From positions 124,001 through 188,000 of the forward strand of contig NZ_BRZC01000004.1 in NCBI RefSeq assembly GCF_030268005.1: a stretch of DNA of 64,000 bases. The letters run 5' to 3'. Each line of letters starts with the position of its first letter. Within the stretch, counting starts at the first letter, position 1. Source of the stretch: Microbacterium arabinogalactanolyticum (GTDB lineage: Bacteria > Actinomycetota > Actinomycetes > Actinomycetales > Microbacteriaceae). The translations under genes were made by a program, and so were the position numbers. The notes beneath the pieces were generated by a model. The model saw only the letters and a list, made by a program, of their open reading frames with translations, was not told the origin of the DNA and ran no database searches. This document shows, in pieces, positions 1-64,000 of this stretch.

Positions 1-722
1 GCCGTGACCTCCCGGGCGTGCACTTCGCGATGGACTACCTGGTGCAGTCCAACCACGCGGTCGCCGGCGATGAGGTTCCCGGCCAGATCAGCGCGGCCGG
101 GAAGCACGTCGTGGTCATCGGCGGCGGTGACACCGGCGCCGACTGCATCGGCACCGCCCACCGCCAGGGCGCGCGCAGCGTGACCAACCTGGCCATCGGA
201 CGGCGCCCTGGCACGGAGCGCAGCGAGCACCAGCCCTGGCCGACGCAGCCCACCCTGTTCGAGGTGCAGTCCGCGCACGAGGAGGGCGGTGAGCGCACCT
301 ACCTCGCCTCGACCGTGGAGTTCCTCTCCGACGACAGCGGGGCCCTGCGCGCCCTGCGCGTCGCCGAGACCGCGTTCGTGGACGGCAAGCGGGTTCCGCA
401 GAGCGGGACGGAGCGGGAGATCCCCGCCGAGCTCGTGCTCATCGCCATGGGATTCACCGGCCCGGAGGCCGATGTGCTCGGCGACGCCGACGTGCCCGCC
501 CTCACCGGTCGCGGGGTGTACCAGCGCGACGCGCGGTTCGCATCGTCCGAGCCCGGCGTCTACGTCGCCGGCGACGCCGGACGGGGTCAGTCCCTGATCG
601 TCTGGGCGATCGCCGAGGGTCGGGCTGCCGCAGCCGCCATCGATCGCGACCTGATGGGCGCCACGACGCTGCCCGCACCGGTCGCTGCAACGGATGTCGC
701 ACTCAGCGTCCAGCCTGCGTAG
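1..722 (+). CDS. gltD: Glutamate synthase small subunit, 3' part
   Basis: Cut by the window edge; the frame is open from base 3, giving about 239 C-terminal residues of a protein normally near 480-490. GltD is the FAD/NADPH subunit of GOGAT, passing electrons from NADPH to the large subunit that makes two glutamates from glutamine and 2-oxoglutarate. A dinucleotide-binding stretch VVIGGGDTGADC and the C-terminal FAD signature VYVAGDAGRGQSLIVWAI are seen. The GTG at 18 lies inside the conserved RDLPGVHFAMDYL stretch, so it is internal and not a start. A pyruvate kinase gene follows in the same direction after about 55 bp. gltB is expected upstream, outside the window. Confidence 0.95.
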   Translation, partial: RDLPGVHFAMDYLVQSNHAVAGDEVPGQISAAGKHVVVIGGGDTGADCIGTAHRQGARSVTNLAIGRRPGTERSEHQPWPTQPTLFEVQSAHEEGGERTYLASTVEFLSDDSGALRALRVAETAFVDGKRVPQSGTEREIPAELVLIAMGFTGPEADVLGDADVPALTGRGVYQRDARFASSEPGVYVAGDAGRGQSLIVWAIAEGRAAAAAIDRDLMGATTLPAPVAATDVALSVQPA

Positions 723-778
723 GCTGAGCGTGGCAACGTCGCCAAGTCCCCGTACCCCTTCTCACCCTGGAGATGCCG

Positions 779-2227
779 TTGAGACGCGCGAAGATCGTGG
801 CCACACTCGGGCCTGCAACCTCGACCTATGAAACGGTCCGTGCACTGATCGAGGCCGGTGTGGACGTCGCACGGCTGAACCTCAGCCACGGCGACTACTC
901 CGTGCACGAGGCCAACTACGCCAACGTGCGCCGGGCTGCCGACGACGCCGGACGCGCCGTCGCCGTGCTGGTCGACCTGCAGGGCCCGAAGATCCGCCTC
1001 GGCCGTTTCGAGGACGGACCCTACGAGCTCGCCGTCGGGGACATCTTCAAGATCACCACCGAGGACATCATCGGCAACCGGGAGATCTGCGGCACGACGT
1101 TCAAGGGCCTCCCGCAGGACGTCAAGGCGGGCGACTTCCTGCTCATCGACGACGGCAAGGTGCGCGTCGAGGTCGTGGACACCGACGGCACCGTGGTCAC
1201 GACCCGCGTGGTCGTCGCCGGCGCCGTGTCGAACAACAAGGGCATCAACCTGCCCGGTGTCGCCGTGAACGTCCCCGCTCTGAGCGAGAAGGACGAGGAC
1301 GACCTGCGCTGGGGTCTGCGCACCGGCGCCGACCTGATCGCGCTGTCGTTCGTGCGCAACGCCGCCGACGTGGAGCGCGTGCACGAGATCATGGCCGAGG
1401 AGGGCGTGCGCGTCCCCGTCATCGCCAAGATCGAGAAGCCGCAGGCGGTCGACGCGCTCGAGGAGATCGTCGACGCGTTCGACGGCATCATGGTCGCCCG
1501 CGGTGATCTGGGTGTCGAGCTGCCCCTCGAGGCGGTGCCGATCGTGCAGAAGCGCGCGGTCGAGCTCGCCCGTCGCAACGCCAAGCCGGTCATCGTCGCC
1601 ACGCAGATGCTGGAGTCGATGATCAACAGCCCCGTCCCGACCCGTGCCGAGACCTCGGACGTCGCCAACGCCGTGCTCGACGGTGCGGACGCGGTGATGC
1701 TGTCCGGTGAGACCAGCGTGGGGGAGTACCCGGTGGTGGTCGTGGAGACCATGGCCCGCATCATCGAGTCGACCGAGGAGCACGGCCTGGAGCGGATCTC
1801 CCCGCTCACCAACAAGCCGCGCACGCAGGGTGGAGCGGTGACGCTGGCGGCGCTGGAGGTCGCGGAGTTCGTCGACGCGAAGTTCCTGTGCGTGTTCACG
1901 CAGTCCGGCGACTCCGCACGTCGCCTCTCGCGGCTGCGCTCGCGCATCCCGATGCTCGCGTACACGCCCGAGCCCGGCATCCGCCGCCGCATGGCGCTGA
2001 CCTGGGGCATCCGCTCGACCCTCGTCGAGATGGTGCAGCACACCGACGCGATGTACCACCAGGTGGACGAGCACCTGCTCGGCTCCGGCCTGGCGAAGGA
2101 AGGGGACAAGGTCGTCGTGATCTCCGGTTCCCCTCCCGGCATCATCGGCTCCACGAACGACATCCGCATCCACAAGGTGGGGGATGCCGTGGGTGGAGCG
2201 GCGCCGATCTACAAGAGCGGCGTCTGA
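779..2227 (+). CDS. pyk: Pyruvate kinase
   Basis: Last glycolytic step: phosphoenolpyruvate + ADP to pyruvate + ATP, cytoplasmic. 482 residues, normal length for a type II bacterial enzyme. The N-terminus RRAKIVATLGPAT, the catalytic loop IAKIEKPQAV and the MVARGDLGVELP signature are all intact. I chose TTG at 779 because GGAG at 769-772 sits 6 nt before it and the protein then begins MRRAKIV as in relatives; ATG at 773 abuts the GGAG and would only add two residues. It is followed by a strong hairpin terminator (2236-2267), so it ends its transcript before the tRNA gene. Confidence 0.96.
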   Translation: MRRAKIVATLGPATSTYETVRALIEAGVDVARLNLSHGDYSVHEANYANVRRAADDAGRAVAVLVDLQGPKIRLGRFEDGPYELAVGDIFKITTEDIIGNREICGTTFKGLPQDVKAGDFLLIDDGKVRVEVVDTDGTVVTTRVVVAGAVSNNKGINLPGVAVNVPALSEKDEDDLRWGLRTGADLIALSFVRNAADVERVHEIMAEEGVRVPVIAKIEKPQAVDALEEIVDAFDGIMVARGDLGVELPLEAVPIVQKRAVELARRNAKPVIVATQMLESMINSPVPTRAETSDVANAVLDGADAVMLSGETSVGEYPVVVVETMARIIESTEEHGLERISPLTNKPRTQGGAVTLAALEVAEFVDAKFLCVFTQSGDSARRLSRLRSRIPMLAYTPEPGIRRRMALTWGIRSTLVEMVQHTDAMYHQVDEHLLGSGLAKEGDKVVVISGSPPGIIGSTNDIRIHKVGDAVGGAAPIYKSGV

Positions 2228-2235
2228 GACGCTTT

Positions 2236-2267
2236 CGAAGGGGCGGGCCTGCGGGTCCGCCCCTTCG
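2236..2267 (+). terminator. Hairpin terminator after pyk
   Basis: Perfect 11-bp stem, 2236-2246 pairing with 2257-2267, loop of 10 nt, GC-rich arms, no U-tract. It lies 9 nt after the pyk stop and before the tRNA-Leu promoter. Confidence 0.8.
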
Positions 2268-2275
2268 TCGTGCGC

Positions 2276-2281
2276 TAAAGT
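2276..2281 (+). promoter_or_regulatory. -10 box of tRNA-Leu(CAA)
   Basis: TAAAGT ends 8 nt before the mature 5' end of the tRNA, so the primary transcript would carry almost no 5' leader. No convincing -35 seen. Confidence 0.45.
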
Positions 2282-2289
2282 CGATCCGG

Positions 2290-2372
2290 GCCGGCGTGGC
2301 GGAATGGCAGACGCGGAGCACTCAAAATGCTTTGTCCGAGAGGACGTGTGGGTTCGAGTCCCACCGCCGGCA
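2290..2372 (+). tRNA. tRNA-Leu (anticodon CAA)
   Basis: 83 nt. The acceptor arms GCCGGCG (2290-2296) and CGCCGGC (2365-2371) pair fully. The anticodon stem GAGCA/TGCTT encloses loop CTCAAAA with anticodon CAA at 2323-2325, reading UUG. The T arm GTGGG-TTCGAGT-CCCAC (2348-2364) is perfect. A long variable arm is present, as in class II tRNAs. Discriminator A2372; CCA is not encoded. Confidence 0.95.
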
Positions 2373-2385
2373 CAAGGTGAACAGA

Positions 2386-2391
2386 TAGGAT
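2386..2391 (+). promoter_or_regulatory. -10 box of pdtaR (leaderless)
   Basis: TAGGAT, then 7 nt, then GTG 2399. No Shine-Dalgarno sequence fits in between, so transcription would start at or next to the start codon. Confidence 0.55.
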
Positions 2392-2398
2392 TCTTACC

Positions 2399-3016
2399 GT
2401 GACTGACGTAGAACAGCCTGAGCAGCCCACGGCATCCGCCCCGCGACGCGTGGTCGTCGCCGAGGACGAGTCGCTGATCCGCCTCGACATCGTCGAGATC
2501 CTCCGTGACAACGGCTTCGACGTCGTCGGCGAGGCGGGCGACGGCGAGACCGCTGTGGCCCTTGCCACCGAGCTGCGCCCCGACCTGGTCGTGATGGACG
2601 TGAAGATGCCTCAGCTCGACGGCATCAGCGCGGCCGAGAAGCTCCACAAGAACAACATCGCGCCCGTCGTGCTGCTCACCGCATTCAGCCAGAAGGAGCT
2701 CGTCGAGCGCGCCAGCGAGGCCGGTGCACTGGCGTACGTGGTCAAGCCCTTCACGCCGAACGACCTGCTGCCCGCGATCGAGATCGCCCTGGCCCGTCAC
2801 GAGCAGATCATCACGCTCGAGGCAGAGGTCGCCGACATGGTCGAGCGCTTCGAGACCCGCAAGCTCGTCGACCGTGCCAAGGGCCTGCTGAACGAGAAGA
2901 TGGGCCTGAGCGAGCCGGAGGCGTTCCGCTGGATCCAGAAGGCGTCGATGGACCGCCGTCTGACGATGCAGGACGTCGCCAAGGCGATCATCGAGCAGCT
3001 CGCTCCCAAGAAGTGA
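2399..3016 (+). CDS. pdtaR: ANTAR-domain response regulator (PdtaR-type)
   Basis: 205 residues. The N-terminal receiver domain has acidic residues AEDES near 21-25, phosphoacceptor D67 in LVVMDVKMP and conserved K116 in VVKPF. The C-terminal ANTAR domain (about 140-200) has the helical pattern LVDRAKGLLNEKMGLSEPEA. ANTAR proteins bind paired hairpins in nascent RNA and prevent termination; in mycobacteria PdtaR is phosphorylated by the histidine kinase PdtaS. No kinase gene is adjacent, so the partner is elsewhere. GTG start chosen from the TAGGAT -10 seven bases upstream. Closed by the hairpin at 3035-3068. Confidence 0.92.
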   Translation: MTDVEQPEQPTASAPRRVVVAEDESLIRLDIVEILRDNGFDVVGEAGDGETAVALATELRPDLVVMDVKMPQLDGISAAEKLHKNNIAPVVLLTAFSQKELVERASEAGALAYVVKPFTPNDLLPAIEIALARHEQIITLEAEVADMVERFETRKLVDRAKGLLNEKMGLSEPEAFRWIQKASMDRRLTMQDVAKAIIEQLAPKK

Positions 3017-3034
3017 GCACGATCCACTGACATC

Positions 3035-3068
3035 GAGTGTGGCCCCGCCTGATGGTGGGGCCACACTC
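3035..3068. terminator. Bidirectional hairpin terminator
   Basis: Perfect 12-bp stem (3035-3046 with 3057-3068), 10-nt loop, between the convergent pdtaR and thioesterase genes. No U-tract on either side. Confidence 0.8.
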
Positions 3069-3077
3069 GCATCCGCG

Positions 3078-3518
3078 TCAGGCGGGCATGTCCTTGATCA
3101 TGTTGGTGATGCGGATCGTGGAGCAGCGTCGGCCCTGATCGTCGGAGACCACGATCTCGTGCACGGTCATGCTGCGGCCGAGGTGGATCGGCGTGCAGAC
3201 ACCGGTGACGACGCCGGAGGTCGCGGAGCGCGTGTGGGTCGCATTGATGTCGACGCCGACGGCGAGTCGGCCAGGCCCGGCGTGCAGGTTGGCGGCCATG
3301 GAACCGAGCGACTCGCCCAGCACGACGTAGGCGCCGCCGTGCAGCAGGCCGACCGGCTGGGTGTTGCCCTCCACGGGCATCGTGCCGACGCTGCGCTCGA
3401 CGGAGAACTCGGTGAACTCGATCCCCATCTTCTGCGCCAGCGCGCCCATGCCGCGCTGCGTGGCCCACTCCATGCCCGTCATCCGAGCCTGCTCGTCCAT
3501 CTGAGCCTGATCCGTCAC
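3078..3518 (-). CDS. Hotdog-fold thioesterase (PaaI/YdiI-like)
   Basis: 146 residues, the usual size for a single hotdog-domain acyl-CoA thioesterase. The core helix and following strand read PVGLLHGGAYVVLGESLGS, matching the HGG(x)ExxxS pattern of the PaaI/4-hydroxybenzoyl-CoA thioesterase-like family. It probably hydrolyses an acyl-CoA or aromatic-CoA thioester; the substrate cannot be told. The GTG start at 3518 has GAGGAGG 4 nt upstream. The gene is divergent from polA, whose promoter lies in the 45-bp gap. Confidence 0.88.
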   Translation of the reverse strand: MTDQAQMDEQARMTGMEWATQRGMGALAQKMGIEFTEFSVERSVGTMPVEGNTQPVGLLHGGAYVVLGESLGSMAANLHAGPGRLAVGVDINATHTRSATSGVVTGVCTPIHLGRSMTVHEIVVSDDQGRRCSTIRITNMIKDMPA

Positions 3519-3551
3519 ACGTCCTCCTCGGCGAGTGTCCGTCGCTCTCGT

Positions 3552-3557
3552 TAGGCT
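3552..3557 (+). promoter_or_regulatory. -10 box of polA (leaderless)
   Basis: TAGGCT followed by 6 nt and the GTG start at 3564; no room for a ribosome-binding site. Confidence 0.55.
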
Positions 3558-3563
3558 TGCAGG

Positions 3564-6197
3564 GTGACGGACTCCGCAAAGCCTACCCTCATGGTCGTCG
3601 ACGGCCACTCGCTCGCGTACCGGGCCTTCTTCGCCCTTCCGGTCGAGAACTTCACGACCAGGGACAATCAGCACACGAACGCCATCTACGGCTTCCTGTC
3701 GATGCTGGTGAACCTCATCAAGGCCGAGAAGCCCACCCACATGGCGATCGCCTTCGACACCTCACGGCATTCGTTCCGCACCGACGAGTACCCGGAGTAC
3801 AAGGCGACGCGCTCCGAGACTCCGAGCGAGTTCAAGGGCCAGATCCCGCTGCTCCAGGACTGCCTGGCCGCGATGTCCATCCCGGTGCTCACCAAGGAGG
3901 GCATCGAGGCCGACGACATCCTCGCGACCCTCGCTCGTCAGGGCTCCGAGAAGGGGTACGACGTGCTGGTCGTCTCCGGCGACCGCGACTCGATCCAGCT
4001 CGTGAACGACGAGGTGACGCTGCTGTACCCCTCCGTCCAGGGGGTCTCGCAGCTCAAGCGCTACGACCCGATCGCCGTGCAGGAGCGCTACGGTGTGCGG
4101 CCGGAGCAGTATCCCGACATCGCGGCGCTCGTCGGCGAGACCAGCGACAACCTCCCCGGCGTGCCGAAGGTGGGGGAGAAGACGGCCGTCAAGTGGCTGA
4201 CGCAGTTCGGGACCCTCGACGAGCTGCTCGAGCGCTCCGGCGAGATCAAGGGCGTCGTCGGCGGCAACCTCCGTGAGCACATCGAGGATGTGCGCCGCAA
4301 CCGGCGGTTGAACCGTCTGCTCAACGACGTGGAGCTGCCTGTCGGCCCCGACGAGCTGGCTGTGGCCCCCATCGACGCCCAGGCGGTGCGCGACATCTTC
4401 GCGCGCCTGGAGTTCCGCACCCTGCTGCCGCGCGTCTTCGAAGCGGTCGGGGCCGCCGACGAGCCCGTGCACGATGAGCCCGCGGTGAAGGTGCCCGAGC
4501 CCACCGAGTCGACCGCCTCGGCCGCCGCCGAGTGGCTCTCCGCACAGGGCGGCGAGATCGGCGTGCGCCTCGTGCTGAACGGCTCGACGATCACGCGCTT
4601 CGGCTTCGCCAGCGAGACGGAGCTGCACGAGGGCGGCTGGAACGACGACGCGGCTTCCGCGCTGCGCGGCTGGCTGGAGTCCGACGCGCCCAAGGTGCTC
4701 GACGACGCGAAGCCGCAGGTGAAGGCCCTGCTGCGGTCCGGCATCCGCATCGGCGGCATCGCCTACGACACGCTGCTCGCCGGCTGGCTGATGCGCCCGA
4801 GCTTCCCGGACAAGACCCTCGCGCACCTCGTCGGCCGCTACCTCGACGAGAAGCTGCCAGAGGCCGATCCCACGCAGCTCGTGCCCGAGACCGACGGCGC
4901 GACGCCGTCGCAGGAGGCGTGGTTCACTCTGCGCACCGCCGCCGCGATCCGCGAGGCGATGCCGGAGTCGGTGACGACGGTGCTGACCGAGATCGAGCTG
5001 CCGACCCTGCTCACGCTCGCCGACATGGAGGTCGCGGGCGTCGCCGTGTCCCACGACGTGCTGTCCTCGTTCTCGGGCGAGCTGCTCGCCCGGACCGATG
5101 GGCTCGCCGCGGATGCCTTCACGCTGGTCGGTCGGGAGTTCAACCTCGGCTCGCCCAAGCAGCTGCAGGAGGTGCTCTTCGACGACCTCCAGCTGCCCAA
5201 GACCCGCAAGACCAAGACCGGCTACTCCACGGATGCGGCGGTGCTCGCCGATCTGCAGGAGACCAATCCGCACCCGTTCCTCGATCTGCTGCTGCAGCAC
5301 CGCGAGGCCACCAAGCTCCGCCAGATCATCGAGTCGCTGGACACCGCCATCCGCGCCGACCATCGCATCCACACCACCTACGTGCAGACCGGAAGCCAGA
5401 CCGGACGTCTGTCCAGCACCGACCCCAACCTGCAGAACATCCCGGTGCGCACCGAGGAGTCCCGTCGCATCCGCAGCGCCTTCGAGGTCGGGGAGGGCTA
5501 CGAGTCCCTGCTGACCGCCGACTACTCGCAGATCGAGATGCGCATCATGGCGCATCTGTCCGGCGACGCCGGGCTGATCGAGGCGTTCAACTCCGGTGAG
5601 GACCTGCACAGGTTCGTCGGCGCGAGGGTCTTCGGCGTGGAGCCCGAGGACGTCACCTCGGCCATGCGCACCAAGGTCAAGGCGATGTCGTACGGTCTCG
5701 TCTACGGGCTCTCGGCCTTCGGTCTGTCCAAGCAGCTGCGCATCGAGCAGTCCGAGGCCAAGCAGCTGATGATGGAGTACTTCGCGCGATTCGGGGCGGT
5801 GCGCGACTACCTTCGCGCCTCGGTGCTGAAGGCGAAGGAAGACGGCTACACGGAGACGATCTTCGGTCGCCGGCGCCCGTTCCCGGACCTCAGCAGCCCC
5901 AACCGCGTGCTGCGCGAGAACGCCGAGCGCGCCGCGCTCAACGCTCCGATCCAGGGCAGCGCCGCCGACATCATGAAGATCGCCCTGTTCCGCATCCACG
6001 CCGACCTGCGCCAGGCGGAGCTTCGTTCCCGCGCCTTGCTGCAGATCCACGACGAACTCGTCGTCGAGGTCGCACCGGGGGAGTGGGATGCCGTGGAGGG
6101 CATCGTGCGCGACCGCATGGGCGGGGCTGCCGAGCTTTCGGTGCCGCTGGACGTGCAGGTCGGCCGCGGACGCGACTGGAACGAAGCAGCGCACTGA
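3564..6197 (+). CDS. polA: DNA polymerase I
   Basis: 877 residues. Repair polymerase that fills gaps and removes RNA primers. The N-terminal 5' nuclease domain (1-300) has VVDGHSLAYRAFF, GIEADDILATLA and VVSGDRDSIQLV. The C-terminal polymerase domain has motif A (TADYSQIEMRIMAH), motif B (RTKVKAMSYGLVYGLSAFG) and motif C (IHDELVVEV). The central segment (about 310-480) corresponds to the 3'-5' exonuclease fold but lacks the DxE metal ligands (it reads EIGVRLVLNG), so proofreading is probably absent, as in other actinobacterial Pol I enzymes. Start GTG is set by the leaderless -10 box. Confidence 0.97.
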   Translation: MTDSAKPTLMVVDGHSLAYRAFFALPVENFTTRDNQHTNAIYGFLSMLVNLIKAEKPTHMAIAFDTSRHSFRTDEYPEYKATRSETPSEFKGQIPLLQDCLAAMSIPVLTKEGIEADDILATLARQGSEKGYDVLVVSGDRDSIQLVNDEVTLLYPSVQGVSQLKRYDPIAVQERYGVRPEQYPDIAALVGETSDNLPGVPKVGEKTAVKWLTQFGTLDELLERSGEIKGVVGGNLREHIEDVRRNRRLNRLLNDVELPVGPDELAVAPIDAQAVRDIFARLEFRTLLPRVFEAVGAADEPVHDEPAVKVPEPTESTASAAAEWLSAQGGEIGVRLVLNGSTITRFGFASETELHEGGWNDDAASALRGWLESDAPKVLDDAKPQVKALLRSGIRIGGIAYDTLLAGWLMRPSFPDKTLAHLVGRYLDEKLPEADPTQLVPETDGATPSQEAWFTLRTAAAIREAMPESVTTVLTEIELPTLLTLADMEVAGVAVSHDVLSSFSGELLARTDGLAADAFTLVGREFNLGSPKQLQEVLFDDLQLPKTRKTKTGYSTDAAVLADLQETNPHPFLDLLLQHREATKLRQIIESLDTAIRADHRIHTTYVQTGSQTGRLSSTDPNLQNIPVRTEESRRIRSAFEVGEGYESLLTADYSQIEMRIMAHLSGDAGLIEAFNSGEDLHRFVGARVFGVEPEDVTSAMRTKVKAMSYGLVYGLSAFGLSKQLRIEQSEAKQLMMEYFARFGAVRDYLRASVLKAKEDGYTETIFGRRRPFPDLSSPNRVLRENAERAALNAPIQGSAADIMKIALFRIHADLRQAELRSRALLQIHDELVVEVAPGEWDAVEGIVRDRMGGAAELSVPLDVQVGRGRDWNEAAH

Positions 6198-6223
6198 TCC
6201 CCGGACACACGGCCGTGCGGGGC

Positions 6224-6229
6224 TAGGCT
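6224..6229 (+). promoter_or_regulatory. -10 box of the DUF885 gene (leaderless)
   Basis: TAGGCT, 7 nt, then ATG 6237. Confidence 0.55.
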
Positions 6230-6236
6230 CGAATCC

Positions 6237-7910
6237 ATGACTGCTGAACCCCGCACCCCCTCCGCGATCGACCAGGTCGCCGAGCGCTGGGTGGACACCC
6301 TTGTGGATCTGTCGCCGACGCTGGCGACCTACATCGGCCGTAACGAGGCGAACGGAAAGCTCGACGACCTCAGCCCCGAGGGCCACGAGCGCTCGGTCGC
6401 CGCCGCACGTGCGACACTCGCCGAGCTCGACGCGCTGGAGCCCGTCGACGAGATCGATCGGGTCACCAAGACCGACCTGTCCTCCGAGCTGCGCCTGCAG
6501 GTGGAGCTGCACGACGCGCAGTGGCACCTGCGCGACCTGAACGTGATCGCGTCCGCGCCGCAGGACTTCCGGCAGGCCTTCGATCTGATGCCCACGGCGA
6601 CTGCCGAGGACTGGTCGGTCGTCGCGGAGCGCCTGGCCGCACTGCCGGCGGCCATCAAGGGCTACACCGAGACCCTGCGCGAGGGCATCCGCCAGGGCAT
6701 CGTCCCCGCCCGCCGGCAGGTGACCGAGGTGGCCACCCAGATCGGCCGCTACACCGCCGATGACGGCTTCTTCGCGGCGTTCGTCGCCGAGGCCGCTCCC
6801 GAGGAGGGGCAGCTGCCGGCGTCCCTCGCCAAGGAGCTCGCCGACCGCTCGGGCGCCGCCCGCGTCGCCTACGACGAGCTGCGCACCTTCCTCACCGGCG
6901 AACTGGCTTCGGTCGCGCCGGAGCAGGATGCCGTCGGTCGCGAGCTCTACGCGCTGAACTCCCGCCGCTTCCTCGGCGCCACGATCGACCTGGACGAGAC
7001 CTACGAGTGGGGCCGCGACGAGCTCGAGCGCATGATCGCCGAGCAGAACTCGATCGCGAATGAGATCCTCCCCGGAGCCACGGTCGAGGAGGCGGTCGCG
7101 CATCTCGAGGCCGATCCGTCGCGCAAGCTGCACGGGACCGAGGCGCTGCAGCGCTGGATGCAGGAGACCAGCGACAAGGCCATCGCCGACCTGGGCGCCA
7201 GCCACTTCGACATCCCGGAGCAGATCCGCGAGCTGGAGTGCATGATCGCCCCCACGCAGGAGGGCGGGATCTACTACACCGGCCCGACCGACGACTTCTC
7301 GCGTCCCGGCCGCATGTGGTGGTCCGTTCCCGAGGGCGTCACCGAATTCGACACCTGGCGCGAGCTCACCACGGTGTACCACGAGGGCGTCCCCGGCCAC
7401 CACCTTCAGATCGCGCAGGCGACCTACAACCGTGCCGAGCTGAACACCTGGCGGCGCGTGCTCGCCGGCACCTCCGGTCACGCGGAGGGGTGGGCCCTGT
7501 ACGCCGAGCGTCTGATGGAGCAGCTCGGCTACCTCGACGACCCTGCGGACCGGCTCGGCATGCTCGACGGTCAGCGCATGCGCGCCCTGCGCGTCGTGCT
7601 GGACATCGGCGTTCACCTGGGCAAGCCGCGCCTCGACGGCGACGGTGTCTGGGACCACGACTACGCGCTGGACATGATGCGGCGCAACGTGAACATGTCC
7701 GACGAGTTCCGCCAGTTCGAGGTGAACCGCTACCTCGGATGGCCGGGCCAGGCGCCGTCGTACAAGGTCGGCCAGCGCATCTGGGAGCAGGTCCGCGACG
7801 CCGTCCGCGCCCAGGAGGGCGACGCGTTCTCGTTCAAGGACTTCCACAAGCGCGCCCTCGACATGGGTGGCGTCGGCCTGGACACGCTGCGGTCGGTGTT
7901 CCACGTCTGA
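6237..7910 (+). CDS. DUF885 family protein (probable zinc peptidase)
   Basis: 557 residues, typical for the DUF885 family, a M32-like group of predicted metallopeptidases. The segment TVYHEGVPGHHLQIA carries an HExxxxHH arrangement that likely binds zinc. Further family blocks are GTSGHAEGWALYAERLM and RYLGWPGQAPSYKVGQR. No signal peptide is seen, so it should be cytoplasmic. It stands alone, with its own -10 box. Substrate unknown; family members are variously proposed to act on peptides. Confidence 0.85.
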   Translation: MTAEPRTPSAIDQVAERWVDTLVDLSPTLATYIGRNEANGKLDDLSPEGHERSVAAARATLAELDALEPVDEIDRVTKTDLSSELRLQVELHDAQWHLRDLNVIASAPQDFRQAFDLMPTATAEDWSVVAERLAALPAAIKGYTETLREGIRQGIVPARRQVTEVATQIGRYTADDGFFAAFVAEAAPEEGQLPASLAKELADRSGAARVAYDELRTFLTGELASVAPEQDAVGRELYALNSRRFLGATIDLDETYEWGRDELERMIAEQNSIANEILPGATVEEAVAHLEADPSRKLHGTEALQRWMQETSDKAIADLGASHFDIPEQIRELECMIAPTQEGGIYYTGPTDDFSRPGRMWWSVPEGVTEFDTWRELTTVYHEGVPGHHLQIAQATYNRAELNTWRRVLAGTSGHAEGWALYAERLMEQLGYLDDPADRLGMLDGQRMRALRVVLDIGVHLGKPRLDGDGVWDHDYALDMMRRNVNMSDEFRQFEVNRYLGWPGQAPSYKVGQRIWEQVRDAVRAQEGDAFSFKDFHKRALDMGGVGLDTLRSVFHV

Positions 7911-7927
7911 GACTCGACCGCGAGCTT

Positions 7928-7972
7928 CTCATCGTAGAGGTGTGGTCATGCTGACCTCACCTCTACGATGAG
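7928..7972. promoter_or_regulatory. Long palindrome over the MFS promoter (probable operator)
   Basis: Arms 7928-7942 and 7958-7972 are perfect 15-bp inverted copies. After one mismatch an inner GGTCA/TGACC pair adds 5 bp around a 3-nt centre, giving 21-bp arms with one mismatch. The right arm contains TACGAT (7964-7969), a -10 box 6 nt before the ATG at 7976, and the palindrome reaches back to about -35. A repressor bound here would block the transporter promoter. It may also act as a terminator for the upstream gene. Confidence 0.7.
7964..7969 (+). promoter_or_regulatory. -10 box of the MFS transporter (leaderless)
   Basis: TACGAT, 6 nt, ATG 7976; embedded in the right arm of the palindrome. 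Confidence 0.5.
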
Positions 7973-7975
7973 ATC

Positions 7976-9328
7976 ATGCCCGAACCCTCGCTGACGAGCC
8001 GGTCGTCCCTGGCTGCACGACTCGACGCTCTGCCGTTCACGCGGTCGCATCTGCGCGTGCTGACGGGCTCCGGCGTCGGCTGGGCCCTGGATGCCATGGA
8101 CGTCGGCCTCATCTCGTTCATCATCGCGGTGCTCGCCCGGGAGTGGTCGCTCGACTCGTTCACGACCGGGTGGATCGCATCGGCCGGGTTCGTCGGAATG
8201 GCGATCGGAGCCAGCGTCGGCGGGCTGCTCGCCGACCGGCTGGGGCGCCGATACGTCTTCGCGGTCACACTGCTGATCTACGGCGTCGCGACCGGGGCGA
8301 GCGCCCTGGTCGGCGGCGTGGCAGTGCTCATCGTGCTCCGGTTCTTCGTGGGCCTGGGGCTCGGCGCGGAGCTTCCGGTGGCGTCCACGTACGTCAGCGA
8401 GTTCGCGCCCGCGCGCATCCGCGGTCGCCTCATCGTGATCCTGGAGGCGTTCTGGGCGGTCGGCTGGACGGCATCCGCCCTGATCGGCTACTTCGTGATC
8501 CCCGCATCTGAGAGCGGCTGGCGATGGGCTTTCGCCCTCGGCGCGATCCCGGCGGTCTACGCCCTCTTCGTGCGGTGGGGGCTGCCGGAGTCACCGCGCT
8601 GGCTGGCGTCGCGCGGCCGGATGGGCGAGGCCGAGAGGATCGTCTCCCGTCTGGAGACGGATGCCGATCTGCAGCGCACCCCGGCGATCCGCAAGGAGCC
8701 GGTGCGCGAGACCCTGGCGCCCACCACATCCCGGCGGGTGGCGCTGCTGTGGGCGCCCGAGTTCCGTGTCCGCACCGTCAGTGTCTGGCTCGTGTGGTTC
8801 TGCGTGAACTTCGCGTACTACGGTGCGTTCATCTGGATCCCCAGCATCCTCTTCGCCGCCGGCTACGACCTGGTGAAGTCGTTCGGTTTCACCCTGCTGA
8901 TCACGCTCGCGCAGCTGCCGGGGTACGCCGTCGCGGCCTGGTTGATCGAGATATGGGGCAGGCGTCTGACCCTGTCGGTGTTCCTGGCGGGCTCTGCGGT
9001 GTCGGCCGTGCTCTTCGGCCTCGCCGGGAGCGAGGGCATGATCATCGCGACCGGTATGGCGCTCTCGTTCTTCAATCTCGGAGCCTGGGGAGCGCTGTAC
9101 GCCGTCACGCCCGAGATCTATCCGACCTCGCTGCGCGCGACCGGAGCGGGCTGGGCCGCCGGCATCGGACGCATCGCGTCCATCATCGCGCCACTGGCAG
9201 TGCCGCTGCTGCTCGCACAGGGCGGTGCGCCGTTGGCCTTCGTGGTGTTCTCGGTGTTCTTCGTGACAGCGGCGGTGGCGGCCTGGGGGCTCGTCGACAA
9301 GCGCGGCGCGAGCCTCGACGACCGCTGA
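7976..9328 (+). CDS. MFS transporter (sugar/metabolite:H+ symporter type)
   Basis: 450 residues, 12 predicted membrane spans. The loop 2-3 signature GGLLADRLGRRYVF and the second-half IEIWGRRLTL place it in the metabolite:H+ symporter / SV2-like branch of the Major Facilitator Superfamily, which moves organic acids, aromatic acids or sugars. Substrate not predictable. It stands alone, with a long operator-like palindrome ending 3 bp before its start codon, so its expression is probably tightly controlled by a regulator not encoded next to it. Confidence 0.9.
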   Translation: MPEPSLTSRSSLAARLDALPFTRSHLRVLTGSGVGWALDAMDVGLISFIIAVLAREWSLDSFTTGWIASAGFVGMAIGASVGGLLADRLGRRYVFAVTLLIYGVATGASALVGGVAVLIVLRFFVGLGLGAELPVASTYVSEFAPARIRGRLIVILEAFWAVGWTASALIGYFVIPASESGWRWAFALGAIPAVYALFVRWGLPESPRWLASRGRMGEAERIVSRLETDADLQRTPAIRKEPVRETLAPTTSRRVALLWAPEFRVRTVSVWLVWFCVNFAYYGAFIWIPSILFAAGYDLVKSFGFTLLITLAQLPGYAVAAWLIEIWGRRLTLSVFLAGSAVSAVLFGLAGSEGMIIATGMALSFFNLGAWGALYAVTPEIYPTSLRATGAGWAAGIGRIASIIAPLAVPLLLAQGGAPLAFVVFSVFFVTAAVAAWGLVDKRGASLDDR

Positions 9329-9358
9329 CTCTTGGCGCCGTGCGGTCCGGCGCGGCCA

Positions 9359-9364
9359 TAGGCT
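9359..9364 (+). promoter_or_regulatory. -10 box of the first SGNH hydrolase gene (leaderless)
   Basis: TAGGCT, 6 nt, ATG 9371. It would drive the 9371-11526 gene run. Confidence 0.55.
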
Positions 9365-9370
9365 GGAACG

Positions 9371-10126
9371 ATGGCGGAAGTGCGATTCGTGGCGATCGGC
9401 GACTCCTTCACGGAGGGCGTCGGCGACGAGCTGCCTGACGGCACCGTGCGGGGCTGGGCTGACATCGCGGCGCAGGGCTGGGCCGATGCGTCGGGGCACA
9501 GCATCCGCTATGCGAACCTCGCCATCCGGGGCAAGCTGGCCTGGCCGATCGTCGAGCAGCAGCTCGAGCCCGCACTCGCTCTGCGGCCGACGCATCTCTC
9601 CTTCAACGGCGGCGGCAACGACATGCTGCGCCCGAACGCCGACATCGAGCACTTGGCCGACGCCTTCACCCGTGTGCTGCGCAGGTGCGACGAGGAGGGT
9701 GTGCAGCTCATCGTCCTCTCGGGCGCAAACCCCAGCGCACGCCTGCCGATGGGCAGGATGGTGCAGCGGCGTGGGGACGAGCTGTCGGATGCCGTGATGC
9801 GCCGGATCGAGGACAGACCCGACGTCGTCCGCGCGCTGAACTGGCCCGACACCGAGCTGTCCCGTCCCCAGTACTGGTCCGAGGACCGGCTGCACATGAA
9901 CGCGCACGGCCATCACCGCGTCGCGGCGCGCGTGCTGCACGCACTCGGCTACGAGCCGCCGAGCGAGTGGTGGGCTCCGGCACAGCATCCGGCCGTAGGC
10001 CCGAGCGGCTACGCGTACTACCGCGAGTTCGTCGGCCCGTGGATCCGGCGACGGGTCACCGGCACATCGTCCGGTGACGGACGCACCGCGAAGTACGGAT
10101 CCTGGGTCGAGCGGACACCTCGATGA
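9371..10126 (+). CDS. SGNH/GDSL-family hydrolase
   Basis: 251 residues, no signal peptide. Block I GDSFTEGVGD (nucleophile Ser), block II YANLAIRGK (Gly), block III GGGND (Asn) and block V DRLHMNAHGHH (Asp...His) are all present, so it should be a working esterase, lipase or acyl hydrolase. The C-terminal 60 residues continue past the SGNH core. It shares its block layout closely with the gene at 47901-48731, a likely paralogue. The ATGA overlap with the next gene indicates translational coupling. Confidence 0.9.
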   Translation: MAEVRFVAIGDSFTEGVGDELPDGTVRGWADIAAQGWADASGHSIRYANLAIRGKLAWPIVEQQLEPALALRPTHLSFNGGGNDMLRPNADIEHLADAFTRVLRRCDEEGVQLIVLSGANPSARLPMGRMVQRRGDELSDAVMRRIEDRPDVVRALNWPDTELSRPQYWSEDRLHMNAHGHHRVAARVLHALGYEPPSEWWAPAQHPAVGPSGYAYYREFVGPWIRRRVTGTSSGDGRTAKYGSWVERTPR

Positions 10127-10779
10127 GGTCGCTGGCCGGACGCCGGATGCTGCGCCGGGTGCTGCAGCTGCTCGTCGGCCTGTTCCTGTATGGGATCGGC
10201 ATCGCCTTCATCGTGCGGGGCGTGCTGGGCGCCGCTCCCTGGGACGTCCTGACCCAGGGCATCGCGACGCACCTCCCGCTGTCCTTCGGGACGATCACCA
10301 TCATCGTCAGCGGCATCGTTCTGCTGATGTGGATCCCGCTGCGTCAGAAACCGGGCGTCGGCACGGTGCTGAACGCACTGCTGGTGGGCCCCGCCGCAGA
10401 TGTCGGCTTCCTGATCATCCCCGAGACCGACGTGCTGTGGCTTCGCGTGATCTTCTTCGCGATCGGACTCACCGTGCTCGCCGCGGCCACCGGCCTGTAC
10501 ATCGGGACGCATTTCGGTCCCGGCCCGCGGGATGGGCTGATGACCGGCCTGCACCGCGTCACCGGCCGCCCGATCTGGTTGGTCCGCACGGCACTGGAGG
10601 TGTCTGTGGTGCTGGTCGGCTGGCTGCTGGGCGGGAACGTCGGGGTCGGCACGGTGGTGTTCGCCCTGCTGGTCGGCCCGATGTGCCAGTTCTTCATGCG
10701 CATCTTCGAGGTGCGGCTGCCCGGCGAGCCACTGGCACTGCCTGGTGACGATCTCCGTCCGGACGCGGTCGCGGGCTGA
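10123..10779 (+). CDS. YczE/YyaS/YitT-type membrane protein
   Basis: 218 residues with about five hydrophobic helices. The N-terminal run LVGLFLYGIGIAFIVRGVLG and the segment GLYIGTHFGPGPRDGLMTG match the YczE family of integral membrane proteins, whose molecular role is unsettled. It overlaps the SGNH gene by 4 bp and is followed 3 bp later by a SUMF-like gene, so the three are probably co-transcribed. Nothing in the sequence identifies a transported substrate. Confidence 0.82.
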   Translation: MRSLAGRRMLRRVLQLLVGLFLYGIGIAFIVRGVLGAAPWDVLTQGIATHLPLSFGTITIIVSGIVLLMWIPLRQKPGVGTVLNALLVGPAADVGFLIIPETDVLWLRVIFFAIGLTVLAAATGLYIGTHFGPGPRDGLMTGLHRVTGRPIWLVRTALEVSVVLVGWLLGGNVGVGTVVFALLVGPMCQFFMRIFEVRLPGEPLALPGDDLRPDAVAG

Positions 10780-10782
10780 GAC

Positions 10783-11526
10783 ATGGATCTGTGGGAGATG
10801 CGGTCGCTTCCCGGCGGAACGGTCACCCTGCACGACGCGCGGCGGGAGCAGCATCGTATGGTCCGGCTCGAGGCGTTCGAGATCGGGGTGTTCGCGGTGA
10901 CGGAGGAGCAGTTCGCAGAGGTGCTCGGCGTCCCGGCATCCCGTCCGCGGCACCCGGCGAGGGATCTCAGCTGGCTGCGCGCCATCCGGTTCTGCAATGC
11001 GGCATCGGAGTGGGAGGGGCTCGACCCGGCCTACACCTTCGACGGCGAGGAGGTCACCTGGCACGTCGACAGCGACGGGTACCGGCTGCCGACGGAGGCG
11101 GAATGGGAGTTCGCGTGCCGGGCGGGCTCGACAGGACCTCAGTACGGCCCGCTGCCGGAGATCGCCTGGACCGGGGCCGACGGAGGCTCCGAGCCGCACG
11201 ACGTCGGGCTGAAGCTGCCCAATCTCCACGGCCTGTTCGACACGCTCGGAAACGTCTGGGAGTGGTGCTGGGATCTGCTCGACCCCGAGCGCTACGACGA
11301 CTACCGCGTCTTCCGCGGTGGTGGCTTCGCGGACGACAGCTGGAGCGTGCGGGCGTCGGTCCGGCGAGGCGGCGCGCCCCGCATGCACCATGACGACGTC
11401 GGCATGAGGCTCGCCCGTGGCGGATTCGACGGGGTGGACAGCGCCCAGGGCTGGTCGGCGCAGGCCGATGTCGAGCGCGGAGGCCGTGGCGGCCCGCATC
11501 CGATCGGCTGGACGCAACGCGGCTGA
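10783..11526 (+). CDS. FGE-sulfatase (SUMF1/EgtB-like) domain protein
   Basis: 247 residues, essentially one formylglycine-generating-enzyme fold. Landmarks: TEEQFAEVLG, RLPTEAEWEFACRAG, NVWEWCWDL and RGGGFADDSW, then a closing VGMRLAR. No sulfatase gene is next to it, so a role in sulfatase activation is not supported; the fold also serves in ergothioneine synthases and other oxidoreductases. It lacks the N-terminal DinB-like domain of EgtB. Likely an orphan member with an unknown substrate. Confidence 0.82.
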   Translation: MDLWEMRSLPGGTVTLHDARREQHRMVRLEAFEIGVFAVTEEQFAEVLGVPASRPRHPARDLSWLRAIRFCNAASEWEGLDPAYTFDGEEVTWHVDSDGYRLPTEAEWEFACRAGSTGPQYGPLPEIAWTGADGGSEPHDVGLKLPNLHGLFDTLGNVWEWCWDLLDPERYDDYRVFRGGGFADDSWSVRASVRRGGAPRMHHDDVGMRLARGGFDGVDSAQGWSAQADVERGGRGGPHPIGWTQRG

Positions 11527-11557
11527 GCGCCACGACCCACCCCGGGCATGGCTGCGG

Positions 11558-12886
11558 TCAGCGTTTCCGCGGGCGCTCCGGATCGAGCCCCATCCGGATG
11601 CGGGTGCGCTTGCGCTCGATGATGATCATCGTCAACCCCAGGATCCACAGCGGCAGCTGGGTGAGGAACGCCCACCGGAACGCCTCGGGCGAGTAGGTCG
11701 CCGGAGTGCCGGCGCCCTGCAGATCGAGCGTCAGGCCGATGAGGAAGATCGCTACGAGTCCGGCGAGGAATCCACCCGAATTGGTCACGCCGGTGGCTGT
11801 GCTGAGCCGGTGCACGGGGTTGTGCGTGCGGGCGTGGTCGAAGGCGATCATCGACGCGGGCCCACCGGCTCCCAGGCACACGACCAGGATGGTGAGCAGC
11901 CACACCGGGGCAGGTGCGGGCCAAGCGATGACGAGAAGCCATCCGATGACCTGCACGCTGACGATCGGGACGACCAGCGCGAGCGACCGGCGCGTGGGGA
12001 TCCGGCGGGAGAGCTCGCCCAGGATCGGACTGAGCACCATCGCGACGATCACGTTCACCGACAGGAGTCCGGCCGCTGCCGCGTTGGAGAGCCCCTCGCC
12101 TGCGGTGAGGAACGGCATGCCCCACAGCAGCAGGAAGGCGGTCCCCGCGAACGGCGTGGTGAAGTGCGTCCAGAAGGCGAGCCGCGTACCGGGATGGGCC
12201 CATGCCGCGCGGATGCCGACACCGGTGTCGATCGAGGAGGTGACGACGCGGATCACACCCGTTTCGGTGTTGACGGTGACGTCCTGCTCCTGCTCCGGGG
12301 GACGGTTGCGCACGAACGCCCACACGAGCACTGCGAACAGGACGCCCAGTCCGGCGATGCTGCTGAACGTGATCGTCCAGGACGTGGAGTGCAGCAGAGC
12401 CGCGAGGGGGAGGAGCGCGACGAGCTGGCCGCACTGACCGGCCAGGCCGGTCATCTGCCCCATCAGCGGCCCACGTTGAGCGGGGAACCAGGTGGCGACC
12501 AGGCGGATCACCGCGGGGAAGATCGCGGCGTCGCCCGCACCGAGCAGCACCCGGGCGACGATCGCGACGCCGATGCTGGGAGAGACCGCCATCACGAACT
12601 GCCCCACGCTCATGAGGAGCATCCCGATGACCATGATCGGGCGGGACCCGTAGCGATCCAGGAGCACCCCGATCGGGATCTGCATCCCTCCGTAGACGGC
12701 CAGCTGCACCACCGCGAACAGCGACAGGGTGGCAGCATCGGCGTGGAACCGCTCCGCGGTGTCGACCCCGACTGCGCTCAGCGAGCTGCGGTTCGTGATG
12801 GCGAGGATGTACGCCGCGACGGCGACACCCCAGATCAGCCAGGCGCGCCAGCCGGGGCCGGTGCGGGGGAGGGGAGTGGCGGTCAC
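11558..12886 (-). CDS. MFS transporter
   Basis: 442 residues, 12 spans. The loop signature IGVLLDRYGSRPIM, an early NRSSLSAVG motif and a long cytoplasmic loop in the middle resemble the anion/nitrate-like MFS branch. Substrate unknown. The GTG start is supported by TATCCT at 12894-12899 seven bases upstream. Divergent from trkH; a 12-bp palindrome GTATCAGGATAC (12889-12900) covers the -10 box. Confidence 0.88.
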   Translation of the reverse strand: MTATPLPRTGPGWRAWLIWGVAVAAYILAITNRSSLSAVGVDTAERFHADAATLSLFAVVQLAVYGGMQIPIGVLLDRYGSRPIMVIGMLLMSVGQFVMAVSPSIGVAIVARVLLGAGDAAIFPAVIRLVATWFPAQRGPLMGQMTGLAGQCGQLVALLPLAALLHSTSWTITFSSIAGLGVLFAVLVWAFVRNRPPEQEQDVTVNTETGVIRVVTSSIDTGVGIRAAWAHPGTRLAFWTHFTTPFAGTAFLLLWGMPFLTAGEGLSNAAAAGLLSVNVIVAMVLSPILGELSRRIPTRRSLALVVPIVSVQVIGWLLVIAWPAPAPVWLLTILVVCLGAGGPASMIAFDHARTHNPVHRLSTATGVTNSGGFLAGLVAIFLIGLTLDLQGAGTPATYSPEAFRWAFLTQLPLWILGLTMIIIERKRTRIRMGLDPERPRKR

Positions 12887-12888
12887 TC

Positions 12889-12900
12889 GTATCAGGATAC
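12889..12900. promoter_or_regulatory. Leaderless -10 box and short palindrome before the second MFS gene
   Basis: On the minus strand TATCCT (12899-12894) is 7 nt from GTG 12886. It lies inside GTATC-AG-GATAC, a small palindrome that could be an operator half-pair. The assignment is tentative. Confidence 0.45.
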
Positions 12901-12933
12901 TCGGCGGGAACAGGCGAGACGGATCGCCCGGTG

Positions 12934-12939
12934 TACAGT
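12934..12939 (+). promoter_or_regulatory. -10 box of trkH (leaderless)
   Basis: TACAGT, 6 nt, GTG 12946. This geometry decides the trkH start. Confidence 0.5.
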
Positions 12940-12945
12940 TGCCCG

Positions 12946-14334
12946 GTGGATCCGAGAGTGCAGAGCGCTGCAGCGCCGGGGCGCGCGCGCCGCAGTCCGG
13001 CCCGCAGCCGTGCTGGCCTGCACCCGTCGCAGGTGGTCGTACTCGGATTCGCCACGGCGATCGTCGTGGGCACAGCCCTGCTCATGCTCCCGATCTCGAA
13101 GCGGGGCTCAGGTGGGGCCGACATCGTCGATGCGCTCTTCACTGCGACATCAGCGGTCTGCGTCACGGGCTTGACCACCGTGGACACCGCGACCTACTGG
13201 ACACCGTTCGGGCAGGTCGTGATCATGCTGCTGATCCAGCTGGGCGGTCTCGGCATCATGATCTTCGCGTCGCTGATCGGCCTGGTGCTGGCCCGCAAGC
13301 TGACGGTCCGATCTCGCATCAACACGGCCTCCGAGGCGAAGGCGACCGGATTCGGAGACGTCCGCGGCTTGGTCCGGGGGATCGTCCGGATCACACTGGG
13401 AGTCGAGCTGAGCGTCTTCATCCTGCTGTGGCTCCGGTTCGCCTTCGGGTACGGGTACGACCCGGGCCGAGGAGCCTGGAATGCGGGCTTCCTCGCGGTC
13501 TCCTCGTTCAACAACGCGGGCTTCGCGCTGTACTCGGACAATCTGATGGGGTTTGTGGCCGATCCGTTCATCTGCCTGCCGATCGCAGCTGCGATCATCC
13601 TCGGCGGCCTCGGGTTCCCGGTGATCATGCAGTTGCGCAAGGAGTTCCGCCGTCCGCTGCACTGGACGATGAACACCAAGCTGGTGCTGTGGGGGACCGT
13701 CGTGCTGCTGACGGGCGGAACGGTGTATCTGACGGTCATCGAATGGAGCAATCCGAAGACACTCGGCACACTCGATCCGGCGGCACGGATCCTGGCTGGG
13801 TTCTTCCAGTCGGTGCAGACCCGCACAGCCGGTTTCAACTCGATCGACATCGGAGCCATGCACGACGCCAGTTGGTTCGGCATGGACATCCTGATGTTCA
13901 TCGGCGGCGGACCGGCGGGAACGGCGGGCGGCATCAAGGTCACGACCTTCGCTGTGCTGTTCTTCATCATGCTGACCGAGCTGCGCGGTGAGGGCGCGGT
14001 GAACATCTTCGGCAAGCGGCTCAGCCGCGCCGTGCACCGCCAGGCCATCACGGTGGTGCTCATCGCCGTCGCCGCGGTGGTGGTCGGTACCTCAGCTCTG
14101 CTGCTGATCACGGACAGCACCCTGGACCGGGTGCTCTTCGAGGCCGTCTCGGCATTCGGAACCGTCGGGCTCTCGACGGGCATCACCACCGAGCTGCCCG
14201 CTGCGGCGAAGCTGGTGCTGATCCTGCTGATGTTCCTCGGTCGACTCGGTCCGCTCACCCTCGGCACGGCGATAGCACTGCGTGAACGTCGCGTGCTCTA
14301 CGAACTCCCCAAGGAAAGGCCCGCCATTGGTTAG
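12946..14334 (+). CDS. TrkH/KtrB-family potassium transporter subunit
   Basis: 462 residues from GTG 12946 (an upstream GTG at 12931 overlaps the -10 box and is less likely). Integral membrane K+ channel-like subunit with four M1-P-M2 repeats. The selectivity-filter regions are visible as SAVCVTGLTTVD, SSFNNAGFALY, VQTRTAGFNSIDI and SAFGTVGLSTGI, each with the filter glycine. The Arg/Lys-rich N-terminus is cytoplasmic. It is coupled to the RCK gating subunit that follows, whose TTG start lies inside the trkH 3' end. Confidence 0.93.
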   Translation: MDPRVQSAAAPGRARRSPARSRAGLHPSQVVVLGFATAIVVGTALLMLPISKRGSGGADIVDALFTATSAVCVTGLTTVDTATYWTPFGQVVIMLLIQLGGLGIMIFASLIGLVLARKLTVRSRINTASEAKATGFGDVRGLVRGIVRITLGVELSVFILLWLRFAFGYGYDPGRGAWNAGFLAVSSFNNAGFALYSDNLMGFVADPFICLPIAAAIILGGLGFPVIMQLRKEFRRPLHWTMNTKLVLWGTVVLLTGGTVYLTVIEWSNPKTLGTLDPAARILAGFFQSVQTRTAGFNSIDIGAMHDASWFGMDILMFIGGGPAGTAGGIKVTTFAVLFFIMLTELRGEGAVNIFGKRLSRAVHRQAITVVLIAVAAVVVGTSALLLITDSTLDRVLFEAVSAFGTVGLSTGITTELPAAAKLVLILLMFLGRLGPLTLGTAIALRERRVLYELPKERPAIG

Positions 14335-15025
14335 GTTCTCGCTCTTCGGCGGCGATGCGTCACGGCGCATCGCCGAGGCGGACTCGGTAGCGGTGATCGG
14401 TCTCGGCCGGTTCGGAAGCGCGCTGGCGCACGAACTCATGGCGGCCGGCACCGAAGTGCTCGGCGTCGATCTCGACGAGGATCTCGTCCAGGCGCACAAC
14501 GGCGAGCTCACGCAGGTCGTCCGAGCCGACTCCACCAGGGAGGAGGCGCTGAGGCAGCTCGCGATCGACGAATTCGAGCGGGTGGTCGTGGCGATCGGAG
14601 ACGACGTGTCCGCCTCCATCCTCACCTGCTCAGTGCTGCTGAGCATGCGGATCCCGGTGATCTGGGCGAAGGCCGTCGACGACAGGCACGGCCTGATCCT
14701 GGAGCAGCTCGGTGTGCACAAGGTGATCTACCCCGAGCACGACATGGGACGCCGAGTCGCGCACCTGGTCCGCGGTGCGGCGCTCGACTACATCGAGGTG
14801 GCGCCGGGCTACGCGCTCGTCAAGGCGGCGGCACCCTCGATGCTGCACGGCGTCGCCCTCGGAGAGACCGGAGTCCGCACGACCCACGGCATCACTGTCG
14901 CCGCGTACCAGCATGGGGCAGACGAATGGCACAACGCCGACAACACCACCGTCCTGCAGCCGGGTGACACGATCCTCATCGTGGGGCCCACCGAGCGAGC
15001 CGAAGCGTTCGCGCAGCTGCGTTGA
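14327..15025 (+). CDS. TrkA/KtrA-family potassium uptake regulatory subunit
   Basis: 232 residues. RCK_N Rossmann domain with VIGLGRFGSALAHEL and acidic GVDLDEDL, then an RCK_C domain from about residue 150. It binds nucleotide and gates the membrane subunit. The TTG start at 14327 is chosen because AAGGAAAGG (14311-14319) is 7 nt upstream and the protein then begins MVRFSLFGGD; the alternative GTG at 14282 would give an unrelated 15-residue extension. The 8-bp overlap with trkH implies translational coupling. Confidence 0.92.
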   Translation: MVRFSLFGGDASRRIAEADSVAVIGLGRFGSALAHELMAAGTEVLGVDLDEDLVQAHNGELTQVVRADSTREEALRQLAIDEFERVVVAIGDDVSASILTCSVLLSMRIPVIWAKAVDDRHGLILEQLGVHKVIYPEHDMGRRVAHLVRGAALDYIEVAPGYALVKAAAPSMLHGVALGETGVRTTHGITVAAYQHGADEWHNADNTTVLQPGDTILIVGPTERAEAFAQLR

Positions 15026-15070
15026 GACGGCGGCCGTAAGGGGCCAGGTGACAGATCGGGCTTCGTGCCC

Positions 15071-15076
15071 CAGACT
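15071..15076 (+). promoter_or_regulatory. Possible -10 box of the Y-family polymerase gene
   Basis: CAGACT, one base off the TAGRCT pattern, then 6 nt and ATG 15083. No LexA-type box (GAACnnnnGTTC-like) is apparent in the 57-bp gap. Confidence 0.35.
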
Positions 15077-15082
15077 CGAGGC

Positions 15083-16165
15083 ATGACTCCGGCGCCCTGG
15101 GTGCTCCACGTCGACATGGACCAGTTCATCGCGGCGGTCGAGGTGCTGCGGCGCCCCGAGCTCGCCGGACGGCCGGTGATCGTCGGCGGGAACGGCGATC
15201 CCACCGAACGGGCGGTGGTGTCCACGGCGTCGTACGAGGCGCGTGCGTTCGGCATCGGTTCGGGGATGCCACTCAAGATCGCCGCCCGCAAGGCGCCCGA
15301 AGACGCGGTCTTCCTGCCGGTGGATCACGCGGCGTACGAAGAGGCATCCGCCGGGGTGATGAGCGCACTCCGCGCTCTTCCCGGCGTGGTCGTGGAGATC
15401 ATCGGATGGGACGAGTGCTTTCTGGGAGCGACGACGGATGCCCCGGAGGCACTGGCCCGCGATGCACAGCACGCGGTGCTGACGGCGACCTCCCTGCACT
15501 GCTCGGTCGGCATCGGCGACAACAAGGTGCGTGCCAAGATCGCGACGGAGTTCGGCAAGCCCCGGGGCGTCTTCCGACTCACCGCGCAGAACTGGTTCGA
15601 GGTGATGGGGGAGAGGCCCACCCGCGATCTGTGGGGTGTGGGCTCCCGCGTGCAGAAGCGCCTGGCCGACCACGGGATCCGGACGGTGCGCGAACTCGCC
15701 GATGCCGACGAGGCCGAGATGATCCGCGAGTTCGGTCCGAAGATGGGCGTCTGGTATCACGGGCTCGGTTCCGGACGAGGTCCGGCGGTGGTGGACGACA
15801 CGCCGTGGATCGCCCGCAGCCACAGCCGGGAGACGACGTTCCAGCAGAACCTGACGACGCGCGCCGAGATCGAGAACGCGGTCGAGGACCTCGCAGGCCA
15901 CGCCTTCGACGACTGCATCGCGGAGGGACGACCCGTCATCCGCTTGCATCTGAAGGTGCGATACGCCCCGTTCGAGACACGCACGACGGGCCGGAAGCTG
16001 TCCGCGCCGACGAAGGACCGCGATGCGTTCATCGCAGCCGCGCGCGAACTCGCCGACAGCCTGGATACCGATCGCGAGGTCCGGCTGCTGGGCGTCCGCG
16101 CCGAGATGACCATGCCCGAGGGTGGTGACCCGGGGGAGCGGACGCCCGTGCGCGGCCGCATCTGA
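15083..16165 (+). CDS. DNA polymerase IV (Y-family, DinB-like)
   Basis: 360 residues. Translesion polymerase. Catalytic motif I HVDMDQFIAAVE supplies the first metal-binding Asp. The second motif, usually SIDE, reads GWDECFLG, keeping Asp and Glu. Helix-hairpin-helix region GVGSRVQKRLADHGIRTV; little-finger domain from about 225, for example SHSRETTFQQNL. No beta-clamp motif is obvious at the C-terminus, which ends TPVRGRI. The start at ATG 15083 is favoured over GTG 15065 by the conserved MTPAPWVLHVDMD beginning. Confidence 0.92.
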   Translation: MTPAPWVLHVDMDQFIAAVEVLRRPELAGRPVIVGGNGDPTERAVVSTASYEARAFGIGSGMPLKIAARKAPEDAVFLPVDHAAYEEASAGVMSALRALPGVVVEIIGWDECFLGATTDAPEALARDAQHAVLTATSLHCSVGIGDNKVRAKIATEFGKPRGVFRLTAQNWFEVMGERPTRDLWGVGSRVQKRLADHGIRTVRELADADEAEMIREFGPKMGVWYHGLGSGRGPAVVDDTPWIARSHSRETTFQQNLTTRAEIENAVEDLAGHAFDDCIAEGRPVIRLHLKVRYAPFETRTTGRKLSAPTKDRDAFIAAARELADSLDTDREVRLLGVRAEMTMPEGGDPGERTPVRGRI

Positions 16166-16205
16166 GTCGGATGGTTCGGATACTGGGTCCGCGCGCGGGC
16201 GGCCT

Positions 16206-16211
16206 TAGGCT
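16206..16211 (+). promoter_or_regulatory. -10 box of the GNAT gene (leaderless)
   Basis: TAGGCT, 7 nt, ATG 16219. Confidence 0.55.
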
Positions 16212-16218
16212 CTGATCC

Positions 16219-16668
16219 ATGACTGCGGCAGTGCGCGTGACGACCGACCTCGACGACATCGACCTGGATGTCGTGCACCGCTGGCTCTCGGAGGAGGCGT
16301 ACTGGGCACTCGGGCGATCGCGCGAGGTCGTCGAGGCCGCGGCACGCGCTTCGGTGAACTTCGGAGCCCTGGATGCCGACGGCCGCCTCGTCGGGTACGC
16401 CCGCGTCGTCACCGATCGGGTCACGTTCGCCTGGCTCTGCGACGTCTTCGTCGATCCCGCGGCCCGCGGTCTGGGGGCAGGCAAGGCCCTGGCAGGTGCT
16501 GTCGTCGCGGCTGTGCGGCCCATGGGCCTGAAGCGTGTCATGCTCGCCACCGCGGATGCCCACGAGCTCTACCGCCGGTTCGGGTTCGAGGGCGTCACCG
16601 ACCCCGAGAAGCTGATGATCCTCGCGCAGCCGTCTGCTCAGCGCGGTGCGGACCAGGAGGCGGTGTAG
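16219..16668 (+). CDS. GNAT-family N-acetyltransferase
   Basis: 149 residues, one acetyltransferase domain. The acetyl-CoA pyrophosphate-binding loop is FVDPAARGLGAGKALAGAVV (R/QxxGxG/A pattern) and the C-terminal YRRFGFEGV is the usual closing motif. The acceptor substrate is unknown. Its 3' end overlaps the convergent methyltransferase gene by about 31 bp. Confidence 0.88.
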   Translation: MTAAVRVTTDLDDIDLDVVHRWLSEEAYWALGRSREVVEAAARASVNFGALDADGRLVGYARVVTDRVTFAWLCDVFVDPAARGLGAGKALAGAVVAAVRPMGLKRVMLATADAHELYRRFGFEGVTDPEKLMILAQPSAQRGADQEAV

Positions 16669-17285
16669 CGCCAGAAGAGCCGACGCCGCATCCTGATTCC
16701 AGGCAGCATCGCAGATGCCATGTCTCGGATCTCTTCGAACGTCTGCGACGACTCAGCGACCGGGGCTTCCATGCTCACCGGAAGATGTGTGGCACGGCGC
16801 GGATGCCGCACCATCCCGATAAGGGGATTCAGCACCATCGAGACCGCGGAGCGGAACACGTCTGCCCGCGTCTCCTTCGCGATGCCGACGATCACCAGTC
16901 GTCCGCCAGGGCGCAGGGAAGAGCGCGCAGCCGACAGCGCCTGCCGCAGTGGCATGTGGTGGAGAGATGCCACGAAGACGAGAAGATCGTACGCCGATTC
17001 CGGTTCGTCGCCGAAGCTGCGGATGTCGACTCGAACGTCTGCTCGCGGGAAACGCGCTCGTGCGACGGCGGCCGACCGGACGTCGGGTTCGACGCCGATC
17101 ACGGTGGGGAACACCCGGGTGAGGCGCTCCAGCAGGCTTCCGGTGCCGCATCCGACGTCGACGGCGACGTCGCCGCCCGAACGTCGCACCGCGCGGGCAT
17201 GCCGCAGCACGAATCCCGCGTATGCGTCGTTGTGAGACCACGGATGCGCGGCGTTGAATCGGGCGAGGACCTCGAAGAGATTCAT
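16638..17285 (-). CDS. Class I SAM-dependent methyltransferase
   Basis: 215 residues. SAM-binding motif I VAVDVGCGTGSLLERL, acidic motif II GVEPDV, then FVASLHHMPL (motif IV region) and LRPGGRLVIVG (motif V). The long substrate region after about 150 suggests a small molecule acceptor. The ATG at 17285 follows GGAG with an 8-nt spacer. Product and substrate unknown. Confidence 0.87.
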   Translation of the reverse strand: MNLFEVLARFNAAHPWSHNDAYAGFVLRHARAVRRSGGDVAVDVGCGTGSLLERLTRVFPTVIGVEPDVRSAAVARARFPRADVRVDIRSFGDEPESAYDLLVFVASLHHMPLRQALSAARSSLRPGGRLVIVGIAKETRADVFRSAVSMVLNPLIGMVRHPRRATHLPVSMEAPVAESSQTFEEIRDMASAMLPGIRMRRRLFWRYTASWSAPR

Positions 17286-17453
17286 CGGTCGGACTCCGCG
17301 GGCACCTCGGATGGAGCCGCCCTGCCACGAAGGTTCAGTTCGTCTGGAAGCATCGCCCGGCCGTGCACGCCCATAGGGTGATCCTAGGCGTCGCGACCGC
17401 GGCGCTCCGCGCCCCGCGGCCCCTGACCGGGGGAGAGGTGAGGTCATCGACGT

Positions 17454-17942
17454 ATGTGGAACCACGATCCTGCGGACTACGACTGCCCGTTCTGCCGCAT
17501 CCAGGGCGGGGAGTACGACGACGACAACCGCGCGGAGGACATCGTCGCTGTGACGCCGCTGGCGTACGCGCGCGTCGCGCCGAAATGGTGGCCCGACAAC
17601 CCGGGCAGCCTGCTGGTCATCCCGCGCGGGCATCACGAGAATCTGTACGACCTGCCACAGCAGGTCAATCATGCGGTCTGGGATCTTGTTCAGCAGTCGG
17701 CTCGCGCCGTGCGGGCGGCATACGGCTGTCAGGGAACGTCGGTGCGCCAGCACAATGAACCGGCGGGGGACCAGGATGTCTGGCACCTCCACGTCCACGT
17801 GTTTCCGCGCTGGACGGGCGATGAGCTCTACACGCGCCATCACGAGGCGACGTGGCACGCTCCGGCGGAGCGGGCGGCCTACGCGGCGAAGCTCGTCCCG
17901 ATGCTCGGCCTGCCGACGCACTTCGAGGACACGACGGGCTGA
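17454..17942 (+). CDS. HIT-family protein
   Basis: 162 residues. The histidine triad is HLHVHVFPR near residue 108. The N-terminal CPFCRIQGGE has the paired cysteines typical of HIT hydrolases that bind zinc. The family hydrolyses nucleotide phosphoramidates and dinucleoside polyphosphates. A weak GAGGTGAGG lies about 10 nt before the ATG. The 168-bp gap upstream, shared with the divergent methyltransferase, shows no other structure I can support. Confidence 0.9.
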   Translation: MWNHDPADYDCPFCRIQGGEYDDDNRAEDIVAVTPLAYARVAPKWWPDNPGSLLVIPRGHHENLYDLPQQVNHAVWDLVQQSARAVRAAYGCQGTSVRQHNEPAGDQDVWHLHVHVFPRWTGDELYTRHHEATWHAPAERAAYAAKLVPMLGLPTHFEDTTG

Positions 17943-17987
17943 GCCGGGACCTAGAGGAGTGGCGCTCGACCTTCACCCGGTCGCGGG

Positions 17988-18827
17988 TCAGGGGACCTCT
18001 GAGGAGGGCGCGAGCACCATGGAGAGCCAATCGTCGGCGGCCCGCAGGAATGCCGCCGGCTGCTCGACCCAGGGGTAGTGCCCGCAGTCCTCGATCATCG
18101 CGAGGCGTGCGCCCAGCACCGCGGCGTAATCCATGACCGGCTTGACGCCCGTGAGGTAATCGAGGCTCCCACCGATGACGAGAGTAGGGGGAATCGGCGC
18201 GGCCCGGATGAGCTCGACCGCATCGGCCGGGACGTCGTCGAACCAGGCCAGCGCCGAAGCACGACTGACCGACCCGACCTGCGCATGAGCGCGTTCGATC
18301 TCGCTCCAGTGAGCGTACGTTGCCGGAGCCTGTCGCTGGAATGCCTGGCGAAAGGCGTCGTCGGTGGCCGGGTCTTCCTCTTCCAGCGCGCGGAGGGCGT
18401 CTGCGACAGCGGGAACGGTGCGGTCGAGAGCGATGGAGGCGCCGTCGTGAGCGGCGCCCGTCAGCCAGGTCGCGGGCGGGGTCACCAGCATCAGAGAGCG
18501 AACCAGCTGCGGGTAGCGAGTCGCCGCGGCAAGAGCGAGGCGGGTGCCGGCGGAGTGGGCGATCAGGTGGGCGGCGTCCATGCCGAGCGCGTCTACCAGG
18601 GCTGCCACATCGTCGGCATCCTGCCACCATCCACGGGAGAGCCCGCCGCTGCGAGGCGTTCCGCGCGGATGGAGGACGACGAGTCGACGGGTGCTGTCCA
18701 GGCCGGCGAGATCGCTCAAGTACTCGGGGCCTCGGCAGGGACCACCAGGAAGAACGATGACGGGGTCTGCATCCGGCGGCCCGGTCTCAGTGACGGCGAA
18801 GGGCAGGTCCAGATCGTCAACGCGCAT
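17988..18827 (-). CDS. Alpha/beta hydrolase
   Basis: 279 residues. Oxyanion region VLPGGPCRGPEYL, nucleophile elbow LIAHSAGTRLAL (AHSAG in place of the usual GxSxG), acid region VIGGSLDYLTG and catalytic His in IEDCGHYPWVEQP. This resembles the proline-iminopeptidase-like branch (HGGPG variant). ATG at 18827 was chosen because the hydrolase fold begins directly after it. The substrate cannot be inferred. Confidence 0.85.
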   Translation of the reverse strand: MRVDDLDLPFAVTETGPPDADPVIVLPGGPCRGPEYLSDLAGLDSTRRLVVLHPRGTPRSGGLSRGWWQDADDVAALVDALGMDAAHLIAHSAGTRLALAAATRYPQLVRSLMLVTPPATWLTGAAHDGASIALDRTVPAVADALRALEEEDPATDDAFRQAFQRQAPATYAHWSEIERAHAQVGSVSRASALAWFDDVPADAVELIRAAPIPPTLVIGGSLDYLTGVKPVMDYAAVLGARLAMIEDCGHYPWVEQPAAFLRAADDWLSMVLAPSSEVP

Positions 18828-18887
18828 GGGCTCACTCTGCCATGAGGCGGGGGATCGAATCCCACCTTCGTTTCCCAGTGTTCTGAC

Positions 18888-18901
18888 ATAATGTGCATTA
18901 T
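18888..18901. promoter_or_regulatory. AT-rich palindrome before the alpha/beta hydrolase
   Basis: ATAATG-TG-CATTAT, a perfect 6-bp inverted repeat in the only AT-rich patch of this region, about 60 bp upstream of the hydrolase start on the minus strand. Size and position suit an operator or promoter. The bound protein is unknown. Confidence 0.4.
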
Positions 18902-18963
18902 CGGTTATTACCTTGATGGCAGACAGGGCTCGAGAGGGGCTCCACGACCGCGCCCCTGACGAC

Positions 18964-19839
18964 TCAGCTCGCGAGCACCGTCGATGCGATCTGGACGAGC
19001 CGATGGTCGCGACTCTCCTCGTGCGCTGTGATGGTGACGACCGCGTGACGTGCATGGTCGACATACACGTACTGGCCGTACAGGCCGTCGAGTCGCCAGC
19101 CGTCGCCCGGCCCTGCCCATGCGGCGATGCCGTACTGCGACGAGTCGCCTTCCCATCCTGTGCTCACCCAGTCCGCGTGCATCGCATCGATCCAATCAGC
19201 GCCGACGAGTTGATCACCGCGCCACGTTCCGCGGTCGCGCAGCACACGGCCGATCCTGGCGAGCTCCTCGGTCCGCAGTTCGAGACCGGTGCCGCCGACG
19301 ATCCAGCCGAGTGGGCAACGATGCCACTGCGGATTGTGGATCCCGAGCGGTTCGAACAGCCGCGGCATCAGCCAGTCACGCACGTCGCCGACGACGGCGC
19401 CGAGCATGCGCATGGCGACGTATGTGCTCGCATCGGAGTACTGATAGACCTCGCCCGCCCCGCGCGAAGGTCGACGGAGCATCTCCTGCGCGATGTCGGG
19501 CCACGGCGCCTCCTGGCTGCCGAACCACGCGAAGTCGATGCCGCTGGTCATCGTGAGCAGATGACGCAGCGTCACGTGCTCCACACCCTCACCGAACTGC
19601 ATTGTCGGCAGGAGCTCCGCGACACGCGTGTCGAGCGTGAGGATCCCGGCGTCGGCGGCCATCCCCGCCGCCAGCGCGCTGACACCTTTCGACACGGAGT
19701 AGATGTTCACCCGGTCGTCGCTGCGCCAGCGATGCTGCGCCTCATCGTCGCCGATGAGCACGTGGACGCCGTACGCGCCGAGCTTCTCGACGTCGATCGC
19801 GCTCACGATTCGGTCACGTGCGGTCGCCGCTGAAATCAC
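18964..19839 (-). CDS. Serine hydrolase, class C beta-lactamase family
   Basis: 291 residues. The active-site SxxK motif is SVSK (in NIYSVSKGVSAL); the second motif YxN appears as YSD in VYQYSDAST; a C-terminal HESRDH region stands where KTG is expected. No signal peptide, so a cytoplasmic esterase or peptidase is more likely than a true beta-lactamase. GTG start supported by TAGCCT six bases upstream. Divergent from the methyltransferase at 19910; both appear leaderless. Confidence 0.85.
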   Translation of the reverse strand: MISAATARDRIVSAIDVEKLGAYGVHVLIGDDEAQHRWRSDDRVNIYSVSKGVSALAAGMAADAGILTLDTRVAELLPTMQFGEGVEHVTLRHLLTMTSGIDFAWFGSQEAPWPDIAQEMLRRPSRGAGEVYQYSDASTYVAMRMLGAVVGDVRDWLMPRLFEPLGIHNPQWHRCPLGWIVGGTGLELRTEELARIGRVLRDRGTWRGDQLVGADWIDAMHADWVSTGWEGDSSQYGIAAWAGPGDGWRLDGLYGQYVYVDHARHAVVTITAHEESRDHRLVQIASTVLAS

Positions 19840-19845
19840 CCGTTG

Positions 19846-19851
19846 AGGCTA
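19846..19851 (-). promoter_or_regulatory. -10 box of the serine hydrolase gene (leaderless)
   Basis: Minus-strand TAGCCT, 6 nt, GTG 19839. Confidence 0.55.
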
Positions 19852-19897
19852 ACAGCGAGCTCCGACACCGGCTCGCCGCCGACTCCCCCTCGTCGGC

Positions 19898-19903
19898 TAC
19901 TGT
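19898..19903 (+). promoter_or_regulatory. -10 box of the methyltransferase gene at 19910 (leaderless)
   Basis: TACTGT, 6 nt, GTG 19910. Confidence 0.5.
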
Positions 19904-19909
19904 CTTCAT

Positions 19910-20656
19910 GTGTCGACCGATCAGCAGCGCCAGGCGAAGAACGACGACGCGTGGCTGTCGCTTGCCGCCGACTACGAGCGCGCCCGTGCACGCGAGGATT
20001 CGCTCGATCGTCTCGTCGAATGGCCCGCACAGCGCGCCGCACTCGGCGATGTGAGCGGGTTGTCGGTCCTGGACATCGGATGCGGCGACGGCAGCAAGCT
20101 CGCCGAGCTCGTGCGTGCCGGCGCTGTCGACTCCGTCGGCATCGACGTGCGCGATGACCTCCTCGGTGATCCGCCGAGTGGGATGACGCTCGCCAGGGGC
20201 GACATCTCCTCCCTCTCCGAGGTGAGCGAGATCCGAGGTCGCAGGTTCGATCGCATCCTGTTCCTCCAGTCGTTCGGCTACGCAGCCGATCCGGTCGCCA
20301 CCCTCCAGGCAGCACGCCGACTTCTGACCGACGGCGGCTTCATCCTGCTCACCAGGACGCAGCCGGTCCGTTATGCGCTGGAGCGCGCCGAGCAGAACGG
20401 CACATCCCTCGGCGAGGAGTATTTCGCATCCGGCTCCCGCAGCTACAGCACTGGATGGAACGATCAGATCGCCCTCACCAAACGCACGTACACGATGTCG
20501 GACCTGCTCAACGCCTTCAGCGACGCCGGGTTGCGGATCGAGCGCGCCTGGGAGCCGCAGCTCTCTCCTGCGGATGCGGAACGGTACCCGCACAAGGCCG
20601 CATGGATGGACACCTACCTCGGCATCCTGATCTTCCGACTGCGTCCACTCCCCTGA
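19910..20656 (+). CDS. Class I SAM-dependent methyltransferase
   Basis: 248 residues. Motif I LDIGCGDGSKLAEL, acidic GIDVRDD, then FDRILFLQSFGYAADP and LTDGGFILLTRT. It is similar in layout to methyltransferase domains acting on small molecules such as glycopeptide or lipid intermediates. Starts at GTG 19910 directly behind a -10 box. Stands alone. Confidence 0.85.
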   Translation: MSTDQQRQAKNDDAWLSLAADYERARAREDSLDRLVEWPAQRAALGDVSGLSVLDIGCGDGSKLAELVRAGAVDSVGIDVRDDLLGDPPSGMTLARGDISSLSEVSEIRGRRFDRILFLQSFGYAADPVATLQAARRLLTDGGFILLTRTQPVRYALERAEQNGTSLGEEYFASGSRSYSTGWNDQIALTKRTYTMSDLLNAFSDAGLRIERAWEPQLSPADAERYPHKAAWMDTYLGILIFRLRPLP

Positions 20657-20665
20657 GCTGACGTC

Positions 20666-21271
20666 TCAGCCCTGACCCAGACCGCCGAAGGAGGTGCCCG
20701 GTTCCGGGGTCGGGCATACCGCCGACTCCGGATACGTTCCCGCCTGAGCGTGAATCGCCGAGCCGTGCTCGGTCTGCGCGATGACGACGAAGATGCCCTG
20801 GAACGGGTCGTTCTCCTGCGGAGTCAGCCCGAAGCTCGTCATGGCGCCGGGAGAGGTCTGATCATCGGAGATCGGGCCGTACAGGCTGGAGAAGAGCCCC
20901 GGTGCCGGATGCTCGGACATCCACCTCGTGGTCTCGGGCAGGCTCATCCCGTCAACGACCCAGTAGGCGTCCTTCACGATCGTCGGGTTGCACAGCCACG
21001 CCGTGCTGATCATGCTGAACGACGAGCTCGGGCTTTCTTCCACGCGCTTCGCAGCAGGAGGAACGGGAAGGCTGTCCATCCACGCCTGAGCACGAGCATC
21101 CGCTGCCGGGTCGGGCGCCGGTGAGAGGCTGGGCTCAGGCGTGACGCGGGCAGCCACGGTCGCCTCTGACGTCGGGGCGGAGCCGATCGAACCGGGTCTT
21201 GACGCGCACCCTGCGATACTCGTGACCACCAGCACGGCGCCGACCGCGATCGCTCCCCAACGCGTCTTCAT
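20666..21271 (-). CDS. Hypothetical lipoprotein
   Basis: 201 residues. N-terminal signal with lipobox SIAGC at about residues 18-22, so it is lipid-anchored outside the membrane. A Pro/Ala/Ser-rich linker follows, then a domain of about 140 residues with two Cys (WLCNPT, AVCPTP) that could form a disulphide. I do not recognise the domain. It starts at ATG 21271 behind TAGGGT and ends 9 bp after the convergent methyltransferase gene. Confidence 0.75.
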   Translation of the reverse strand: MKTRWGAIAVGAVLVVTSIAGCASRPGSIGSAPTSEATVAARVTPEPSLSPAPDPAADARAQAWMDSLPVPPAAKRVEESPSSSFSMISTAWLCNPTIVKDAYWVVDGMSLPETTRWMSEHPAPGLFSSLYGPISDDQTSPGAMTSFGLTPQENDPFQGIFVVIAQTEHGSAIHAQAGTYPESAVCPTPEPGTSFGGLGQG

Positions 21272-21277
21272 GGCTCG

Positions 21278-21283
21278 ACCCTA
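21278..21283 (-). promoter_or_regulatory. -10 box of the lipoprotein gene (leaderless)
   Basis: Minus-strand TAGGGT, 6 nt, ATG 21271. Confidence 0.55.
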
Positions 21284-21292
21284 GGGCATCCG

Positions 21293-22093
21293 TCAGGCGG
21301 GCACGTGAGCGACAGCGATCAGATGCGCGCTCTGGTCGCGGATGGCAGGAAGAGCGGATGCCGCGCGCGCGATCGCCAACGCGGCATCTCGCACCTCTGC
21401 AGATACCTCGCCGGCCTGTTCGAGGAACAGCCCCGCGGGCCCCTCGACGCCGACGACCTCGAGCACGTCCAGACCGGCATCCGCGACCTCGTCCTCGAGC
21501 TCCTCAGCGGTGTGGAAGTAGCCCGCGGGGAATCGCAGCTGCGAGCCTGGCGTCCCATCCGCGATGAGAGCTGCCCACTCCCCCGGAATCGGCGTCGGCA
21601 CCGGTCGTCCGAGAGACGCCGCTCCGAACGCGACATATCGCGAAAGTCCCGCGGCCAGCACGACACCCCCTGCGCGCACCACCCGAGCGGCCTCGCGGAG
21701 CGCCCTGAGCCGATCCTCCCGCGAGGCGAGGTGATAGAGCGGGCCCAGCAGGATCGCCGCGTCGAAGGACTGATCCGCGTGCTCCAGCTCGCGTGCATCG
21801 CCCACGGAGGCCCGCACGCCCGCCTCCTGCGCCTGCTCGACGTGGCGGACGACGGGATCGATCATCTCCACCTCGTAGCCCGCGTCCATGAGGGCCCTGG
21901 AGTGGATTCCCGCGCCACCGCCAATGTCGAGCACACGTCCGCCCGGAACATGAGCGCGGATGATCTCCTGCGTGCGCTGGAACTCCAGGGGTCCCTGCGC
22001 CGACCGGGTCGTCAGCCGGACGTGCTCGTCGAAGACCTCGCCGTAGTACGTCTGGATGCGCGCATCGATGTCCTGCTGGTCAGCACATGTCAT
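21293..22093 (-). CDS. Class I SAM-dependent methyltransferase
   Basis: 266 residues. Motif I RVLDIGGGAGIHSRAL, acidic MIDPVV, GDARELEHADQSFDA and AARVVRAGGVVLAAG. The segment ILLGPLYHLASREDRL resembles UbiE/COQ5-like enzymes acting on small molecules. The ATG at 22093 is set by TAGCCT seven bases upstream. Divergent from the T-box/AspRS unit. Confidence 0.86.
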   Translation of the reverse strand: MTCADQQDIDARIQTYYGEVFDEHVRLTTRSAQGPLEFQRTQEIIRAHVPGGRVLDIGGGAGIHSRALMDAGYEVEMIDPVVRHVEQAQEAGVRASVGDARELEHADQSFDAAILLGPLYHLASREDRLRALREAARVVRAGGVVLAAGLSRYVAFGAASLGRPVPTPIPGEWAALIADGTPGSQLRFPAGYFHTAEELEDEVADAGLDVLEVVGVEGPAGLFLEQAGEVSAEVRDAALAIARAASALPAIRDQSAHLIAVAHVPA

Positions 22094-22100
22094 GCCGTCG

Positions 22101-22106
22101 AGGCTA
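22101..22106 (-). promoter_or_regulatory. -10 box of the methyltransferase gene at 22093 (leaderless)
   Basis: Minus-strand TAGCCT, 7 nt, ATG 22093. Confidence 0.55.
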
Positions 22107-22167
22107 GCTGTTCGTCGCGCCCGCGCGAGCAATGCGCGCACGATGTCGGCCCTTCCGCGAGTGATGC

Positions 22168-22173
22168 TAACGT
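22168..22173 (+). promoter_or_regulatory. -10 box of the T-box/AspRS transcript
   Basis: TGCTAACGT gives an extended -10 (TG-n-TAACGT). Start of transcription is expected near 22180, just before the first T-box hairpin. Confidence 0.5.
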
Positions 22174-22179
22174 GTTGCC

Positions 22180-22343
22180 TGGCAGACGTGAGGCGTGACG
22201 ACCCTCGCGCCGGATTCGCTCCGGCAGACGGCTCCCGCGCGTGACGGCGTACCGACGAGAGGCCGGCGACTCACCGGCGAAGGTGTGGTGGCACCGCGAT
22301 CTGGCCCCCGCCCACACCTCCAGGGCTCCATGCACCTGGAGGA
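22180..22343 (+). promoter_or_regulatory. Translational T-box riboswitch (tRNA-Asp sensing)
   Basis: A very short Stem I is formed by 22187-22193 with 22203-22209; its 9-nt loop CGTGACGAC holds the specifier GAC (Asp). Further hairpins follow at 22209-22225 and 22262-22278. The anti-sequestrator pairs AGGTGTGG (22281-22288) with CCACACCT (22312-22319) around the T-box bulge TGGCACCGCG (22289-22298). UGGC complements the GCCA end expected of tRNA-Asp (G73). The competing sequestrator pairs CCTCCAGG (22317-22324) with CCTGGAGG (22335-22342), hiding the whole Shine-Dalgarno. The two hairpins share 22317-22319, so only one can form. Uncharged tRNA-Asp should switch translation on. Confidence 0.88.
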
Positions 22344-22346
22344 ATG

Positions 22347-23642
22347 ATGAGCAGACCACCCCGTACACTCGCCGCTGAGCTCGGCACCGCCGCACCCGGC
22401 ACGACAGTCACCCTGATGGGTCACGTGCACCGGCGTCGCATCCTGTCGTCCGTGACCTTTCTGGTGCTGCGCGACCGCACGGGCCTCGCCCAGATCGTGC
22501 TGCACCGCGACGCGGAGCATCCCGCCGACGTGCCGCCGGAGGAGACCGTCGTCCGGATCACGGGCATCGTGGCGGCGAACCCACAGGCGCCGGGCGGAGC
22601 AGAGGTCGTCTCCCCGCTCATCGAGGTGCTCGGCGAACCGGCCGCGACGCCGCCCGTCGAGCTCTGGCGCCCGACGCTCCCCGCTGGGCTGCCCGTGATC
22701 CTGGACAACGCCGCCGTGACGTGGCGCCACGCCACGCGACGTGCGACCTGGGAGCTCGCGGCCGCGAGCCTGCGCGGCTTCCGGGAGACCCTGGACGCCG
22801 CCGGGTTCCGGGAGGTGCACTCCCCCAAGCTCGTCGAGTCGGCGACCGAGTCCGGCGCGGACGTGTTCGAGGTGGACTACTTCGGCCGCCCGGCCTTTCT
22901 GGCGCAGAGCCCGCAGTTCTACAAGCAGCAGCTCGTCGGCGTGTTCGAGCGCGTCTACGAGGTCGGTCCGGTGTTCCGCGCCGAGCCTCACGACACCGTG
23001 CGACATCTGGCGGAGTACCGCTCCCTCGATGTCGAGTTCGGGTTCATCGAGGACCACCGTGACGTGCTCGCCTGCCTGCGCACAGTGCTCGCCGGCATGG
23101 TCTCGGCGATCACCTCGTATGCACCGGAGGCGGTCGATGTGCTCTCGCCCGCGATCCCGGTCGTGCCCGACAGCATCCCGGTCATCCACTTCCGCGACGC
23201 GCTGAGTCTCGTCGGCGCACCGGAGGACGAACCCGACCTCGCGCCGGAGCACGAGCGGCAGCTGGGGCGCTGGGCGCGTGACGAGCACGGCAGCGACTTC
23301 CTCGCGGTCGAGGGGTATCCGATGGCGAAGCGTCCGTTCTACACGCATCCGCAGCCGTCCGACCCCCGCTGGAGCAACAGCTTCGACCTGCTGTTCCGCG
23401 GTCTCGAGCTGGTGACCGGCGGTCAGCGCCTGCACCGCCACTCGGACTACGTCTCCGCCCTCCGGGCGCGGGGCGAGGACCCGGGCGACTATGCGGCGTA
23501 CCTGCCGGCGTTCGCGCACGGAATCCCGCCGCACGGCGGCTTCGCGATCGGACTGGAGCGATGGGTCGCGCGGCTCATCGAGGCGGGCAACGTCCGCGAG
23601 ACGGCGCTCTTCCCCAGGGACATGCACCGGCTCGCGCCATGA
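22347..23642 (+). CDS. aspS: Archaeal-type aspartyl-tRNA synthetase (probably non-discriminating)
   Basis: 431 residues, the short archaeal/eukaryal form without the bacterial GAD insertion (bacterial AspRS is near 590). N-terminal OB anticodon domain to about 105, then a class II catalytic core with motif 2 VGPVFRAEPHDTVRHLAEY and motif 3 GFAIGLERWVARLI. His26 (GHVHRRR) and Pro79 (ANPQAPGG) match residues known from Deinococcus AspRS2-type enzymes to relax anticodon discrimination, so it may also charge tRNA-Asn with Asp for GatCAB. ATG 22347 is 4 nt from GGAGG and preferred over ATG 22344. Controlled by the T-box leader. Confidence 0.92.
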   Translation: MSRPPRTLAAELGTAAPGTTVTLMGHVHRRRILSSVTFLVLRDRTGLAQIVLHRDAEHPADVPPEETVVRITGIVAANPQAPGGAEVVSPLIEVLGEPAATPPVELWRPTLPAGLPVILDNAAVTWRHATRRATWELAAASLRGFRETLDAAGFREVHSPKLVESATESGADVFEVDYFGRPAFLAQSPQFYKQQLVGVFERVYEVGPVFRAEPHDTVRHLAEYRSLDVEFGFIEDHRDVLACLRTVLAGMVSAITSYAPEAVDVLSPAIPVVPDSIPVIHFRDALSLVGAPEDEPDLAPEHERQLGRWARDEHGSDFLAVEGYPMAKRPFYTHPQPSDPRWSNSFDLLFRGLELVTGGQRLHRHSDYVSALRARGEDPGDYAAYLPAFAHGIPPHGGFAIGLERWVARLIEAGNVRETALFPRDMHRLAP

Positions 23643-23680
23643 CCAGGAGGGGACGGATGCCGGCATCCGTCCCCTCTCCG

Positions 23681-26029
23681 TCAGGCGCCCACGTACGCCG
23701 CGAGGTGCTCTCCCGTGAGGGTCGACCGCTCCTCGACGAGGGCAGAGGGCGTTCCTTCGAAGACGACGCGTCCGCCGTCGTGCCCCGCACCGGGACCGAT
23801 GTCGATGATCCAGTCGGCGTGGGCCATGACGGCCTGGTGGTGCTCGATGACGATGACGGTCTTCCCCGCATCCACCAGCCGGTCCAGCAGCCCCAGGATC
23901 TGCTGCACGTCGGCGAGGTGCAGGCCCGTCGTCGGCTCGTCGAGGACGTAGACGTCCCCCTTCTCCCCCATCTGGATCGCGAGCTTGACGCGCTGACGTT
24001 CACCGCCCGACAAGGTCGACAGCGGCTGGCCGAGGGTGAGATAGCCCAGGCCGACGTCTTCCATCCGCCCGAGAATGCTCGCCACCGCCGGGATCTTCGT
24101 GTCGGCGGCAGTGAAGAACTCGCGCGCCTTCGCGACCGGCAGCTCCAGCACCTCGGTGATGTCCAGGCCGCCGAGCTTGTACTCCAGCACCGTGGCCTGG
24201 AAGCGCTTGCCGCCGCAGTCCTCGCAGGGCGTCTCGATCGTGTCCATGAACCCGAGCTCGGTGACGATCACGCCGGCGCCCTTGCAGGTCGGGCAGGCGC
24301 CTTCGGAGTTCGCGCTGAACAGCGCGGGCTTGACTCCGTTCGCCTTGGCGAAGGCCTTGCGGATGGGCTCCAGCATGCCGGTGTACGTCGCCGGATTGCT
24401 GCGTCGAGAGCCTCTGATCGCGCCCTGGTCGATCGCGACGACTCCCTCTCGCGGCGAGACCGAACCGTGGATGAGCGAGCTCTTGCCCGAGCCGGCGACA
24501 CCTGTGATGACCGTCAGCACCCCGGTCGGGATGTCGACGTCCACGTCCTGCAGGTTGTTCGCGCTGGCTCCGCGCACCTCGATCGCGCCCGTCGCGCTGC
24601 GCACGGAGGACTTCAGCGAAGCCCGGTCGTCGAGGTGACGACCCGTCAGCGTGCCGCTCGCCCGCAACCCGTCCACCGTCCCCTCGAAGCAGATCTCGCC
24701 ACCGCCCGCACCCGCCCCGGGTCCGAGATCGACGATGTGGTCGGCGATCTCGATGGTCTCCGGCTTGTGCTCGACGACCAGCACCGTGTTCCCCTTGTCT
24801 CGGAGTTCGCGAAGCAGGGTGTTCATCCGCTGGATGTCGTGCGGATGCAGCCCGATCGTCGGCTCGTCGAACACGTAGGTGACGTCGGTGAGGGATGAGC
24901 CGAGGTGGCGCAGCAGCTTGATGCGCTGCGCCTCTCCCCCGCTCAGCGTCCCGGACGGACGATCCAGGCTCAGGTATCCGAGGCCCAGGGCGACGAAGGA
25001 GTCCAGATTGGCGCTCAGCGCGGTCAGCAGCGGGCCCGCCTCGTCCAGATCCAGACCGCGCACCCACGCGGCGAGGTCGGTCACCTGCATCCGGCACGCG
25101 TCAGCGATGCTCACCCCGGCGATCTTCGACGACCGCGCTCCCTCGGTGAGGCGGGTGCCGTCGCACTCCGGACAGGTGGCGAAGGTCGCGACCTGCTCGA
25201 CGAAGCGCCGGATGTGCGGCTGCAGCGCATCGAGGTCCTTGGACAGCATGGACTTCGTGATCTTGGGGATGAGCCCCTCGTAGGTGATGTTGATCCCATT
25301 GATCTTGACCTTGGTGACCTCGCCGTAGAGGAACAGCTGACGCTGCTTCTCGGTGAACGACGCGATGGGCTTGTCGGCCGGGTAGAAGCCCGAACCCGCG
25401 AACTGCTTGACCATCCATCCGTCGGGCGTATAGCCGGGGACCATGATCGCGCCCTCGTCCAATGCCTTCGACTCGTCGACCACCTGCGCGAGATCGATGT
25501 CCGACACCGCTCCCCTGCCCTCGCACCGCGGGCACATGCCGCCGAGATAGATCGCGTCCTTCACGATCTTCTTCTCGCCGCCCGGCCCGGTCATGACCCC
25601 GCTGGCCTTCTGGGTCGGGATGTTGAACGAGAACGCCGTGGGCCCTCCGATGTAAGGGGTGCCGAGCTTGGAGAACAGGATGCGCAGCATCGCGTTGGCG
25701 TCGGTCACGGTGCCGACGGTCGACCTCGGGTTGGCTCCGAGCCGTTCCTGGTCGACGATGATCGCGGTCGTCAGCCCCTCCAGCACATCCACGTCGGGAC
25801 GCGGCACGGAGGGCATGAACCCCTGCACGAAGGCGCTGTAGGTCTCGTCGATCATCCGTCGCGACTCCGCAGCGATCGTGTCGAAGACCAGCGAGCTCTT
25901 GCCCGACCCGGACACCCCGGTGAACACGGTCAGGCGACGCTTGGGGAGCACCACGCTGACGTCCTTCAGATTGTTCTCGCGGGCCCCTTCGACTCGGATG
26001 CTGTCATGGGCGTCGGCGGCGTGGACCAT
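23681..26029 (-). CDS. UvrA-like ABC-ATPase (excinuclease subunit A paralogue)
   Basis: 782 residues, shorter than true UvrA (about 950). Two ABC cassettes: Walker A GVSGSGKSSLVFDT near 37-50 and GVAGSGKSSLIHG in the second half; signatures LSGGEAQRIKLL and LSGGERQRVKLA. The zinc-finger cysteines CPRCEGRG and CPTCKGAG are kept, but the UvrB-binding insertion is reduced. Such proteins resemble the drug-resistance UvrA relatives of antibiotic producers (DrrC-like); a repair role is not excluded. ATG 26029 follows AAGGAG by 7 nt. Convergent with the AspRS gene. Confidence 0.87.
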   Translation of the reverse strand: MVHAADAHDSIRVEGARENNLKDVSVVLPKRRLTVFTGVSGSGKSSLVFDTIAAESRRMIDETYSAFVQGFMPSVPRPDVDVLEGLTTAIIVDQERLGANPRSTVGTVTDANAMLRILFSKLGTPYIGGPTAFSFNIPTQKASGVMTGPGGEKKIVKDAIYLGGMCPRCEGRGAVSDIDLAQVVDESKALDEGAIMVPGYTPDGWMVKQFAGSGFYPADKPIASFTEKQRQLFLYGEVTKVKINGINITYEGLIPKITKSMLSKDLDALQPHIRRFVEQVATFATCPECDGTRLTEGARSSKIAGVSIADACRMQVTDLAAWVRGLDLDEAGPLLTALSANLDSFVALGLGYLSLDRPSGTLSGGEAQRIKLLRHLGSSLTDVTYVFDEPTIGLHPHDIQRMNTLLRELRDKGNTVLVVEHKPETIEIADHIVDLGPGAGAGGGEICFEGTVDGLRASGTLTGRHLDDRASLKSSVRSATGAIEVRGASANNLQDVDVDIPTGVLTVITGVAGSGKSSLIHGSVSPREGVVAIDQGAIRGSRRSNPATYTGMLEPIRKAFAKANGVKPALFSANSEGACPTCKGAGVIVTELGFMDTIETPCEDCGGKRFQATVLEYKLGGLDITEVLELPVAKAREFFTAADTKIPAVASILGRMEDVGLGYLTLGQPLSTLSGGERQRVKLAIQMGEKGDVYVLDEPTTGLHLADVQQILGLLDRLVDAGKTVIVIEHHQAVMAHADWIIDIGPGAGHDGGRVVFEGTPSALVEERSTLTGEHLAAYVGA

Positions 26030-26052
26030 CGGCGTCTCCTTCTGGGTGGCGG

Positions 26053-26463
26053 TCAGGCGATCTGCTGCAGTCGGATCATATTGCCTGCCGGGTCCCGGAA
26101 GGCGCAGTCTCGGATGCCGTAGGGCTGGTCGATCGGCTCCTGCACCACGTCGGCGCCCCTCGCCTCGATGGCCGCGAACGCCTCGTCGACGTCGCCCGTC
26201 GCCAGGACGATGCCGCCGAAGCTCCCCTTGGCCATGAGCTCGAGGATCGTGCTGCGCTCGTCGTCGTTGATGCCGGGGTCGACGGCGGGCGGAGTCAGCA
26301 CGATCGCCGTGTCGGGCTGCTCGACCGGACCGACGGTGATCCACCGCATCCGGCCCCCTCCGACGTCCTTGCGCACCTCGAATCCGAGCACGTCCCGATA
26401 GAAGCTCAGCGAGGCCTCGGCGTCCGTGTGCGGGAGGAAGCTCGCGTTGATGGTGATGTTCAT
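26053..26463 (-). CDS. VOC-family (glyoxalase/bleomycin-resistance) protein
   Basis: 136 residues, two beta-alpha-beta-beta-beta repeats. Conserved blocks are LPHTDAEASLSFYRDVLGFE, IVLATGDVDEAFAAIEARG and AFRDPAGNMIRLQQ. Family members bind a metal and act on thiols or antibiotics, or only bind ligand. A -10 box made from the stop codon of the AraC gene lies 7 nt before the ATG, so it may have its own promoter as well as reading from the regulator. Confidence 0.87.
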   Translation of the reverse strand: MNITINASFLPHTDAEASLSFYRDVLGFEVRKDVGGGRMRWITVGPVEQPDTAIVLTPPAVDPGINDDERSTILELMAKGSFGGIVLATGDVDEAFAAIEARGADVVQEPIDQPYGIRDCAFRDPAGNMIRLQQIA

Positions 26464-26470
26464 GTCACCG

Positions 26471-26476
26471 ACGCTA
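26471..26476 (-). promoter_or_regulatory. -10 box of the VOC gene, overlapping the AraC stop codon
   Basis: Minus-strand TAGCGT; its TAG (26476-26474) is the stop of the AraC-type gene. 7 nt to ATG 26463. Confidence 0.5.
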
Positions 26477-26917
26477 CTGATCCGGCGACGGCCGCGCTTC
26501 TCGATTCCTGATCGGTCTGGTCGCCTGCCTCTCCAGCCACGACGGGATGCCCGGACCATGGTCGTGCTCGGTGCGATAGGTGCTCGGCGGCATCCCCACC
26601 AGCTCGGTGAATCGCGTGCTGAAGGTGCCGAGCGAGGAGAACCCGACTTCGAAGCACACCTCGGTGACGGACAGGTCCCCGCGGCGCAGCAGCGCCATGG
26701 CCCGCTCGATCCGCCGTGTCATCAGATAGGAGTACGGGGACTCGCCGAACGTCTGCTTGAACCGGCGGCTGAGGTGACCCGACGACATGTGCGCCCCGCG
26801 CGCCAGGGCCTCCACGTCGAGCGGCTTCGCGTACTCGCGGTCGATGCGATCCCGCACCCGGCGCAGGATGACGAGCTCTCGCAGCCTGTCCTCGGAGCGT
26901 GTCGGTTCATCAATCAC
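26474..26917 (-). CDS. AraC-family transcriptional regulator
   Basis: 147 residues from GTG 26917, or 160 from an upstream start at 26956. It is almost only the DNA-binding domain: first helix-turn-helix PLDVEALARGAHMSSGHLSR and second HTH DLSVTEVCFEVGFSSLGTFS, closing with GMPPSTYR. The N-terminal ligand domain of large AraC proteins is missing. Its neighbour, the VOC gene, is the natural regulatory target. The start is uncertain, with no Shine-Dalgarno for either choice. Confidence 0.86.
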   Translation of the reverse strand: MIDEPTRSEDRLRELVILRRVRDRIDREYAKPLDVEALARGAHMSSGHLSRRFKQTFGESPYSYLMTRRIERAMALLRRGDLSVTEVCFEVGFSSLGTFSTRFTELVGMPPSTYRTEHDHGPGIPSWLERQATRPIRNREARPSPDQ

Positions 26918-26941
26918 ACACCGATCGTCGCATGCAACCAG

Positions 26942-26947
26942 TACGCT
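26942..26947 (+). promoter_or_regulatory. Possible -10 box of the HdeD-like gene
   Basis: TACGCT, about 46 nt before GTG 26994; the transcript would carry a short leader with a Shine-Dalgarno. Confidence 0.3.
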
Positions 26948-26993
26948 GGGCGCCATCTCCCACTCTCAGGAGACACCAGGAAAGGACATCATC

Positions 26994-27587
26994 GTGTCTG
27001 ACGCTTCCCCCGAAGTGAAGAACTTCTTCTCCGCAGTGCGCACCTCGCTGGCCGTCTCCGGCGTGATCATGCTGGTGCTCGGCATCTTCATCCTCGTCTC
27101 CCCCACCAAGACCGCTATGTTCTTCGCGGGCATCCTCGCCGTGTACCTGATCATCCAGGGGCTGGTGTACATCGGCACGGGCGTCTTCACCAAGGACAGA
27201 GGCGGCTGGTCGCGCCTCGGCCATATCGTCCTCGGCCTTCTCTACGTCGTCGGCGGCATCCTCGCGTTCGTCAACCTCTTCGCGTTCACGGCGACGCTCG
27301 CGATCTTCTTCGGCATCATGCTCGGCATCACCTGGATCATCGACGGCGTCGTCTCGCTGTCGCTGCTGGGCGATTCCCGCTCGAGGGTCTGGACCGTGGT
27401 CTACGCGATCCTCAGCATCGTCGCCGGCGTCATCCTGCTTCTCTCGCCGCTGTATGCGGTCATGCTGTGGTGGCTCGCCGGCATCTCCCTGGTCGTGCTC
27501 GGTGTGCTGCAGATCGTGCGGGCCATCACTCTCAAGAAGGATGCCGCGCTCATCGCCGACGCCCTTCGTTCGGAGGAGACCCTCTGA
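26994..27587 (+). CDS. HdeD/DUF308-family membrane protein
   Basis: 197 residues with six predicted helices in three pairs, e.g. VSGVIMLVLGIFILVSP, IIQGLVYIGTGVF and AVMLWWLAGISLVVLGVLQI. The family includes E. coli HdeD, linked to acid resistance; its molecular role is unknown. The GTG start has AGGAAAGGA 7 nt upstream. The charged C-terminal tail KKDAALIADALRSEETL is cytoplasmic. Closed by a perfect 40-bp palindromic terminator. Confidence 0.88.
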   Translation: MSDASPEVKNFFSAVRTSLAVSGVIMLVLGIFILVSPTKTAMFFAGILAVYLIIQGLVYIGTGVFTKDRGGWSRLGHIVLGLLYVVGGILAFVNLFAFTATLAIFFGIMLGITWIIDGVVSLSLLGDSRSRVWTVVYAILSIVAGVILLLSPLYAVMLWWLAGISLVVLGVLQIVRAITLKKDAALIADALRSEETL

Positions 27588-27603
27588 CGCGTCTCGTCAG
27601 CGA

Positions 27604-27643
27604 ATGAGGAAGGCCCCGTCCGATCGGACGGGGCCTTCCTCAT
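27604..27643. terminator. Perfect 40-bp palindromic bidirectional terminator
   Basis: 27604-27623 is the exact reverse complement of 27624-27643. As RNA it folds to a stem of about 18 bp with a GATC loop. It sits between convergent HdeD and SDR genes and serves both; no U-tract. Confidence 0.85.
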
Positions 27644-27652
27644 GTCTACGGA

Positions 27653-28417
27653 TCACTCGGCGGCGAAGTCCGAGGTGTCTCCGACCAGACGGGTGTTGTC
27701 TGCGGGAACGGGGTCGACAGCGGCCTGTGCGACCTCCGCGGCGAACTCGGACACGTTGTAGAGCTTGCCCGCGGACTCGCGCCGCTCCGCGATCGCGCCG
27801 GGGTTGAGGCGGTTCAGAAGCGTGGCGGTGATCGTGCCCTCGATCATGTCGCCTGAGACGACGGTGAAGCCGATACCCTTCTCCGCGAGACCGGGGATCA
27901 GCTCGCGCAGGGCGTCCTCACCCGCGCGCTTGGACTTCGCGACCGGCTCGTACTCGGGCATCGTCGGCGTGGTGCGGATGAAGTGCGCCTGATGGCTGGT
28001 CACGAACACGACGCGCGAGCCGTCGCCCAGCAGGGGCTCGCCGGCCTGCAGCACGTTGACCTGCGCGTCGCGGTTGAGCTTGAGGGCGTAGTCCTCACCC
28101 ATGCCGGACTCCATGCCGCCCGAGGCGTTGAGCACGAGGATGTCGAGCTTGCCGAACTCCGCCCGCACCGCGTCGAACATCTCCGCGACGGAGGACGGAT
28201 CGGTGAGATCGGCGCCCACGACCAGCGTCCGCACTCCCAGCTCCCGGAGCTCCGCAGCGAGCTTCTCGGCACGCGGCGCCTTGTTGCGGAAGTTGATGAC
28301 GACGTCCGCGCCGGCCTCGGCGAAGTAGCGGACGGTGTCGGCGCCGATGCCCCGGGACGAGCCGGTGACGAGCGCCACCTTGCCCTGAAGGGATCCGGCG
28401 GGCAGAACCTGGGTCAT
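27653..28417 (-). CDS. SDR-family oxidoreductase, atypical active site
   Basis: 254 residues. Rossmann nucleotide loop VTGSSRGIGADT near residue 19, acidic VVGADLTDP and the NASGG equivalent LVLNASGGMES. The region holding the catalytic YxxxK reads YEPVAKSKRAGED: aligned on SK, the Tyr position is Val, with a Tyr four residues earlier. The enzyme may use a shifted Tyr or may have lost classical reductase activity. Preceded by TAGGGT (28467-28472 minus) and a GGAGTCAGGA ribosome site. Confidence 0.86.
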   Translation of the reverse strand: MTQVLPAGSLQGKVALVTGSSRGIGADTVRYFAEAGADVVINFRNKAPRAEKLAAELRELGVRTLVVGADLTDPSSVAEMFDAVRAEFGKLDILVLNASGGMESGMGEDYALKLNRDAQVNVLQAGEPLLGDGSRVVFVTSHQAHFIRTTPTMPEYEPVAKSKRAGEDALRELIPGLAEKGIGFTVVSGDMIEGTITATLLNRLNPGAIAERRESAGKLYNVSEFAAEVAQAAVDPVPADNTRLVGDTSDFAAE

Positions 28418-28466
28418 TCCTGACTCCTCGTGATGCGCGGGATATCGCCGGTTCGGCGACCTCCCA

Positions 28467-28472
28467 ACCCTA
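28467..28472 (-). promoter_or_regulatory. -10 box of the SDR gene
   Basis: Minus-strand TAGGGT, with a leader of about 45 nt before ATG 28417. Confidence 0.4.
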
Positions 28473-28510
28473 CAACGCGGCGTTGCCGCACCGCGGGATC
28501 ACCCGCGTGA

Positions 28511-28516
28511 TAGGTT
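28511..28516 (+). promoter_or_regulatory. -10 box of the nfeD/SPFH unit
   Basis: TAGGTT, followed by AGGAGGGG (28523-28530) and ATG 28535. Confidence 0.4.
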
Positions 28517-28534
28517 GACCGCAGGAGGGGGCGC

Positions 28535-28996
28535 ATGGACTTCATCGCAGGTATCGAGCAGTGGGCCTGGATCGGCTGGCTGGTGCTGATCGCCCTGTTC
28601 CTGGTCATCGAGATGATGACCCTGGACTTCACATTCCTGATGCTGTCCTTCGGCAGCGTGCTGGGGCTCGTCTCCGATCTCGTCGGCCTGCCGATCTGGG
28701 CGCAGGTCATCATCGCCGCGGCCGCCGCGGCGCTGTTCATCTTCTTCCTGCGCCCGCCGCTGCTGCACCGGCTGCGCCGCGGCGAGGATCCGACCAAGTC
28801 GAACGTCGCCGCGCTCATCGATCTTCGCGGGACCGCGCTGCAGGACATCACCGGTGTCTCCGGGCAGGTCAAGCTCAGCAACGGCGACACCTGGACCGCA
28901 CGCAGTCTCGACGGCACTCCGATCATCCAGGGCAGCCGCGTGGCTGTCTCGGAGATCAGCGGCGCCACCGCCATCGTCCGCCCCGTCACCGAATAG
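28535..28996 (+). CDS. NfeD-family membrane protein
   Basis: 153 residues. Two or three N-terminal hydrophobic helices (WLVLIALFLVIEMM, QVIIAAAAAALFIFFLRPP), then a soluble OB-fold domain from about 85 with GVSGQVKLSNGDTWTAR. NfeD proteins partner SPFH proteins in membrane microdomains, and the SPFH gene follows 8 bp later. A strong AGGAGGGG precedes the ATG. Confidence 0.9.
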   Translation: MDFIAGIEQWAWIGWLVLIALFLVIEMMTLDFTFLMLSFGSVLGLVSDLVGLPIWAQVIIAAAAAALFIFFLRPPLLHRLRRGEDPTKSNVAALIDLRGTALQDITGVSGQVKLSNGDTWTARSLDGTPIIQGSRVAVSEISGATAIVRPVTE

Positions 28997-29004
28997 GAGC
29001 ACTG

Positions 29005-29931
29005 ATGGACGACTCCTCGTTCATTCCCACCGCGATCGCCTGGATCCTGGCGATCGCCGTCATCATCTTCGTGCTGGTCACGATCGCCCGATCCATCCGG
29101 ATCATCCCCCAGGCGACGGCCGGCATCGTCGAGCGCCTGGGTCGCTACCACAAGACGCTCGACCCCGGCCTGAACCTGCTGGTGCCCTTCATCGACCGGC
29201 TGCGCCCGCTGATCGACATGCGCGAGCAGGTCGTCTCGTTCCCGCCGCAGCCGGTGATCACCGAGGACAACCTGGTCGTCTCGATCGACACCGTCGTCTA
29301 CTTCCAGGTGACGGATGCCAGGGCGGCGACGTACGAGATCGCCAACTACCTGGGTGCCGTCGAGCAGCTCACCACGACCACGCTCCGCAACGTCGTCGGC
29401 GGCCTCAACCTCGAGGAGGCGCTGACCAGCCGTGACGAGATCAACGGTCAGCTGCGCGTCGTGCTCGACGAGGCGACCGGCAAGTGGGGCATCCGGGTCT
29501 CGCGCGTCGAGCTGAAGGCCATCGACCCGCCCGTGTCCATCCAGGACTCGATGGAGAAGCAGATGCGCGCCGAGCGCGACCGTCGTGCAGCCATCCTGAC
29601 CGCTGAGGGCTCCAAGCAGTCGCAGATCCTCGAGGCCGAGGGCCAGCGGCAGGCTGCGATCCTCAAGGCAGAGGGAGACAAGCAGGCTGCGGTGCTGCGC
29701 GCTCAGGGTGAGGCGGAGGCGATCCAGAACGTGTTCGCGTCGATCCACGAGGGTCGCCCTGACGACAAGCTGCTCGCGTATCAGTACCTGCAGATGCTGC
29801 CCAAGATCAGCGAGAGCTCGTCGAGCAAGCTGTGGATCATCCCCAGCGAGCTCACCGAGGCGCTCAAGGGCATCGGCAGTGCGTTCACGCCCCGCTCCGG
29901 TGGCTCGGACGCCTCCCAGCCCGGCGCGTGA
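29005..29931 (+). CDS. SPFH-domain (stomatin/prohibitin, QmcA-like) protein
   Basis: 308 residues. One N-terminal membrane anchor (about 10-30), then an SPFH/band-7 domain including VERLGRYHKTLDPGLNLLVP. A long Ala/Glu/Lys coiled coil (about 190-250) with repeated AEGxxQAAIL units drives oligomer formation. A scaffold of functional membrane microdomains, probably a protease or quality-control partner. TAGGAG is 7 nt before ATG. The stop overlaps the start of the next gene (GTGA). Confidence 0.92.
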   Translation: MDDSSFIPTAIAWILAIAVIIFVLVTIARSIRIIPQATAGIVERLGRYHKTLDPGLNLLVPFIDRLRPLIDMREQVVSFPPQPVITEDNLVVSIDTVVYFQVTDARAATYEIANYLGAVEQLTTTTLRNVVGGLNLEEALTSRDEINGQLRVVLDEATGKWGIRVSRVELKAIDPPVSIQDSMEKQMRAERDRRAAILTAEGSKQSQILEAEGQRQAAILKAEGDKQAAVLRAQGEAEAIQNVFASIHEGRPDDKLLAYQYLQMLPKISESSSSKLWIIPSELTEALKGIGSAFTPRSGGSDASQPGA

Positions 29932-30695
29932 CGCACCCGTACTTCGCCGGTACCCGGCATCCCCGAGTCCTCGCCCACCGCGGATTGGTCCCCGCGGTCG
30001 GCGAGGACTCCTCGCTGTGGGAGAACACCGCGGGCGCCTTCGCCGCCGCCCATGCGGCCGGTGCCGAATACATCGAGACCGACTGCCAGATGACGGCGGA
30101 CGGCGACGTCGTGCTGTTCCATGACGACACGCTGGAGCGGCTCGCAGGAGACCCGCGCGCGGTGTCGGAGGTGCGCACGGCCGAGTTGGCGCAGCTGTTC
30201 GCGCCCCACGGCGGGCTGATGACGGTCGGAGATGCGCTGGATGCCTTCCCCGACACCCGGTTCAACATCGACATCAAGACCGAGGCCGCTGCCGAGCCGA
30301 TCGGTCCGCTGCTCGCGCCTCATTCTCACCGCGTGCTCGTCACGAGCTTCTCCGACCGCAATCGGCGCGCCGCGCTGGCATCCGTGATGCGCGCCGGCGC
30401 CGGCATCCGGCCCGCGACCTCCGGCGCGAGCTCGGTGATCCTCGCGCTGAGGGTGCTGTCGTGGCTGCGCCTCTCCCCCGCGCGGGTGCTGCGTGACATC
30501 GACGCGGTGCAGATCCCCGAGCATCATCTGGGCATTCGGCTGTTCACCCCGGCCCTCGTGCGAGCGGCCCACGGATGCGGCACCGAAGTGCACGTGTGGA
30601 CGGTCAACGACGCGGACGACATGAGGCGTCTGGTCGACGCCGGAGCGGACGCGATCGTCACGGATCGCGCGGATCTCGCGCTCAGGACGATCTGA
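29928..30695 (+). CDS. Glycerophosphodiester phosphodiesterase
   Basis: 255 residues. Catalytic blocks RVLAHRG (first His), YIETDCQMTADGDVVLFHDD (Glu, Asp and second His) and FNIDIKTE are intact, and EVHVWTVND is the usual C-terminal block. It splits glycerophosphodiesters into glycerol-3-phosphate and an alcohol. No signal peptide. The GTG start overlaps the SPFH stop by 4 bp, so it is probably the third gene of the nfeD unit. Confidence 0.93.
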   Translation: MTHPYFAGTRHPRVLAHRGLVPAVGEDSSLWENTAGAFAAAHAAGAEYIETDCQMTADGDVVLFHDDTLERLAGDPRAVSEVRTAELAQLFAPHGGLMTVGDALDAFPDTRFNIDIKTEAAAEPIGPLLAPHSHRVLVTSFSDRNRRAALASVMRAGAGIRPATSGASSVILALRVLSWLRLSPARVLRDIDAVQIPEHHLGIRLFTPALVRAAHGCGTEVHVWTVNDADDMRRLVDAGADAIVTDRADLALRTI

Positions 30696-30781
30696 CCCGT
30701 CGCGAGCCGGTCGGCGCTGGGATTCCCCTGTGAGTTCGACCGGGATCTCGCCGCTGTGGATGAAGCGCACAGGCGCGACCG

Positions 30782-30787
30782 TTATAC
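30782..30787 (+). promoter_or_regulatory. -10 box of rbpA
   Basis: TTATAC, the closest match to a consensus -10 in this region, with GAGAGGA before ATG 30813. The 117-bp gap upstream shows nothing else I can support. Confidence 0.45.
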
Positions 30788-30812
30788 CTGACAGCGACGA
30801 GAGGACCACACA

Positions 30813-31196
30813 ATGGCAGATCGCAGCCTTCGCGGCATCCGACTGGGTGCCCAGAGCCTTCAGAGCGAAGAGGGCGTCGTGTTCATGGAGCGGCGCGCCA
30901 CCACTTACAAGTGCGACACGTGCGGCCACGAGACGACCCTGATGTTCGCGGCCGACGCCGAGCCGCCGCAGACCTGGGAGTGCCGCAGCTGCGGCGCCGA
31001 GGCGCTGCTGCAGGTGGACGGCGCATCCGTGAAGCTCGAGGAGAACGACGAGAAGGCCGCCCGCACGCACTGGGACATGCTCCTGGAGCGTCGCACCCGC
31101 GATGAGCTCGAAGAGCTCCTCGCCGACCGTCTCGCCTACGTGCGCGCCCGCCGCGGCGCCGGCGACGACCCGACGCGCGAGCGCATCGGCGCCTGA
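30813..31196 (+). CDS. rbpA: RNA polymerase-binding protein RbpA
   Basis: 127 residues. Actinobacterial RNA polymerase factor that binds core and principal sigma and stabilises open complexes. Zinc ligands YKCDTCGHET and WECRSCGAE; the C-terminal sigma-interaction helices include THWDMLLERRTRDELEELL. Convergent with lnt, whose last base is one nucleotide away; the same rbpA-lnt adjacency is seen in mycobacteria. Confidence 0.97.
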   Translation: MADRSLRGIRLGAQSLQSEEGVVFMERRATTYKCDTCGHETTLMFAADAEPPQTWECRSCGAEALLQVDGASVKLEENDEKAARTHWDMLLERRTRDELEELLADRLAYVRARRGAGDDPTRERIGA

Positions 31197-31197
31197 T

Positions 31198-32730
31198 TCA
31201 GCGTCGCCGCCGCGCGATCACGCCGGCGGCGACCAGTGCCCCTTGGCCCCCGATCACCAGCGCGAGCTGGATCCACGGGCCCAGCAGCACACCAGCCGTG
31301 AGGCCGGAACGCAGTTCGACATCCTCGAGCAGCGCTCCGGCCTCATCTGCGTCCAGGGTCGCGACGGTGCTGCCGTCCGGCCGCATGATCTGGCTCGTGC
31401 CGACGGTCGAGATGTTCACCACGCTGCGACCGGTCTCGATCGCCCGCATCCGCGCGAACGCCAGCTGCTGCAGGTTCTCGTCCGTGCCGCGGAAGTCGGC
31501 GTTGTTGGTCTGGAACACGAGCACCTGGGCGCCGTGCTGCACGCCCTCCCGGATCACCTCGTCGTAGATCACGTCGAAGCAGATCGCGAGCCCCACGCCG
31601 ACGTCGCCGACCTTCACCAGCGGAGGGTTCGTCCCCGGCGTGTACTCCCGCTGCAGGAGACCGATCAGATCCGGGGCGAGCGCGTTGAAGAACTCGCGAT
31701 TCGGTACGTACTCGCCGAACGGCACCGGATGCCGCTTGTCGTGCAGCTGAGCCGCAGTGCCCTCGTCCGTCCACAGGAACGAGGTGTTGAAGATGTCCTT
31801 GCCGCGCTCTGTGGCCGCGTTGGCGAGGAGCGGCGCGTCCAGCCACGACACGACGCGGTTGAGCCGTCGAGCGGTGGAGGCGTCCTGGAACGGGTCGTAG
31901 TCGACACCGCCCTCGGGCCACACGATCAGGTCGGCCTTCTCGCCCTCCAGCGGCTCGGTCGCGGCCATCTGCGCGTCGATGACGCTGTACTGCTCCCTGG
32001 TGTCGAAATAGCCGGTCGGTCCGTTGCCCTGCACGGCCGCGATGCGCATGGTCCCCGCGTGTGCGGTCGGGAACACGGGCAGCAACAGCAGCACCAGCGC
32101 GGTGACGGCCGGCGTCACGAGCGCGAGAGGACGCCGCCAGGCGCGGGCGCGGATGATCTCGATGATCAGCGCGACAGCGAAGACCATGAGGAAGCTCAGT
32201 CCACTCACGCCCACCCAGGATGAGACGGGCGCGAAGGGCCCTTCGGCCTGGGTCATGCCCAGCCGGGCCCAGGGGAAGCCGCCGTAGGGCCAGTTGCCGA
32301 TGAACAGCTCCTGCGCAGTCCACAACGCGGCCACGATCGCGGGCAGTAGGATCGGACGGCTGCGCGGCCAGGCTCGCGGCATCCAGCGGTACGCGAGCGC
32401 GATCGGCAGCAGCGCGACGGCCGTCAGCACGCCCTCCACGACGGCCAGGGCGACCCACGGCACCGGCCCGAGATACCGTGCGACCCAGCCGACCAGCATC
32501 GAGTAGAAGACCAGGCCGTACACGCCGGTGACGAGGAGCGCGGACCAGAGACGGCGCCCGTCGAGGCAGACGATCAGGAGAGCGACCGCGACCAGCGCCA
32601 GCGGCCAGATCGCCAGCGAGGGGAAGGAGATGCTCATCAGCACGCCGGCGATCGCGGCCAGCCAGACCGCGAGCCACAGCGGCACGAGCGGGCGCACGGA
32701 TGCTGCGGGGCGAGTCCTTCCCACCGTCAC
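31198..32730 (-). CDS. lnt: Apolipoprotein N-acyltransferase
   Basis: 510 residues. Several N-terminal membrane spans (about 1-215), then an external nitrilase-like domain with catalytic Glu in VWPEGGVDY, Lys in LHDKRHPVPFGEY and Cys in GLAICFDVIYDEV, and a last helix near the C-terminus. It adds the third acyl chain to lipoproteins. No fused dolichol-phosphate mannosyl synthase domain, unlike the mycobacterial Ppm1/Lnt fusion. The GTG start overlaps the helY stop (GTGA). Confidence 0.94.
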   Translation of the reverse strand: MTVGRTRPAASVRPLVPLWLAVWLAAIAGVLMSISFPSLAIWPLALVAVALLIVCLDGRRLWSALLVTGVYGLVFYSMLVGWVARYLGPVPWVALAVVEGVLTAVALLPIALAYRWMPRAWPRSRPILLPAIVAALWTAQELFIGNWPYGGFPWARLGMTQAEGPFAPVSSWVGVSGLSFLMVFAVALIIEIIRARAWRRPLALVTPAVTALVLLLLPVFPTAHAGTMRIAAVQGNGPTGYFDTREQYSVIDAQMAATEPLEGEKADLIVWPEGGVDYDPFQDASTARRLNRVVSWLDAPLLANAATERGKDIFNTSFLWTDEGTAAQLHDKRHPVPFGEYVPNREFFNALAPDLIGLLQREYTPGTNPPLVKVGDVGVGLAICFDVIYDEVIREGVQHGAQVLVFQTNNADFRGTDENLQQLAFARMRAIETGRSVVNISTVGTSQIMRPDGSTVATLDADEAGALLEDVELRSGLTAGVLLGPWIQLALVIGGQGALVAAGVIARRRR

Positions 32731-35201
32731 ACTCCCGCGTAGGCGACGATGCCTCGCCGCACCCCGTCCAGGGCGCGCCGTGCGGTGGACGCGAGGTCAC
32801 CGTCGTCGGCGACGATCGAGAGCTGATCCAGCAGGTCGATGGTCTGCTTCGCCCAGCGCACGAAGTCGCCCGCCGCCATGTCGGCGTCGATCAGCACGCG
32901 GTCCAGTGAGCCCCCGCGCGCCCAGGAGTGCATGGCGGCCGCCAGGCCCGGCGCGAGCGGCTCGGTGCGCGGGAGGGAGTAGTCGTGCTCGATGTCGTCG
33001 AGCTCGGCCCACAGCCGCACGGTGGCGTCGTAGGCGATGCGGAACGCGCCACGAGGCAGGCCCCGCTCCCCCGCGTTCTGCTCGTCGCGTCGGGGTTCGT
33101 AGACGAGGCAGCTCGCCATCGCCGCGAGCGACGGCGCATCCAGGGTGCGCCAGAGGCCCTGGCGGAGCGCCTCGGCCACGAGCAGGTCTCGCTCGCCGTA
33201 GATCCGCTTCATGGTGCGTCCGGCATCGGTCAGCGAGAGGTCGTCGCCGTCACCCTCCACGTAGTCCACGACCCGGAGTACGTCGATGACGCGGTCGAAG
33301 GTGCGCGCGACCGTGCCGGTGCGGGTCTCGATCTGACGGCGGATGCGGTCGGTGTCGCGCTTGAGGCTGAAGTACCGCTCCGCCCAGCGCGCGTGCGCCT
33401 CACGATCGGGGCATCCGTGGCACGCGTGCCGCTGCATGCGGGTGCGGAGCGCCTGGATCTTGCGCATCCGCTTCTCCCGCGCGACCCGGGGACCGGCGGC
33501 GTCACGACGGTTCTTCTTCTCCAGGTCGCTGAGCTCGCGCCGGATGGCCGCATACTCCAGGAAGTCGTCCTGCTCGCACTGCATGGCCTTCTGATACCCC
33601 GCCAGCGACTCCTCGGCGTCCTTCACCTTGCGGGCCAGCCCGACCACCGCTCGGTCCGCCTGGAACTGGGCGAACGACGACTCCAGGATCTCGCGGGCGC
33701 GCGAGCGCCCGAACCGGTCGATGAGGTTCACCGCCATGTTGTACGTGGGGCGGAAGCTGGAGTTGAGCGGGTAGGTGCGGCGGGACGCGAGAGCGGCGAC
33801 GGCCTGGGGATCCATGCCCTCCGTCCACTGCACGACGGCATGGCCCTCGACGTCGATCCCGCGACGGCCCGCGCGTCCGGTCAGCTGCGTGTACTCGCCG
33901 GAGGTGATGGCGACACGGGCCTCGCCGTTGAACTTCTCCATCTTCTCGAGCACGACGGTGCGGGCGGGCATGTTGATGCCCAGAGCCAGGGTCTCGGTGG
34001 CGAAGACCGCCTTCACCAGCTTGCGCTGGAACAGCTCCTCGACGACCTCCTTGAACGCCGGGAGCAGACCGGCGTGGTGCGACGCGACGCCGCGCTCGAG
34101 GTCGTCGCGCCATTCCCAGAAGCCCAGGACGTCGAGATCCTCGTCCTGCAGGGATCGCGTGCGCTCATTGACGATCTCGCGGATCTCGGTGCGCTCCTCC
34201 TGCGTGGTGAGGCGGATTCCCGCCCGCCGCACCTGCTGCACGGCGGCATCGCAGCCGACCCTGCTGAAGATGAAGAAGATGGCCGGCAGCAGGTTCGACC
34301 GCTCCAGCAGCCGCACGACGTCCGGACGGTCCATCCGCTCGATGCGCCGCATGTTGGCGGACCGCACGGGCCTCTTCCCGCCCCTCGGGGGGCGCTTCGC
34401 CTGCCGTCCGGCATGGCGGTTGCTGGCGTATTCCTGGGCGCTGCGGTTGCTCTCGTACCGGGACCCGGTGAACGAGCGGATGCGGAACAGCTCCTGGTTC
34501 ACCTGCGCGGTCGCCATGCCTGCGCGGTCGTCGAACAGCGGCAGCAGGTCGTCCCGGACCAGCACGTGCTGCTCCAGAGGCACGGGCCGGATCTCGGAGA
34601 CGATCACGTCGGTGTCCCCGCGCACGGTGTCGAGCCAGTCGCCGAACTCCTCGGCGTTGGAGACCGTGGCACTGAGCGAGATCAGGCGCACCTCCTGCGG
34701 CAGGTGCAGGATGACCTCCTCCCAGACCGGTCCGCGGAATCGGTCGGCGAGGTAGTGCACCTCGTCCATCACCACGTAGCGCAGGCCTCGGAGCGAGTCC
34801 GAGCCGGCGTACAGCATGTTGCGCAGGACCTCGGTGGTCATCACCACGATGCGGGCGTTGCCGTTGATGTTGGTGTCGCCGGTGAGCAGCCCCACCTCAT
34901 CGGCCCCGTAGACGTCGACGAGTTCGCGGAACTTCTGGTTGGAGAGCGCCTTCATCGGCGTCGTGTAGAACGCCTTGTCGCCCGGCGTCTGCATCGCGAG
35001 ATGGATCGCGAACTCGCCGACGATCGTCTTGCCCGCTCCCGTGGGCGCGGCGACCAGCACGCTCCGGCCGCGCTCGAGCGCCTGGCAGGCATCGAGCTGG
35101 AACGGATCCAGAGCGAAGCGCTGTGCGGCGGCGAACTGCCGCGTCTGAGGATGCTGCGCCGCCGTCTGTGCGGATGCGTAGCGCTCAGCCGGCGAGCTCA
35201 T
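32727..35201 (-). CDS. helY: Ski2-like DEAD/DEAH-box RNA helicase (HelY)
   Basis: 824 residues. Walker A AAPTGAGKTIVGEF, DEVH box VMDEVHYLADRF, SAT motif SLSATVSN, and motif VI QLTGRAGRRGID. C-terminal DSHCT domain from about 660. Resembles Mtr4/Ski2 and mycobacterial HelY, but is about 80 residues shorter than the latter. It probably remodels structured RNA. A basic stretch GRQAKRPPRGGKRP sits between the two RecA-like lobes. Part of the minus-strand tat-helY-lnt block; its start overlaps the tatC stop (ATGA). Confidence 0.93.
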   Translation of the reverse strand: MSSPAERYASAQTAAQHPQTRQFAAAQRFALDPFQLDACQALERGRSVLVAAPTGAGKTIVGEFAIHLAMQTPGDKAFYTTPMKALSNQKFRELVDVYGADEVGLLTGDTNINGNARIVVMTTEVLRNMLYAGSDSLRGLRYVVMDEVHYLADRFRGPVWEEVILHLPQEVRLISLSATVSNAEEFGDWLDTVRGDTDVIVSEIRPVPLEQHVLVRDDLLPLFDDRAGMATAQVNQELFRIRSFTGSRYESNRSAQEYASNRHAGRQAKRPPRGGKRPVRSANMRRIERMDRPDVVRLLERSNLLPAIFFIFSRVGCDAAVQQVRRAGIRLTTQEERTEIREIVNERTRSLQDEDLDVLGFWEWRDDLERGVASHHAGLLPAFKEVVEELFQRKLVKAVFATETLALGINMPARTVVLEKMEKFNGEARVAITSGEYTQLTGRAGRRGIDVEGHAVVQWTEGMDPQAVAALASRRTYPLNSSFRPTYNMAVNLIDRFGRSRAREILESSFAQFQADRAVVGLARKVKDAEESLAGYQKAMQCEQDDFLEYAAIRRELSDLEKKNRRDAAGPRVAREKRMRKIQALRTRMQRHACHGCPDREAHARWAERYFSLKRDTDRIRRQIETRTGTVARTFDRVIDVLRVVDYVEGDGDDLSLTDAGRTMKRIYGERDLLVAEALRQGLWRTLDAPSLAAMASCLVYEPRRDEQNAGERGLPRGAFRIAYDATVRLWAELDDIEHDYSLPRTEPLAPGLAAAMHSWARGGSLDRVLIDADMAAGDFVRWAKQTIDLLDQLSIVADDGDLASTARRALDGVRRGIVAYAGV

Positions 35202-36016
35202 GCGGCGGCTGCGTCCGGATCGAGACCGTCCGCGATCCGCTTCTTCCGCTTACGACGGTCGAAGAGAAGCGACACTCCGGCCGCGGCGAAGTACAGCACG
35301 ATCAGGATGCCGCCGACCAGGAACATCGACCCGATGTCGGCCGCCGGCGTCGCGATGGCGGCGAACACGGAGGCGACGAGCACCGCGATCCGCCATCCCT
35401 TCAGCAGTCCCCGGCCCGTGATCACACCCGCGAGGTTCAGCGCCACCATGAACACCGGCAGCACGAACGAGATGCCGATCACCAGGATGAACTTGAGGAT
35501 GAAGTCGTAGTAGTACTCGGCGTCGAGGAAGTTCTTGCCGATGCCGGGAACGAATCCCGACATCACCTCGATCACGTGCGGCGCCACCCAGATCGCGACC
35601 GCACCACCGGCGAAGAAGAGCGGAATCGCCGCGACGACGAATCCGACCGTGTACTTGATCTCCTTCTTGGTGAGCCCGGGCACGATGAACGCCCAGATCT
35701 GCCAGAGCCAGATCGGTGCGGACAGCAGCAGGCCGATGGCGAGGGACATCCGCAGGCGGAGGTTGAATCCCGACGAGATCTTCGTGAACATCAGCGCGGC
35801 GAAGTCCTTGCCGCGCAGCGCGTTGATCTCGTTGATCGGCCACGCCATGAGCTTGAGCACCGGTTCGGTGAGGATCGCGGCGATCACCATGCCGATGACC
35901 AGCGCGATCACCGCGATGATCAGGCGCCGTCGAGCCTCCCTGAGGTGCTCGCCCAGCGACATCCGTCGATCGTGGCTCCCCTCGGAAGAAGGCGCGTCGA
36001 CGCTCAGTTCTGTCAC
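35198..36016 (-). CDS. tatC: Sec-independent protein translocase subunit TatC
   Basis: 272 residues, six membrane spans. The N-terminal MSLGEHLREARRRLI and the PxxPxxW-like region SAPIWLWQIWAFI with conserved FxxGxxF (PLFFAGGAVAIWV) are typical. Receptor for twin-arginine signal peptides. Ends in a basic tail DRRKRKKR. Lies 3 bp downstream of tatA. Confidence 0.96.
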   Translation of the reverse strand: MTELSVDAPSSEGSHDRRMSLGEHLREARRRLIIAVIALVIGMVIAAILTEPVLKLMAWPINEINALRGKDFAALMFTKISSGFNLRLRMSLAIGLLLSAPIWLWQIWAFIVPGLTKKEIKYTVGFVVAAIPLFFAGGAVAIWVAPHVIEVMSGFVPGIGKNFLDAEYYYDFILKFILVIGISFVLPVFMVALNLAGVITGRGLLKGWRIAVLVASVFAAIATPAADIGSMFLVGGILIVLYFAAAGVSLLFDRRKRKKRIADGLDPDAAAA

Positions 36017-36019
36017 GAC

Positions 36020-36277
36020 CTACGAGGCGCGGGGCGGTGTGTCCTGATCAGCAGGACGCTCAGCCGCCGGGGCTGCAGTACCGGTCGACGTCGCGGTGGT
36101 GCCGTCGGTGCCGGCCTCCGGGGCGTCGTCGTCCTTCATCGCCTTCATCTCGCCCTTGAACACGCGTGCGGACTGTCCCAGGCTCTTCGCCAGCGCCGGC
36201 AGCTTCGCCGCGCCGAACAGAAGAAGGATGATGATCAGAATGATCCACAGGTGCGGGCCTGCGAAAAGATTACCCAT
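36020..36277 (-). CDS. tatA: Twin-arginine translocase subunit TatA
   Basis: 85 residues. One N-terminal span LWIILIIILLLFGAAKLP, the hinge, then amphipathic helix LAKSLGQSARVFKGEMKAM and an acidic, low-complexity tail. Forms the transport pore with TatC. A promoter -10 (36311-36316, minus) lies at the end of pafC. Confidence 0.95.
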   Translation of the reverse strand: MGNLFAGPHLWIILIIILLLFGAAKLPALAKSLGQSARVFKGEMKAMKDDDAPEAGTDGTTATSTGTAAPAAERPADQDTPPRAS

Positions 36278-36308
36278 GGATTTCTCCTCTTGGTGGGTCG
36301 GATTCCGT

Positions 36309-37298
36309 TCAGTCTACCTGTGCCGGAGAGCCGTCGGGCACCGTGTAGAGGTCGAGTGCGGCGGATGCCCATTCCCGTGTCGCGCACCGCGCCAGAGGCG
36401 GGTCGAGCACCTCCAGCGCACCTCCGAATCGACCGGCGATCCGCTTGATCCCCCGGGGGTCCGCCATGCTCATGCGCACGGTGACGACGGCGTCGGCCCG
36501 GTCGATCTCCTCGTACGGGAAGGCGCCCAGCAGCGGCAGCATCCGCTCGGGAAGCCGCACGGTGACGTGATCCGAGACGTCGCCGCCCCCGCCGAACTCC
36601 GCCGGCACGGGCGCGTCGCCGTGGGTGATCGGGATCTCGGTCAGATGCGCATCGCTGACGCGGTCGAGATGGAACGTCCGCATCGCCTGCCGCAGATGGC
36701 ACCATCCCTGCAGATACCACTGCCCGTTCGTGATCAGGATCTGACGCGGGTCGACCGTGCGGGTGGTCGGCTCGGCATCCGGAGCCTGGTAACGGAACGC
36801 CACGGCGACGCCGTCGTGCAGCGCGCGCGAGACGACCTGCTGCACCTCGGTGACCTCCACCGGCGCGACGAGCAGATCGGGAGGTGCGTCGGCGGAGCCG
36901 CGGGAGAGCTTGGCGATCAGGCCGCTGACCAGTCCGGAGTCGGCCACCGCCGGCACCGCGGCGACGAGCTGGAGGCCGGCGAGCAGCGCCGCCGCCTCCC
37001 GGGCGGTGAACCGAGGAACACGGCGGAACGCGACGTCATGCGTGATCTCGATGATGTCGTGCTCGTCGAGCAGGTCCCAGTCGATGTCGAACATCTCCTG
37101 CGGGAGCTGCCAGTAGCCGGAATCGCCCGGCAGGCCGATCACCGTGAGCTTCTCGGCCATCGCCCGCATCTGCGCGGCGGTCACGCCGAACTCGGCCGCG
37201 GCCTCGTCGAGCGTGACCTGGCCGCGCTCGAGCAGGTACGGGACGAGCGTCAGGTACAGGCGCACGCGGTCCGCGGCCAGAAGCGGTGCGGAGCTCAT
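36309..37298 (-). CDS. pafC: WYL-domain transcriptional regulator PafC
   Basis: 329 residues. N-terminal winged helix (LYLTLVPYLLERGQVTLDEA), central WYL domain with QWYLQGWCHLRQAMRTFHLD, and a C-terminal WCX extension. With PafB it forms a heterodimer that activates the mycobacterial LexA-independent DNA-damage response. The start overlaps pafB by 4 bp (ATGA), as expected for obligate partners. Confidence 0.92.
   Translation of the reverse strand: MSSAPLLAADRVRLYLTLVPYLLERGQVTLDEAAAEFGVTAAQMRAMAEKLTVIGLPGDSGYWQLPQEMFDIDWDLLDEHDIIEITHDVAFRRVPRFTAREAAALLAGLQLVAAVPAVADSGLVSGLIAKLSRGSADAPPDLLVAPVEVTEVQQVVSRALHDGVAVAFRYQAPDAEPTTRTVDPRQILITNGQWYLQGWCHLRQAMRTFHLDRVSDAHLTEIPITHGDAPVPAEFGGGGDVSDHVTVRLPERMLPLLGAFPYEEIDRADAVVTVRMSMADPRGIKRIAGRFGGALEVLDPPLARCATREWASAALDLYTVPDGSPAQVD
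36311..36316 (-). promoter_or_regulatory. -10 box before tatA
   Basis: Minus-strand TAGACT, with a leader of about 28-34 nt that holds AAGAGGAG before ATG 36277. It overlaps the pafC stop region, so tatAC-helY-lnt can be expressed apart from pafBC. Confidence 0.45.
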
Positions 37299-38305
37299 TC
37301 GGCACTCCCCTCTCCGGCGACCGCGTCGGCGGCGTGCGCGTCGACGATCGCGTGCAGCCGCTGGATCACGCTGTCGCGGAGATCGGCGGGCTCCACGACC
37401 CGCACCTCCGGTCCGTAGGTGGCCAGTTCGTCGGCGAAGATGTGCCGGTCCACATAGGGGACGCGGATGCCCTGCACGGCGGGAACGCCCCGGCGGCCGA
37501 GCCGCAGGGCCGCCTCGGTCCCCGGCGTGATCTCGAGCAGGGCCTGCTGCGATGCGGCGACCTCGGCGAGACCCGCGAGCGCACGCTCCGCAGCGCCGTC
37601 GCGCGCCACGGGGTCGAAGCCCTGGCCGGTGACCTTCACATCGCTGACGATGCGGCTGAGCAGGAAGGTGCGCTCACCGTCGGCATCCACGTCGAACCCG
37701 TACAGATGCCAGCGCGATTCGTACTCGACCTGGACCAGCGGACGGACGCGGCGGCGCGTGGGCGCGTCCTCGCCCGGCTTCAGGTAGTCGAAGACGACGA
37801 CGCGGTTGCGTTCGATGCCCTCCTGCAGTGCGGGGAAGGCCGCGTCCTGCACGGCGATGCGCGGCGCGAACCCGATGATCGGCTCGTCGCCGTCGATGCC
37901 GAGCGCGCGGATCTTGCGGACGCCGGCCTGGGCGTCGGCGGAGACCGATTCGCTGCTCCACACGCTCCCGGCCAGGCGCAGCACGGCGAGCTCCGCATCC
38001 GAGAACTCGATGTCGGACGGCAGATCGTAGTCCGCCTGCGGAATCCGGTAGCGGGCCTCCCGCATGTCCTGAGGATCGGCCGGATCGCCGATGGTCTCCA
38101 CGGGCATCCCGAGCGCGCGCAGCTCGTCCTTGTCCCGCTCGAACATCTTCTCCAGCGAATCGGGCTTCGCGCCCGCTTCGACGCGCTGGCGGTACCCGGA
38201 GACGTTGTCGAGGATCTGCTGCTTGGTCAGGCCGATCTCCGTGGCCATCAGCGCCACGACGAGATTCGTCAGCCGCTCCTCCGCGGGGATCTGCGCCGGC
38301 GTCAT
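37295..38305 (-). CDS. pafB: WYL-domain transcriptional regulator PafB
   Basis: 336 residues from ATG 38305. N-terminal HTH region ERLTNLVVALMATEIGLTKQ; WYL domain with RWHLYGFDVDADGERTFLLS; C-terminal WCX domain. Partner of PafC. In most actinobacteria pafBC follow pafA of the Pup-ligation system; here they follow an FKBP lipoprotein and no Pup gene is present. Confidence 0.92.
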   Translation of the reverse strand: MTPAQIPAEERLTNLVVALMATEIGLTKQQILDNVSGYRQRVEAGAKPDSLEKMFERDKDELRALGMPVETIGDPADPQDMREARYRIPQADYDLPSDIEFSDAELAVLRLAGSVWSSESVSADAQAGVRKIRALGIDGDEPIIGFAPRIAVQDAAFPALQEGIERNRVVVFDYLKPGEDAPTRRRVRPLVQVEYESRWHLYGFDVDADGERTFLLSRIVSDVKVTGQGFDPVARDGAAERALAGLAEVAASQQALLEITPGTEAALRLGRRGVPAVQGIRVPYVDRHIFADELATYGPEVRVVEPADLRDSVIQRLHAIVDAHAADAVAGEGSAE

Positions 38306-39213
38306 CCCCGGACCAGCTCCGGCGGGACGATGCCCAGCACGTCGACGACGTAGGCGATCGCGTCGCCGCCGGTCTTCTCGGGGTCGACGACGAGGATCTG
38401 GCTGCCGACGGTCGACTTCGCGACCTGCGCCATCACCTGCGGCGGAAGGGTGGAGGTGTCGTACACGACGCCCTTCTCCCACGACGAACCTGTCACGGCA
38501 CGGGTCGACCACTTCACGGCGGTGTACTGGAACATCGCCAGTCCCTTGCCGACCTTCGCGCCGTCGCCCTCGATCAGGGTCTCGGTCACGAGCTTCTTCG
38601 GAGCCGCGCCGTCGGGGATGATGATGCCCGGCTGCCCGCTGGGCGCGCGCACCACCGACGGGATTCCCTGTGCGTCGTTGAACACGTCGCGACCCTGCGC
38701 CTTGGGCAGCAGCACCTCCTGGATGTCGATCGTGCCGACGATGCTCTCATCGGGACCGAGTCCGACCTGCGCGGCCATTCCCTCCGGAAGGTCCTTCGCG
38801 GGCACCGCGAACGCGACGCGGGAGCCGTTGGTGGCGCACTGCAGGGCCGAGCCGATGCCGCCGAACTGCTCGCTGAGGGACTTCGGCGACCAGACGCCGG
38901 CACCGCTGTCGATCATCTGACCGGTGGCGCCGTTCAGCAGGGTGATGGAGCCGACGACGTCCTGGGTCTCTTCGCGCACGACCGCGCCGTCGCCGACCAC
39001 GAGGTCGTCGTAGACCACCTTCGACGTCGGCATCGGCGCAGTCAGGCTCACCTTCGCGGCGCCGATGTCACCGCTCGCCTTGACCGCCATCGAGAGCGCG
39101 GCGGACTCGCTGCGCTCGCAACCGGCGGCGCCGGATCCCGGCGCGGTCGAGCAGCCCGTCAGGACGAGAGCGGACAGGGCGAGGGCCGAGACGGCAGCGG
39201 TCGTTTTACGCAC
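38302..39213 (-). CDS. FKBP-type peptidyl-prolyl isomerase lipoprotein
   Basis: 303 residues. Signal peptide with lipobox VLTGC (about 19-23), then a poorly conserved half and a C-terminal FKBP domain with LIEGDGAKVGKGLAMFQYTA. Several active-site aromatics are not obvious, so isomerase activity may be weak. Likely an extracytoplasmic folding factor. The GTG at 39213 is set by TAGACT seven bases upstream; this -10 begins with the trmI stop codon. Confidence 0.85.
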   Translation of the reverse strand: MRKTTAAVSALALSALVLTGCSTAPGSGAAGCERSESAALSMAVKASGDIGAAKVSLTAPMPTSKVVYDDLVVGDGAVVREETQDVVGSITLLNGATGQMIDSGAGVWSPKSLSEQFGGIGSALQCATNGSRVAFAVPAKDLPEGMAAQVGLGPDESIVGTIDIQEVLLPKAQGRDVFNDAQGIPSVVRAPSGQPGIIIPDGAAPKKLVTETLIEGDGAKVGKGLAMFQYTAVKWSTRAVTGSSWEKGVVYDTSTLPPQVMAQVAKSTVGSQILVVDPEKTGGDAIAYVVDVLGIVPPELVRG

Positions 39214-39220
39214 GCGCCCC

Positions 39221-39226
39221 AGTCTA
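39221..39226 (-). promoter_or_regulatory. -10 box of the FKBP gene, overlapping the trmI stop codon
   Basis: Minus-strand TAGACT; TAG (39226-39224) is the trmI stop. 7 nt to GTG 39213. Confidence 0.5.
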
Positions 39227-40234
39227 TTCCGAAGCGCTGTCGCCCTCGCGCGATGCGGCGGCGGTGCGCGCGCCGTTCGCGGCCTTCTGCGCCTCGCGCA
39301 CCCGCTTGCGCAGGTTCTTGTCCGTGATCTCGCGATCGCCGACCGCGCCGGGGGTCCACAGCTCCACGTCCTCGTCGCCGTAGCTGGACTTGGAGGCTCG
39401 GCGCTTGACCTCGGGAGGAACGGCACCCGGCGCCAGGCGCCGCGCGGTCAGCAGGAACCCGGTGTGCGCGACCATCCTGTGGTCGGGTCGGACGGCCAGT
39501 CCCTCGACGTGCCATCCACGGACCATGGTCTCGGAGGCGTCCGGATCGGTGAACAGCCCCGTGCCGCGGATGTACTCCGCGACGCGGGACAGCTGGGTGG
39601 CGGTGGCGACATAGCAGATCACCACACCGCCGGGGGCGAGGGCGTCGGCGACGACGTCCATGCACTCCCAGGGTGCGAGCATGTCGAGGACGACGCGATC
39701 CACCGTGCCGGCCTCGAACTGGGCGGGCAGCTCCTCGGCGAGGTCGCCTACGACGACGCTCCAGGTGTCGGGCGTCTCGCCGAAGAAGGTCTCGACGTTC
39801 GCGCGCGCCACCTCCGCGAAGTCGTCGCGCCGCTCGAAGGACGTCAGCCTGCCCTCGTGGCCGATCGCCCGGAGGAGGGCGAGCGAGAGCGCGCCGGAGC
39901 CGACGCCGGCCTCGACGACGACAGCACCGGGGAAGATGTCGGCCTGCATGACGATCTGCGCCGAGTCCTTGGGGTACACGATCGCCGCGCCGCGCGGCAT
40001 CGACATCGCGAAGTCCCGCAGCAGCGGACGCAGCGCCAGGTAGTCGTGTCCGCCGCTGTTGGTCACGACGGAGCCGTCCGGCTGCCCGATCAGCTGGGTG
40101 TGCTTGAGCACTCCGTGATGGGTGTGCAGCTCACCGTCTCCGCGCAGCGTGATGGTGTGCATCCGTCCCTTGGGGCCGGTCAGCTGCACGCGGTCGCCCT
40201 CTCGGAACGGCCCGCGGGGTCGATTGGCGCTCAT
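39224..40234 (-). CDS. trmI: tRNA (adenine-58-N1)-methyltransferase TrmI
   Basis: 336 residues. An N-terminal beta domain (REGDRVQLTGPKGRMHTI), then a SAM fold with motif I VVVEAGVGSGALSLALL and DRVVLDMLAPWECM. Makes m1A58 in the T loop of tRNAs; a tetramer in relatives. AAGGAG lies 6 nt before ATG 40234. The C-terminal tail is Lys/Arg/Ala-rich. Overlaps the HAD gene by 4 bp (ATGA). Confidence 0.93.
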   Translation of the reverse strand: MSANRPRGPFREGDRVQLTGPKGRMHTITLRGDGELHTHHGVLKHTQLIGQPDGSVVTNSGGHDYLALRPLLRDFAMSMPRGAAIVYPKDSAQIVMQADIFPGAVVVEAGVGSGALSLALLRAIGHEGRLTSFERRDDFAEVARANVETFFGETPDTWSVVVGDLAEELPAQFEAGTVDRVVLDMLAPWECMDVVADALAPGGVVICYVATATQLSRVAEYIRGTGLFTDPDASETMVRGWHVEGLAVRPDHRMVAHTGFLLTARRLAPGAVPPEVKRRASKSSYGDEDVELWTPGAVGDREITDKNLRKRVREAQKAANGARTAAASREGDSASE

Positions 40235-40905
40235 GCGTTCTCCTTGGCGTGGCGGCCGGCGAGGTCGCGGATGTCGGCGGACGTGCGTCCCGCGAGCGTC
40301 GGCCACAGTTCATGCGCGTCCGAGCCGTCCAGGGAGACGATGTGCGGCACGCCCAGGGTGACCGCACCGGATGCCCGGCCCGCGGCGACTCCGGTGCCGG
40401 AGTCCTCGATCACGACGGCATCCGCGATGTCGATCTCCAGCAGCTCGGCGGCTCGCAGGTACGGGTCGGGGAAGGGCTTGGGGCGCGCGACGTCATCCCC
40501 GGCGACCACGAGGTCGAAGGCGTCGAAGTCGATCAGGGAGACGACGTCGAGGGCCATGCGGCGCAGCGACATGGTCACCAGGGCCGTGGGGATGCCGTTG
40601 GCGCGCAGGTCTGCGAGCAGCTCGCGAGCGCCGTGCCGGAACGGGACCCCCTCGCTGCGGAGGCGATGGGCGACGGCATCCGTGAGGTGCTGGACGATGG
40701 CGTCCGCCTCCATGTCGACGCCGTACCTCTGCAGGATCAGAGCGCTGTCGTGCAGACCGTTGCCGACCAGCTGGAGCGCGTCCTCATGGGTCCACGTGCC
40801 GCCGAACGACTCGACCAGGACGGTCTCGGCATCCATCCAGTACGGCTCGGTGTCGACGAGGGTTCCGTCCATGTCCCACAGGACTGCGCTGGGCTTGTTG
40901 CTCAC
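40231..40905 (-). CDS. HAD-family hydrolase (phosphatase/phosphonatase-like)
   Basis: 224 residues. Motif I WDMDGTLVDTE gives nucleophile and acid Asp; motif II TMSL; motif III K in DVARPKPFPDPYL; motif IV VVIEDSGTG. A cap domain sits between motifs I and II (about 20-90), as in beta-phosphoglucomutase-like members. Substrate unknown. GTG 40905 is preferred over ATG 40914, because that ATG lies inside the TAGCAT -10 box. Confidence 0.88.
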   Translation of the reverse strand: MSNKPSAVLWDMDGTLVDTEPYWMDAETVLVESFGGTWTHEDALQLVGNGLHDSALILQRYGVDMEADAIVQHLTDAVAHRLRSEGVPFRHGARELLADLRANGIPTALVTMSLRRMALDVVSLIDFDAFDLVVAGDDVARPKPFPDPYLRAAELLEIDIADAVVIEDSGTGVAAGRASGAVTLGVPHIVSLDGSDAHELWPTLAGRTSADIRDLAGRHAKENA

Positions 40906-40912
40906 TGAACCC

Positions 40913-40918
40913 ATGCTA
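40913..40918 (-). promoter_or_regulatory. -10 box of the HAD gene (leaderless)
   Basis: Minus-strand TAGCAT, 7 nt, GTG 40905. It heads the HAD-trmI unit. Confidence 0.5.
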
Positions 40919-40952
40919 GCCGGGAGCCGGCCCGGGGCTGATGCCGGGCGAC

Positions 40953-40958
40953 TAGCCT
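40953..40958 (+). promoter_or_regulatory. -10 box of the PAC2 gene
   Basis: TAGCCT, with a leader of about 42 nt holding a small GC hairpin (40971-40988) and AGGAGGGAG before GTG 41007. Confidence 0.4.
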
Positions 40959-41006
40959 GGAGGGACACTTCCGGGGCGCAGGCCCCGGGTGACAGGAGGG
41001 AGAACG

Positions 41007-41849
41007 GTGGACGCTCTCGGCTCACGCATCATCGTCGCCGCGTTCGACGGCTGGAACGACGCCGGCGAGGCTGCCAGTGGCGCCATCGGCGCACTGCGCG
41101 AGGCGGGGAGCTACGAGGCCGTGCACTCCGTCGATCCCGAGCTGTACTTCGACTATCAGTACACGCGTCCCTCGTCCCGCATGGACGCCTCCGGCCACCG
41201 CGAGCTGCACTGGCCGGACGCCACGCTGTGGCGCCCCACGAGCACGACCGCGGGCCCTGAGCTGTGGCTGCTCACCGGTTCGGAGCCTGCACGGGCGTGG
41301 CAGGCGTTCGCCACGGAGTTCATCGACGTGGCGCTGCGCGACGACGTGACCGGGCTGGTCACGCTGGGGGCGATGCTCTCGGATGTGCCGCACACCCGTC
41401 CCATCTCGATCTTCGCGTCGAGCCAGAACGAGCGTGTGCGCGCTGCGCACGGCCTGGACAAGTCCACCTACGAGGGGCCGGTGGGCATCCTGAGCGTCTT
41501 CGAGCACTTCGCCGAACGCGCCGAGATCCCCTCCGCGAGCCTGTGGGCCAGCGTGCCGCACTACGTCGCGACCGCGGCTCCCTCGCCGAAGGCGACCCTG
41601 GCGCTGCTGGATCGGCTCGAGGAGCTCACCGGCGTCGGCCCCGCCCGCGAGCACCTGCGCACCGCGGCCGCGGCCTGGGAGGCGTCGATCGACGCCGCTG
41701 CAGCCGAGGACGAGGACATGACCGAGTACATCCACCAGCTGGAGCGGACACGCGACACCTGGGACTCGCCCGATGCCTCCGGCGACGCCATCGCCCAGGC
41801 CTTCGAGCGCTACCTGCGCCGCCGGGGCGACGGCCCCGACAGGAAGTGA
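41007..41849 (+). CDS. PAC2-family protein
   Basis: 280 residues. N-terminal IIVAAFDGWNDAGEAAS and VTLGAMLSDVPHTRPI are PAC2 hallmarks. The family is related to archaeal and eukaryal proteasome assembly chaperones; its bacterial role is unproven. In many actinobacteria this gene lies near trmI and the proteasome genes, so its presence fits the neighbourhood even though the Pup genes are absent. The GTG start follows AGGAGGGAG by about 7 nt. Confidence 0.88.
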   Translation: MDALGSRIIVAAFDGWNDAGEAASGAIGALREAGSYEAVHSVDPELYFDYQYTRPSSRMDASGHRELHWPDATLWRPTSTTAGPELWLLTGSEPARAWQAFATEFIDVALRDDVTGLVTLGAMLSDVPHTRPISIFASSQNERVRAAHGLDKSTYEGPVGILSVFEHFAERAEIPSASLWASVPHYVATAAPSPKATLALLDRLEELTGVGPAREHLRTAAAAWEASIDAAAAEDEDMTEYIHQLERTRDTWDSPDASGDAIAQAFERYLRRRGDGPDRK

Positions 41850-41853
41850 CCGA

Positions 41854-42684
41854 TCAGCGCGGCGAGAGCACTCCCGTGGACAGCAGCACGATGAGCGTGC
41901 CGCCCAGCAGCACCCGGTAGATCACGAACGGCAGGAAGCTGCGCTTGGAGATCCAGTTCATGAAGAACGCGATCACGCCGAGCGCCACGACGAATGCGAT
42001 GCCGGTCGCCGCGAAGGTCTCCCCCAGGCTGAAGTACTGGCCGGCCTCCCCGCCGTGCTTGAACAGCTGGTAGAAGCCGCTGCCGAACACCGCGGGAATC
42101 GCCAGCAGGAACGCGTACCGGGCGGCCGCAGCGCGCTCATAGCCGAGGAAGAGGCCCATCGTGATGGTGCCACCGGATCGCGACACGCCGGGTACCAGAG
42201 CGAACGCCTGCGCCACGCCGTAGGCGATGCCGTGCGGGTAGGTCAGCTCGTCGAGCTTGCGCTTCTTGGCACCGATGTAGTCCGCGATGCCCAGCAGCAG
42301 ACCGAAGCCGATGAGCATGATCGCGACGATCCAGAGCGATCGCAGCGTCGTCTCGATCTTGTCCTGGAACAGCAGCCCCAGCAGGACGATCGGGATGCTG
42401 CCGAGGATGATCAGCCACCCCATCTTCGCATCGGGGTCGTTGCGCGGCGCCTTGCCGGTCAGGGACCGGAACCACGTGCCGATGATGCGCACGATGTCAC
42501 GCCAGAAGAACACCACGACGGCCGCCTCGGTGCCGATCTGGGTGATCGCGGTGAACGCGGCGCCCGGGTCCTCACCGGAGGGAAGCAGCGCCCCGACGAT
42601 GCGCAGGTGCGCGCTGGAGGAGATCGGCAGGAACTCGGTGAGTCCCTGGACGACGCCGAGCAGAAGGGCTTCGAGCAGGTTCAT
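41854..42684 (-). CDS. uppP: Undecaprenyl-diphosphatase
   Basis: 276 residues, seven to eight membrane spans. Active-site motifs [15 protein letters not shown] (Glu, Ser-rich loop) and [13 protein letters not shown] (Arg) are intact. It recycles undecaprenyl pyrophosphate for cell-wall synthesis; raised levels confer bacitracin resistance. GGAAAG precedes ATG. Convergent with the PAC2 gene, 4 bp apart, and downstream of the M20 gene. Confidence 0.96.
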
Positions 42685-42732
42685 GCGGTGCTTTCCAAGG
42701 GTGAGGCGTCGGTGTCCCCGGACGGATGCCGG

Positions 42733-44028
42733 TCAGCAGGAGCGCAGCAGATCGGTCAGCACGCGCTGACCGAAGACAAGAGATTCTACGGGGACGCGCT
42801 CGTCCACTCCGTGGAACATCCCTGTGAAGTCGAGATCCGCAGGCAGCTGCAGCGGCGCGAATCCGTACCCGGTGATGCCGATCGAGGCCAGCGCCTTGTT
42901 GTCGGTGCCGGCGCCGAGCAGGTACGGGATCACGGGCACTCCAGGGTCGTGCTTCCCCAGGGCCGCCACCATGGCGTCCACCAGCTCGCCCGCGAACGGC
43001 GTCTCCATGCCGATGTCGCGCACGACGGTCTCGATGCGGATGTCTTCGCCGACGATCCGCTGCAGCTCGGCGAGCACGTCGTCCTCGGTCCCGGGGATCA
43101 CACGGACGTCGATGAGAGCCTCCGCGGTCTCGGGGATCACGTTGTGCTTGTATCCGGCGGTGAGCACGGTGGGGTTCGCGGTGGTGCGGAACGTGGAGCG
43201 CAGGAAGGCCTCGGCGGGACCTGCGGCCGCGGCCAGCGCGTCCGGGTCATCGATCGGCCGTCCGGTCAGCTCGCTCAGGCCGTCGAGAAGGGCCTGGGTG
43301 GTCGGTGTGAGCCGGATGGGCCAGCGGGTCCGGCCGACGGCGGCGACGGCCTCTGCGAGACGCGTGACCGCGTTCTGCTCGTGGTAGCGGCTGCCGTGTC
43401 CTGCACGCCCCTTGGCGACCAGCCGAAGCCACATCAGGGCCTTCTCCCCCACCTGCAGTAGATAGGCGCGGTGATCGTCGACCGTGATCGAGTACCCGCC
43501 CACCTCGCTGATCGCCTCGGTCGCGCCGGAGAACCACTCCGGCCTGTCGCGCACGACGAGCGCGGAGCCCTCCACGCCGCCGTTCTCCTCATCCGCGAAG
43601 AACACCAGGATCAGATCGCGGTCGGGCTGCTCACCCGCCCGCAGCAGATCGGCGACCGCGGTGAGGATCATGGCGTCCATGTTCTTCATGTCCACGGCGC
43701 CGCGCCCCCACAGCATCCCATCGCGGATCACTCCCTCGAACGGGTCGACGCTCCAGTCCTCGGCCATGGCGGGGACCACGTCCAGGTGTCCGTGCACGAC
43801 CAGCGCGGGACGCTCGGGGTTGCGGCCCCTGACGCGTGCCATCACGTTGGTCCGGTTCGGGATCGGCTCGTAGTACTCCGGCTCGAGGCCGAGCGAGGTG
43901 AGGAAGGCGCCGACGTACTCCGCGGCTTCGCGTTCACCCTTCGCGTTCCCGCCGCCGAAGTTGGAGGTGTCGATGCGGATCAGATCACGGGCGATCCGGG
44001 CGACTTCGGGCAGGGAGGAATCCGACAT
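42733..44028 (-). CDS. M20-family metallopeptidase
   Basis: 431 residues. Zinc ligands in LVVHGHLDVVPA (His, Asp), GRGAVDMKNMDA (Asp), FFADEENGG (catalytic Glu pair), and a C-terminal His in LGAGTDN/DERVP. A lid domain for dimerisation lies at about 200-320. Related to ArgE/DapE/carboxypeptidase G2; acts on small peptides or acylated amino acids. ATG is set by TAGCCT six bases upstream. Confidence 0.9.
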   Translation of the reverse strand: MSDSSLPEVARIARDLIRIDTSNFGGGNAKGEREAAEYVGAFLTSLGLEPEYYEPIPNRTNVMARVRGRNPERPALVVHGHLDVVPAMAEDWSVDPFEGVIRDGMLWGRGAVDMKNMDAMILTAVADLLRAGEQPDRDLILVFFADEENGGVEGSALVVRDRPEWFSGATEAISEVGGYSITVDDHRAYLLQVGEKALMWLRLVAKGRAGHGSRYHEQNAVTRLAEAVAAVGRTRWPIRLTPTTQALLDGLSELTGRPIDDPDALAAAAGPAEAFLRSTFRTTANPTVLTAGYKHNVIPETAEALIDVRVIPGTEDDVLAELQRIVGEDIRIETVVRDIGMETPFAGELVDAMVAALGKHDPGVPVIPYLLGAGTDNKALASIGITGYGFAPLQLPADLDFTGMFHGVDERVPVESLVFGQRVLTDLLRSC

Positions 44029-44034
44029 GGCTCC

Positions 44035-44040
44035 AGGCTA
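44035..44040 (-). promoter_or_regulatory. -10 box of the M20 gene (leaderless)
   Basis: Minus-strand TAGCCT, 6 nt, ATG 44028. Confidence 0.55.
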
Positions 44041-44099
44041 TCGAAACGGCGTGCCACGCCCGGGCGTCGGCGTGGTTCGTGGCTGTCCGCGGACCGTGC

Positions 44100-44105
44100 T
44101 AGAGT
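44100..44105 (+). promoter_or_regulatory. -10 box of tRNA-Leu(GAG)
   Basis: TAGAGT about 33 nt before the mature tRNA 5' end. Confidence 0.4.
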
Positions 44106-44138
44106 CATTCTTCGGTCGGCAACGACTTTTCATCACCT

Positions 44139-44223
44139 GCGCGGGTGGCGGAATAGGTAGACGCGCTAGCTTGAGGTGCTAGTGCCCGAATAGGGCGTGG
44201 GGGTTCAAGTCCCCCCTCGCGCA
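44139..44223 (+). tRNA. tRNA-Leu (anticodon GAG)
   Basis: 85 nt. Acceptor GCGCGGG (44139-44145) pairs with CTCGCGC (44216-44222) with one G-U. The anticodon stem CTAGC/GCTAG encloses loop TTGAGGT with anticodon GAG at 44173-44175, reading CUC/CUU. T arm GGGGG-TTCAAGT-CCCCC. Long variable arm. Discriminator A; no encoded CCA. Confidence 0.95.
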
Positions 44224-44227
44224 CAGA

Positions 44228-44269
44228 ACGGAGAAGGCCCCGGATCGAGAGATCCGGGGCCTTCTCCGT
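44228..44269. terminator. Terminator between tRNA-Leu and the SRPBCC gene
   Basis: 19-bp perfect stem (44228-44246 with 44251-44269), tetraloop GAGA. It serves the tRNA (+) and the convergent SRPBCC gene (-). It shares the GGAGAAGGCCCCG-type arm with the terminator at 27604. Confidence 0.85.
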
Positions 44270-44270
44270 G

Positions 44271-44726
44271 TCAGGCGTCGACGTCGCCGCGCCAGGCGCC
44301 GGTCGCCGTGCTGCGGTTCTCGATGAAGTCCTTGAAGTTGTCCAGGTCCTTCCTGACCGCATGGGATGCGAGGCCCGCGATCGAGCCGACCATCTCGGCA
44401 AGGCCCTCCGGCTTCCAGTCGATCTGCACGGTCACGCGACTGGAATCGTCGCTCAGGCGGTGGAAGCTCACCACACCCGCATGGGCCGTCTCACCGCCGA
44501 CGCTGCGCCAGGCCACGCGGTCGTCCGGGTGCTGCTCGGTGATCTCGGTGTCGAACTCGCGGCGCACCCCGCCGACCTCGACGACCCAGTGATTGCGCGT
44601 GTCATCCACCTGGGTGGTCGAGACCACCTCCTCGAGGAAGTCGGGAAAGCTCTCGAACTGGGTCCACTGGTCGTATGCGACGCGCACGGGGACGTCGACG
44701 TCCACGGTCTCGATGATCTGGGCCAT
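44271..44726 (-). CDS. SRPBCC-family (polyketide cyclase/dehydrase-like) protein
   Basis: 151 residues, one START-like ligand-binding domain. Begins IETVDVDVPVRVAYDQWTQF, the usual first strand and helix; later FHRLSDDSSRVTVQIDW. No catalytic residues are recognisable; ligand unknown. AAGGAG is 6 nt before ATG 44726, which excludes the longer upstream start. Confidence 0.86.
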   Translation of the reverse strand: MAQIIETVDVDVPVRVAYDQWTQFESFPDFLEEVVSTTQVDDTRNHWVVEVGGVRREFDTEITEQHPDDRVAWRSVGGETAHAGVVSFHRLSDDSSRVTVQIDWKPEGLAEMVGSIAGLASHAVRKDLDNFKDFIENRSTATGAWRGDVDA

Positions 44727-44829
44727 GCTCTGCTCCTTGCTCCTCGGTGTGGAGCATCCAGTCATCCGCATGTCGCCGAGCCCGGAAAGGGGGTTGACGG
44801 CACGCGCATGACTCAGCGCATGACTCTGC

Positions 44830-45918
44830 TCACACCGCGCCGACGCCGAACACGAGACCGAGCACGTAGGTGATCGCCGCCGCCCCGAAGCCGATCGCCA
44901 GCTGCCGCAGGGCGCGCTTGAGCGGCGGGCCGCCGGAGAGGATCCCGACCATCGCGCCCGTGCTCAGCAGCGCGACTCCGACGAGCACCAACGCGACGAG
45001 GATCGCCGTGAAGCCCGTGAGCCCGAAGAGCCACGGCAGCACGGGCACGATCGCACCGGACGCGAACAGCAGGAAGCTGGAGATGGCGGCCGTCCAGTCG
45101 CTGCCGACGATCTCATGATCGTTCGGCACGCCGATCGGTCCGGTCGCGTCGCGACGGATGCCCGCCTGCGCGGCGCTCACGACCCGCTGGGCGCGTGCCA
45201 GCGACTCGTCCTCGTCCATGCCGCGCGCCCGGTACACGAGGGCCAGCTCGTTGGCATCGATGTCGAGGTCGCCCGCGGTGGCATCCGCGTCGTTGCTCTC
45301 CTCCGTCGCGGCCAGCAGCTCGCGCTGGGAGCGCACGGAGACGAACTCCCCCGCACCCATCGACAGTGCGCCGGCGAGAAGGCCGGCGATGCCGCTGAAG
45401 AGCACCAGGCCGGAGCCGACCCCGGTGGCCCCGATGCCGAGCACCAGTGCGAGGTTCGAGACGAGTCCGTCGTTCGCGCCGAAGACCGCCGCGCGGAACG
45501 AGCCGGACAACCGGCGGCGTCCGCGCGCGGCGAGGCCGCGGACCACCTCGTGGTGCACCTTCTCATCGGCCCGCATCGCCGGGGTGGCGTACTTCTCGCT
45601 GTCGTAGGGGGAACGCGCCTCGGCGCTCTGAGCGAGCGCGAGCACGAAGATGGATCCGAACCGTCCGGCCATCCAGCCCAGCATCCGGGAGCGGAGACCG
45701 GCACGGGGAAGCCGGGAGGGCTCCTCGCCTCCGAGCAGATCCAGCCAGTGCTGCTCGTGGCGACGCTCGGCTTCCGCGAGGGAGAGCAGGATCTCCTTCT
45801 CCTCGCCTTCTCTCCGAGCGGCGAGCCGCGAGTAGACGGCTCCTTCGGCGCGTTCCTCGACCAGATAGCGGGCCCATTGCTTGCGGTCCGCAGCAGTGGC
45901 GTGGGCGGGGGCAGACAT
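44830..45918 (-). CDS. Rubrerythrin-VIT1/CCC1 fusion, iron/manganese transporter
   Basis: 362 residues. The N-terminal ferritin-like domain (about 1-140) has EERAEGAVYSRLA, EAERRHEQHW and DEKVHHEVV, supplying di-iron ligands. The C-terminal VIT1/CCC1 domain holds about five spans with FGANDGLVSNLALVLGI and GALSMGAGEFVSVRSQ. Such membrane-bound ferritin-like proteins export or store iron or manganese. ACGGAGGATGC precedes ATG. The 131-bp gap upstream shows no further gene. Confidence 0.9.
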   Translation of the reverse strand: MSAPAHATAADRKQWARYLVEERAEGAVYSRLAARREGEEKEILLSLAEAERRHEQHWLDLLGGEEPSRLPRAGLRSRMLGWMAGRFGSIFVLALAQSAEARSPYDSEKYATPAMRADEKVHHEVVRGLAARGRRRLSGSFRAAVFGANDGLVSNLALVLGIGATGVGSGLVLFSGIAGLLAGALSMGAGEFVSVRSQRELLAATEESNDADATAGDLDIDANELALVYRARGMDEDESLARAQRVVSAAQAGIRRDATGPIGVPNDHEIVGSDWTAAISSFLLFASGAIVPVLPWLFGLTGFTAILVALVLVGVALLSTGAMVGILSGGPPLKRALRQLAIGFGAAAITYVLGLVFGVGAV

Positions 45919-46049
45919 GCATCCTCCGTGGGTAGATCAACATTCCACGGTATCGACGCGGGCACCTCTGAACCGCATCAGGACGCGGATTGACAGGATT
46001 TCGGATGCCCGAACCAGCACACGACCCGGCTGATGCCGCTGGGGCCGCG

Positions 46050-47789
46050 TCAGGTCCGCACGCGCTTGCGCAGCAGGTCGATCCGCGCCTGCAGCTGCGA
46101 CACGGTCGCCTGGGCGACAGCCGGTCCACCGCACATCCGGCGCAGCTCGGCGTGCACGGATCCGTGCGGCTCGCCGGTCTGCCGCGCATACAGGCCGACC
46201 AGGCTGTTCAGCAGCTGCCGCTGCTCGCGAAGGGTGCGGTGCAGGGGCGCGGGGAGGGTCGTCGTCTCGACCGGGGTGGCCGCCTCCCGCGCCTGGCGCA
46301 GCTTGCCCTGCCTGGCCTGGCGCTGCATGAGGAGCGCGTGCACGTGCTCGGGCTCGAGAAGTCCGGGGAACCCGATGAACTCCTCCTCCTCGGGGGTGCC
46401 GGGCTCGGCGAGCTGACCGAACTCCTTGCCCTCGAACACGACCCGATCGAAGTGCGCCAGCGACGAGATCGCCTGATAGCTGAACTCCTGGGTGAGGGCG
46501 TCGGATGCGTCCTCCTCGCGGTTCGCGCTCTCCAGCAGCGAGTCCTCGAGGCCGTCGTCGTCCTTGTCCCGCCGATCGAGCGCGTGGTCGCGCTGACGCT
46601 CCATCTCGTTCGCGAGGGTCATCAGCACGGGGACGTTCGGCAGGAACACACTGGCGGCCTCACCGCGGCGTCTCGCACGCACGAATCGTCCGATGGCCTG
46701 TGCGAAGAACAGCGGCGTCGACGATGACGTCGCGTACACGCCCACTGCCAGCCGCGGGACGTCGACGCCCTCGGACACCATGCGCACGGCGACCATCCAG
46801 CGCCGGTCCGTCTCACTGAACTTCTCGATGCGCTCGGACGCCGATGCGTCGTCGGAGAGCACCACGGTCGGCTGCTCCCCCGTGATGCTGTGCAGGATCT
46901 TGGCGTAGGCGCGCGCGACCGTCTGATCCGTCGCGAGCACGAGCCCGCCGGCATCCGGGACGTGGTGGCGGATCTCGGTGAGGCGGCGATCGGCGGCGGA
47001 CAGCACCGCCGGCATCCACTCCCCCTCCGGGTCCAGCGCGGTGCGCCAGGCCTGCGAGGTGACGTCCTTGGTGTTGTCCTGTCCGAGGTGCGCCTCGAGC
47101 TCGTCGCCCGCGCTGGTGCGCCAGCGCATCTTGCCGGAGTACATGTGGAACAGCACCGGCCGCACGACGCCGTCGGCCAGCGCCCGCCCGTATCCGTAGC
47201 GGTAGTCGGTGCTGGAGACCCGTGCGCCGGATTCGTCGGGGATGTACTCCACGAACGGGATGGGCGCAGTGTCGCTGCGGAACGGCGTGCCCGACAGCAG
47301 CAGACGGCGACGGGCCGGCCCGTACGCGTCGCGGATGGCGTCGCCCCAGCTGAGAGCGTCGCCACCGTGGTGCACCTCGTCCAGGATGACGAGCGTCCTC
47401 GCGTCCTCGGTCAGGTGCCGGTGCACGCTGGACTTCGCCGCGACCTGCGCATAGGTGACGACGACGCCGTGGTACTGCCGGGAGGGTGCCCAGTGGCTGT
47501 TGCGGAACCGGGGGTCCAGCCGGATGTGCACGCGCGCGGCCGCATCCGCCCACTGCGTCTTCAGGTGCTCGGTCGGCGCGACCACGATGACCCGGTTGAC
47601 CTCGCCCATGCGCAGCAACTCGACAGCGAGCGTGAGAGCGAAGGTGGTCTTGCCTGCCCCGGGGGTGGCGGCGACGAGGAAATCCCGCTGATCGGCCTGG
47701 AAATACGCGTCCAGCGCCTCCCGCTGCCATGCCCTCAGCTTGTCGGCGGTACCCCACGGGGCGCGCTGAGGGAAGGACGGAGAGAGCAC
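46050..47789 (-). CDS. SF2 DEAD/DEAH-box helicase
   Basis: 579 residues. Motif I VAATPGAGKTTFAL, motif II VILDEVHHGGDAL, motif III LLSGTPFRS, motif VI FAQAIGRFVRARRRGE. The C-terminal third (about 390-579) is charged and partly coiled, with no recognised domain. Resembles the Type III restriction Res/XPB-like group of DNA helicases, but no methylase or nuclease gene is beside it. GTG start set by TATCGT six bases upstream. Confidence 0.88.
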   Translation of the reverse strand: MLSPSFPQRAPWGTADKLRAWQREALDAYFQADQRDFLVAATPGAGKTTFALTLAVELLRMGEVNRVIVVAPTEHLKTQWADAAARVHIRLDPRFRNSHWAPSRQYHGVVVTYAQVAAKSSVHRHLTEDARTLVILDEVHHGGDALSWGDAIRDAYGPARRRLLLSGTPFRSDTAPIPFVEYIPDESGARVSSTDYRYGYGRALADGVVRPVLFHMYSGKMRWRTSAGDELEAHLGQDNTKDVTSQAWRTALDPEGEWMPAVLSAADRRLTEIRHHVPDAGGLVLATDQTVARAYAKILHSITGEQPTVVLSDDASASERIEKFSETDRRWMVAVRMVSEGVDVPRLAVGVYATSSSTPLFFAQAIGRFVRARRRGEAASVFLPNVPVLMTLANEMERQRDHALDRRDKDDDGLEDSLLESANREEDASDALTQEFSYQAISSLAHFDRVVFEGKEFGQLAEPGTPEEEEFIGFPGLLEPEHVHALLMQRQARQGKLRQAREAATPVETTTLPAPLHRTLREQRQLLNSLVGLYARQTGEPHGSVHAELRRMCGGPAVAQATVSQLQARIDLLRKRVRT

Positions 47790-47795
47790 TGCTCA

Positions 47796-47801
47796 ACGAT
47801 A
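47796..47801 (-). promoter_or_regulatory. -10 box of the SF2 helicase gene (leaderless)
   Basis: Minus-strand TATCGT, 6 nt, GTG 47789. Confidence 0.5.
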
Positions 47802-47847
47802 ATCCAGCCCGCCGACAACGCTCTGCGCGCCCGCCCATCAGCGCGGG

Positions 47848-47853
47848 TAGGCT
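47848..47853 (+). promoter_or_regulatory. -10 box of the second SGNH hydrolase gene
   Basis: TAGGCT with a leader of about 41 nt containing a GC hairpin and AAGGAG before ATG 47901. Confidence 0.45.
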
Positions 47854-47900
47854 CTCTCAGGCGCCCGCACCCCGGGCGTCTGATGCCGAAGGAGAACCCG

Positions 47901-48731
47901 ATGGTGGACCAGGAGACGTCTCGCACCCCGTTCGTCGAGAACGAGGGACCGCATCCCTGGCGACGGTTCGTCGCCGTCGGCGACTCGTTCACCGAGGGTG
48001 TCGGCGACCCCGCACCAGACCTGCCCGGCGGGCTGCGCGGCTGGGCCGATCGCGTCGCCGAGGTGCTGGGTCATGATGTGGACGACTTCGCCTACGCCAA
48101 TCTCGCCGTGCGCGGCAAGCTGATCGCCCAGATCGTCGCGGATCAGATCGAGCCGGCGGTCGCGCTCAAGCCCGATCTCGTCTCGATCTGCGCCGGCGGC
48201 AACGACGTGATCCGCCCGGGCACCGATCCCGACGAGATCGCCGTGCAGCTCGAGGACGCCGTCGCCCGGCTCTCCTCCACCGGCGCCGCGGTGGTGCTCT
48301 TCACCGGGATCGACACCGGCTTCACCCCGGTGTTCCGCCCGTTCCGCGGCAAGGTCGCCATCTACAACGAGAACGTGCGCGCGATCGGCGACCGGTACGA
48401 CTGCATCATCGCCGACCAGTGGGCGCTGAAGGTCGTGCAGGACCCGCGCTTCTTCGACGACGACCGGCTGCACTACAACGCGCTCGGTCACCACGAGATC
48501 GCTCGGATGGTGCTGCGTGCGCTCAACGTGCCGAACGACCTGCAGGCCATGCAGCCCGATCCCGTCCCGGTGCGCACCTGGCGCGAAGCGCGAGCCGAGG
48601 ACATCGGCTGGGCGCGCGAGCACCTGGTCCCCTGGGTGCTGCGCCGGCTGCGCCACCAGTCCTCGGGCGACCACGTCGAGGCCAAGCGGCCTGAGCCGTC
48701 TCCGGTGCGGATGCCCGGCGCCGAGAACTGA
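47901..48731 (+). CDS. SGNH/GDSL-family hydrolase (paralogue of 9371-10126)
   Basis: 276 residues. Blocks GDSFTEGVGD, YANLAVRGK, CAGGNDVIRPG and DRLHYNALGHHEIA. It shares nearly all block text with the gene at 9371 but has a longer N-terminus and a different C-terminal tail. No signal peptide. AAGGAG lies 6 nt before ATG 47901; an ATG at 47883 would overlap that ribosome site and is rejected. Confidence 0.9.
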   Translation: MVDQETSRTPFVENEGPHPWRRFVAVGDSFTEGVGDPAPDLPGGLRGWADRVAEVLGHDVDDFAYANLAVRGKLIAQIVADQIEPAVALKPDLVSICAGGNDVIRPGTDPDEIAVQLEDAVARLSSTGAAVVLFTGIDTGFTPVFRPFRGKVAIYNENVRAIGDRYDCIIADQWALKVVQDPRFFDDDRLHYNALGHHEIARMVLRALNVPNDLQAMQPDPVPVRTWREARAEDIGWAREHLVPWVLRRLRHQSSGDHVEAKRPEPSPVRMPGAEN

Positions 48732-48779
48732 TCGCGCGGCCGCGCCCGGTTCATTGACCGTCCGCTCTCCGCGGCGAAC

Positions 48780-49601
48780 TCATCTGGTCGCGTAGAAGGC
48801 GACGGCCGATGCCGCCGCGACATTCAGCGAATCCACGCCACCCGTCATCGGGATCGTGACGCGGCGATCCAGCAGGGCATCCGTCGCGGGACGGATCCCG
48901 TCGCCCTCGGTGCCGAGGATCATCGCGAGTCGGGGGTGATCCTCGGCGACGAGATCGTCCAGCTCGATCGCGCCCTCCCCCAGTGTCATGCCCGCCACGA
49001 CGAATCCGGCGTCCTGCAGCTCACGCATGCCCTCCGGCCATGCCCGAATGCGCGTCCACGGCACCTGGAACACGGTGCCCATGGACACCCGCACAGAGCG
49101 GCGGTACAGCGGGTCGGCGCAGTCGGGCGTGACCAGCACCGCGTCCACGCCGAGCGCCGCGGCGGAGCGGAACACGGCGCCGACGTTGGTGTGGTCGGTC
49201 AGCCCTTCGAGCACGGCGATCCTGGCACGATCCGGCCGCGCCCTCTGCAGCACCTCCGCCACCGAAAGCAGCGCCGGGCGGCGCATCGCGGCGAGCGGGC
49301 CGCGGTGGATGGCGAAGCCGGTGACCGTCTCGGAGACCTCGGCGGATGCCGTGTACACCGGCGTCTCGGCTCCGCTCCCGACGCCGTCGAGGGCGTCGGC
49401 CACGGCATCCAGCCACTTCTCCTGCGTGAGCACGGACCGCGGGCGGTGGCCGGCCTGCACCGCCCGCGCGATCACCTTGGCGGACTCCGCCATGTAGAGC
49501 CCGCCTTCGGGCTCGTTCCTGCGGCGCAGCGCGGTGTCGGTCAGCGAGCGGTAGTCATCCAGCCGCGGGTCGTCGGCGTCGGAGACCGGAATCACGTGCA
49601 T
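48780..49601 (-). CDS. TrmH/SpoU-family RNA 2'-O-methyltransferase
   Basis: 273 residues. N-terminal substrate domain, then the knotted SPOUT domain: LEGLTDHTNVGAVFRSAAAL (motif 1 with catalytic Arg), MILGTEGDGI (motif 2) and IPMTGGVDSLNVAAASAVA (motif 3). Methylates a ribose in rRNA or tRNA; exact site unknown. Confidence 0.92.
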   Translation of the reverse strand: MHVIPVSDADDPRLDDYRSLTDTALRRRNEPEGGLYMAESAKVIARAVQAGHRPRSVLTQEKWLDAVADALDGVGSGAETPVYTASAEVSETVTGFAIHRGPLAAMRRPALLSVAEVLQRARPDRARIAVLEGLTDHTNVGAVFRSAAALGVDAVLVTPDCADPLYRRSVRVSMGTVFQVPWTRIRAWPEGMRELQDAGFVVAGMTLGEGAIELDDLVAEDHPRLAMILGTEGDGIRPATDALLDRRVTIPMTGGVDSLNVAAASAVAFYATR

Positions 49602-49658
49602 GCTCCCACTCTGTCAGGTTCGGTTCCCGCGAGCGGAGCCCGGACCGTACCGGAGACG

Positions 49659-49664
49659 TAGACT
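49659..49664 (+). promoter_or_regulatory. -10 box of the sir2 gene (leaderless)
   Basis: TAGACT, 7 nt, GTG 49672. Confidence 0.55.
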
Positions 49665-49671
49665 GCCGAGC

Positions 49672-50517
49672 GTGCAGCTCTCGGACACGATCGACGACGA
49701 CACCCGCACGCGCATCGATCACGTCGCGGAGCTGCTGAGAGGTCGGAGGGTCGCGGTGCTCACCGGCGCTGGCATCTCCACAGATTCGGGGATTCCCGCG
49801 TATCGCGGCGTCGGCGCGCGCACGCGCGCGAACCCGATGACCATCCAGACCTACCTCGCCGACGAGTCCGCGCGCCGCCGCTACTGGCTGGGCGGCCACC
49901 TGGGCTGGCTGGCGTTCACCGCACCGCAACCGAACGAGGGCCACGTGGCGCTGGCGCGGATGGAACGGGCCGGCGTGGTGAGCGGCGTCGTCACCCAGAA
50001 CGTCGACGGCCTGCACCTGCGCGCCGGAAGCTCCCGGGTGGTGGAGATCCACGGCACCATGCACCGCACGCTGTGCCTGGACTGCGGGCAGGTGTTCGAC
50101 CGCCGGGCGATCGCCGACCAGCTCGAGGCGCTGAACCCCTGGGTCCGCAAGCCCGAGAACATCGAGCTGAACCCCGACGGGGACGTGACCCCGGAGAGCA
50201 CGGAGGGCTTCGTGATCCCACCGTGCACAGTGTGCGGTGGCATGCTCAAACCCGAGGTGGTCTTCTTCGGCGAGTTCGTCCCCGCCGCCCGCTTCCGGTC
50301 GGCGGAGTCCGTCGTGACCGCAGCGGACGCGCTGCTGGTGGCCGGGACCTCGCTCACGGTGAACTCCGGCATCCGCATCATCGAGCGCGCACGGCGCCGC
50401 GGCATCCCGCTGGTGATCGTCAACCGCGAGCCGACGAGGGCGGATGCCTGGGCCGACGCCGTGCTCACCGGTGGCACCTCCCCCGTGCTGAGCGCCCTCG
50501 CAGGCGCTCTCGCGTAG
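49672..50517 (+). CDS. Sir2-family NAD-dependent protein deacetylase
   Basis: 281 residues. NAD-binding GAGISTDSGIPAYRG, catalytic VTQNVDGLHLRAG with EIHGTMH (active His), and a Cys4 zinc module CLDCGQ...CTVCGG. Late motifs FFGEFVPA and AGTSLTVNSG. Removes acyl groups from protein lysines, linking activity to NAD. GTG start placed behind TAGACT. Its TAG stop begins the -10 box of the next gene. Confidence 0.93.
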   Translation: MQLSDTIDDDTRTRIDHVAELLRGRRVAVLTGAGISTDSGIPAYRGVGARTRANPMTIQTYLADESARRRYWLGGHLGWLAFTAPQPNEGHVALARMERAGVVSGVVTQNVDGLHLRAGSSRVVEIHGTMHRTLCLDCGQVFDRRAIADQLEALNPWVRKPENIELNPDGDVTPESTEGFVIPPCTVCGGMLKPEVVFFGEFVPAARFRSAESVVTAADALLVAGTSLTVNSGIRIIERARRRGIPLVIVNREPTRADAWADAVLTGGTSPVLSALAGALA

Positions 50518-50520
50518 GGT
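50515..50520 (+). promoter_or_regulatory. -10 box of the histidine phosphatase gene, overlapping the sir2 stop codon
   Basis: TAGGGT; TAG 50515-50517 is the sir2 stop. 6 nt to GTG 50527. Confidence 0.5.
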
Positions 50521-50526
50521 CGGAGT

Positions 50527-51114
50527 GTGACCCTTCTCACCCTTGTGCGCCACGGGCAGACCGACTGGAACCTCGCTCGGCGAATTCAGGGGTCCACCGA
50601 CATCCCCCTGAACGACACAGGACGCGCGGACGCGCTCACGGCCGCAGGGCGGCTGTCGAGGGACACGCATCACGCGATCTACGCGAGCCCGCTGCTCCGC
50701 GCGCGGGAGACCGCGGAGATCATCGCCGGTGAACTCGGCCTCGCAGCGCCGGCGCTCGTGCACGATGTGCGCGAGCGCGAGTTCGGCGAGGGCGAGGGCC
50801 TGCTGGTGCAGGAGTACATCGACGCGTACGGCGACTGGCATGCCGTGGTCCCGGGCGCGGAGACCCTCGACGAGGTGTGCATCCGTGCGATGAGTGCACT
50901 GCACCGGATCGCCCGTGACGCCCGGCGTCGTTCCGCCCCGACGGCCGAGTCGATCATCGTCGTGACGCACGGCGGCGTCATCCGCTCTCTCATCGACCAC
51001 GCCTCCGGCGGGACGCTGCCCAAGATCGGCAGTGTGCTCGGGAACGGCTCGCTGCATCGCTTCGAGGTGTCGCCCGGCTCGCTGCGGCTGCTCCAGGACG
51101 TCCCCGTCCTCTGA
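50527..51114 (+). CDS. Histidine phosphatase family protein
   Basis: 195 residues. Phosphohistidine motif LVRHGQTDWN at the N-terminus, YASPLLRARETA (Arg), and the second His in VTHGGVIRSL. Phosphoglycerate-mutase-like phosphatase; substrates in the family range from sugar phosphates to nucleotides. It starts 9 bp after sir2 with its own likely promoter. Confidence 0.91.
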   Translation: MTLLTLVRHGQTDWNLARRIQGSTDIPLNDTGRADALTAAGRLSRDTHHAIYASPLLRARETAEIIAGELGLAAPALVHDVREREFGEGEGLLVQEYIDAYGDWHAVVPGAETLDEVCIRAMSALHRIARDARRRSAPTAESIIVVTHGGVIRSLIDHASGGTLPKIGSVLGNGSLHRFEVSPGSLRLLQDVPVL

Positions 51115-51135
51115 CGGACTTCGGTTCGGTTCGGC

Positions 51136-51939
51136 TCAGGCCCTGCTCAGCACCGCCCGGGCGTGGCGCAGCACCGGCTCGTCGACCATCCGCCCCTGGA
51201 AGCGGAACACGCCCCGCTCCCCCTCGGCAGCGGCGAGCACCGCACGTGCCCAGTCCAGGGTCGCCGCATCGGGCCGGTAGGCGTCGCGGATGATCGCGAC
51301 CTGCTTCGGGTGGATGCAGGCGGTGGCACGGAACCCCGAGGCCACGGCATCCGCCGCCTCGTCCGCGAGCCCCGCCTCGTCGTCGATGTCGAAATGCACC
51401 GCGTCGATCGCGGCCTTCCCGTGCGCCGCGGCGGCCACGAGCACGGATGCCCGCGCATGGCGCGCCACGTCTCGGTAGCGTCCGTCCGGGAACCGGCTCG
51501 CGGTGCCGCCGATCGACGCCACCAGGTCCTCCGCGCCCCACATCAGAGCCGCGACCCGCGGATGCGCGGCGATGGACCCGGCGTTCAGCACGCCCGCCGC
51601 GGTCTCGCAGAGCGCCAGCAGGGCGTACTCCTCGCCGAAGGCGTCCAGCGCGGACGGGTCCTCGGTCTTGGCGACCATCACGGTGCGGAACGGAGTGCGC
51701 GCCACGGCCTCGAGGTCGGCGGTGAAATGAGCGGATGCCGGGTCGTTGACACGCACGATCACCCGCGCGGGGTCGAGATCCGCCGCCACGAGATGCTCGC
51801 GCGCCTGCGCCTTGGCATCCGGAAGCACCGCGTCCTCGAGGTCGAGGATCACAGCATCCGCCTTCGCGAGCCCTCCGGCGTAGCGCTCCGGACGGTCGGC
51901 CGGGCAGAAGAGCAGGGCGGGTCCGAGATCGAAGGCCAT
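51136..51939 (-). CDS. HpcH/HpaI (CitE-like) aldolase, probable beta-hydroxyacyl-CoA lyase
   Basis: 267 residues, TIM barrel. Start region PALLFCPADRPERYAGGLAK, metal ligands in AVILDLEDAV, catalytic region VIVRVND, and CIHPKQVAIIRDAY. Homologous in place to M. tuberculosis Rv2498c, which cleaves branched beta-hydroxyacyl-CoA in leucine breakdown; here it likely splits 3-hydroxy-3-methylglutaryl-CoA to acetyl-CoA and acetoacetate. The ATG at 51939 overlaps the MaoC stop; ATG 51942 is possible but too near AAGGGG. Confidence 0.88.
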   Translation of the reverse strand: MAFDLGPALLFCPADRPERYAGGLAKADAVILDLEDAVLPDAKAQAREHLVAADLDPARVIVRVNDPASAHFTADLEAVARTPFRTVMVAKTEDPSALDAFGEEYALLALCETAAGVLNAGSIAAHPRVAALMWGAEDLVASIGGTASRFPDGRYRDVARHARASVLVAAAAHGKAAIDAVHFDIDDEAGLADEAADAVASGFRATACIHPKQVAIIRDAYRPDAATLDWARAVLAAAEGERGVFRFQGRMVDEPVLRHARAVLSRA

Positions 51940-52415
51940 CATTCCCCTTCCGGCATGCAGTGCATCAGCGCCACGCGAGTGGCCGTCGCCACGATCACAC
52001 CGTCCTGGTTGCGACCGGTATGGGCGATCGTGACGATCCCCTGCCCGGGCCGGGACGACGACAGGCGCTTGTCGGTGATCACGCTCTCGGTGTACAGGGT
52101 GTCGCCGTGGAAGACCGGGTGCGGGAAGGTGATGTCGCTGAGTCCCAGCTGCGCCACGAGCGTTCCCTGGGTGAGCTGCGCCACCGAGGCGCCGACCATG
52201 GTGGACAGCGTCCACATCGAGTTCATCAGCCGCTGCCCGAACGGCCTCTCGGCGCCGGCGAATGCCGCATCCAGGTGCAGGGCCTGCGTGTTCATGGTGA
52301 GGGTCGTGAACAGCACGTTGTCGGCCTCGGTCGCGGTGCGGCCCGGACGGTGCAGGTACCTGGCACCGAGTTCGAACTCCTCGAAGTACAGGCCGCGCTG
52401 GACGATGTCGGTCAT
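51939..52415 (-). CDS. MaoC-family enoyl-CoA hydratase
   Basis: 158 residues, hotdog fold. RTATEADNVLFTTLTMNTQALHLDA holds the hydratase-2 signature (catalytic Asp and His), followed by FGQRLMNSMWTLS. Placed between the acyl-CoA dehydrogenase and the CitE-like lyase, it probably hydrates 3-methylglutaconyl-CoA. TAGGGT six bases before the ATG gives it a possible promoter of its own inside the operon. Confidence 0.88.
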   Translation of the reverse strand: MTDIVQRGLYFEEFELGARYLHRPGRTATEADNVLFTTLTMNTQALHLDAAFAGAERPFGQRLMNSMWTLSTMVGASVAQLTQGTLVAQLGLSDITFPHPVFHGDTLYTESVITDKRLSSSRPGQGIVTIAHTGRNQDGVIVATATRVALMHCMPEGE

Positions 52416-52421
52416 GATCGC

Positions 52422-52427
52422 ACCCTA
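52422..52427 (-). promoter_or_regulatory. -10 box of the maoC gene (leaderless, internal promoter)
   Basis: Minus-strand TAGGGT, 6 nt, ATG 52415, in the 26-bp gap after the acyl-CoA dehydrogenase. Confidence 0.5.
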
Positions 52428-52441
52428 GCTCCTCTGCGGAC

Positions 52442-53608
52442 TCAGCCGGCCAGGCCCAGCTTGCGGGCGATGACGAGCAGCTGCACCTCGGTGGTGCCCT
52501 CGCCGATCTCGAGGATCTTCGAGTCGCGATAGTGACGGCCCACCGGGTACTCGTTCATGAAGCCGTTGCCGCCGAAGATCTGGGTCGCGTCCCGGGCGTT
52601 GTCCATCGCGGCATCACCGGAGACGAGCTTGGCGATCGCCGCCTCCTCCGCGAACGGCAGTCCCGCGTCGCGCAGACGCGCGGCGTGGTGCCAGGCCAGG
52701 CGCGCGGTGTGCACGCGGGCGCGCATGCGCGCCAGCGTGAACTGCGCGTTCTGGCGGGTGCTCAGGGCGGAGCCGAAGATGGTGCGCTTCTTGGCGTAGT
52801 CGACGGCCGCTTCCAGGCAGCCCTCCGCGGCGCCCGTGGCGAGAGCGGCGATGGCGATGCGTCCCTCGTCGAGGATGCTGAGGAAGTTCTTGAACCCGCG
52901 ACCGCGCTCGCCCAGCAGGTTGCCCTCCGGGACGCGCACGCCCTGGAAGGTGAGCGGGTGGGTGTCGGACGCGTTCCAGCCGACCTTGTCGTAGGCGGGC
53001 TCCACCGTGAATCCCGGGGTGCCGTTGGGCACGATGATCGTGGAGATCTCCTTGCGCCCGTCGGTCACCCCCGTCACGGCCGTGACCGTCACGAAGCGCG
53101 TGATCGCCGTGCCGGAGTTCGTGATGAACTGCTTGGAGCCGTCGATGACCCACTCCCCGCCCTCGAGTCGGGCGGTGGTGCGGGTGGCGCCGGCGTCGCT
53201 GCCGGCCTCCGGCTCGGTCAGGCCGAACCCGGCGAGGTTCTCCGCAGCGAGCAGCGAGGGGAGGTACTCCTGCTTCTGCTCCTCGGTGCCGAACCGGTAG
53301 ATCGGCATGGCGCCCAGGCTCACACCGGCCTCGAGCGTGATGGCGATGGACTGGTCGACGCGGGCGAGGCCCTCGATGGCCAGGCCCAGGGCCAGGTAGT
53401 CGCCGCCCTGCCCGCCGTACTCCTCGGAGAAGGGCAGGCCGAACAGGCCCAGTTCGCCCATCTGCCGCACCACGTCGAGGTTGAGCGTGTGGGAGCGATC
53501 GGCCTCATAGGCCTGCGGCGCCACCACCTGCTCGGCGAAGTCGCGCACCATGGCGGCGAGTTCGCGCTGCTCCTCGTTCAGGCCGATGCTGCTGAGGTCG
53601 TCGGTCAT
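52442..53608 (-). CDS. Acyl-CoA dehydrogenase (probable isovaleryl-CoA dehydrogenase)
   Basis: 388 residues. FAD-enzyme signatures AGFGLTEPEAGSDAGATRT and QIFGGNGFMNEYPVGRHYRD; catalytic Glu region EYPVGRHYRDSKILEIGEGT. Operon position next to a biotin carboxylase pair, a MaoC and a CitE-like lyase matches the leucine-degradation cluster of M. tuberculosis (fadE19), so isovaleryl-CoA is the likely substrate. Overlaps the carboxylase gene by 4 bp. Confidence 0.92.
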   Translation of the reverse strand: MTDDLSSIGLNEEQRELAAMVRDFAEQVVAPQAYEADRSHTLNLDVVRQMGELGLFGLPFSEEYGGQGGDYLALGLAIEGLARVDQSIAITLEAGVSLGAMPIYRFGTEEQKQEYLPSLLAAENLAGFGLTEPEAGSDAGATRTTARLEGGEWVIDGSKQFITNSGTAITRFVTVTAVTGVTDGRKEISTIIVPNGTPGFTVEPAYDKVGWNASDTHPLTFQGVRVPEGNLLGERGRGFKNFLSILDEGRIAIAALATGAAEGCLEAAVDYAKKRTIFGSALSTRQNAQFTLARMRARVHTARLAWHHAARLRDAGLPFAEEAAIAKLVSGDAAMDNARDATQIFGGNGFMNEYPVGRHYRDSKILEIGEGTTEVQLLVIARKLGLAG

Positions 53609-55497
53609 GATGTCTCCACTTCGCTGACGCGGGCGACCGGCTGGTCGCGCCGTACCTGATCGCCCACGGCGACCAGCAGATGCACCGTGCCGTCGTGCGG
53701 CGCGAGCACCGGATGCTCCATCTTCATCGCCTCGATCGAGACGAGGGGGTCCCCTTCGCGGACGGTGTCGCCGTCGGCGACGTGCAGCGCCACGACCGAT
53801 CCGGGCATGGGTGCGCGACCCTCCGGTTCACGCGGGCCCGACGCGCGCTCGAGCTCCGCGAGCCGGCGCTGCATGCGGGCGCGGCGGGACAGCGGACGCA
53901 GACGCAGCGTGACGCCTGCCTCGGATGCCCAGATCGCGCCGTCGGCGTCGGCCTGCACAGCGATGCCGTGGGTGTAGGCGGCCGGCGCCTCGACCTGCAC
54001 ATCGTCGTCGGTGAGGAAGACCGTGCGCGGCAGCGGCTGAGCCGCGCCGATCCGCCAGCCGGGCACCTCGCTCCAGAGATCCGCGGCACCGCGCGCACGC
54101 GGGCGGTGCACGGCGTGCGCGGCGGCTGCCAGCATCGACTCGGTCGACTGCTGCGCCGGCAGCGGCAGCATGGTCTCGATCAGCCCGGTGTCGAGGTCGC
54201 CGGCGACGACGCGTTCGTGCGTGCTGAGGGCGCGCAGGAAGGCGATGTTGGTCTCGACGCCCAGCACGACGGTGCGGGCGAGGGCGGCATCCAGCCGGCG
54301 CAGGGCGCTCTCCCGGTCGGGTCCGAAGGCGATCACCTTGGCGATCATCGGGTCGTAGAAGCCGGTGACCTCGGAGCCGGTCTCCACCGCGGCATCCACG
54401 CGCACACCGCGCGGCGCGTCGAACAGAAGCACGCGTCCCGTCGAGGGCAGGAAGCCTCGCTCGGGGGACTCGGCGTAGACGCGTGCCTCCACCGCATGCC
54501 CGCGCACCTCGGGAGGCTCGGGCAGGGCACCGCCGGCGGCGACCTGCACCTGCAGGGCGACGAGGTCCAGCCGGGTCACCTCCTCGGTCACGGGGTGCTC
54601 CACCTGCAGGCGGGTGTTCATCTCGATGAAGAAGATGTCCTGGACCGAGTCGGCCTCGACGAGGAACTCGACGGTGCCGGCACCGACGTAGTCGACGCTC
54701 TGCGCGGCGGCGACGGCGGCATCGAGCAGTCGCCGACGCACGGCATCCGGCAGGTGCGCGGCCGGCGCCTCCTCGATCACCTTCTGGTGACGGCGCTGCA
54801 GCGTGCACTCCCGCTCGCCCAACGCGATGACCGTGCCGTGGGTGTCGCCGAAGACCTGCACCTCGATGTGCCGCGGGCGCTGCACCAGGCGCTCCAGCAC
54901 CATGGCGTCGTCGCCGAAGGCGGCCCTGGCGACCCGTCGGGCGGTCGCGAGAGCGGATGCCAGCTCGTCGCCCGAGCGCACGATCTCCATGCCCTTCCCG
55001 CCGCCGCCGGCGCTGGGCTTGACCAGCAGCGGGTAGCCGACCTCATCGGCACGGGCGCGGATCTGCGCGTCGTCCATGCCCGCCGCGTTGAATCCGGGCA
55101 CGACGGGCACGCCGTGCTGCGACACGTGGTCGCGGGCACGGGCCTTGTCGCCCATGATCTCCAGGGCGCGCACGTGCGGGCCGATGAACACGATGCCGGC
55201 ATCGTCGCAGGCCTGCGCGAGCGCGACGCTCTCGGACAGGAAGCCGTAGCCGGGGTGGATCGCCTGCGCTCCGGTGCGCCGCGCAGCGTCGATGATGGCG
55301 TCCACGCGCAGGTAGGAGTCCGCTGCGGCTGCCCCGCCGATCCACACGGCGTCATCGGCCTCACGGACGTGCGGTGCGTCGGCATCCGCATCGCTGTAGA
55401 CGGCGACGCTGCGGATGCCGAGGTCGCGCAGGGTGCGGATGACGCGGCGGGCGATCTCGCCGCGGTTGGCGACGAGGACGGATTCGAAGGTGCTCAT
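53605..55497 (-). CDS. Acyl-CoA carboxylase alpha subunit (biotin carboxylase + BCCP)
   Basis: 630 residues from ATG 55497; ATG 55503, overlapping the beta-subunit stop, is also possible. Biotin carboxylase domain with VLVANRGEIARRVIR, ATP-grasp GGGGKGMEIV and IEMNTRLQVEHPVTE. The C-terminal BCCP has the biotin lysine in SIEAMKMEHPV. It carboxylates biotin for the paired beta subunit. Probably a methylcrotonyl-CoA carboxylase (accA1/liuD-like). Confidence 0.92.
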   Translation of the reverse strand: MSTFESVLVANRGEIARRVIRTLRDLGIRSVAVYSDADADAPHVREADDAVWIGGAAAADSYLRVDAIIDAARRTGAQAIHPGYGFLSESVALAQACDDAGIVFIGPHVRALEIMGDKARARDHVSQHGVPVVPGFNAAGMDDAQIRARADEVGYPLLVKPSAGGGGKGMEIVRSGDELASALATARRVARAAFGDDAMVLERLVQRPRHIEVQVFGDTHGTVIALGERECTLQRRHQKVIEEAPAAHLPDAVRRRLLDAAVAAAQSVDYVGAGTVEFLVEADSVQDIFFIEMNTRLQVEHPVTEEVTRLDLVALQVQVAAGGALPEPPEVRGHAVEARVYAESPERGFLPSTGRVLLFDAPRGVRVDAAVETGSEVTGFYDPMIAKVIAFGPDRESALRRLDAALARTVVLGVETNIAFLRALSTHERVVAGDLDTGLIETMLPLPAQQSTESMLAAAAHAVHRPRARGAADLWSEVPGWRIGAAQPLPRTVFLTDDDVQVEAPAAYTHGIAVQADADGAIWASEAGVTLRLRPLSRRARMQRRLAELERASGPREPEGRAPMPGSVVALHVADGDTVREGDPLVSIEAMKMEHPVLAPHDGTVHLLVAVGDQVRRDQPVARVSEVETS

Positions 55498-55502
55498 CTG
55501 CA

Positions 55503-57056
<1,554 letters not shown>

Positions 57057-57104
57057 CGTGGGTCCTCCTCGACGCACGTCAGTGCTGATATTTCGCGCTG
57101 AGTT

Positions 57105-57122
57105 GGTTAGTGTGCATTAACC
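57105..57122. promoter_or_regulatory. TetR operator copy 1
   Basis: 18-bp palindromic site, GGTTAGYGWGSATTAACC type (GGTTA...TAACC ends). It lies near the -35 region of the carboxylase operon promoter. Confidence 0.7.
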
Positions 57123-57123
57123 G

Positions 57124-57129
57124 GATAAT
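57124..57129 (+). promoter_or_regulatory. -10 box of the tetR gene
   Basis: GATAAT, placed between the two operator copies. TTGGTT (57103-57108) may be the -35, with a short 15-nt spacer. Confidence 0.4.
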
Positions 57130-57132
57130 TCA

Positions 57133-57150
57133 GGTTAGCGAGGATTAACC
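57133..57150. promoter_or_regulatory. TetR operator copy 2
   Basis: Second copy of the 18-bp palindrome, 28 bp downstream of copy 1; it differs at three of the central bases only. It ends 3 bp before the tetR start codon and overlaps its ribosome site, so it should give autorepression. Confidence 0.7.
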
Positions 57151-57153
57151 GAA

Positions 57154-57747
57154 ATGACAACGCCTGGGACCGCCCGCGATCGCGCGAAGGCCGAGCGCAC
57201 CGACGCCATCCTCTCCGCGGCCGCGGAGCTCTTCGCCGCGCGCGGGTACACCGGCGTGAGCCTGGAGGACATCGGCGCCGCGGTCGGCGTCTCGGGGCCT
57301 GCGGTCTACCGCCACTTCGCCGGCAAGCAGGCTCTCCTCGGCGCGCTTCTGATCGGCGTCAGCGAGCGGCTGGTGGCCGGCGGCCAGGATGTGGCTTCCG
57401 CTGCCGCCTCGGAGCAGGACCGGATGCGGGCGCTGGTGGTGTTCCACGTCGACTTCGCACTGGGCAACGCCGAGGTCATCCGCGTGCAGGATCGCGACTT
57501 CGTCTATCTCACCGACGAGAGCCGCGCGGACGTGCGACGGCTGCAGCGCGCCTACATCGAGCTCTGGATCGATTCGCTGGCGGCGCTGGTCGCCGAGGAC
57601 CGCGACGCGCTGCGGTTGCGGGTCCAGGCCTGCTTCGGGCTGCTGAACTCCACACCGCACTCCACCAGCACCGCGCTGCGAGCCCGGGTGGACACCGCAC
57701 GCCTGCTCACGGCGATGGCCGTCTCCGCCCTCCTCGCGGACAGCTGA
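57154..57747 (+). CDS. TetR-family regulator of the branched-chain acyl-CoA operon
   Basis: 197 residues. HTH at about 20-65: AAAELFAARGYTGVSLEDIG and GPAVYRHFAGKQALLGALL. The C-terminal effector domain begins VFHVDFALGNAEVIRV. Divergent from the five-gene carboxylase operon and sharing a 97-bp gap with two matching palindromes, it is very likely their repressor, released by an acyl-CoA intermediate. Effector not known from sequence. Confidence 0.9.
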   Translation: MTTPGTARDRAKAERTDAILSAAAELFAARGYTGVSLEDIGAAVGVSGPAVYRHFAGKQALLGALLIGVSERLVAGGQDVASAAASEQDRMRALVVFHVDFALGNAEVIRVQDRDFVYLTDESRADVRRLQRAYIELWIDSLAALVAEDRDALRLRVQACFGLLNSTPHSTSTALRARVDTARLLTAMAVSALLADS

Positions 57748-57757
57748 GCGCACGCAC

Positions 57758-57795
57758 CGCTGAGGGCGGGACTCCCGGGAGTCCCGCCCTCAGCG
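57758..57795. terminator. Perfect 38-bp palindromic bidirectional terminator
   Basis: 57758-57776 is the exact reverse complement of 57777-57795; the stem is CGCTGAGGGCGGGACTCCC. It lies between the convergent tetR and bkdC genes. Confidence 0.85.
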
Positions 57796-57816
57796 TCCGC
57801 TCACCCTGTCAGCCGC

Positions 57817-59196
57817 TCAGAAGAGCATCGCCCGGCCGGGCTGCTCCAGCAGGTCGGCGACGTCCTTCAGGAAGCGCGATCCCTCGGCGCCGTCCACCAG
57901 ACGGTGGTCGAACGACACGCTCAGCGTCATCATCTGACGCAGCGCGATCTCTCCCTTGTACTCCCACGGCTGACGCCTGACCGCCCCCACGGCGAGGATG
58001 CCGGACTGCCCGGGCGGCAGGATCGGCGTACCGGCGTCGATGCCGAAGACGCCGATGTTCGTGATCGAGAACGTGCCGCCCGCGAGCTCGGCCGGGCTCG
58101 TCTTACCGGAGCGCGCGGTCTGCGTGAGCTGGGTCAGGGCATCGGCCATCCCCGTCAGCGAGAGGCGCTCGGCGTCGCGGATCATCGGGACGATGAGCCC
58201 GCGCTCGGTGGCTGCGGCGATACCCAGATCCACGAAGTGGTTCTGCACGATCTCACCGGCCTCCTCGTCCCAGGTCGCGTTGAGCGAGGGATTGCGCCCC
58301 AGGGCGAGGCAGACCGCCTTCGCGATCAGCACGAGCGGGCCGATGAGGTGCTCGGACAGCGACCGGTCCGCGCGCAGCTGCTCGATCAGCTCCATCGTCG
58401 CCGTGACGTCGACCGTGTGGAAGCAGGTGACGTGCGGGGCGGTGAAGGCGCTGCGCACCATGGCCTGGGCGGTCGCCTTCCGCACGCCCTTGATGGGGAT
58501 GCGGGTCTGCGCGCGCTCGCCCGCCGGTGCGGACGGAGCGGTCAGCGCGGCCGCCCCGGCGTCGTCGTGCTCGGCAGGGCCCGCCGTCGCGGCTCCGACA
58601 CGGTCCGCATACGCATCGACGTCGGAGCGGGTGATCACGCGATCCCCCACCTCGGCGGCGACCAGCACGAGGTCCACACCGCGGCGCTTCGCGTAGGCGC
58701 GCACCGGAGGCGTGGAGCGCGGGCGCTCGCCGACGACGGGCTCGGCGACCGCCGGGGGCAGTGCGTCGTGCGGTGCCGCGGCGATGACCGCAGCGTCCGC
58801 CTCGGGGGCGACGGATGCGGCTCCCCGGCGCGCGCGCCGGGCGGGACGGGCACCGGATGCCGGTGCGGCGCCGTATCCGACCAGGTTCGGCTGCGCCGTC
58901 TCCTCGGCATCCGCCTGCTTCCCATCGGCCGCGGGCGCGGGAGCCTCCGGCTCGGCGCCTGCCACGTCGAAGGCGATCAGCGGCGCGCCGACGGCGACCG
59001 TGTCACCTGCATCCGCGTGCAGCGTCGATACCGTCCCCTCATACGGCGAGGGCAGCTCGACGACGGCCTTGGCGGTCTCCACCTCAGCCAGCGTCTGGTT
59101 CAGCGTCACCGGATCGCCGGGCTTGACCAGCCACTGGACGACCTCGGCCTCGGTCAGCCCCTCGCCGAGGTCGGGCAGACGGAACTCCGCGATCAC
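57817..59196 (-). CDS. bkdC: Branched-chain 2-oxoacid dehydrogenase E2 (dihydrolipoamide acyltransferase)
   Basis: 459 residues. Lipoyl domain 1-76 with lipoyl-lysine K43 in EVETAKAVVE, an Ala/Pro-rich linker, peripheral-subunit-binding domain (STPPVRAYAKRRGVDL, about 164-200), and catalytic domain ending VSFDHRLVDGAEGSRFL (active His and Asp). Transfers acyl groups to CoA. One lipoyl domain only. The start overlaps bkdB by 4 bp. Confidence 0.93.
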   Translation of the reverse strand: MIAEFRLPDLGEGLTEAEVVQWLVKPGDPVTLNQTLAEVETAKAVVELPSPYEGTVSTLHADAGDTVAVGAPLIAFDVAGAEPEAPAPAADGKQADAEETAQPNLVGYGAAPASGARPARRARRGAASVAPEADAAVIAAAPHDALPPAVAEPVVGERPRSTPPVRAYAKRRGVDLVLVAAEVGDRVITRSDVDAYADRVGAATAGPAEHDDAGAAALTAPSAPAGERAQTRIPIKGVRKATAQAMVRSAFTAPHVTCFHTVDVTATMELIEQLRADRSLSEHLIGPLVLIAKAVCLALGRNPSLNATWDEEAGEIVQNHFVDLGIAAATERGLIVPMIRDAERLSLTGMADALTQLTQTARSGKTSPAELAGGTFSITNIGVFGIDAGTPILPPGQSGILAVGAVRRQPWEYKGEIALRQMMTLSVSFDHRLVDGAEGSRFLKDVADLLEQPGRAMLF

Positions 59197-60206
59197 TGCT
59201 GCGCCCCCTTCGTGAGGCTGTTCGGCCGGTCCATCACCCGATCGACGGCATCCAGGATGCGGTCGAGGTCGGGGAGGTGGAATTTCTCCATCTTCGCGGG
59301 CGGGTACGGGATGTCGTGCCCGGTCACGCGCAGCGGCGCGGCCTCCAGGTATTCGAAGCAGAACTCCGTGATGCTGGCGATGATCTCGGCGCCGACGCCC
59401 GCCTCCCGGGATGCCTCGTGCGCGACCACCACACGCCCGGTGCGGCGCACGGATGCCGTGACGGTCTCGTAGTCGACCGGCGAGAGGGACCGCAGATCGA
59501 TGACCTCGAGCGAGATCCCCTCGTCCTCAGCCGCAGCGGCGGCGTCGAGCGCCGTGCTCACCATGGCGCCGTAGGTGATGAGCGTGGCGTCCGTGCCCTG
59601 GCGCACCACCCGGGCGAGCCCCATCGGCGGGGCGTCGGCGAGCGGCGCCTCCAGATCGACCTCACCCTTGTGGTGGTAGAGCCGCTTCGGCTCGAAGAAC
59701 AGCACGGGGTCGTCGCTCGCGATGGCCTGCTGCAGGCAACGATACGCGTCCTGCGGGTCGGAGACCGCGATCACGCGCAGCCCGGCGGTGTGCACGAAGT
59801 ACGCCTCGGGCGACTCGGAGTGGTGCTCGGCCGCGCCGATGCCCCCGGCCCACGGCACGCGGATCGTGATGGGCATCTTGATCCTGCCCTGCGTGCGGTA
59901 GTGGAGCTTCGCGACCTGCGAGACGATCTGATCGAACGCCGGGTAGATGAAGCCGTCGAACTGGATCTCGATCACCGGCCGGTAGCCGCGGAAGGCCAGG
60001 CCGACGGCGGTGCCGACGATGCCGGACTCGGCCAGCGGCGTGTCGATGACGCGCTTGGCCCCGAACTCGTCCTTCAGTCCGTCGGTGATGCGGAAGACGC
60101 CACCGAGCGTGCCGATGTCCTCCCCCATCAGCACGACCCTGTCGTCGTCGCGCATCGCCTGGCGGAGGCCGGCGTTGAGGGCCTTGCCCAGAGTCATCTG
60201 CACCAT
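59193..60206 (-). CDS. bkdB: Branched-chain 2-oxoacid dehydrogenase E1 beta
   Basis: 337 residues. Begins MVQMTLGKALNAGLRQAM, with VVLMGEDIGTLGGVFRIT, FDGFIYPAFDQIVSQ and RVPWAGGIGAAEHHSES. Binds TPP with E1 alpha. GAGGAGG is 7 nt before ATG 60206. The coding region overlaps neither neighbour by more than a few bases. Confidence 0.94.
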   Translation of the reverse strand: MVQMTLGKALNAGLRQAMRDDDRVVLMGEDIGTLGGVFRITDGLKDEFGAKRVIDTPLAESGIVGTAVGLAFRGYRPVIEIQFDGFIYPAFDQIVSQVAKLHYRTQGRIKMPITIRVPWAGGIGAAEHHSESPEAYFVHTAGLRVIAVSDPQDAYRCLQQAIASDDPVLFFEPKRLYHHKGEVDLEAPLADAPPMGLARVVRQGTDATLITYGAMVSTALDAAAAAEDEGISLEVIDLRSLSPVDYETVTASVRRTGRVVVAHEASREAGVGAEIIASITEFCFEYLEAAPLRVTGHDIPYPPAKMEKFHLPDLDRILDAVDRVMDRPNSLTKGAQQ

Positions 60207-60207
60207 G

Positions 60208-61320
60208 TCACGCCTCCTCGAAGGTGGCGAGGTACGCGGCGTACTCGTCGCGCTCGCGCTCCAGGCCGGAGTGCGGCTCCGCGTAGACGCGGTCGAAGAC
60301 CGCGAGAGCGGGGCGGGTGACCATGCCCAGGCAGGCGGCGCGCATCTCGCGCGCCATCTCGTCGGCCTGCGCCTGCACGGCGTCGATGTGCTCCTGCGGG
60401 AACTCCCCGGCGGCACGCAGGTGCGCCTCCAGCCGTGCGATCGGATCGCGGCGACGCCACTGCTCGAGCTCGGCCTCGTCGCGGTAGCGCTTGGGGTCGT
60501 CGGCCGTGGTGTGCGGGCCCATCCGGTACGTGACGGCCTCGAGGTAGGCGGGTCCCTTGCCGGAGCGCGCATGGTCGAGGGCCCAGCGCATGGCGGCCAT
60601 GCACGCGAGCACGTCGTTGCCGTCCACGCGGAGGCTCGGGATGCCGAAGCCAGGGGCACGACCCGCGAGCGGGAACTGCGACTGCAGCCCGACGGGCTCG
60701 GAGATCGCCCAGTGGTTGTTCTGACAGACGAACACCACCGGGGCGCGATAGGACGAGGCGAACACCATCGCCTCGTTCACGTCGCCCTGGCTCGTGGCAC
60801 CGTCACCGAAGTAGGTCACGGCGACCTCGTCGGCACCGTCGTGCTGGATGCCCATGGCGTAGCCCACGGCATGCAGGGTCTGTGCGCCGATGATGATCTG
60901 CAGCGGGGCGATGCGCAGTTCTGCGGGGTCGTAGGCGGCCCCCTCCTCACCGCGCCACATGCGCACGTAGTCGCCGGGCTTCGCACCGCGGCTGTACATC
61001 ACGCCGGTCTCGCGGTAGCTGGGGAAGACGAAGTCGCGGGCCTCGATCGCCCGGCCGGTGCCGATCTGCGCGGCCTCCTGACCGTTGCACGGCGCCCACA
61101 GGCCGAGCTGCCCCTGGCGCTGCAGTGCCACGCCCTCGGCATCGATTCGGCGGAGCACCACCATGTCACGATGCAGACCGCGAAGAGCGTCGAAGTCGAT
61201 GTCCTGGATGTAGCGGTCGAGTTGCGGGTTGGCCACCCGCGTCCCATCCGGAGCGATGATGCGCTCGGTGAGCTCGAGATCGCTCTCCGTGTCGGTGATC
61301 GGTGAGATGTGCGGTGACAT
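60208..61320 (-). CDS. bkdA: Branched-chain 2-oxoacid dehydrogenase E1 alpha
   Basis: 370 residues. TPP motif YFGDGATSQGDVNEAMVFAS (GDG...N) intact; phosphorylation-loop-like YRMGPHTTADDP. Decarboxylates 2-oxoisocaproate, 2-oxoisovalerate and related acids. AGGAGG lies 7 nt before ATG 61320. No E3 (dihydrolipoamide dehydrogenase) gene is nearby, so it must be shared from elsewhere. Confidence 0.94.
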   Translation of the reverse strand: MSPHISPITDTESDLELTERIIAPDGTRVANPQLDRYIQDIDFDALRGLHRDMVVLRRIDAEGVALQRQGQLGLWAPCNGQEAAQIGTGRAIEARDFVFPSYRETGVMYSRGAKPGDYVRMWRGEEGAAYDPAELRIAPLQIIIGAQTLHAVGYAMGIQHDGADEVAVTYFGDGATSQGDVNEAMVFASSYRAPVVFVCQNNHWAISEPVGLQSQFPLAGRAPGFGIPSLRVDGNDVLACMAAMRWALDHARSGKGPAYLEAVTYRMGPHTTADDPKRYRDEAELEQWRRRDPIARLEAHLRAAGEFPQEHIDAVQAQADEMAREMRAACLGMVTRPALAVFDRVYAEPHSGLERERDEYAAYLATFEEA

Positions 61321-61391
61321 CGGCGTCCTCCTGACGTGGGGCCCTTGTGGGGCGTGCACGGCTGATCCGACGACTCCGTCGGCTTATCTGA

Positions 61392-61420
61392 AGGGTACGT
61401 CCACCTGACACCTCGCTCAA
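61392..61420 (-). promoter_or_regulatory. Promoter of bkdABC
   Basis: On the minus strand TTGAGC (61420-61415), 17-nt spacer, TACCCT (61397-61392). The leader is about 65 nt with a small CCGACG/CGTCGG hairpin and AGGAGG. Confidence 0.5.
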
Positions 61421-61445
61421 GCATGTCTGCGCCAGTTGAGCATGT
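61420..61445. promoter_or_regulatory. Paired AGCATGT repeats in the bkdA-asnC gap
   Basis: AGCATGT occurs at 61420-61426 and 61439-61445, 19 bp apart, directly upstream of the bkd -35 box. Spacing of about two helical turns suits an Lrp/AsnC-type regulator. Confidence 0.45.
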
Positions 61446-61473
61446 TGCCCAGAAGGTGCCCGCATGATCCTGA

Positions 61474-61479
61474 TATCGT
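61474..61479 (+). promoter_or_regulatory. Possible -10 box of the asnC gene (leaderless)
   Basis: TATCGT, 8 nt, ATG 61488. Confidence 0.4.
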
Positions 61480-61487
61480 GTGGCACT

Positions 61488-61961
61488 ATGCCAGCCCTCG
61501 ATCGCGTCGATCTCGAACTGCTCACCGCACTGGCGGAGGATCCGCGCACCACAGTCGTCGCCCTCGCCGAGCGGCTCCGCCTCTCCCGCAACACGATCCA
61601 GGCCCGGATGGCCCGGCTCGAGCAGACGGGCGTGTTCGAGTCCTACGAGCGCTCGTACTCGACCGAGGTGCTCGGCTTCCCCCTGCAGGCCTTCATCAGC
61701 ATCGGCGTGCGGCAGACCGAGCTGCCGCGGATCATCGCCGAACTCGCGCGCGTGCCCGAGGTCGTGCAGGCGCACGGCCTGAGCGGGTCGATCGACCTGC
61801 TGGCCCGTGTGGCCTGCCGCGACGCCCGCCATCTGTTCGACACCGACGCGCGCATCCTCTCGATCGACGGGGTCGAGCGCACCGAGACCTCGCTCGCCAT
61901 GGGCGAGGTCATCCCCTTCCGGGTGGCAGGGCTCATCGGCCTCGCGCGACGGGAAGCCTGA
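61488..61961 (+). CDS. Lrp/AsnC-family regulator (BkdR-like)
   Basis: 157 residues. HTH at about 5-55 (ALDRVDLELLTALAEDPRTT, SRNTIQARMARLEQTGVF), then the ligand-sensing RAM domain from about 65. Divergent from bkdABC, the usual place for an activator of branched-chain oxidation responding to leucine or an oxoacid. ATG 61488 preferred; an ATG at 61464 would overlap the -10 box. Its 3' end overlaps the convergent hydrolase gene by 29 bp. Confidence 0.9.
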   Translation: MPALDRVDLELLTALAEDPRTTVVALAERLRLSRNTIQARMARLEQTGVFESYERSYSTEVLGFPLQAFISIGVRQTELPRIIAELARVPEVVQAHGLSGSIDLLARVACRDARHLFDTDARILSIDGVERTETSLAMGEVIPFRVAGLIGLARREA

Positions 61962-62835
61962 GGAACCGACGGATCGCGCCCGCCGCCTCGGCGGGCGTCT
62001 CGTAGTGGATCAGGTGCCCGACCTCGGCGATCTCCACCAGCTCGGCGTCGGGGAACATCCGCGCCAGACGCCGTTCGGCCTCGATGGGCGTGATGTCGTC
62101 GCGCTGCGCAGCGATGAGGAGCGTGGGCGTGTCGATCACGCCGGCGAAGGCGCGCACGTCATGCGAGACGCTCGTGACGAACGCGTCGTGCAGCACGTCC
62201 CGGTCCGAGAAGCGCGAGAAGTAGGTGTCGTGCTGATCGTGGATGAAGCGCCGCAGTGCGGGATCCCTGGTCTTGGCCATCGCGATGCTCATCACGCGCA
62301 CGATCAGCGGGTTGCGGAGCAGGGCGGTGCCGATCCTCTCGGGCAGCCGCGCGCCGAGCGAGTAGTACAGCACTGCGAGCCGCGTCAGCAGGCCCTTCGG
62401 CCCCTCCAGCGCGGGTGCGCCGATCGGGTTGATCAGGATCAGCTGCGGGGTCTTCAGCCCGCCCGCGACCGCAGCCGACGAGACGATCGATCCGAAGGAG
62501 TGGCCCAGGATCACGGCGTCCGGAGCCACGGTGCGAGCGAACTCGGCCAGCCAGCCGGAGTACAGCGACAGGTCGTGCTCGCGCCCGGGGATCGGCGAGG
62601 TCTCGCCGAATCCGGGCAGGTCGGGTGAGATCACCCGCACATCGGGAAGATAGGCGATCACCGGCTCCAGGCCGTGGTGCTCGCCGCGGAAGCCGTGCAC
62701 GGCGATGACGGTGGGAGCCGCCTCGTCGGCGGGACCGTAGACCCAGTAGGCGGTGCTGGAACCCAGCACCTCGACCTCGCGTCGCTCGGTGGGGATCTCC
62801 CCGAGTCGGGCGGCGTACGGCGAGGCTGCGGACAT
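61933..62835 (-). CDS. Alpha/beta hydrolase
   Basis: 300 residues. Oxyanion region VIAVHGFRGEHHGL, nucleophile elbow ILGHSFGSIVSS (GHSFG), acid in TLLIAAQRDDITPIE, and His in AEVGHLIHYETP. A lid region lies at about 150-200. No signal peptide. Substrate unknown. ATG set by TAGACT seven bases upstream. Confidence 0.87.
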   Translation of the reverse strand: MSAASPYAARLGEIPTERREVEVLGSSTAYWVYGPADEAAPTVIAVHGFRGEHHGLEPVIAYLPDVRVISPDLPGFGETSPIPGREHDLSLYSGWLAEFARTVAPDAVILGHSFGSIVSSAAVAGGLKTPQLILINPIGAPALEGPKGLLTRLAVLYYSLGARLPERIGTALLRNPLIVRVMSIAMAKTRDPALRRFIHDQHDTYFSRFSDRDVLHDAFVTSVSHDVRAFAGVIDTPTLLIAAQRDDITPIEAERRLARMFPDAELVEIAEVGHLIHYETPAEAAGAIRRFLRLPVARGR

Positions 62836-62842
62836 GGCCTCG

Positions 62843-62848
62843 AGTCTA
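62843..62848 (-). promoter_or_regulatory. -10 box of the hydrolase gene at 62835 (leaderless)
   Basis: Minus-strand TAGACT, 7 nt, ATG 62835. Confidence 0.55.
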
Positions 62849-62875
62849 CGGGACGCCGATGTCGGTGGCCGTCCT

Positions 62876-62881
62876 TATGTT
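62876..62881 (+). promoter_or_regulatory. Possible -10 box of the 62921 gene
   Basis: TATGTT, with a leader of about 33 nt containing AAGGAGG. Confidence 0.35.
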
Positions 62882-62920
62882 CGAAGGAGAGCAGTTCCCG
62901 GATGAAGGAGGCGAGCAGCC

Positions 62921-63184
62921 ATGACCACGATCACCGACGTCCTCCCCGCCGTGCTGTGGGAGACACCCGTCCTCCGCTCGCGCGCCGAACGACTCGAGCG
63001 GGCAGGCGATCATCTCTGGCGCGTGGTCGCGGCCTCGGGAACCATCCGCGGCCATCTGCGCGTCGTGGCGGACCCGCTCGGCATCCGTTATCGCGCCGAG
63101 CGCCTGCACCTGGCATCCGGCACCTTCCGCCTGCTCGGCGAGTTCTGGGATGCCGATGACGCGGTGACGGCACTGCGGGGCTGA
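62921..63184 (+). CDS. Small conserved hypothetical protein
   Basis: 87 residues, no recognised domain, no signal or membrane segment. Begins MTTITDVLPAVLWETP and ends GEFWDADDAVTALRG; Arg-rich centre (RSRAERLERAGDHLWRV). A good AAGGAGG before the ATG and codon use like its neighbours support it as a real gene. Comparable small proteins occur in actinobacteria, but I cannot assign a role. Confidence 0.65.
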   Translation: MTTITDVLPAVLWETPVLRSRAERLERAGDHLWRVVAASGTIRGHLRVVADPLGIRYRAERLHLASGTFRLLGEFWDADDAVTALRG

Positions 63185-63210
63185 CTCCGCAGCGCCGCAG
63201 CGCGGCAGCG

Positions 63211-64000
<790 letters not shown>

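Follow-up and report, generated by a model that had tools for sequence, protein, structure and literature searches.

Apparent ancestral loss of the Pup-proteasome module in Microbacteriaceae, with the neighbouring pafBC genes retained

Gene content and gene order indicate that the loss of the Pup-proteasome module is ancestral to the family Microbacteriaceae and not particular to the genome of Microbacterium arabinogalactanolyticum, since none of 249 family genomes carries the module while all 19 other sampled families of the order have PafA/Dop. We consider the following explanation, taken as a whole, highly probable: the module would have been deleted in the family ancestor, PafBC kept as an activator of the damage response, the sensing pocket of PafB altered, and the resetting of the response left to other proteases.

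Gene order at the junction

In the window (the whole stretch of 64,000 nucleotides analysed), the minus-strand genes run, 5' to 3', in the order HAD, trmI, FKBP-like gene, pafB, pafC, tatA, tatC, helY and lnt (Table 1). The original prediction had placed HAD and trmI on one side and FKBP-pafB-pafC-tatA-tatC on the other, only 10 bp apart, with the PafBC and PAC2 genes left behind, and the gene order and Pfam matches agree with it in each of these points. The HAD gene occupies the equivalent place in 20/20 Microbacteriaceae loci, and the gap between trmI and the FKBP gene measures 1-96 bp in 18 of the 20. The name FKBP stands by orthology and position, while the FKBP_C domain assignment does not, as the window protein has no Pfam match even at E 0.1. 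Since FKBP_C is matched by 26 of 30 aligned orthologues but not by the window copy, its isomerase domain looks degenerate.

Table 1 Features of the junction, of PafB and of PafBC-type promoter elements in the window
Feature	Position	Strand	Basis
PAC2-family protein, divergent from HAD	41007..41849	+	Pfam PAC2 7.5e-47
HAD-family hydrolase, flanking the ancestral Pup-proteasome locus on the left	40231..40905	-	Pfam HAD_2 6e-28
trmI-like tRNA methyltransferase, at the left edge of the proposed deletion	39224..40234	-	TrmI-like_N, GCD14
10-bp junction, site of arc-dop-pup-(prcBA)-pafA in sister families	39214..39223		sequence and sister loci
FKBP-like lipoprotein, apparently degenerate	38302..39213	-	orthology and position; without FKBP_C match
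pafB, WYL and WCX domains	37295..38305	-	Pfam; PDB 6sj9, 7p5x, 9fnd
PafB His200, aligned with Y196 of M. smegmatis (WYL triplet)	37706..37708	-	alignment to 7p5x_AY, column count
PafB Leu215, aligned with R211 of M. smegmatis (ssDNA-pocket Arg)	37661..37663	-	alignment to 7p5x_AY, column count
pafC, HTH_PafC-WYL-WCX	36309..37298	-	Pfam; PDB 6sj9, 7p5x
tatA	36020..36277	-	Pfam TatA_B_E
tatC	35198..36016	-	Pfam TatC, TIGR00945
helY-like DSHCT helicase, right flank	32727..35201	-	Pfam DSHCT, DEAD
Predicted PafBC-type element, one mismatch, 6 nt before the start codon of a ResIII/DEAD helicase	47796..47817	-	
Predicted PafBC-type element, exact, 39 nt before a short ORF	62860..62881	+	

Absence of the module and age of the loss

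We have searched the genome itself (3.67 Mb, 13 contigs, completeness 100) with profiles for Pup, PafA/Dop, Arc and 20S, and none was found over the cut-off. In the family sample of 249 genomes from 85 genera, assigned to Microbacteriaceae by way of named relatives in ClpX, the same search gave 0/249 for Pup, for PafA/Dop, for the Mpa/Arc ATPase and for the 20S subunits alike, while the positive control, Corynebacterium glutamicum, was matched by the PafA/Dop, Pup and Arc profiles. PafA/Dop is present in 354/396 genomes of the order, with all 19 other sampled families represented, and its scores in these families range from E 3e-118 to 2e-194, except in two incomplete genomes (G457, G467). The original prediction left the choice between loss and relocation of the whole module; because none of its genes is over the cut-off in this genome or in the 249, loss is retained and relocation is dropped. 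It is true that Pup is short and fast-evolving, and that the family yields one 22-bit sub-cut-off Pup match, lying inside a 277-aa open frame (G065), and one Pup_ligase match at 7e-4 (G615), both of which we have taken as chance. Nevertheless, none of the four profiles, those of the well-conserved PafA/Dop and Arc included, has a match over the cut-off in any of the 249 genomes, and PafA/Dop of the other families scores as strongly as given above; relocation, or divergence past recognition, is thus extremely improbable.

For the synteny, 20 Microbacteriaceae loci were set beside 15 sister loci, each of which represents a different other family of the order. In 11 of these 15, trmI and the FKBP gene are separated by arc-dop-pup-(prcBA)-pafA, with arc adjoining trmI; one of the 11 is without prcBA. 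Of the remaining four, one differs solely in having no detectable FKBP gene (L037), one is cut by a contig end (L040), and two are rearranged or far from the flanks (in L032 at the trmI end, in L045 at either end). No Pup-proteasome gene was found in the 20 Microbacteriaceae loci. The sister-family loci thus bear out the predicted site, and do not show the ancestral module at another locus.

It is also conceivable that the module was never at this site in the order and that the sister families gained it there, as PMC6466877, in the consulted part, attributes the proteasomes of bacteria to horizontal transfer. We regard this as very improbable: PafA/Dop is carried by all 19 other sampled families, the gene order between the flanks is identical in the 11 loci, and pafBC is placed near and downstream of pafA in Actinobacteria according to the consulted part of PMC8223512. 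Under the preferred reading, an ancestral loss, the locus resembles the Pup-proteasome locus of Actinobacteria in its flanks, which are as in the sister families, and in the neighbouring regulator genes pafB-pafC. It differs in that all genes of the module are gone, whereas the reduction described in the portions consulted of PMC8223512 and PMC6466877 affects prcBA alone and leaves pupylation in place. In the part of PMC4255298 consulted, two of four surveyed actinobacteria are without proteasome-associated proteins. No paper was found for Microbacteriaceae with pupylation, in a search that mostly did not cover subscription work on the distribution of the system, nor for PafBC with Microbacterium; among those on Microbacteriaceae, proteasome and actinobacteria, none concerns this absence by title and start of the abstract. 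An earlier report of it may exist.

An obligate role of PAC2 in proteasome assembly is unlikely, since the gene is kept in 20/20 loci of the proteasome-less Microbacteriaceae. The PAC2 domain and the place beside the locus are shared with the ParJ/SCO1997-like actinobacterial proteins of PMC4255298 (consulted part), the difference being this retention without proteasome genes. As a control tree PAC2 was unusable, since the sisters contributed six rows and one branch was extreme.

Retained PafBC and the pocket of PafB

The pafB and pafC genes are adjacent, and Pfam finds WYL and WCX domains in both products and HTH_PafC in PafC. A PafC-type HTH match occurs in 244/249 Microbacteriaceae genomes (239 over the cut-off), by a profile that is not specific and also matches 5/14 control genomes (3 over the cut-off); in the 40 loci examined, pafC was seen beside pafB. 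The five family genomes without a match are all of 0.9-1.9 Mb. In addition, alignment shows a segment, MFERDK-ELR, common to the window PafB and M. smegmatis PafB.

We have also searched for the promoter motif TGTCGG-N10-TANNNT, of the PafBC/RecA-NDp type, which is known here from sequence alone. There are 73 matches in the genome, against 16 for the reversed pattern. The core is kept in 30 of the 70 matches examined, and 23 of these 30 are followed at +4..+9 by a start codon that opens a frame of at least 80 codons, compared with 1891 of 20000 random positions; a start codon at +4..+9 is also present in 11 of 36 matches whose -10 is broken. The matches lie mostly 6-7 nt before start codons, and many predicted elements stand a few nt before the starts of genes for DNA repair, among them recA, uvrA, uvrB and ligA. 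By profiles, 13 of the 23 well-placed genes are DNA-repair or nucleic-acid genes, and the other 10 are not recognised as repair genes. By this motif, the retained PafBC looks functional.

The loss of PafB pocket residues (see below) and the small size of the five genomes without a PafC match would fit a PafBC that has been decaying, without a regulatory role, since the module was lost. This we judge improbable in view of the PafC match in nearly all family genomes, the common MFERDK-ELR segment and the enriched motif on DNA-repair genes; Microbacteriaceae PafBC is probably no relic and still used. It is like Mycobacterium PafBC (PDB 7p5x, 9fnd; 6sj9 from Arthrobacter aurescens) in its WYL-WCX architecture, the MFERDK segment, the promoter motif and the DNA-repair genes behind it. 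It differs in the replaced R211, Y196 and R204 positions of PafB across the family, in the short distance, mostly 6-7 nt, between element and start codon, and in having no Pup-proteasome to reset the response.

In the 41 PafB sequences, which leave out the small-genome, divergent Microbacteriaceae, the R211 position is Leu in 41/41, against Arg/Lys in 21/21 sisters, and Tyr is absent at the Y196 position in 41/41, against Tyr in 21/21. On the other hand, all 41 sequences retain R181 and R214 and have R/K at R208, and PafC keeps its own pocket. It is a new observation that PafB has lost residues needed for ssDNA binding in mycobacteria. The changes may quite possibly, though we lean somewhat against it, be neutral, with R181, R208, R214 and the PafC pocket binding ssDNA as in mycobacteria: besides the kept arginines, M. 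smegmatis single-pocket mutants were only moderately affected in vivo (PMC6789036, consulted part). Against neutrality, the R211 replacement is fixed in the family, and in M. smegmatis ssDNA binding in vitro was abolished by the R211A/R214A pair and likewise by Y196A, Y196A retaining the association with RNA polymerase (PMC11804915; R211 alone is not among the mutants tested in the consulted text). A simple compensation, in which positive charge lost from the PafB pocket is gained by that of PafC, is unsupported: in the family the PafB WYL domain has a lower net charge (median 3 vs 6), yet PafC does not have a higher one (1 vs 2).

In the tree, Microbacteriaceae PafB forms one clade (support 100/100) with a stem of 1.56; the stems are 1.49 plus 0.30 for PafC and 0.23 plus 0.17 for TrmI. 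Since PafB and PafC are fast-evolving in general, and the PafB stem is just as long (1.62) in one family that bears the Pup-proteasome (f7), the loss of the module and the pocket change are a coincidence on one branch, not causation.

Proposed history and its meaning

As the comparison shows, arc-dop-pup-(prcBA)-pafA was deleted between trmI and the FKBP gene in the ancestor of Microbacteriaceae, leaving the flanks intact and no second copy. The neighbouring PafBC should have remained a DNA-damage activator which, by homology, would adapt the housekeeping sigma-RNA polymerase to TGTCGG-N10-TANNNT promoters, so that on damage presumably leaderless mRNAs of DNA-repair genes would be made, as motif and position suggest. 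On the same stem R211, Y196 and R204 disappeared from the ssDNA pocket of PafB, whereas the pocket of PafC was preserved; damage sensing would now most likely rest with PafC or with an altered geometry of the ligand. The reset, which involves pupylation in mycobacteria, would have to use other proteases, and ClpXP is a tentative candidate because clpX often has a PafBC-type promoter in Microbacteriaceae.

In a first survey of clpX and uvrB, restricted to loci with the best-scoring protein (the best 30 or fewer per search), the strict motif stands at clpX in 12/33 family loci vs 0/26 others, and a looser motif in 8 family loci; uvrB, the positive control, carries the motif in 14/26 other and 3/4 family loci. 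Among named loci, the clpX motif occurs in 5/13 Microbacteriaceae (strict) and in 7/67 others, including Arthrobacter, Paenarthrobacter, Brevibacterium and Demequina, which weakens clpX as a family-specific target. Control of clpX by PafBC in Microbacteriaceae is a lead only. A fully re-wired PafBC, with the PafB WYL pocket blind to ssDNA in the mycobacterial style, sensing through PafC or another ligand, and clean-up by ClpXP under PafBC control of clpX, is a speculative and rather unlikely reading.

Overall, the Microbacteriaceae, a large family, represent a natural deletion that uncouples the Pup-proteasome from PafBC. It lets one ask whether pupylation is needed for a damage response to end, and in which of the two WYL pockets of PafBC damage is sensed, a question for which the PafB substitutions name the residues.

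Loss of the Pup-proteasome module

The Pup-proteasome system (PPS) genes had been predicted to be lost or relocated from between trmI and the FKBP gene. By profile search, Pup has no match in the M. arabinogalactanolyticum genome. Among 249 Microbacteriaceae genomes (85 genera, evenly drawn from a larger group; 225 with completeness of at least 90% and contamination of at most 5%), none shows PafA/Dop, the 20S proteasome, Arc, or Pup over the cut-off, the single sub-cut-off Pup match scoring 22 bits. The PafA/Dop, Pup and Arc profiles all matched the positive control, Corynebacterium glutamicum. Since the module genes are not found elsewhere, the loss is supported.

PafA/Dop matches occur in 354 of the 396 genomes of the order, with all 19 other families represented. 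The weakest match of all (G615, E 7e-4) is the one from Microbacteriaceae; it is inferred to be the only match below the cut-off. Of the 42 genomes without a match, the 20 listed are all Microbacteriaceae, and two genomes of family f4 (G251 and G299) are among the other 22, so some loss has occurred outside Microbacteriaceae too. Phylum-wide, 93 of 193 genomes match, so lacking the PPS is in itself nothing unique. The notable point is that it is missing from every sampled member of a large family, although the rest of the order generally has the locus.

For synteny, we compared 20 Microbacteriaceae loci with 15 sister loci, one from each of 15 families. The order trmI-arc-dop-pup-(prcB-prcA)-pafA-FKBP is seen in 11 sister loci (L031, L033-L036, L038, L039, L041-L044; L038 is without prcBA). 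L037 is likewise collinear, save that FKBP was not detected, and L040 ends at a contig boundary. Two loci are rearranged: L032 (f5) reads dop-pup-prcBA-pafA-FKBP-pafBC, with no trmI or arc within 9 kb past dop, and the 19.8 kb of L045 (f15) hold dop-pup but none of trmI, arc, pafA and FKBP. No module gene was found in the 20 Microbacteriaceae loci, all of which carry PAC2-HAD-trmI-FKBP-pafB-pafC-tatA-tatC-helY. The trmI-FKBP spacing is 1-96 bp in 18 of them, versus 5077-12979 bp in the 11 sister loci with both ends found. A single clean ancestral deletion is the simplest reading; the family-versus-sister comparison bears out the predicted loss and moreover makes it ancestral to the family.

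The other two Microbacteriaceae loci hold more between trmI and the FKBP orthologue: a second FKBP copy in L054, its residues canonical-looking by eye, and ~1.4 kb in L059 with a long unrelated ORF, which by eye resembles a GH10 xylanase.

In the window, the minus strand of this region reads HAD-trmI-FKBP-like-pafB-pafC-tatA-tatC-helY-lnt, with PAC2 divergent from HAD. The trmI stop and FKBP-like start (table) make the 10-bp gap of the original prediction exact. FKBP_C was not found in the window's FKBP-like protein, whose orthology is supported by alignment; 26 of 30 aligned orthologues match this domain. Retention of PAC2 in all 20 proteasome-less loci counts against an obligate role in proteasome assembly.

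In some stretches compared, no pafB/pafC was found downstream of the PPS or its FKBP end: L331, L338, L349, L036 (f14); L330, L342, L348 (f9); L334 (f8); and L038 (f3). Within these locus stretches, therefore, PPS and PafBC may separate in the opposite direction too.

Sensing pockets and divergence of PafB and PafC

PafB positions follow M. smegmatis PafB (7p5x_AY), to whose Y196, R204 and R211 the window residues H200, A208 and L215 align. The Microbacteriaceae set has 41 sequences, one from the window and 40 from other genomes, and spans 38 genera; as these genomes were picked among the top-listed PafC matches, small genomes of the most divergent kind fall outside it. R211 is L in all 41; Y196 is H in 34, M in 3, L in 3 and V in 1; R204 is R in only one and a gap in one. 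R181 and R214 remain R throughout, and R208 is R (31) or K (10). In sister PafB (21 of 34 loci; 12 had no PafB found and one was cut), R211 is R (19) or K (2), Y196 is always Y, and R204 is R (20) or K (1). In Microbacteriaceae PafC, W, Y and R204 are invariant (41/41) and R201 is kept in 38, the three with H being those of the window's genus. Judged from these alignments, the altered putative sensing pocket of PafB, shared by all 41 sequences, is new.

In M. smegmatis, PafB R211A/R214A and Y196A each abolish ssDNA binding, Y196A retains RNA polymerase association, and the PafC pair does not abolish binding (PMC11804915). In vivo, a single altered pocket gives a moderate defect and both give knockout level (PMC6789036). 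For R211, the binding result is that of the R211A/R214A pair.

Family f7 (L039, L343, L344) is a mirror image of Microbacteriaceae: both pocket arginines are gone from PafC (FSVDN/FAVDN for FRLDR), while those of PafB are kept.

In the 62-row tree, Microbacteriaceae PafB forms one clade (support 100/100), with stem and median tip at 1.56 and 0.25 changes per column. For PafC, 59 rows give a stem of 1.49 + 0.30, divided by the midpoint root, and a median tip of 0.32; for the adjacent trmI product, 34 rows give 0.23 + 0.17 and a median tip of 0.26. On these row sets, which differ among trees, the stems of PafB and PafC are each ~4x as long as that of TrmI. As f7 bears the PPS, yet has a like PafB stem (1.62) and its own PafC arginine loss, such acceleration is not confined to lineages that lost the PPS.

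A predicted PafBC regulon and the clpX lead

PafC-type HTH matches occur in 244 of 249 family genomes (239 over cut-off), and in 5 of 14 control genomes (3 over cut-off), so this profile is not specific alone; pafB and pafC were both found in 40/40 Microbacteriaceae loci examined. The published promoter motif, tTGTCRgtg-N8-TannnT (PMC5656591), has 73 matches in the M. arabinogalactanolyticum genome with at most one mismatch, 12 of them exact, against 16 for the backwards pattern. Core and -10 are both kept at 30 of the 70 sites examined for downstream starts. Of these 30, 23 are followed after 4-9 nt (6-7 nt for 21 of them) by the start codon of a frame of at least 80 codons, compared with 11 of 36 sites with a broken -10 and 1891 of 20000 random positions. 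Repair or nucleic-acid genes account for 13 of the 23 (table); several were identified from N-terminal pieces ending at the locus edge, so their matches fall below full-length cut-offs. The other 10, not recognised as repair genes, include a transporter, DUF3644 and LTD proteins and some without profile search. For O6-methylguanine methyltransferase and rmuC, the element is present with a mismatch elsewhere. The recA frame opens at +5 and the RecA domain begins at residue 39, so the true start may lie lower. A PafBC regulon without the PPS is new and, as predicted from motifs, apparently intact.

Window features and genes with a well-placed predicted PafBC-type element
Feature	Window position	Context	Basis
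trmI stop	39224	minus strand	window sequence
FKBP-like GTG start	39213	minus strand	window sequence
PAC2 gene	41007-41849		
Element of ResIII/DEAD helicase	47796-47817	predicted element	profile match (gene)
Exact predicted element	62860-62881	upstream of short ORF	
uvrB, uvrA, ligA, sbcD, recA, mfd, xth		well-placed predicted element	profile match
RarA-like ATPase, PcrA/UvrD helicase		well-placed predicted element	profile match
5'-3' exonuclease, 305 aa, resembling DNA polymerase I N-terminal part		well-placed predicted element	profile match
RNase_T exonuclease, AlkZ-like glycosylase		well-placed predicted element	profile match

An exact PafBC-type element also lies 75 nt upstream of clpX in this genome. 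Among the best-scoring loci, the strict clpX element is found in 12 of 33 Microbacteriaceae loci, this one included, and in none of 26 sister loci; TAGGCT upstream of clpX is conserved in 32 of the 33. Outside Microbacteriaceae, 7 of 67 other named loci have a clpX element. By ClpX, the closest named loci are those of Microbacterium (87-91%), followed by Cryobacterium, Amnibacterium, Labedella, Agromyces, Curtobacterium and Agrococcus, which places the family as Microbacteriaceae. The ClpX of one locus (L248; 73% to the query) is actinobacterial and Arthrobacter-like, although its record bears the title Vibrio cholerae strain 35D, and the assembly is probably mislabelled or contaminated.

In mycobacteria, pupylation removes RecA and other upregulated proteins (PMC8223512, PMC6466877, PMC8151990). 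In Microbacteriaceae another protease must end the damage response, and clpX under a predicted PafBC-type element may be the link that resets it, which we offer as a lead and not as a result.
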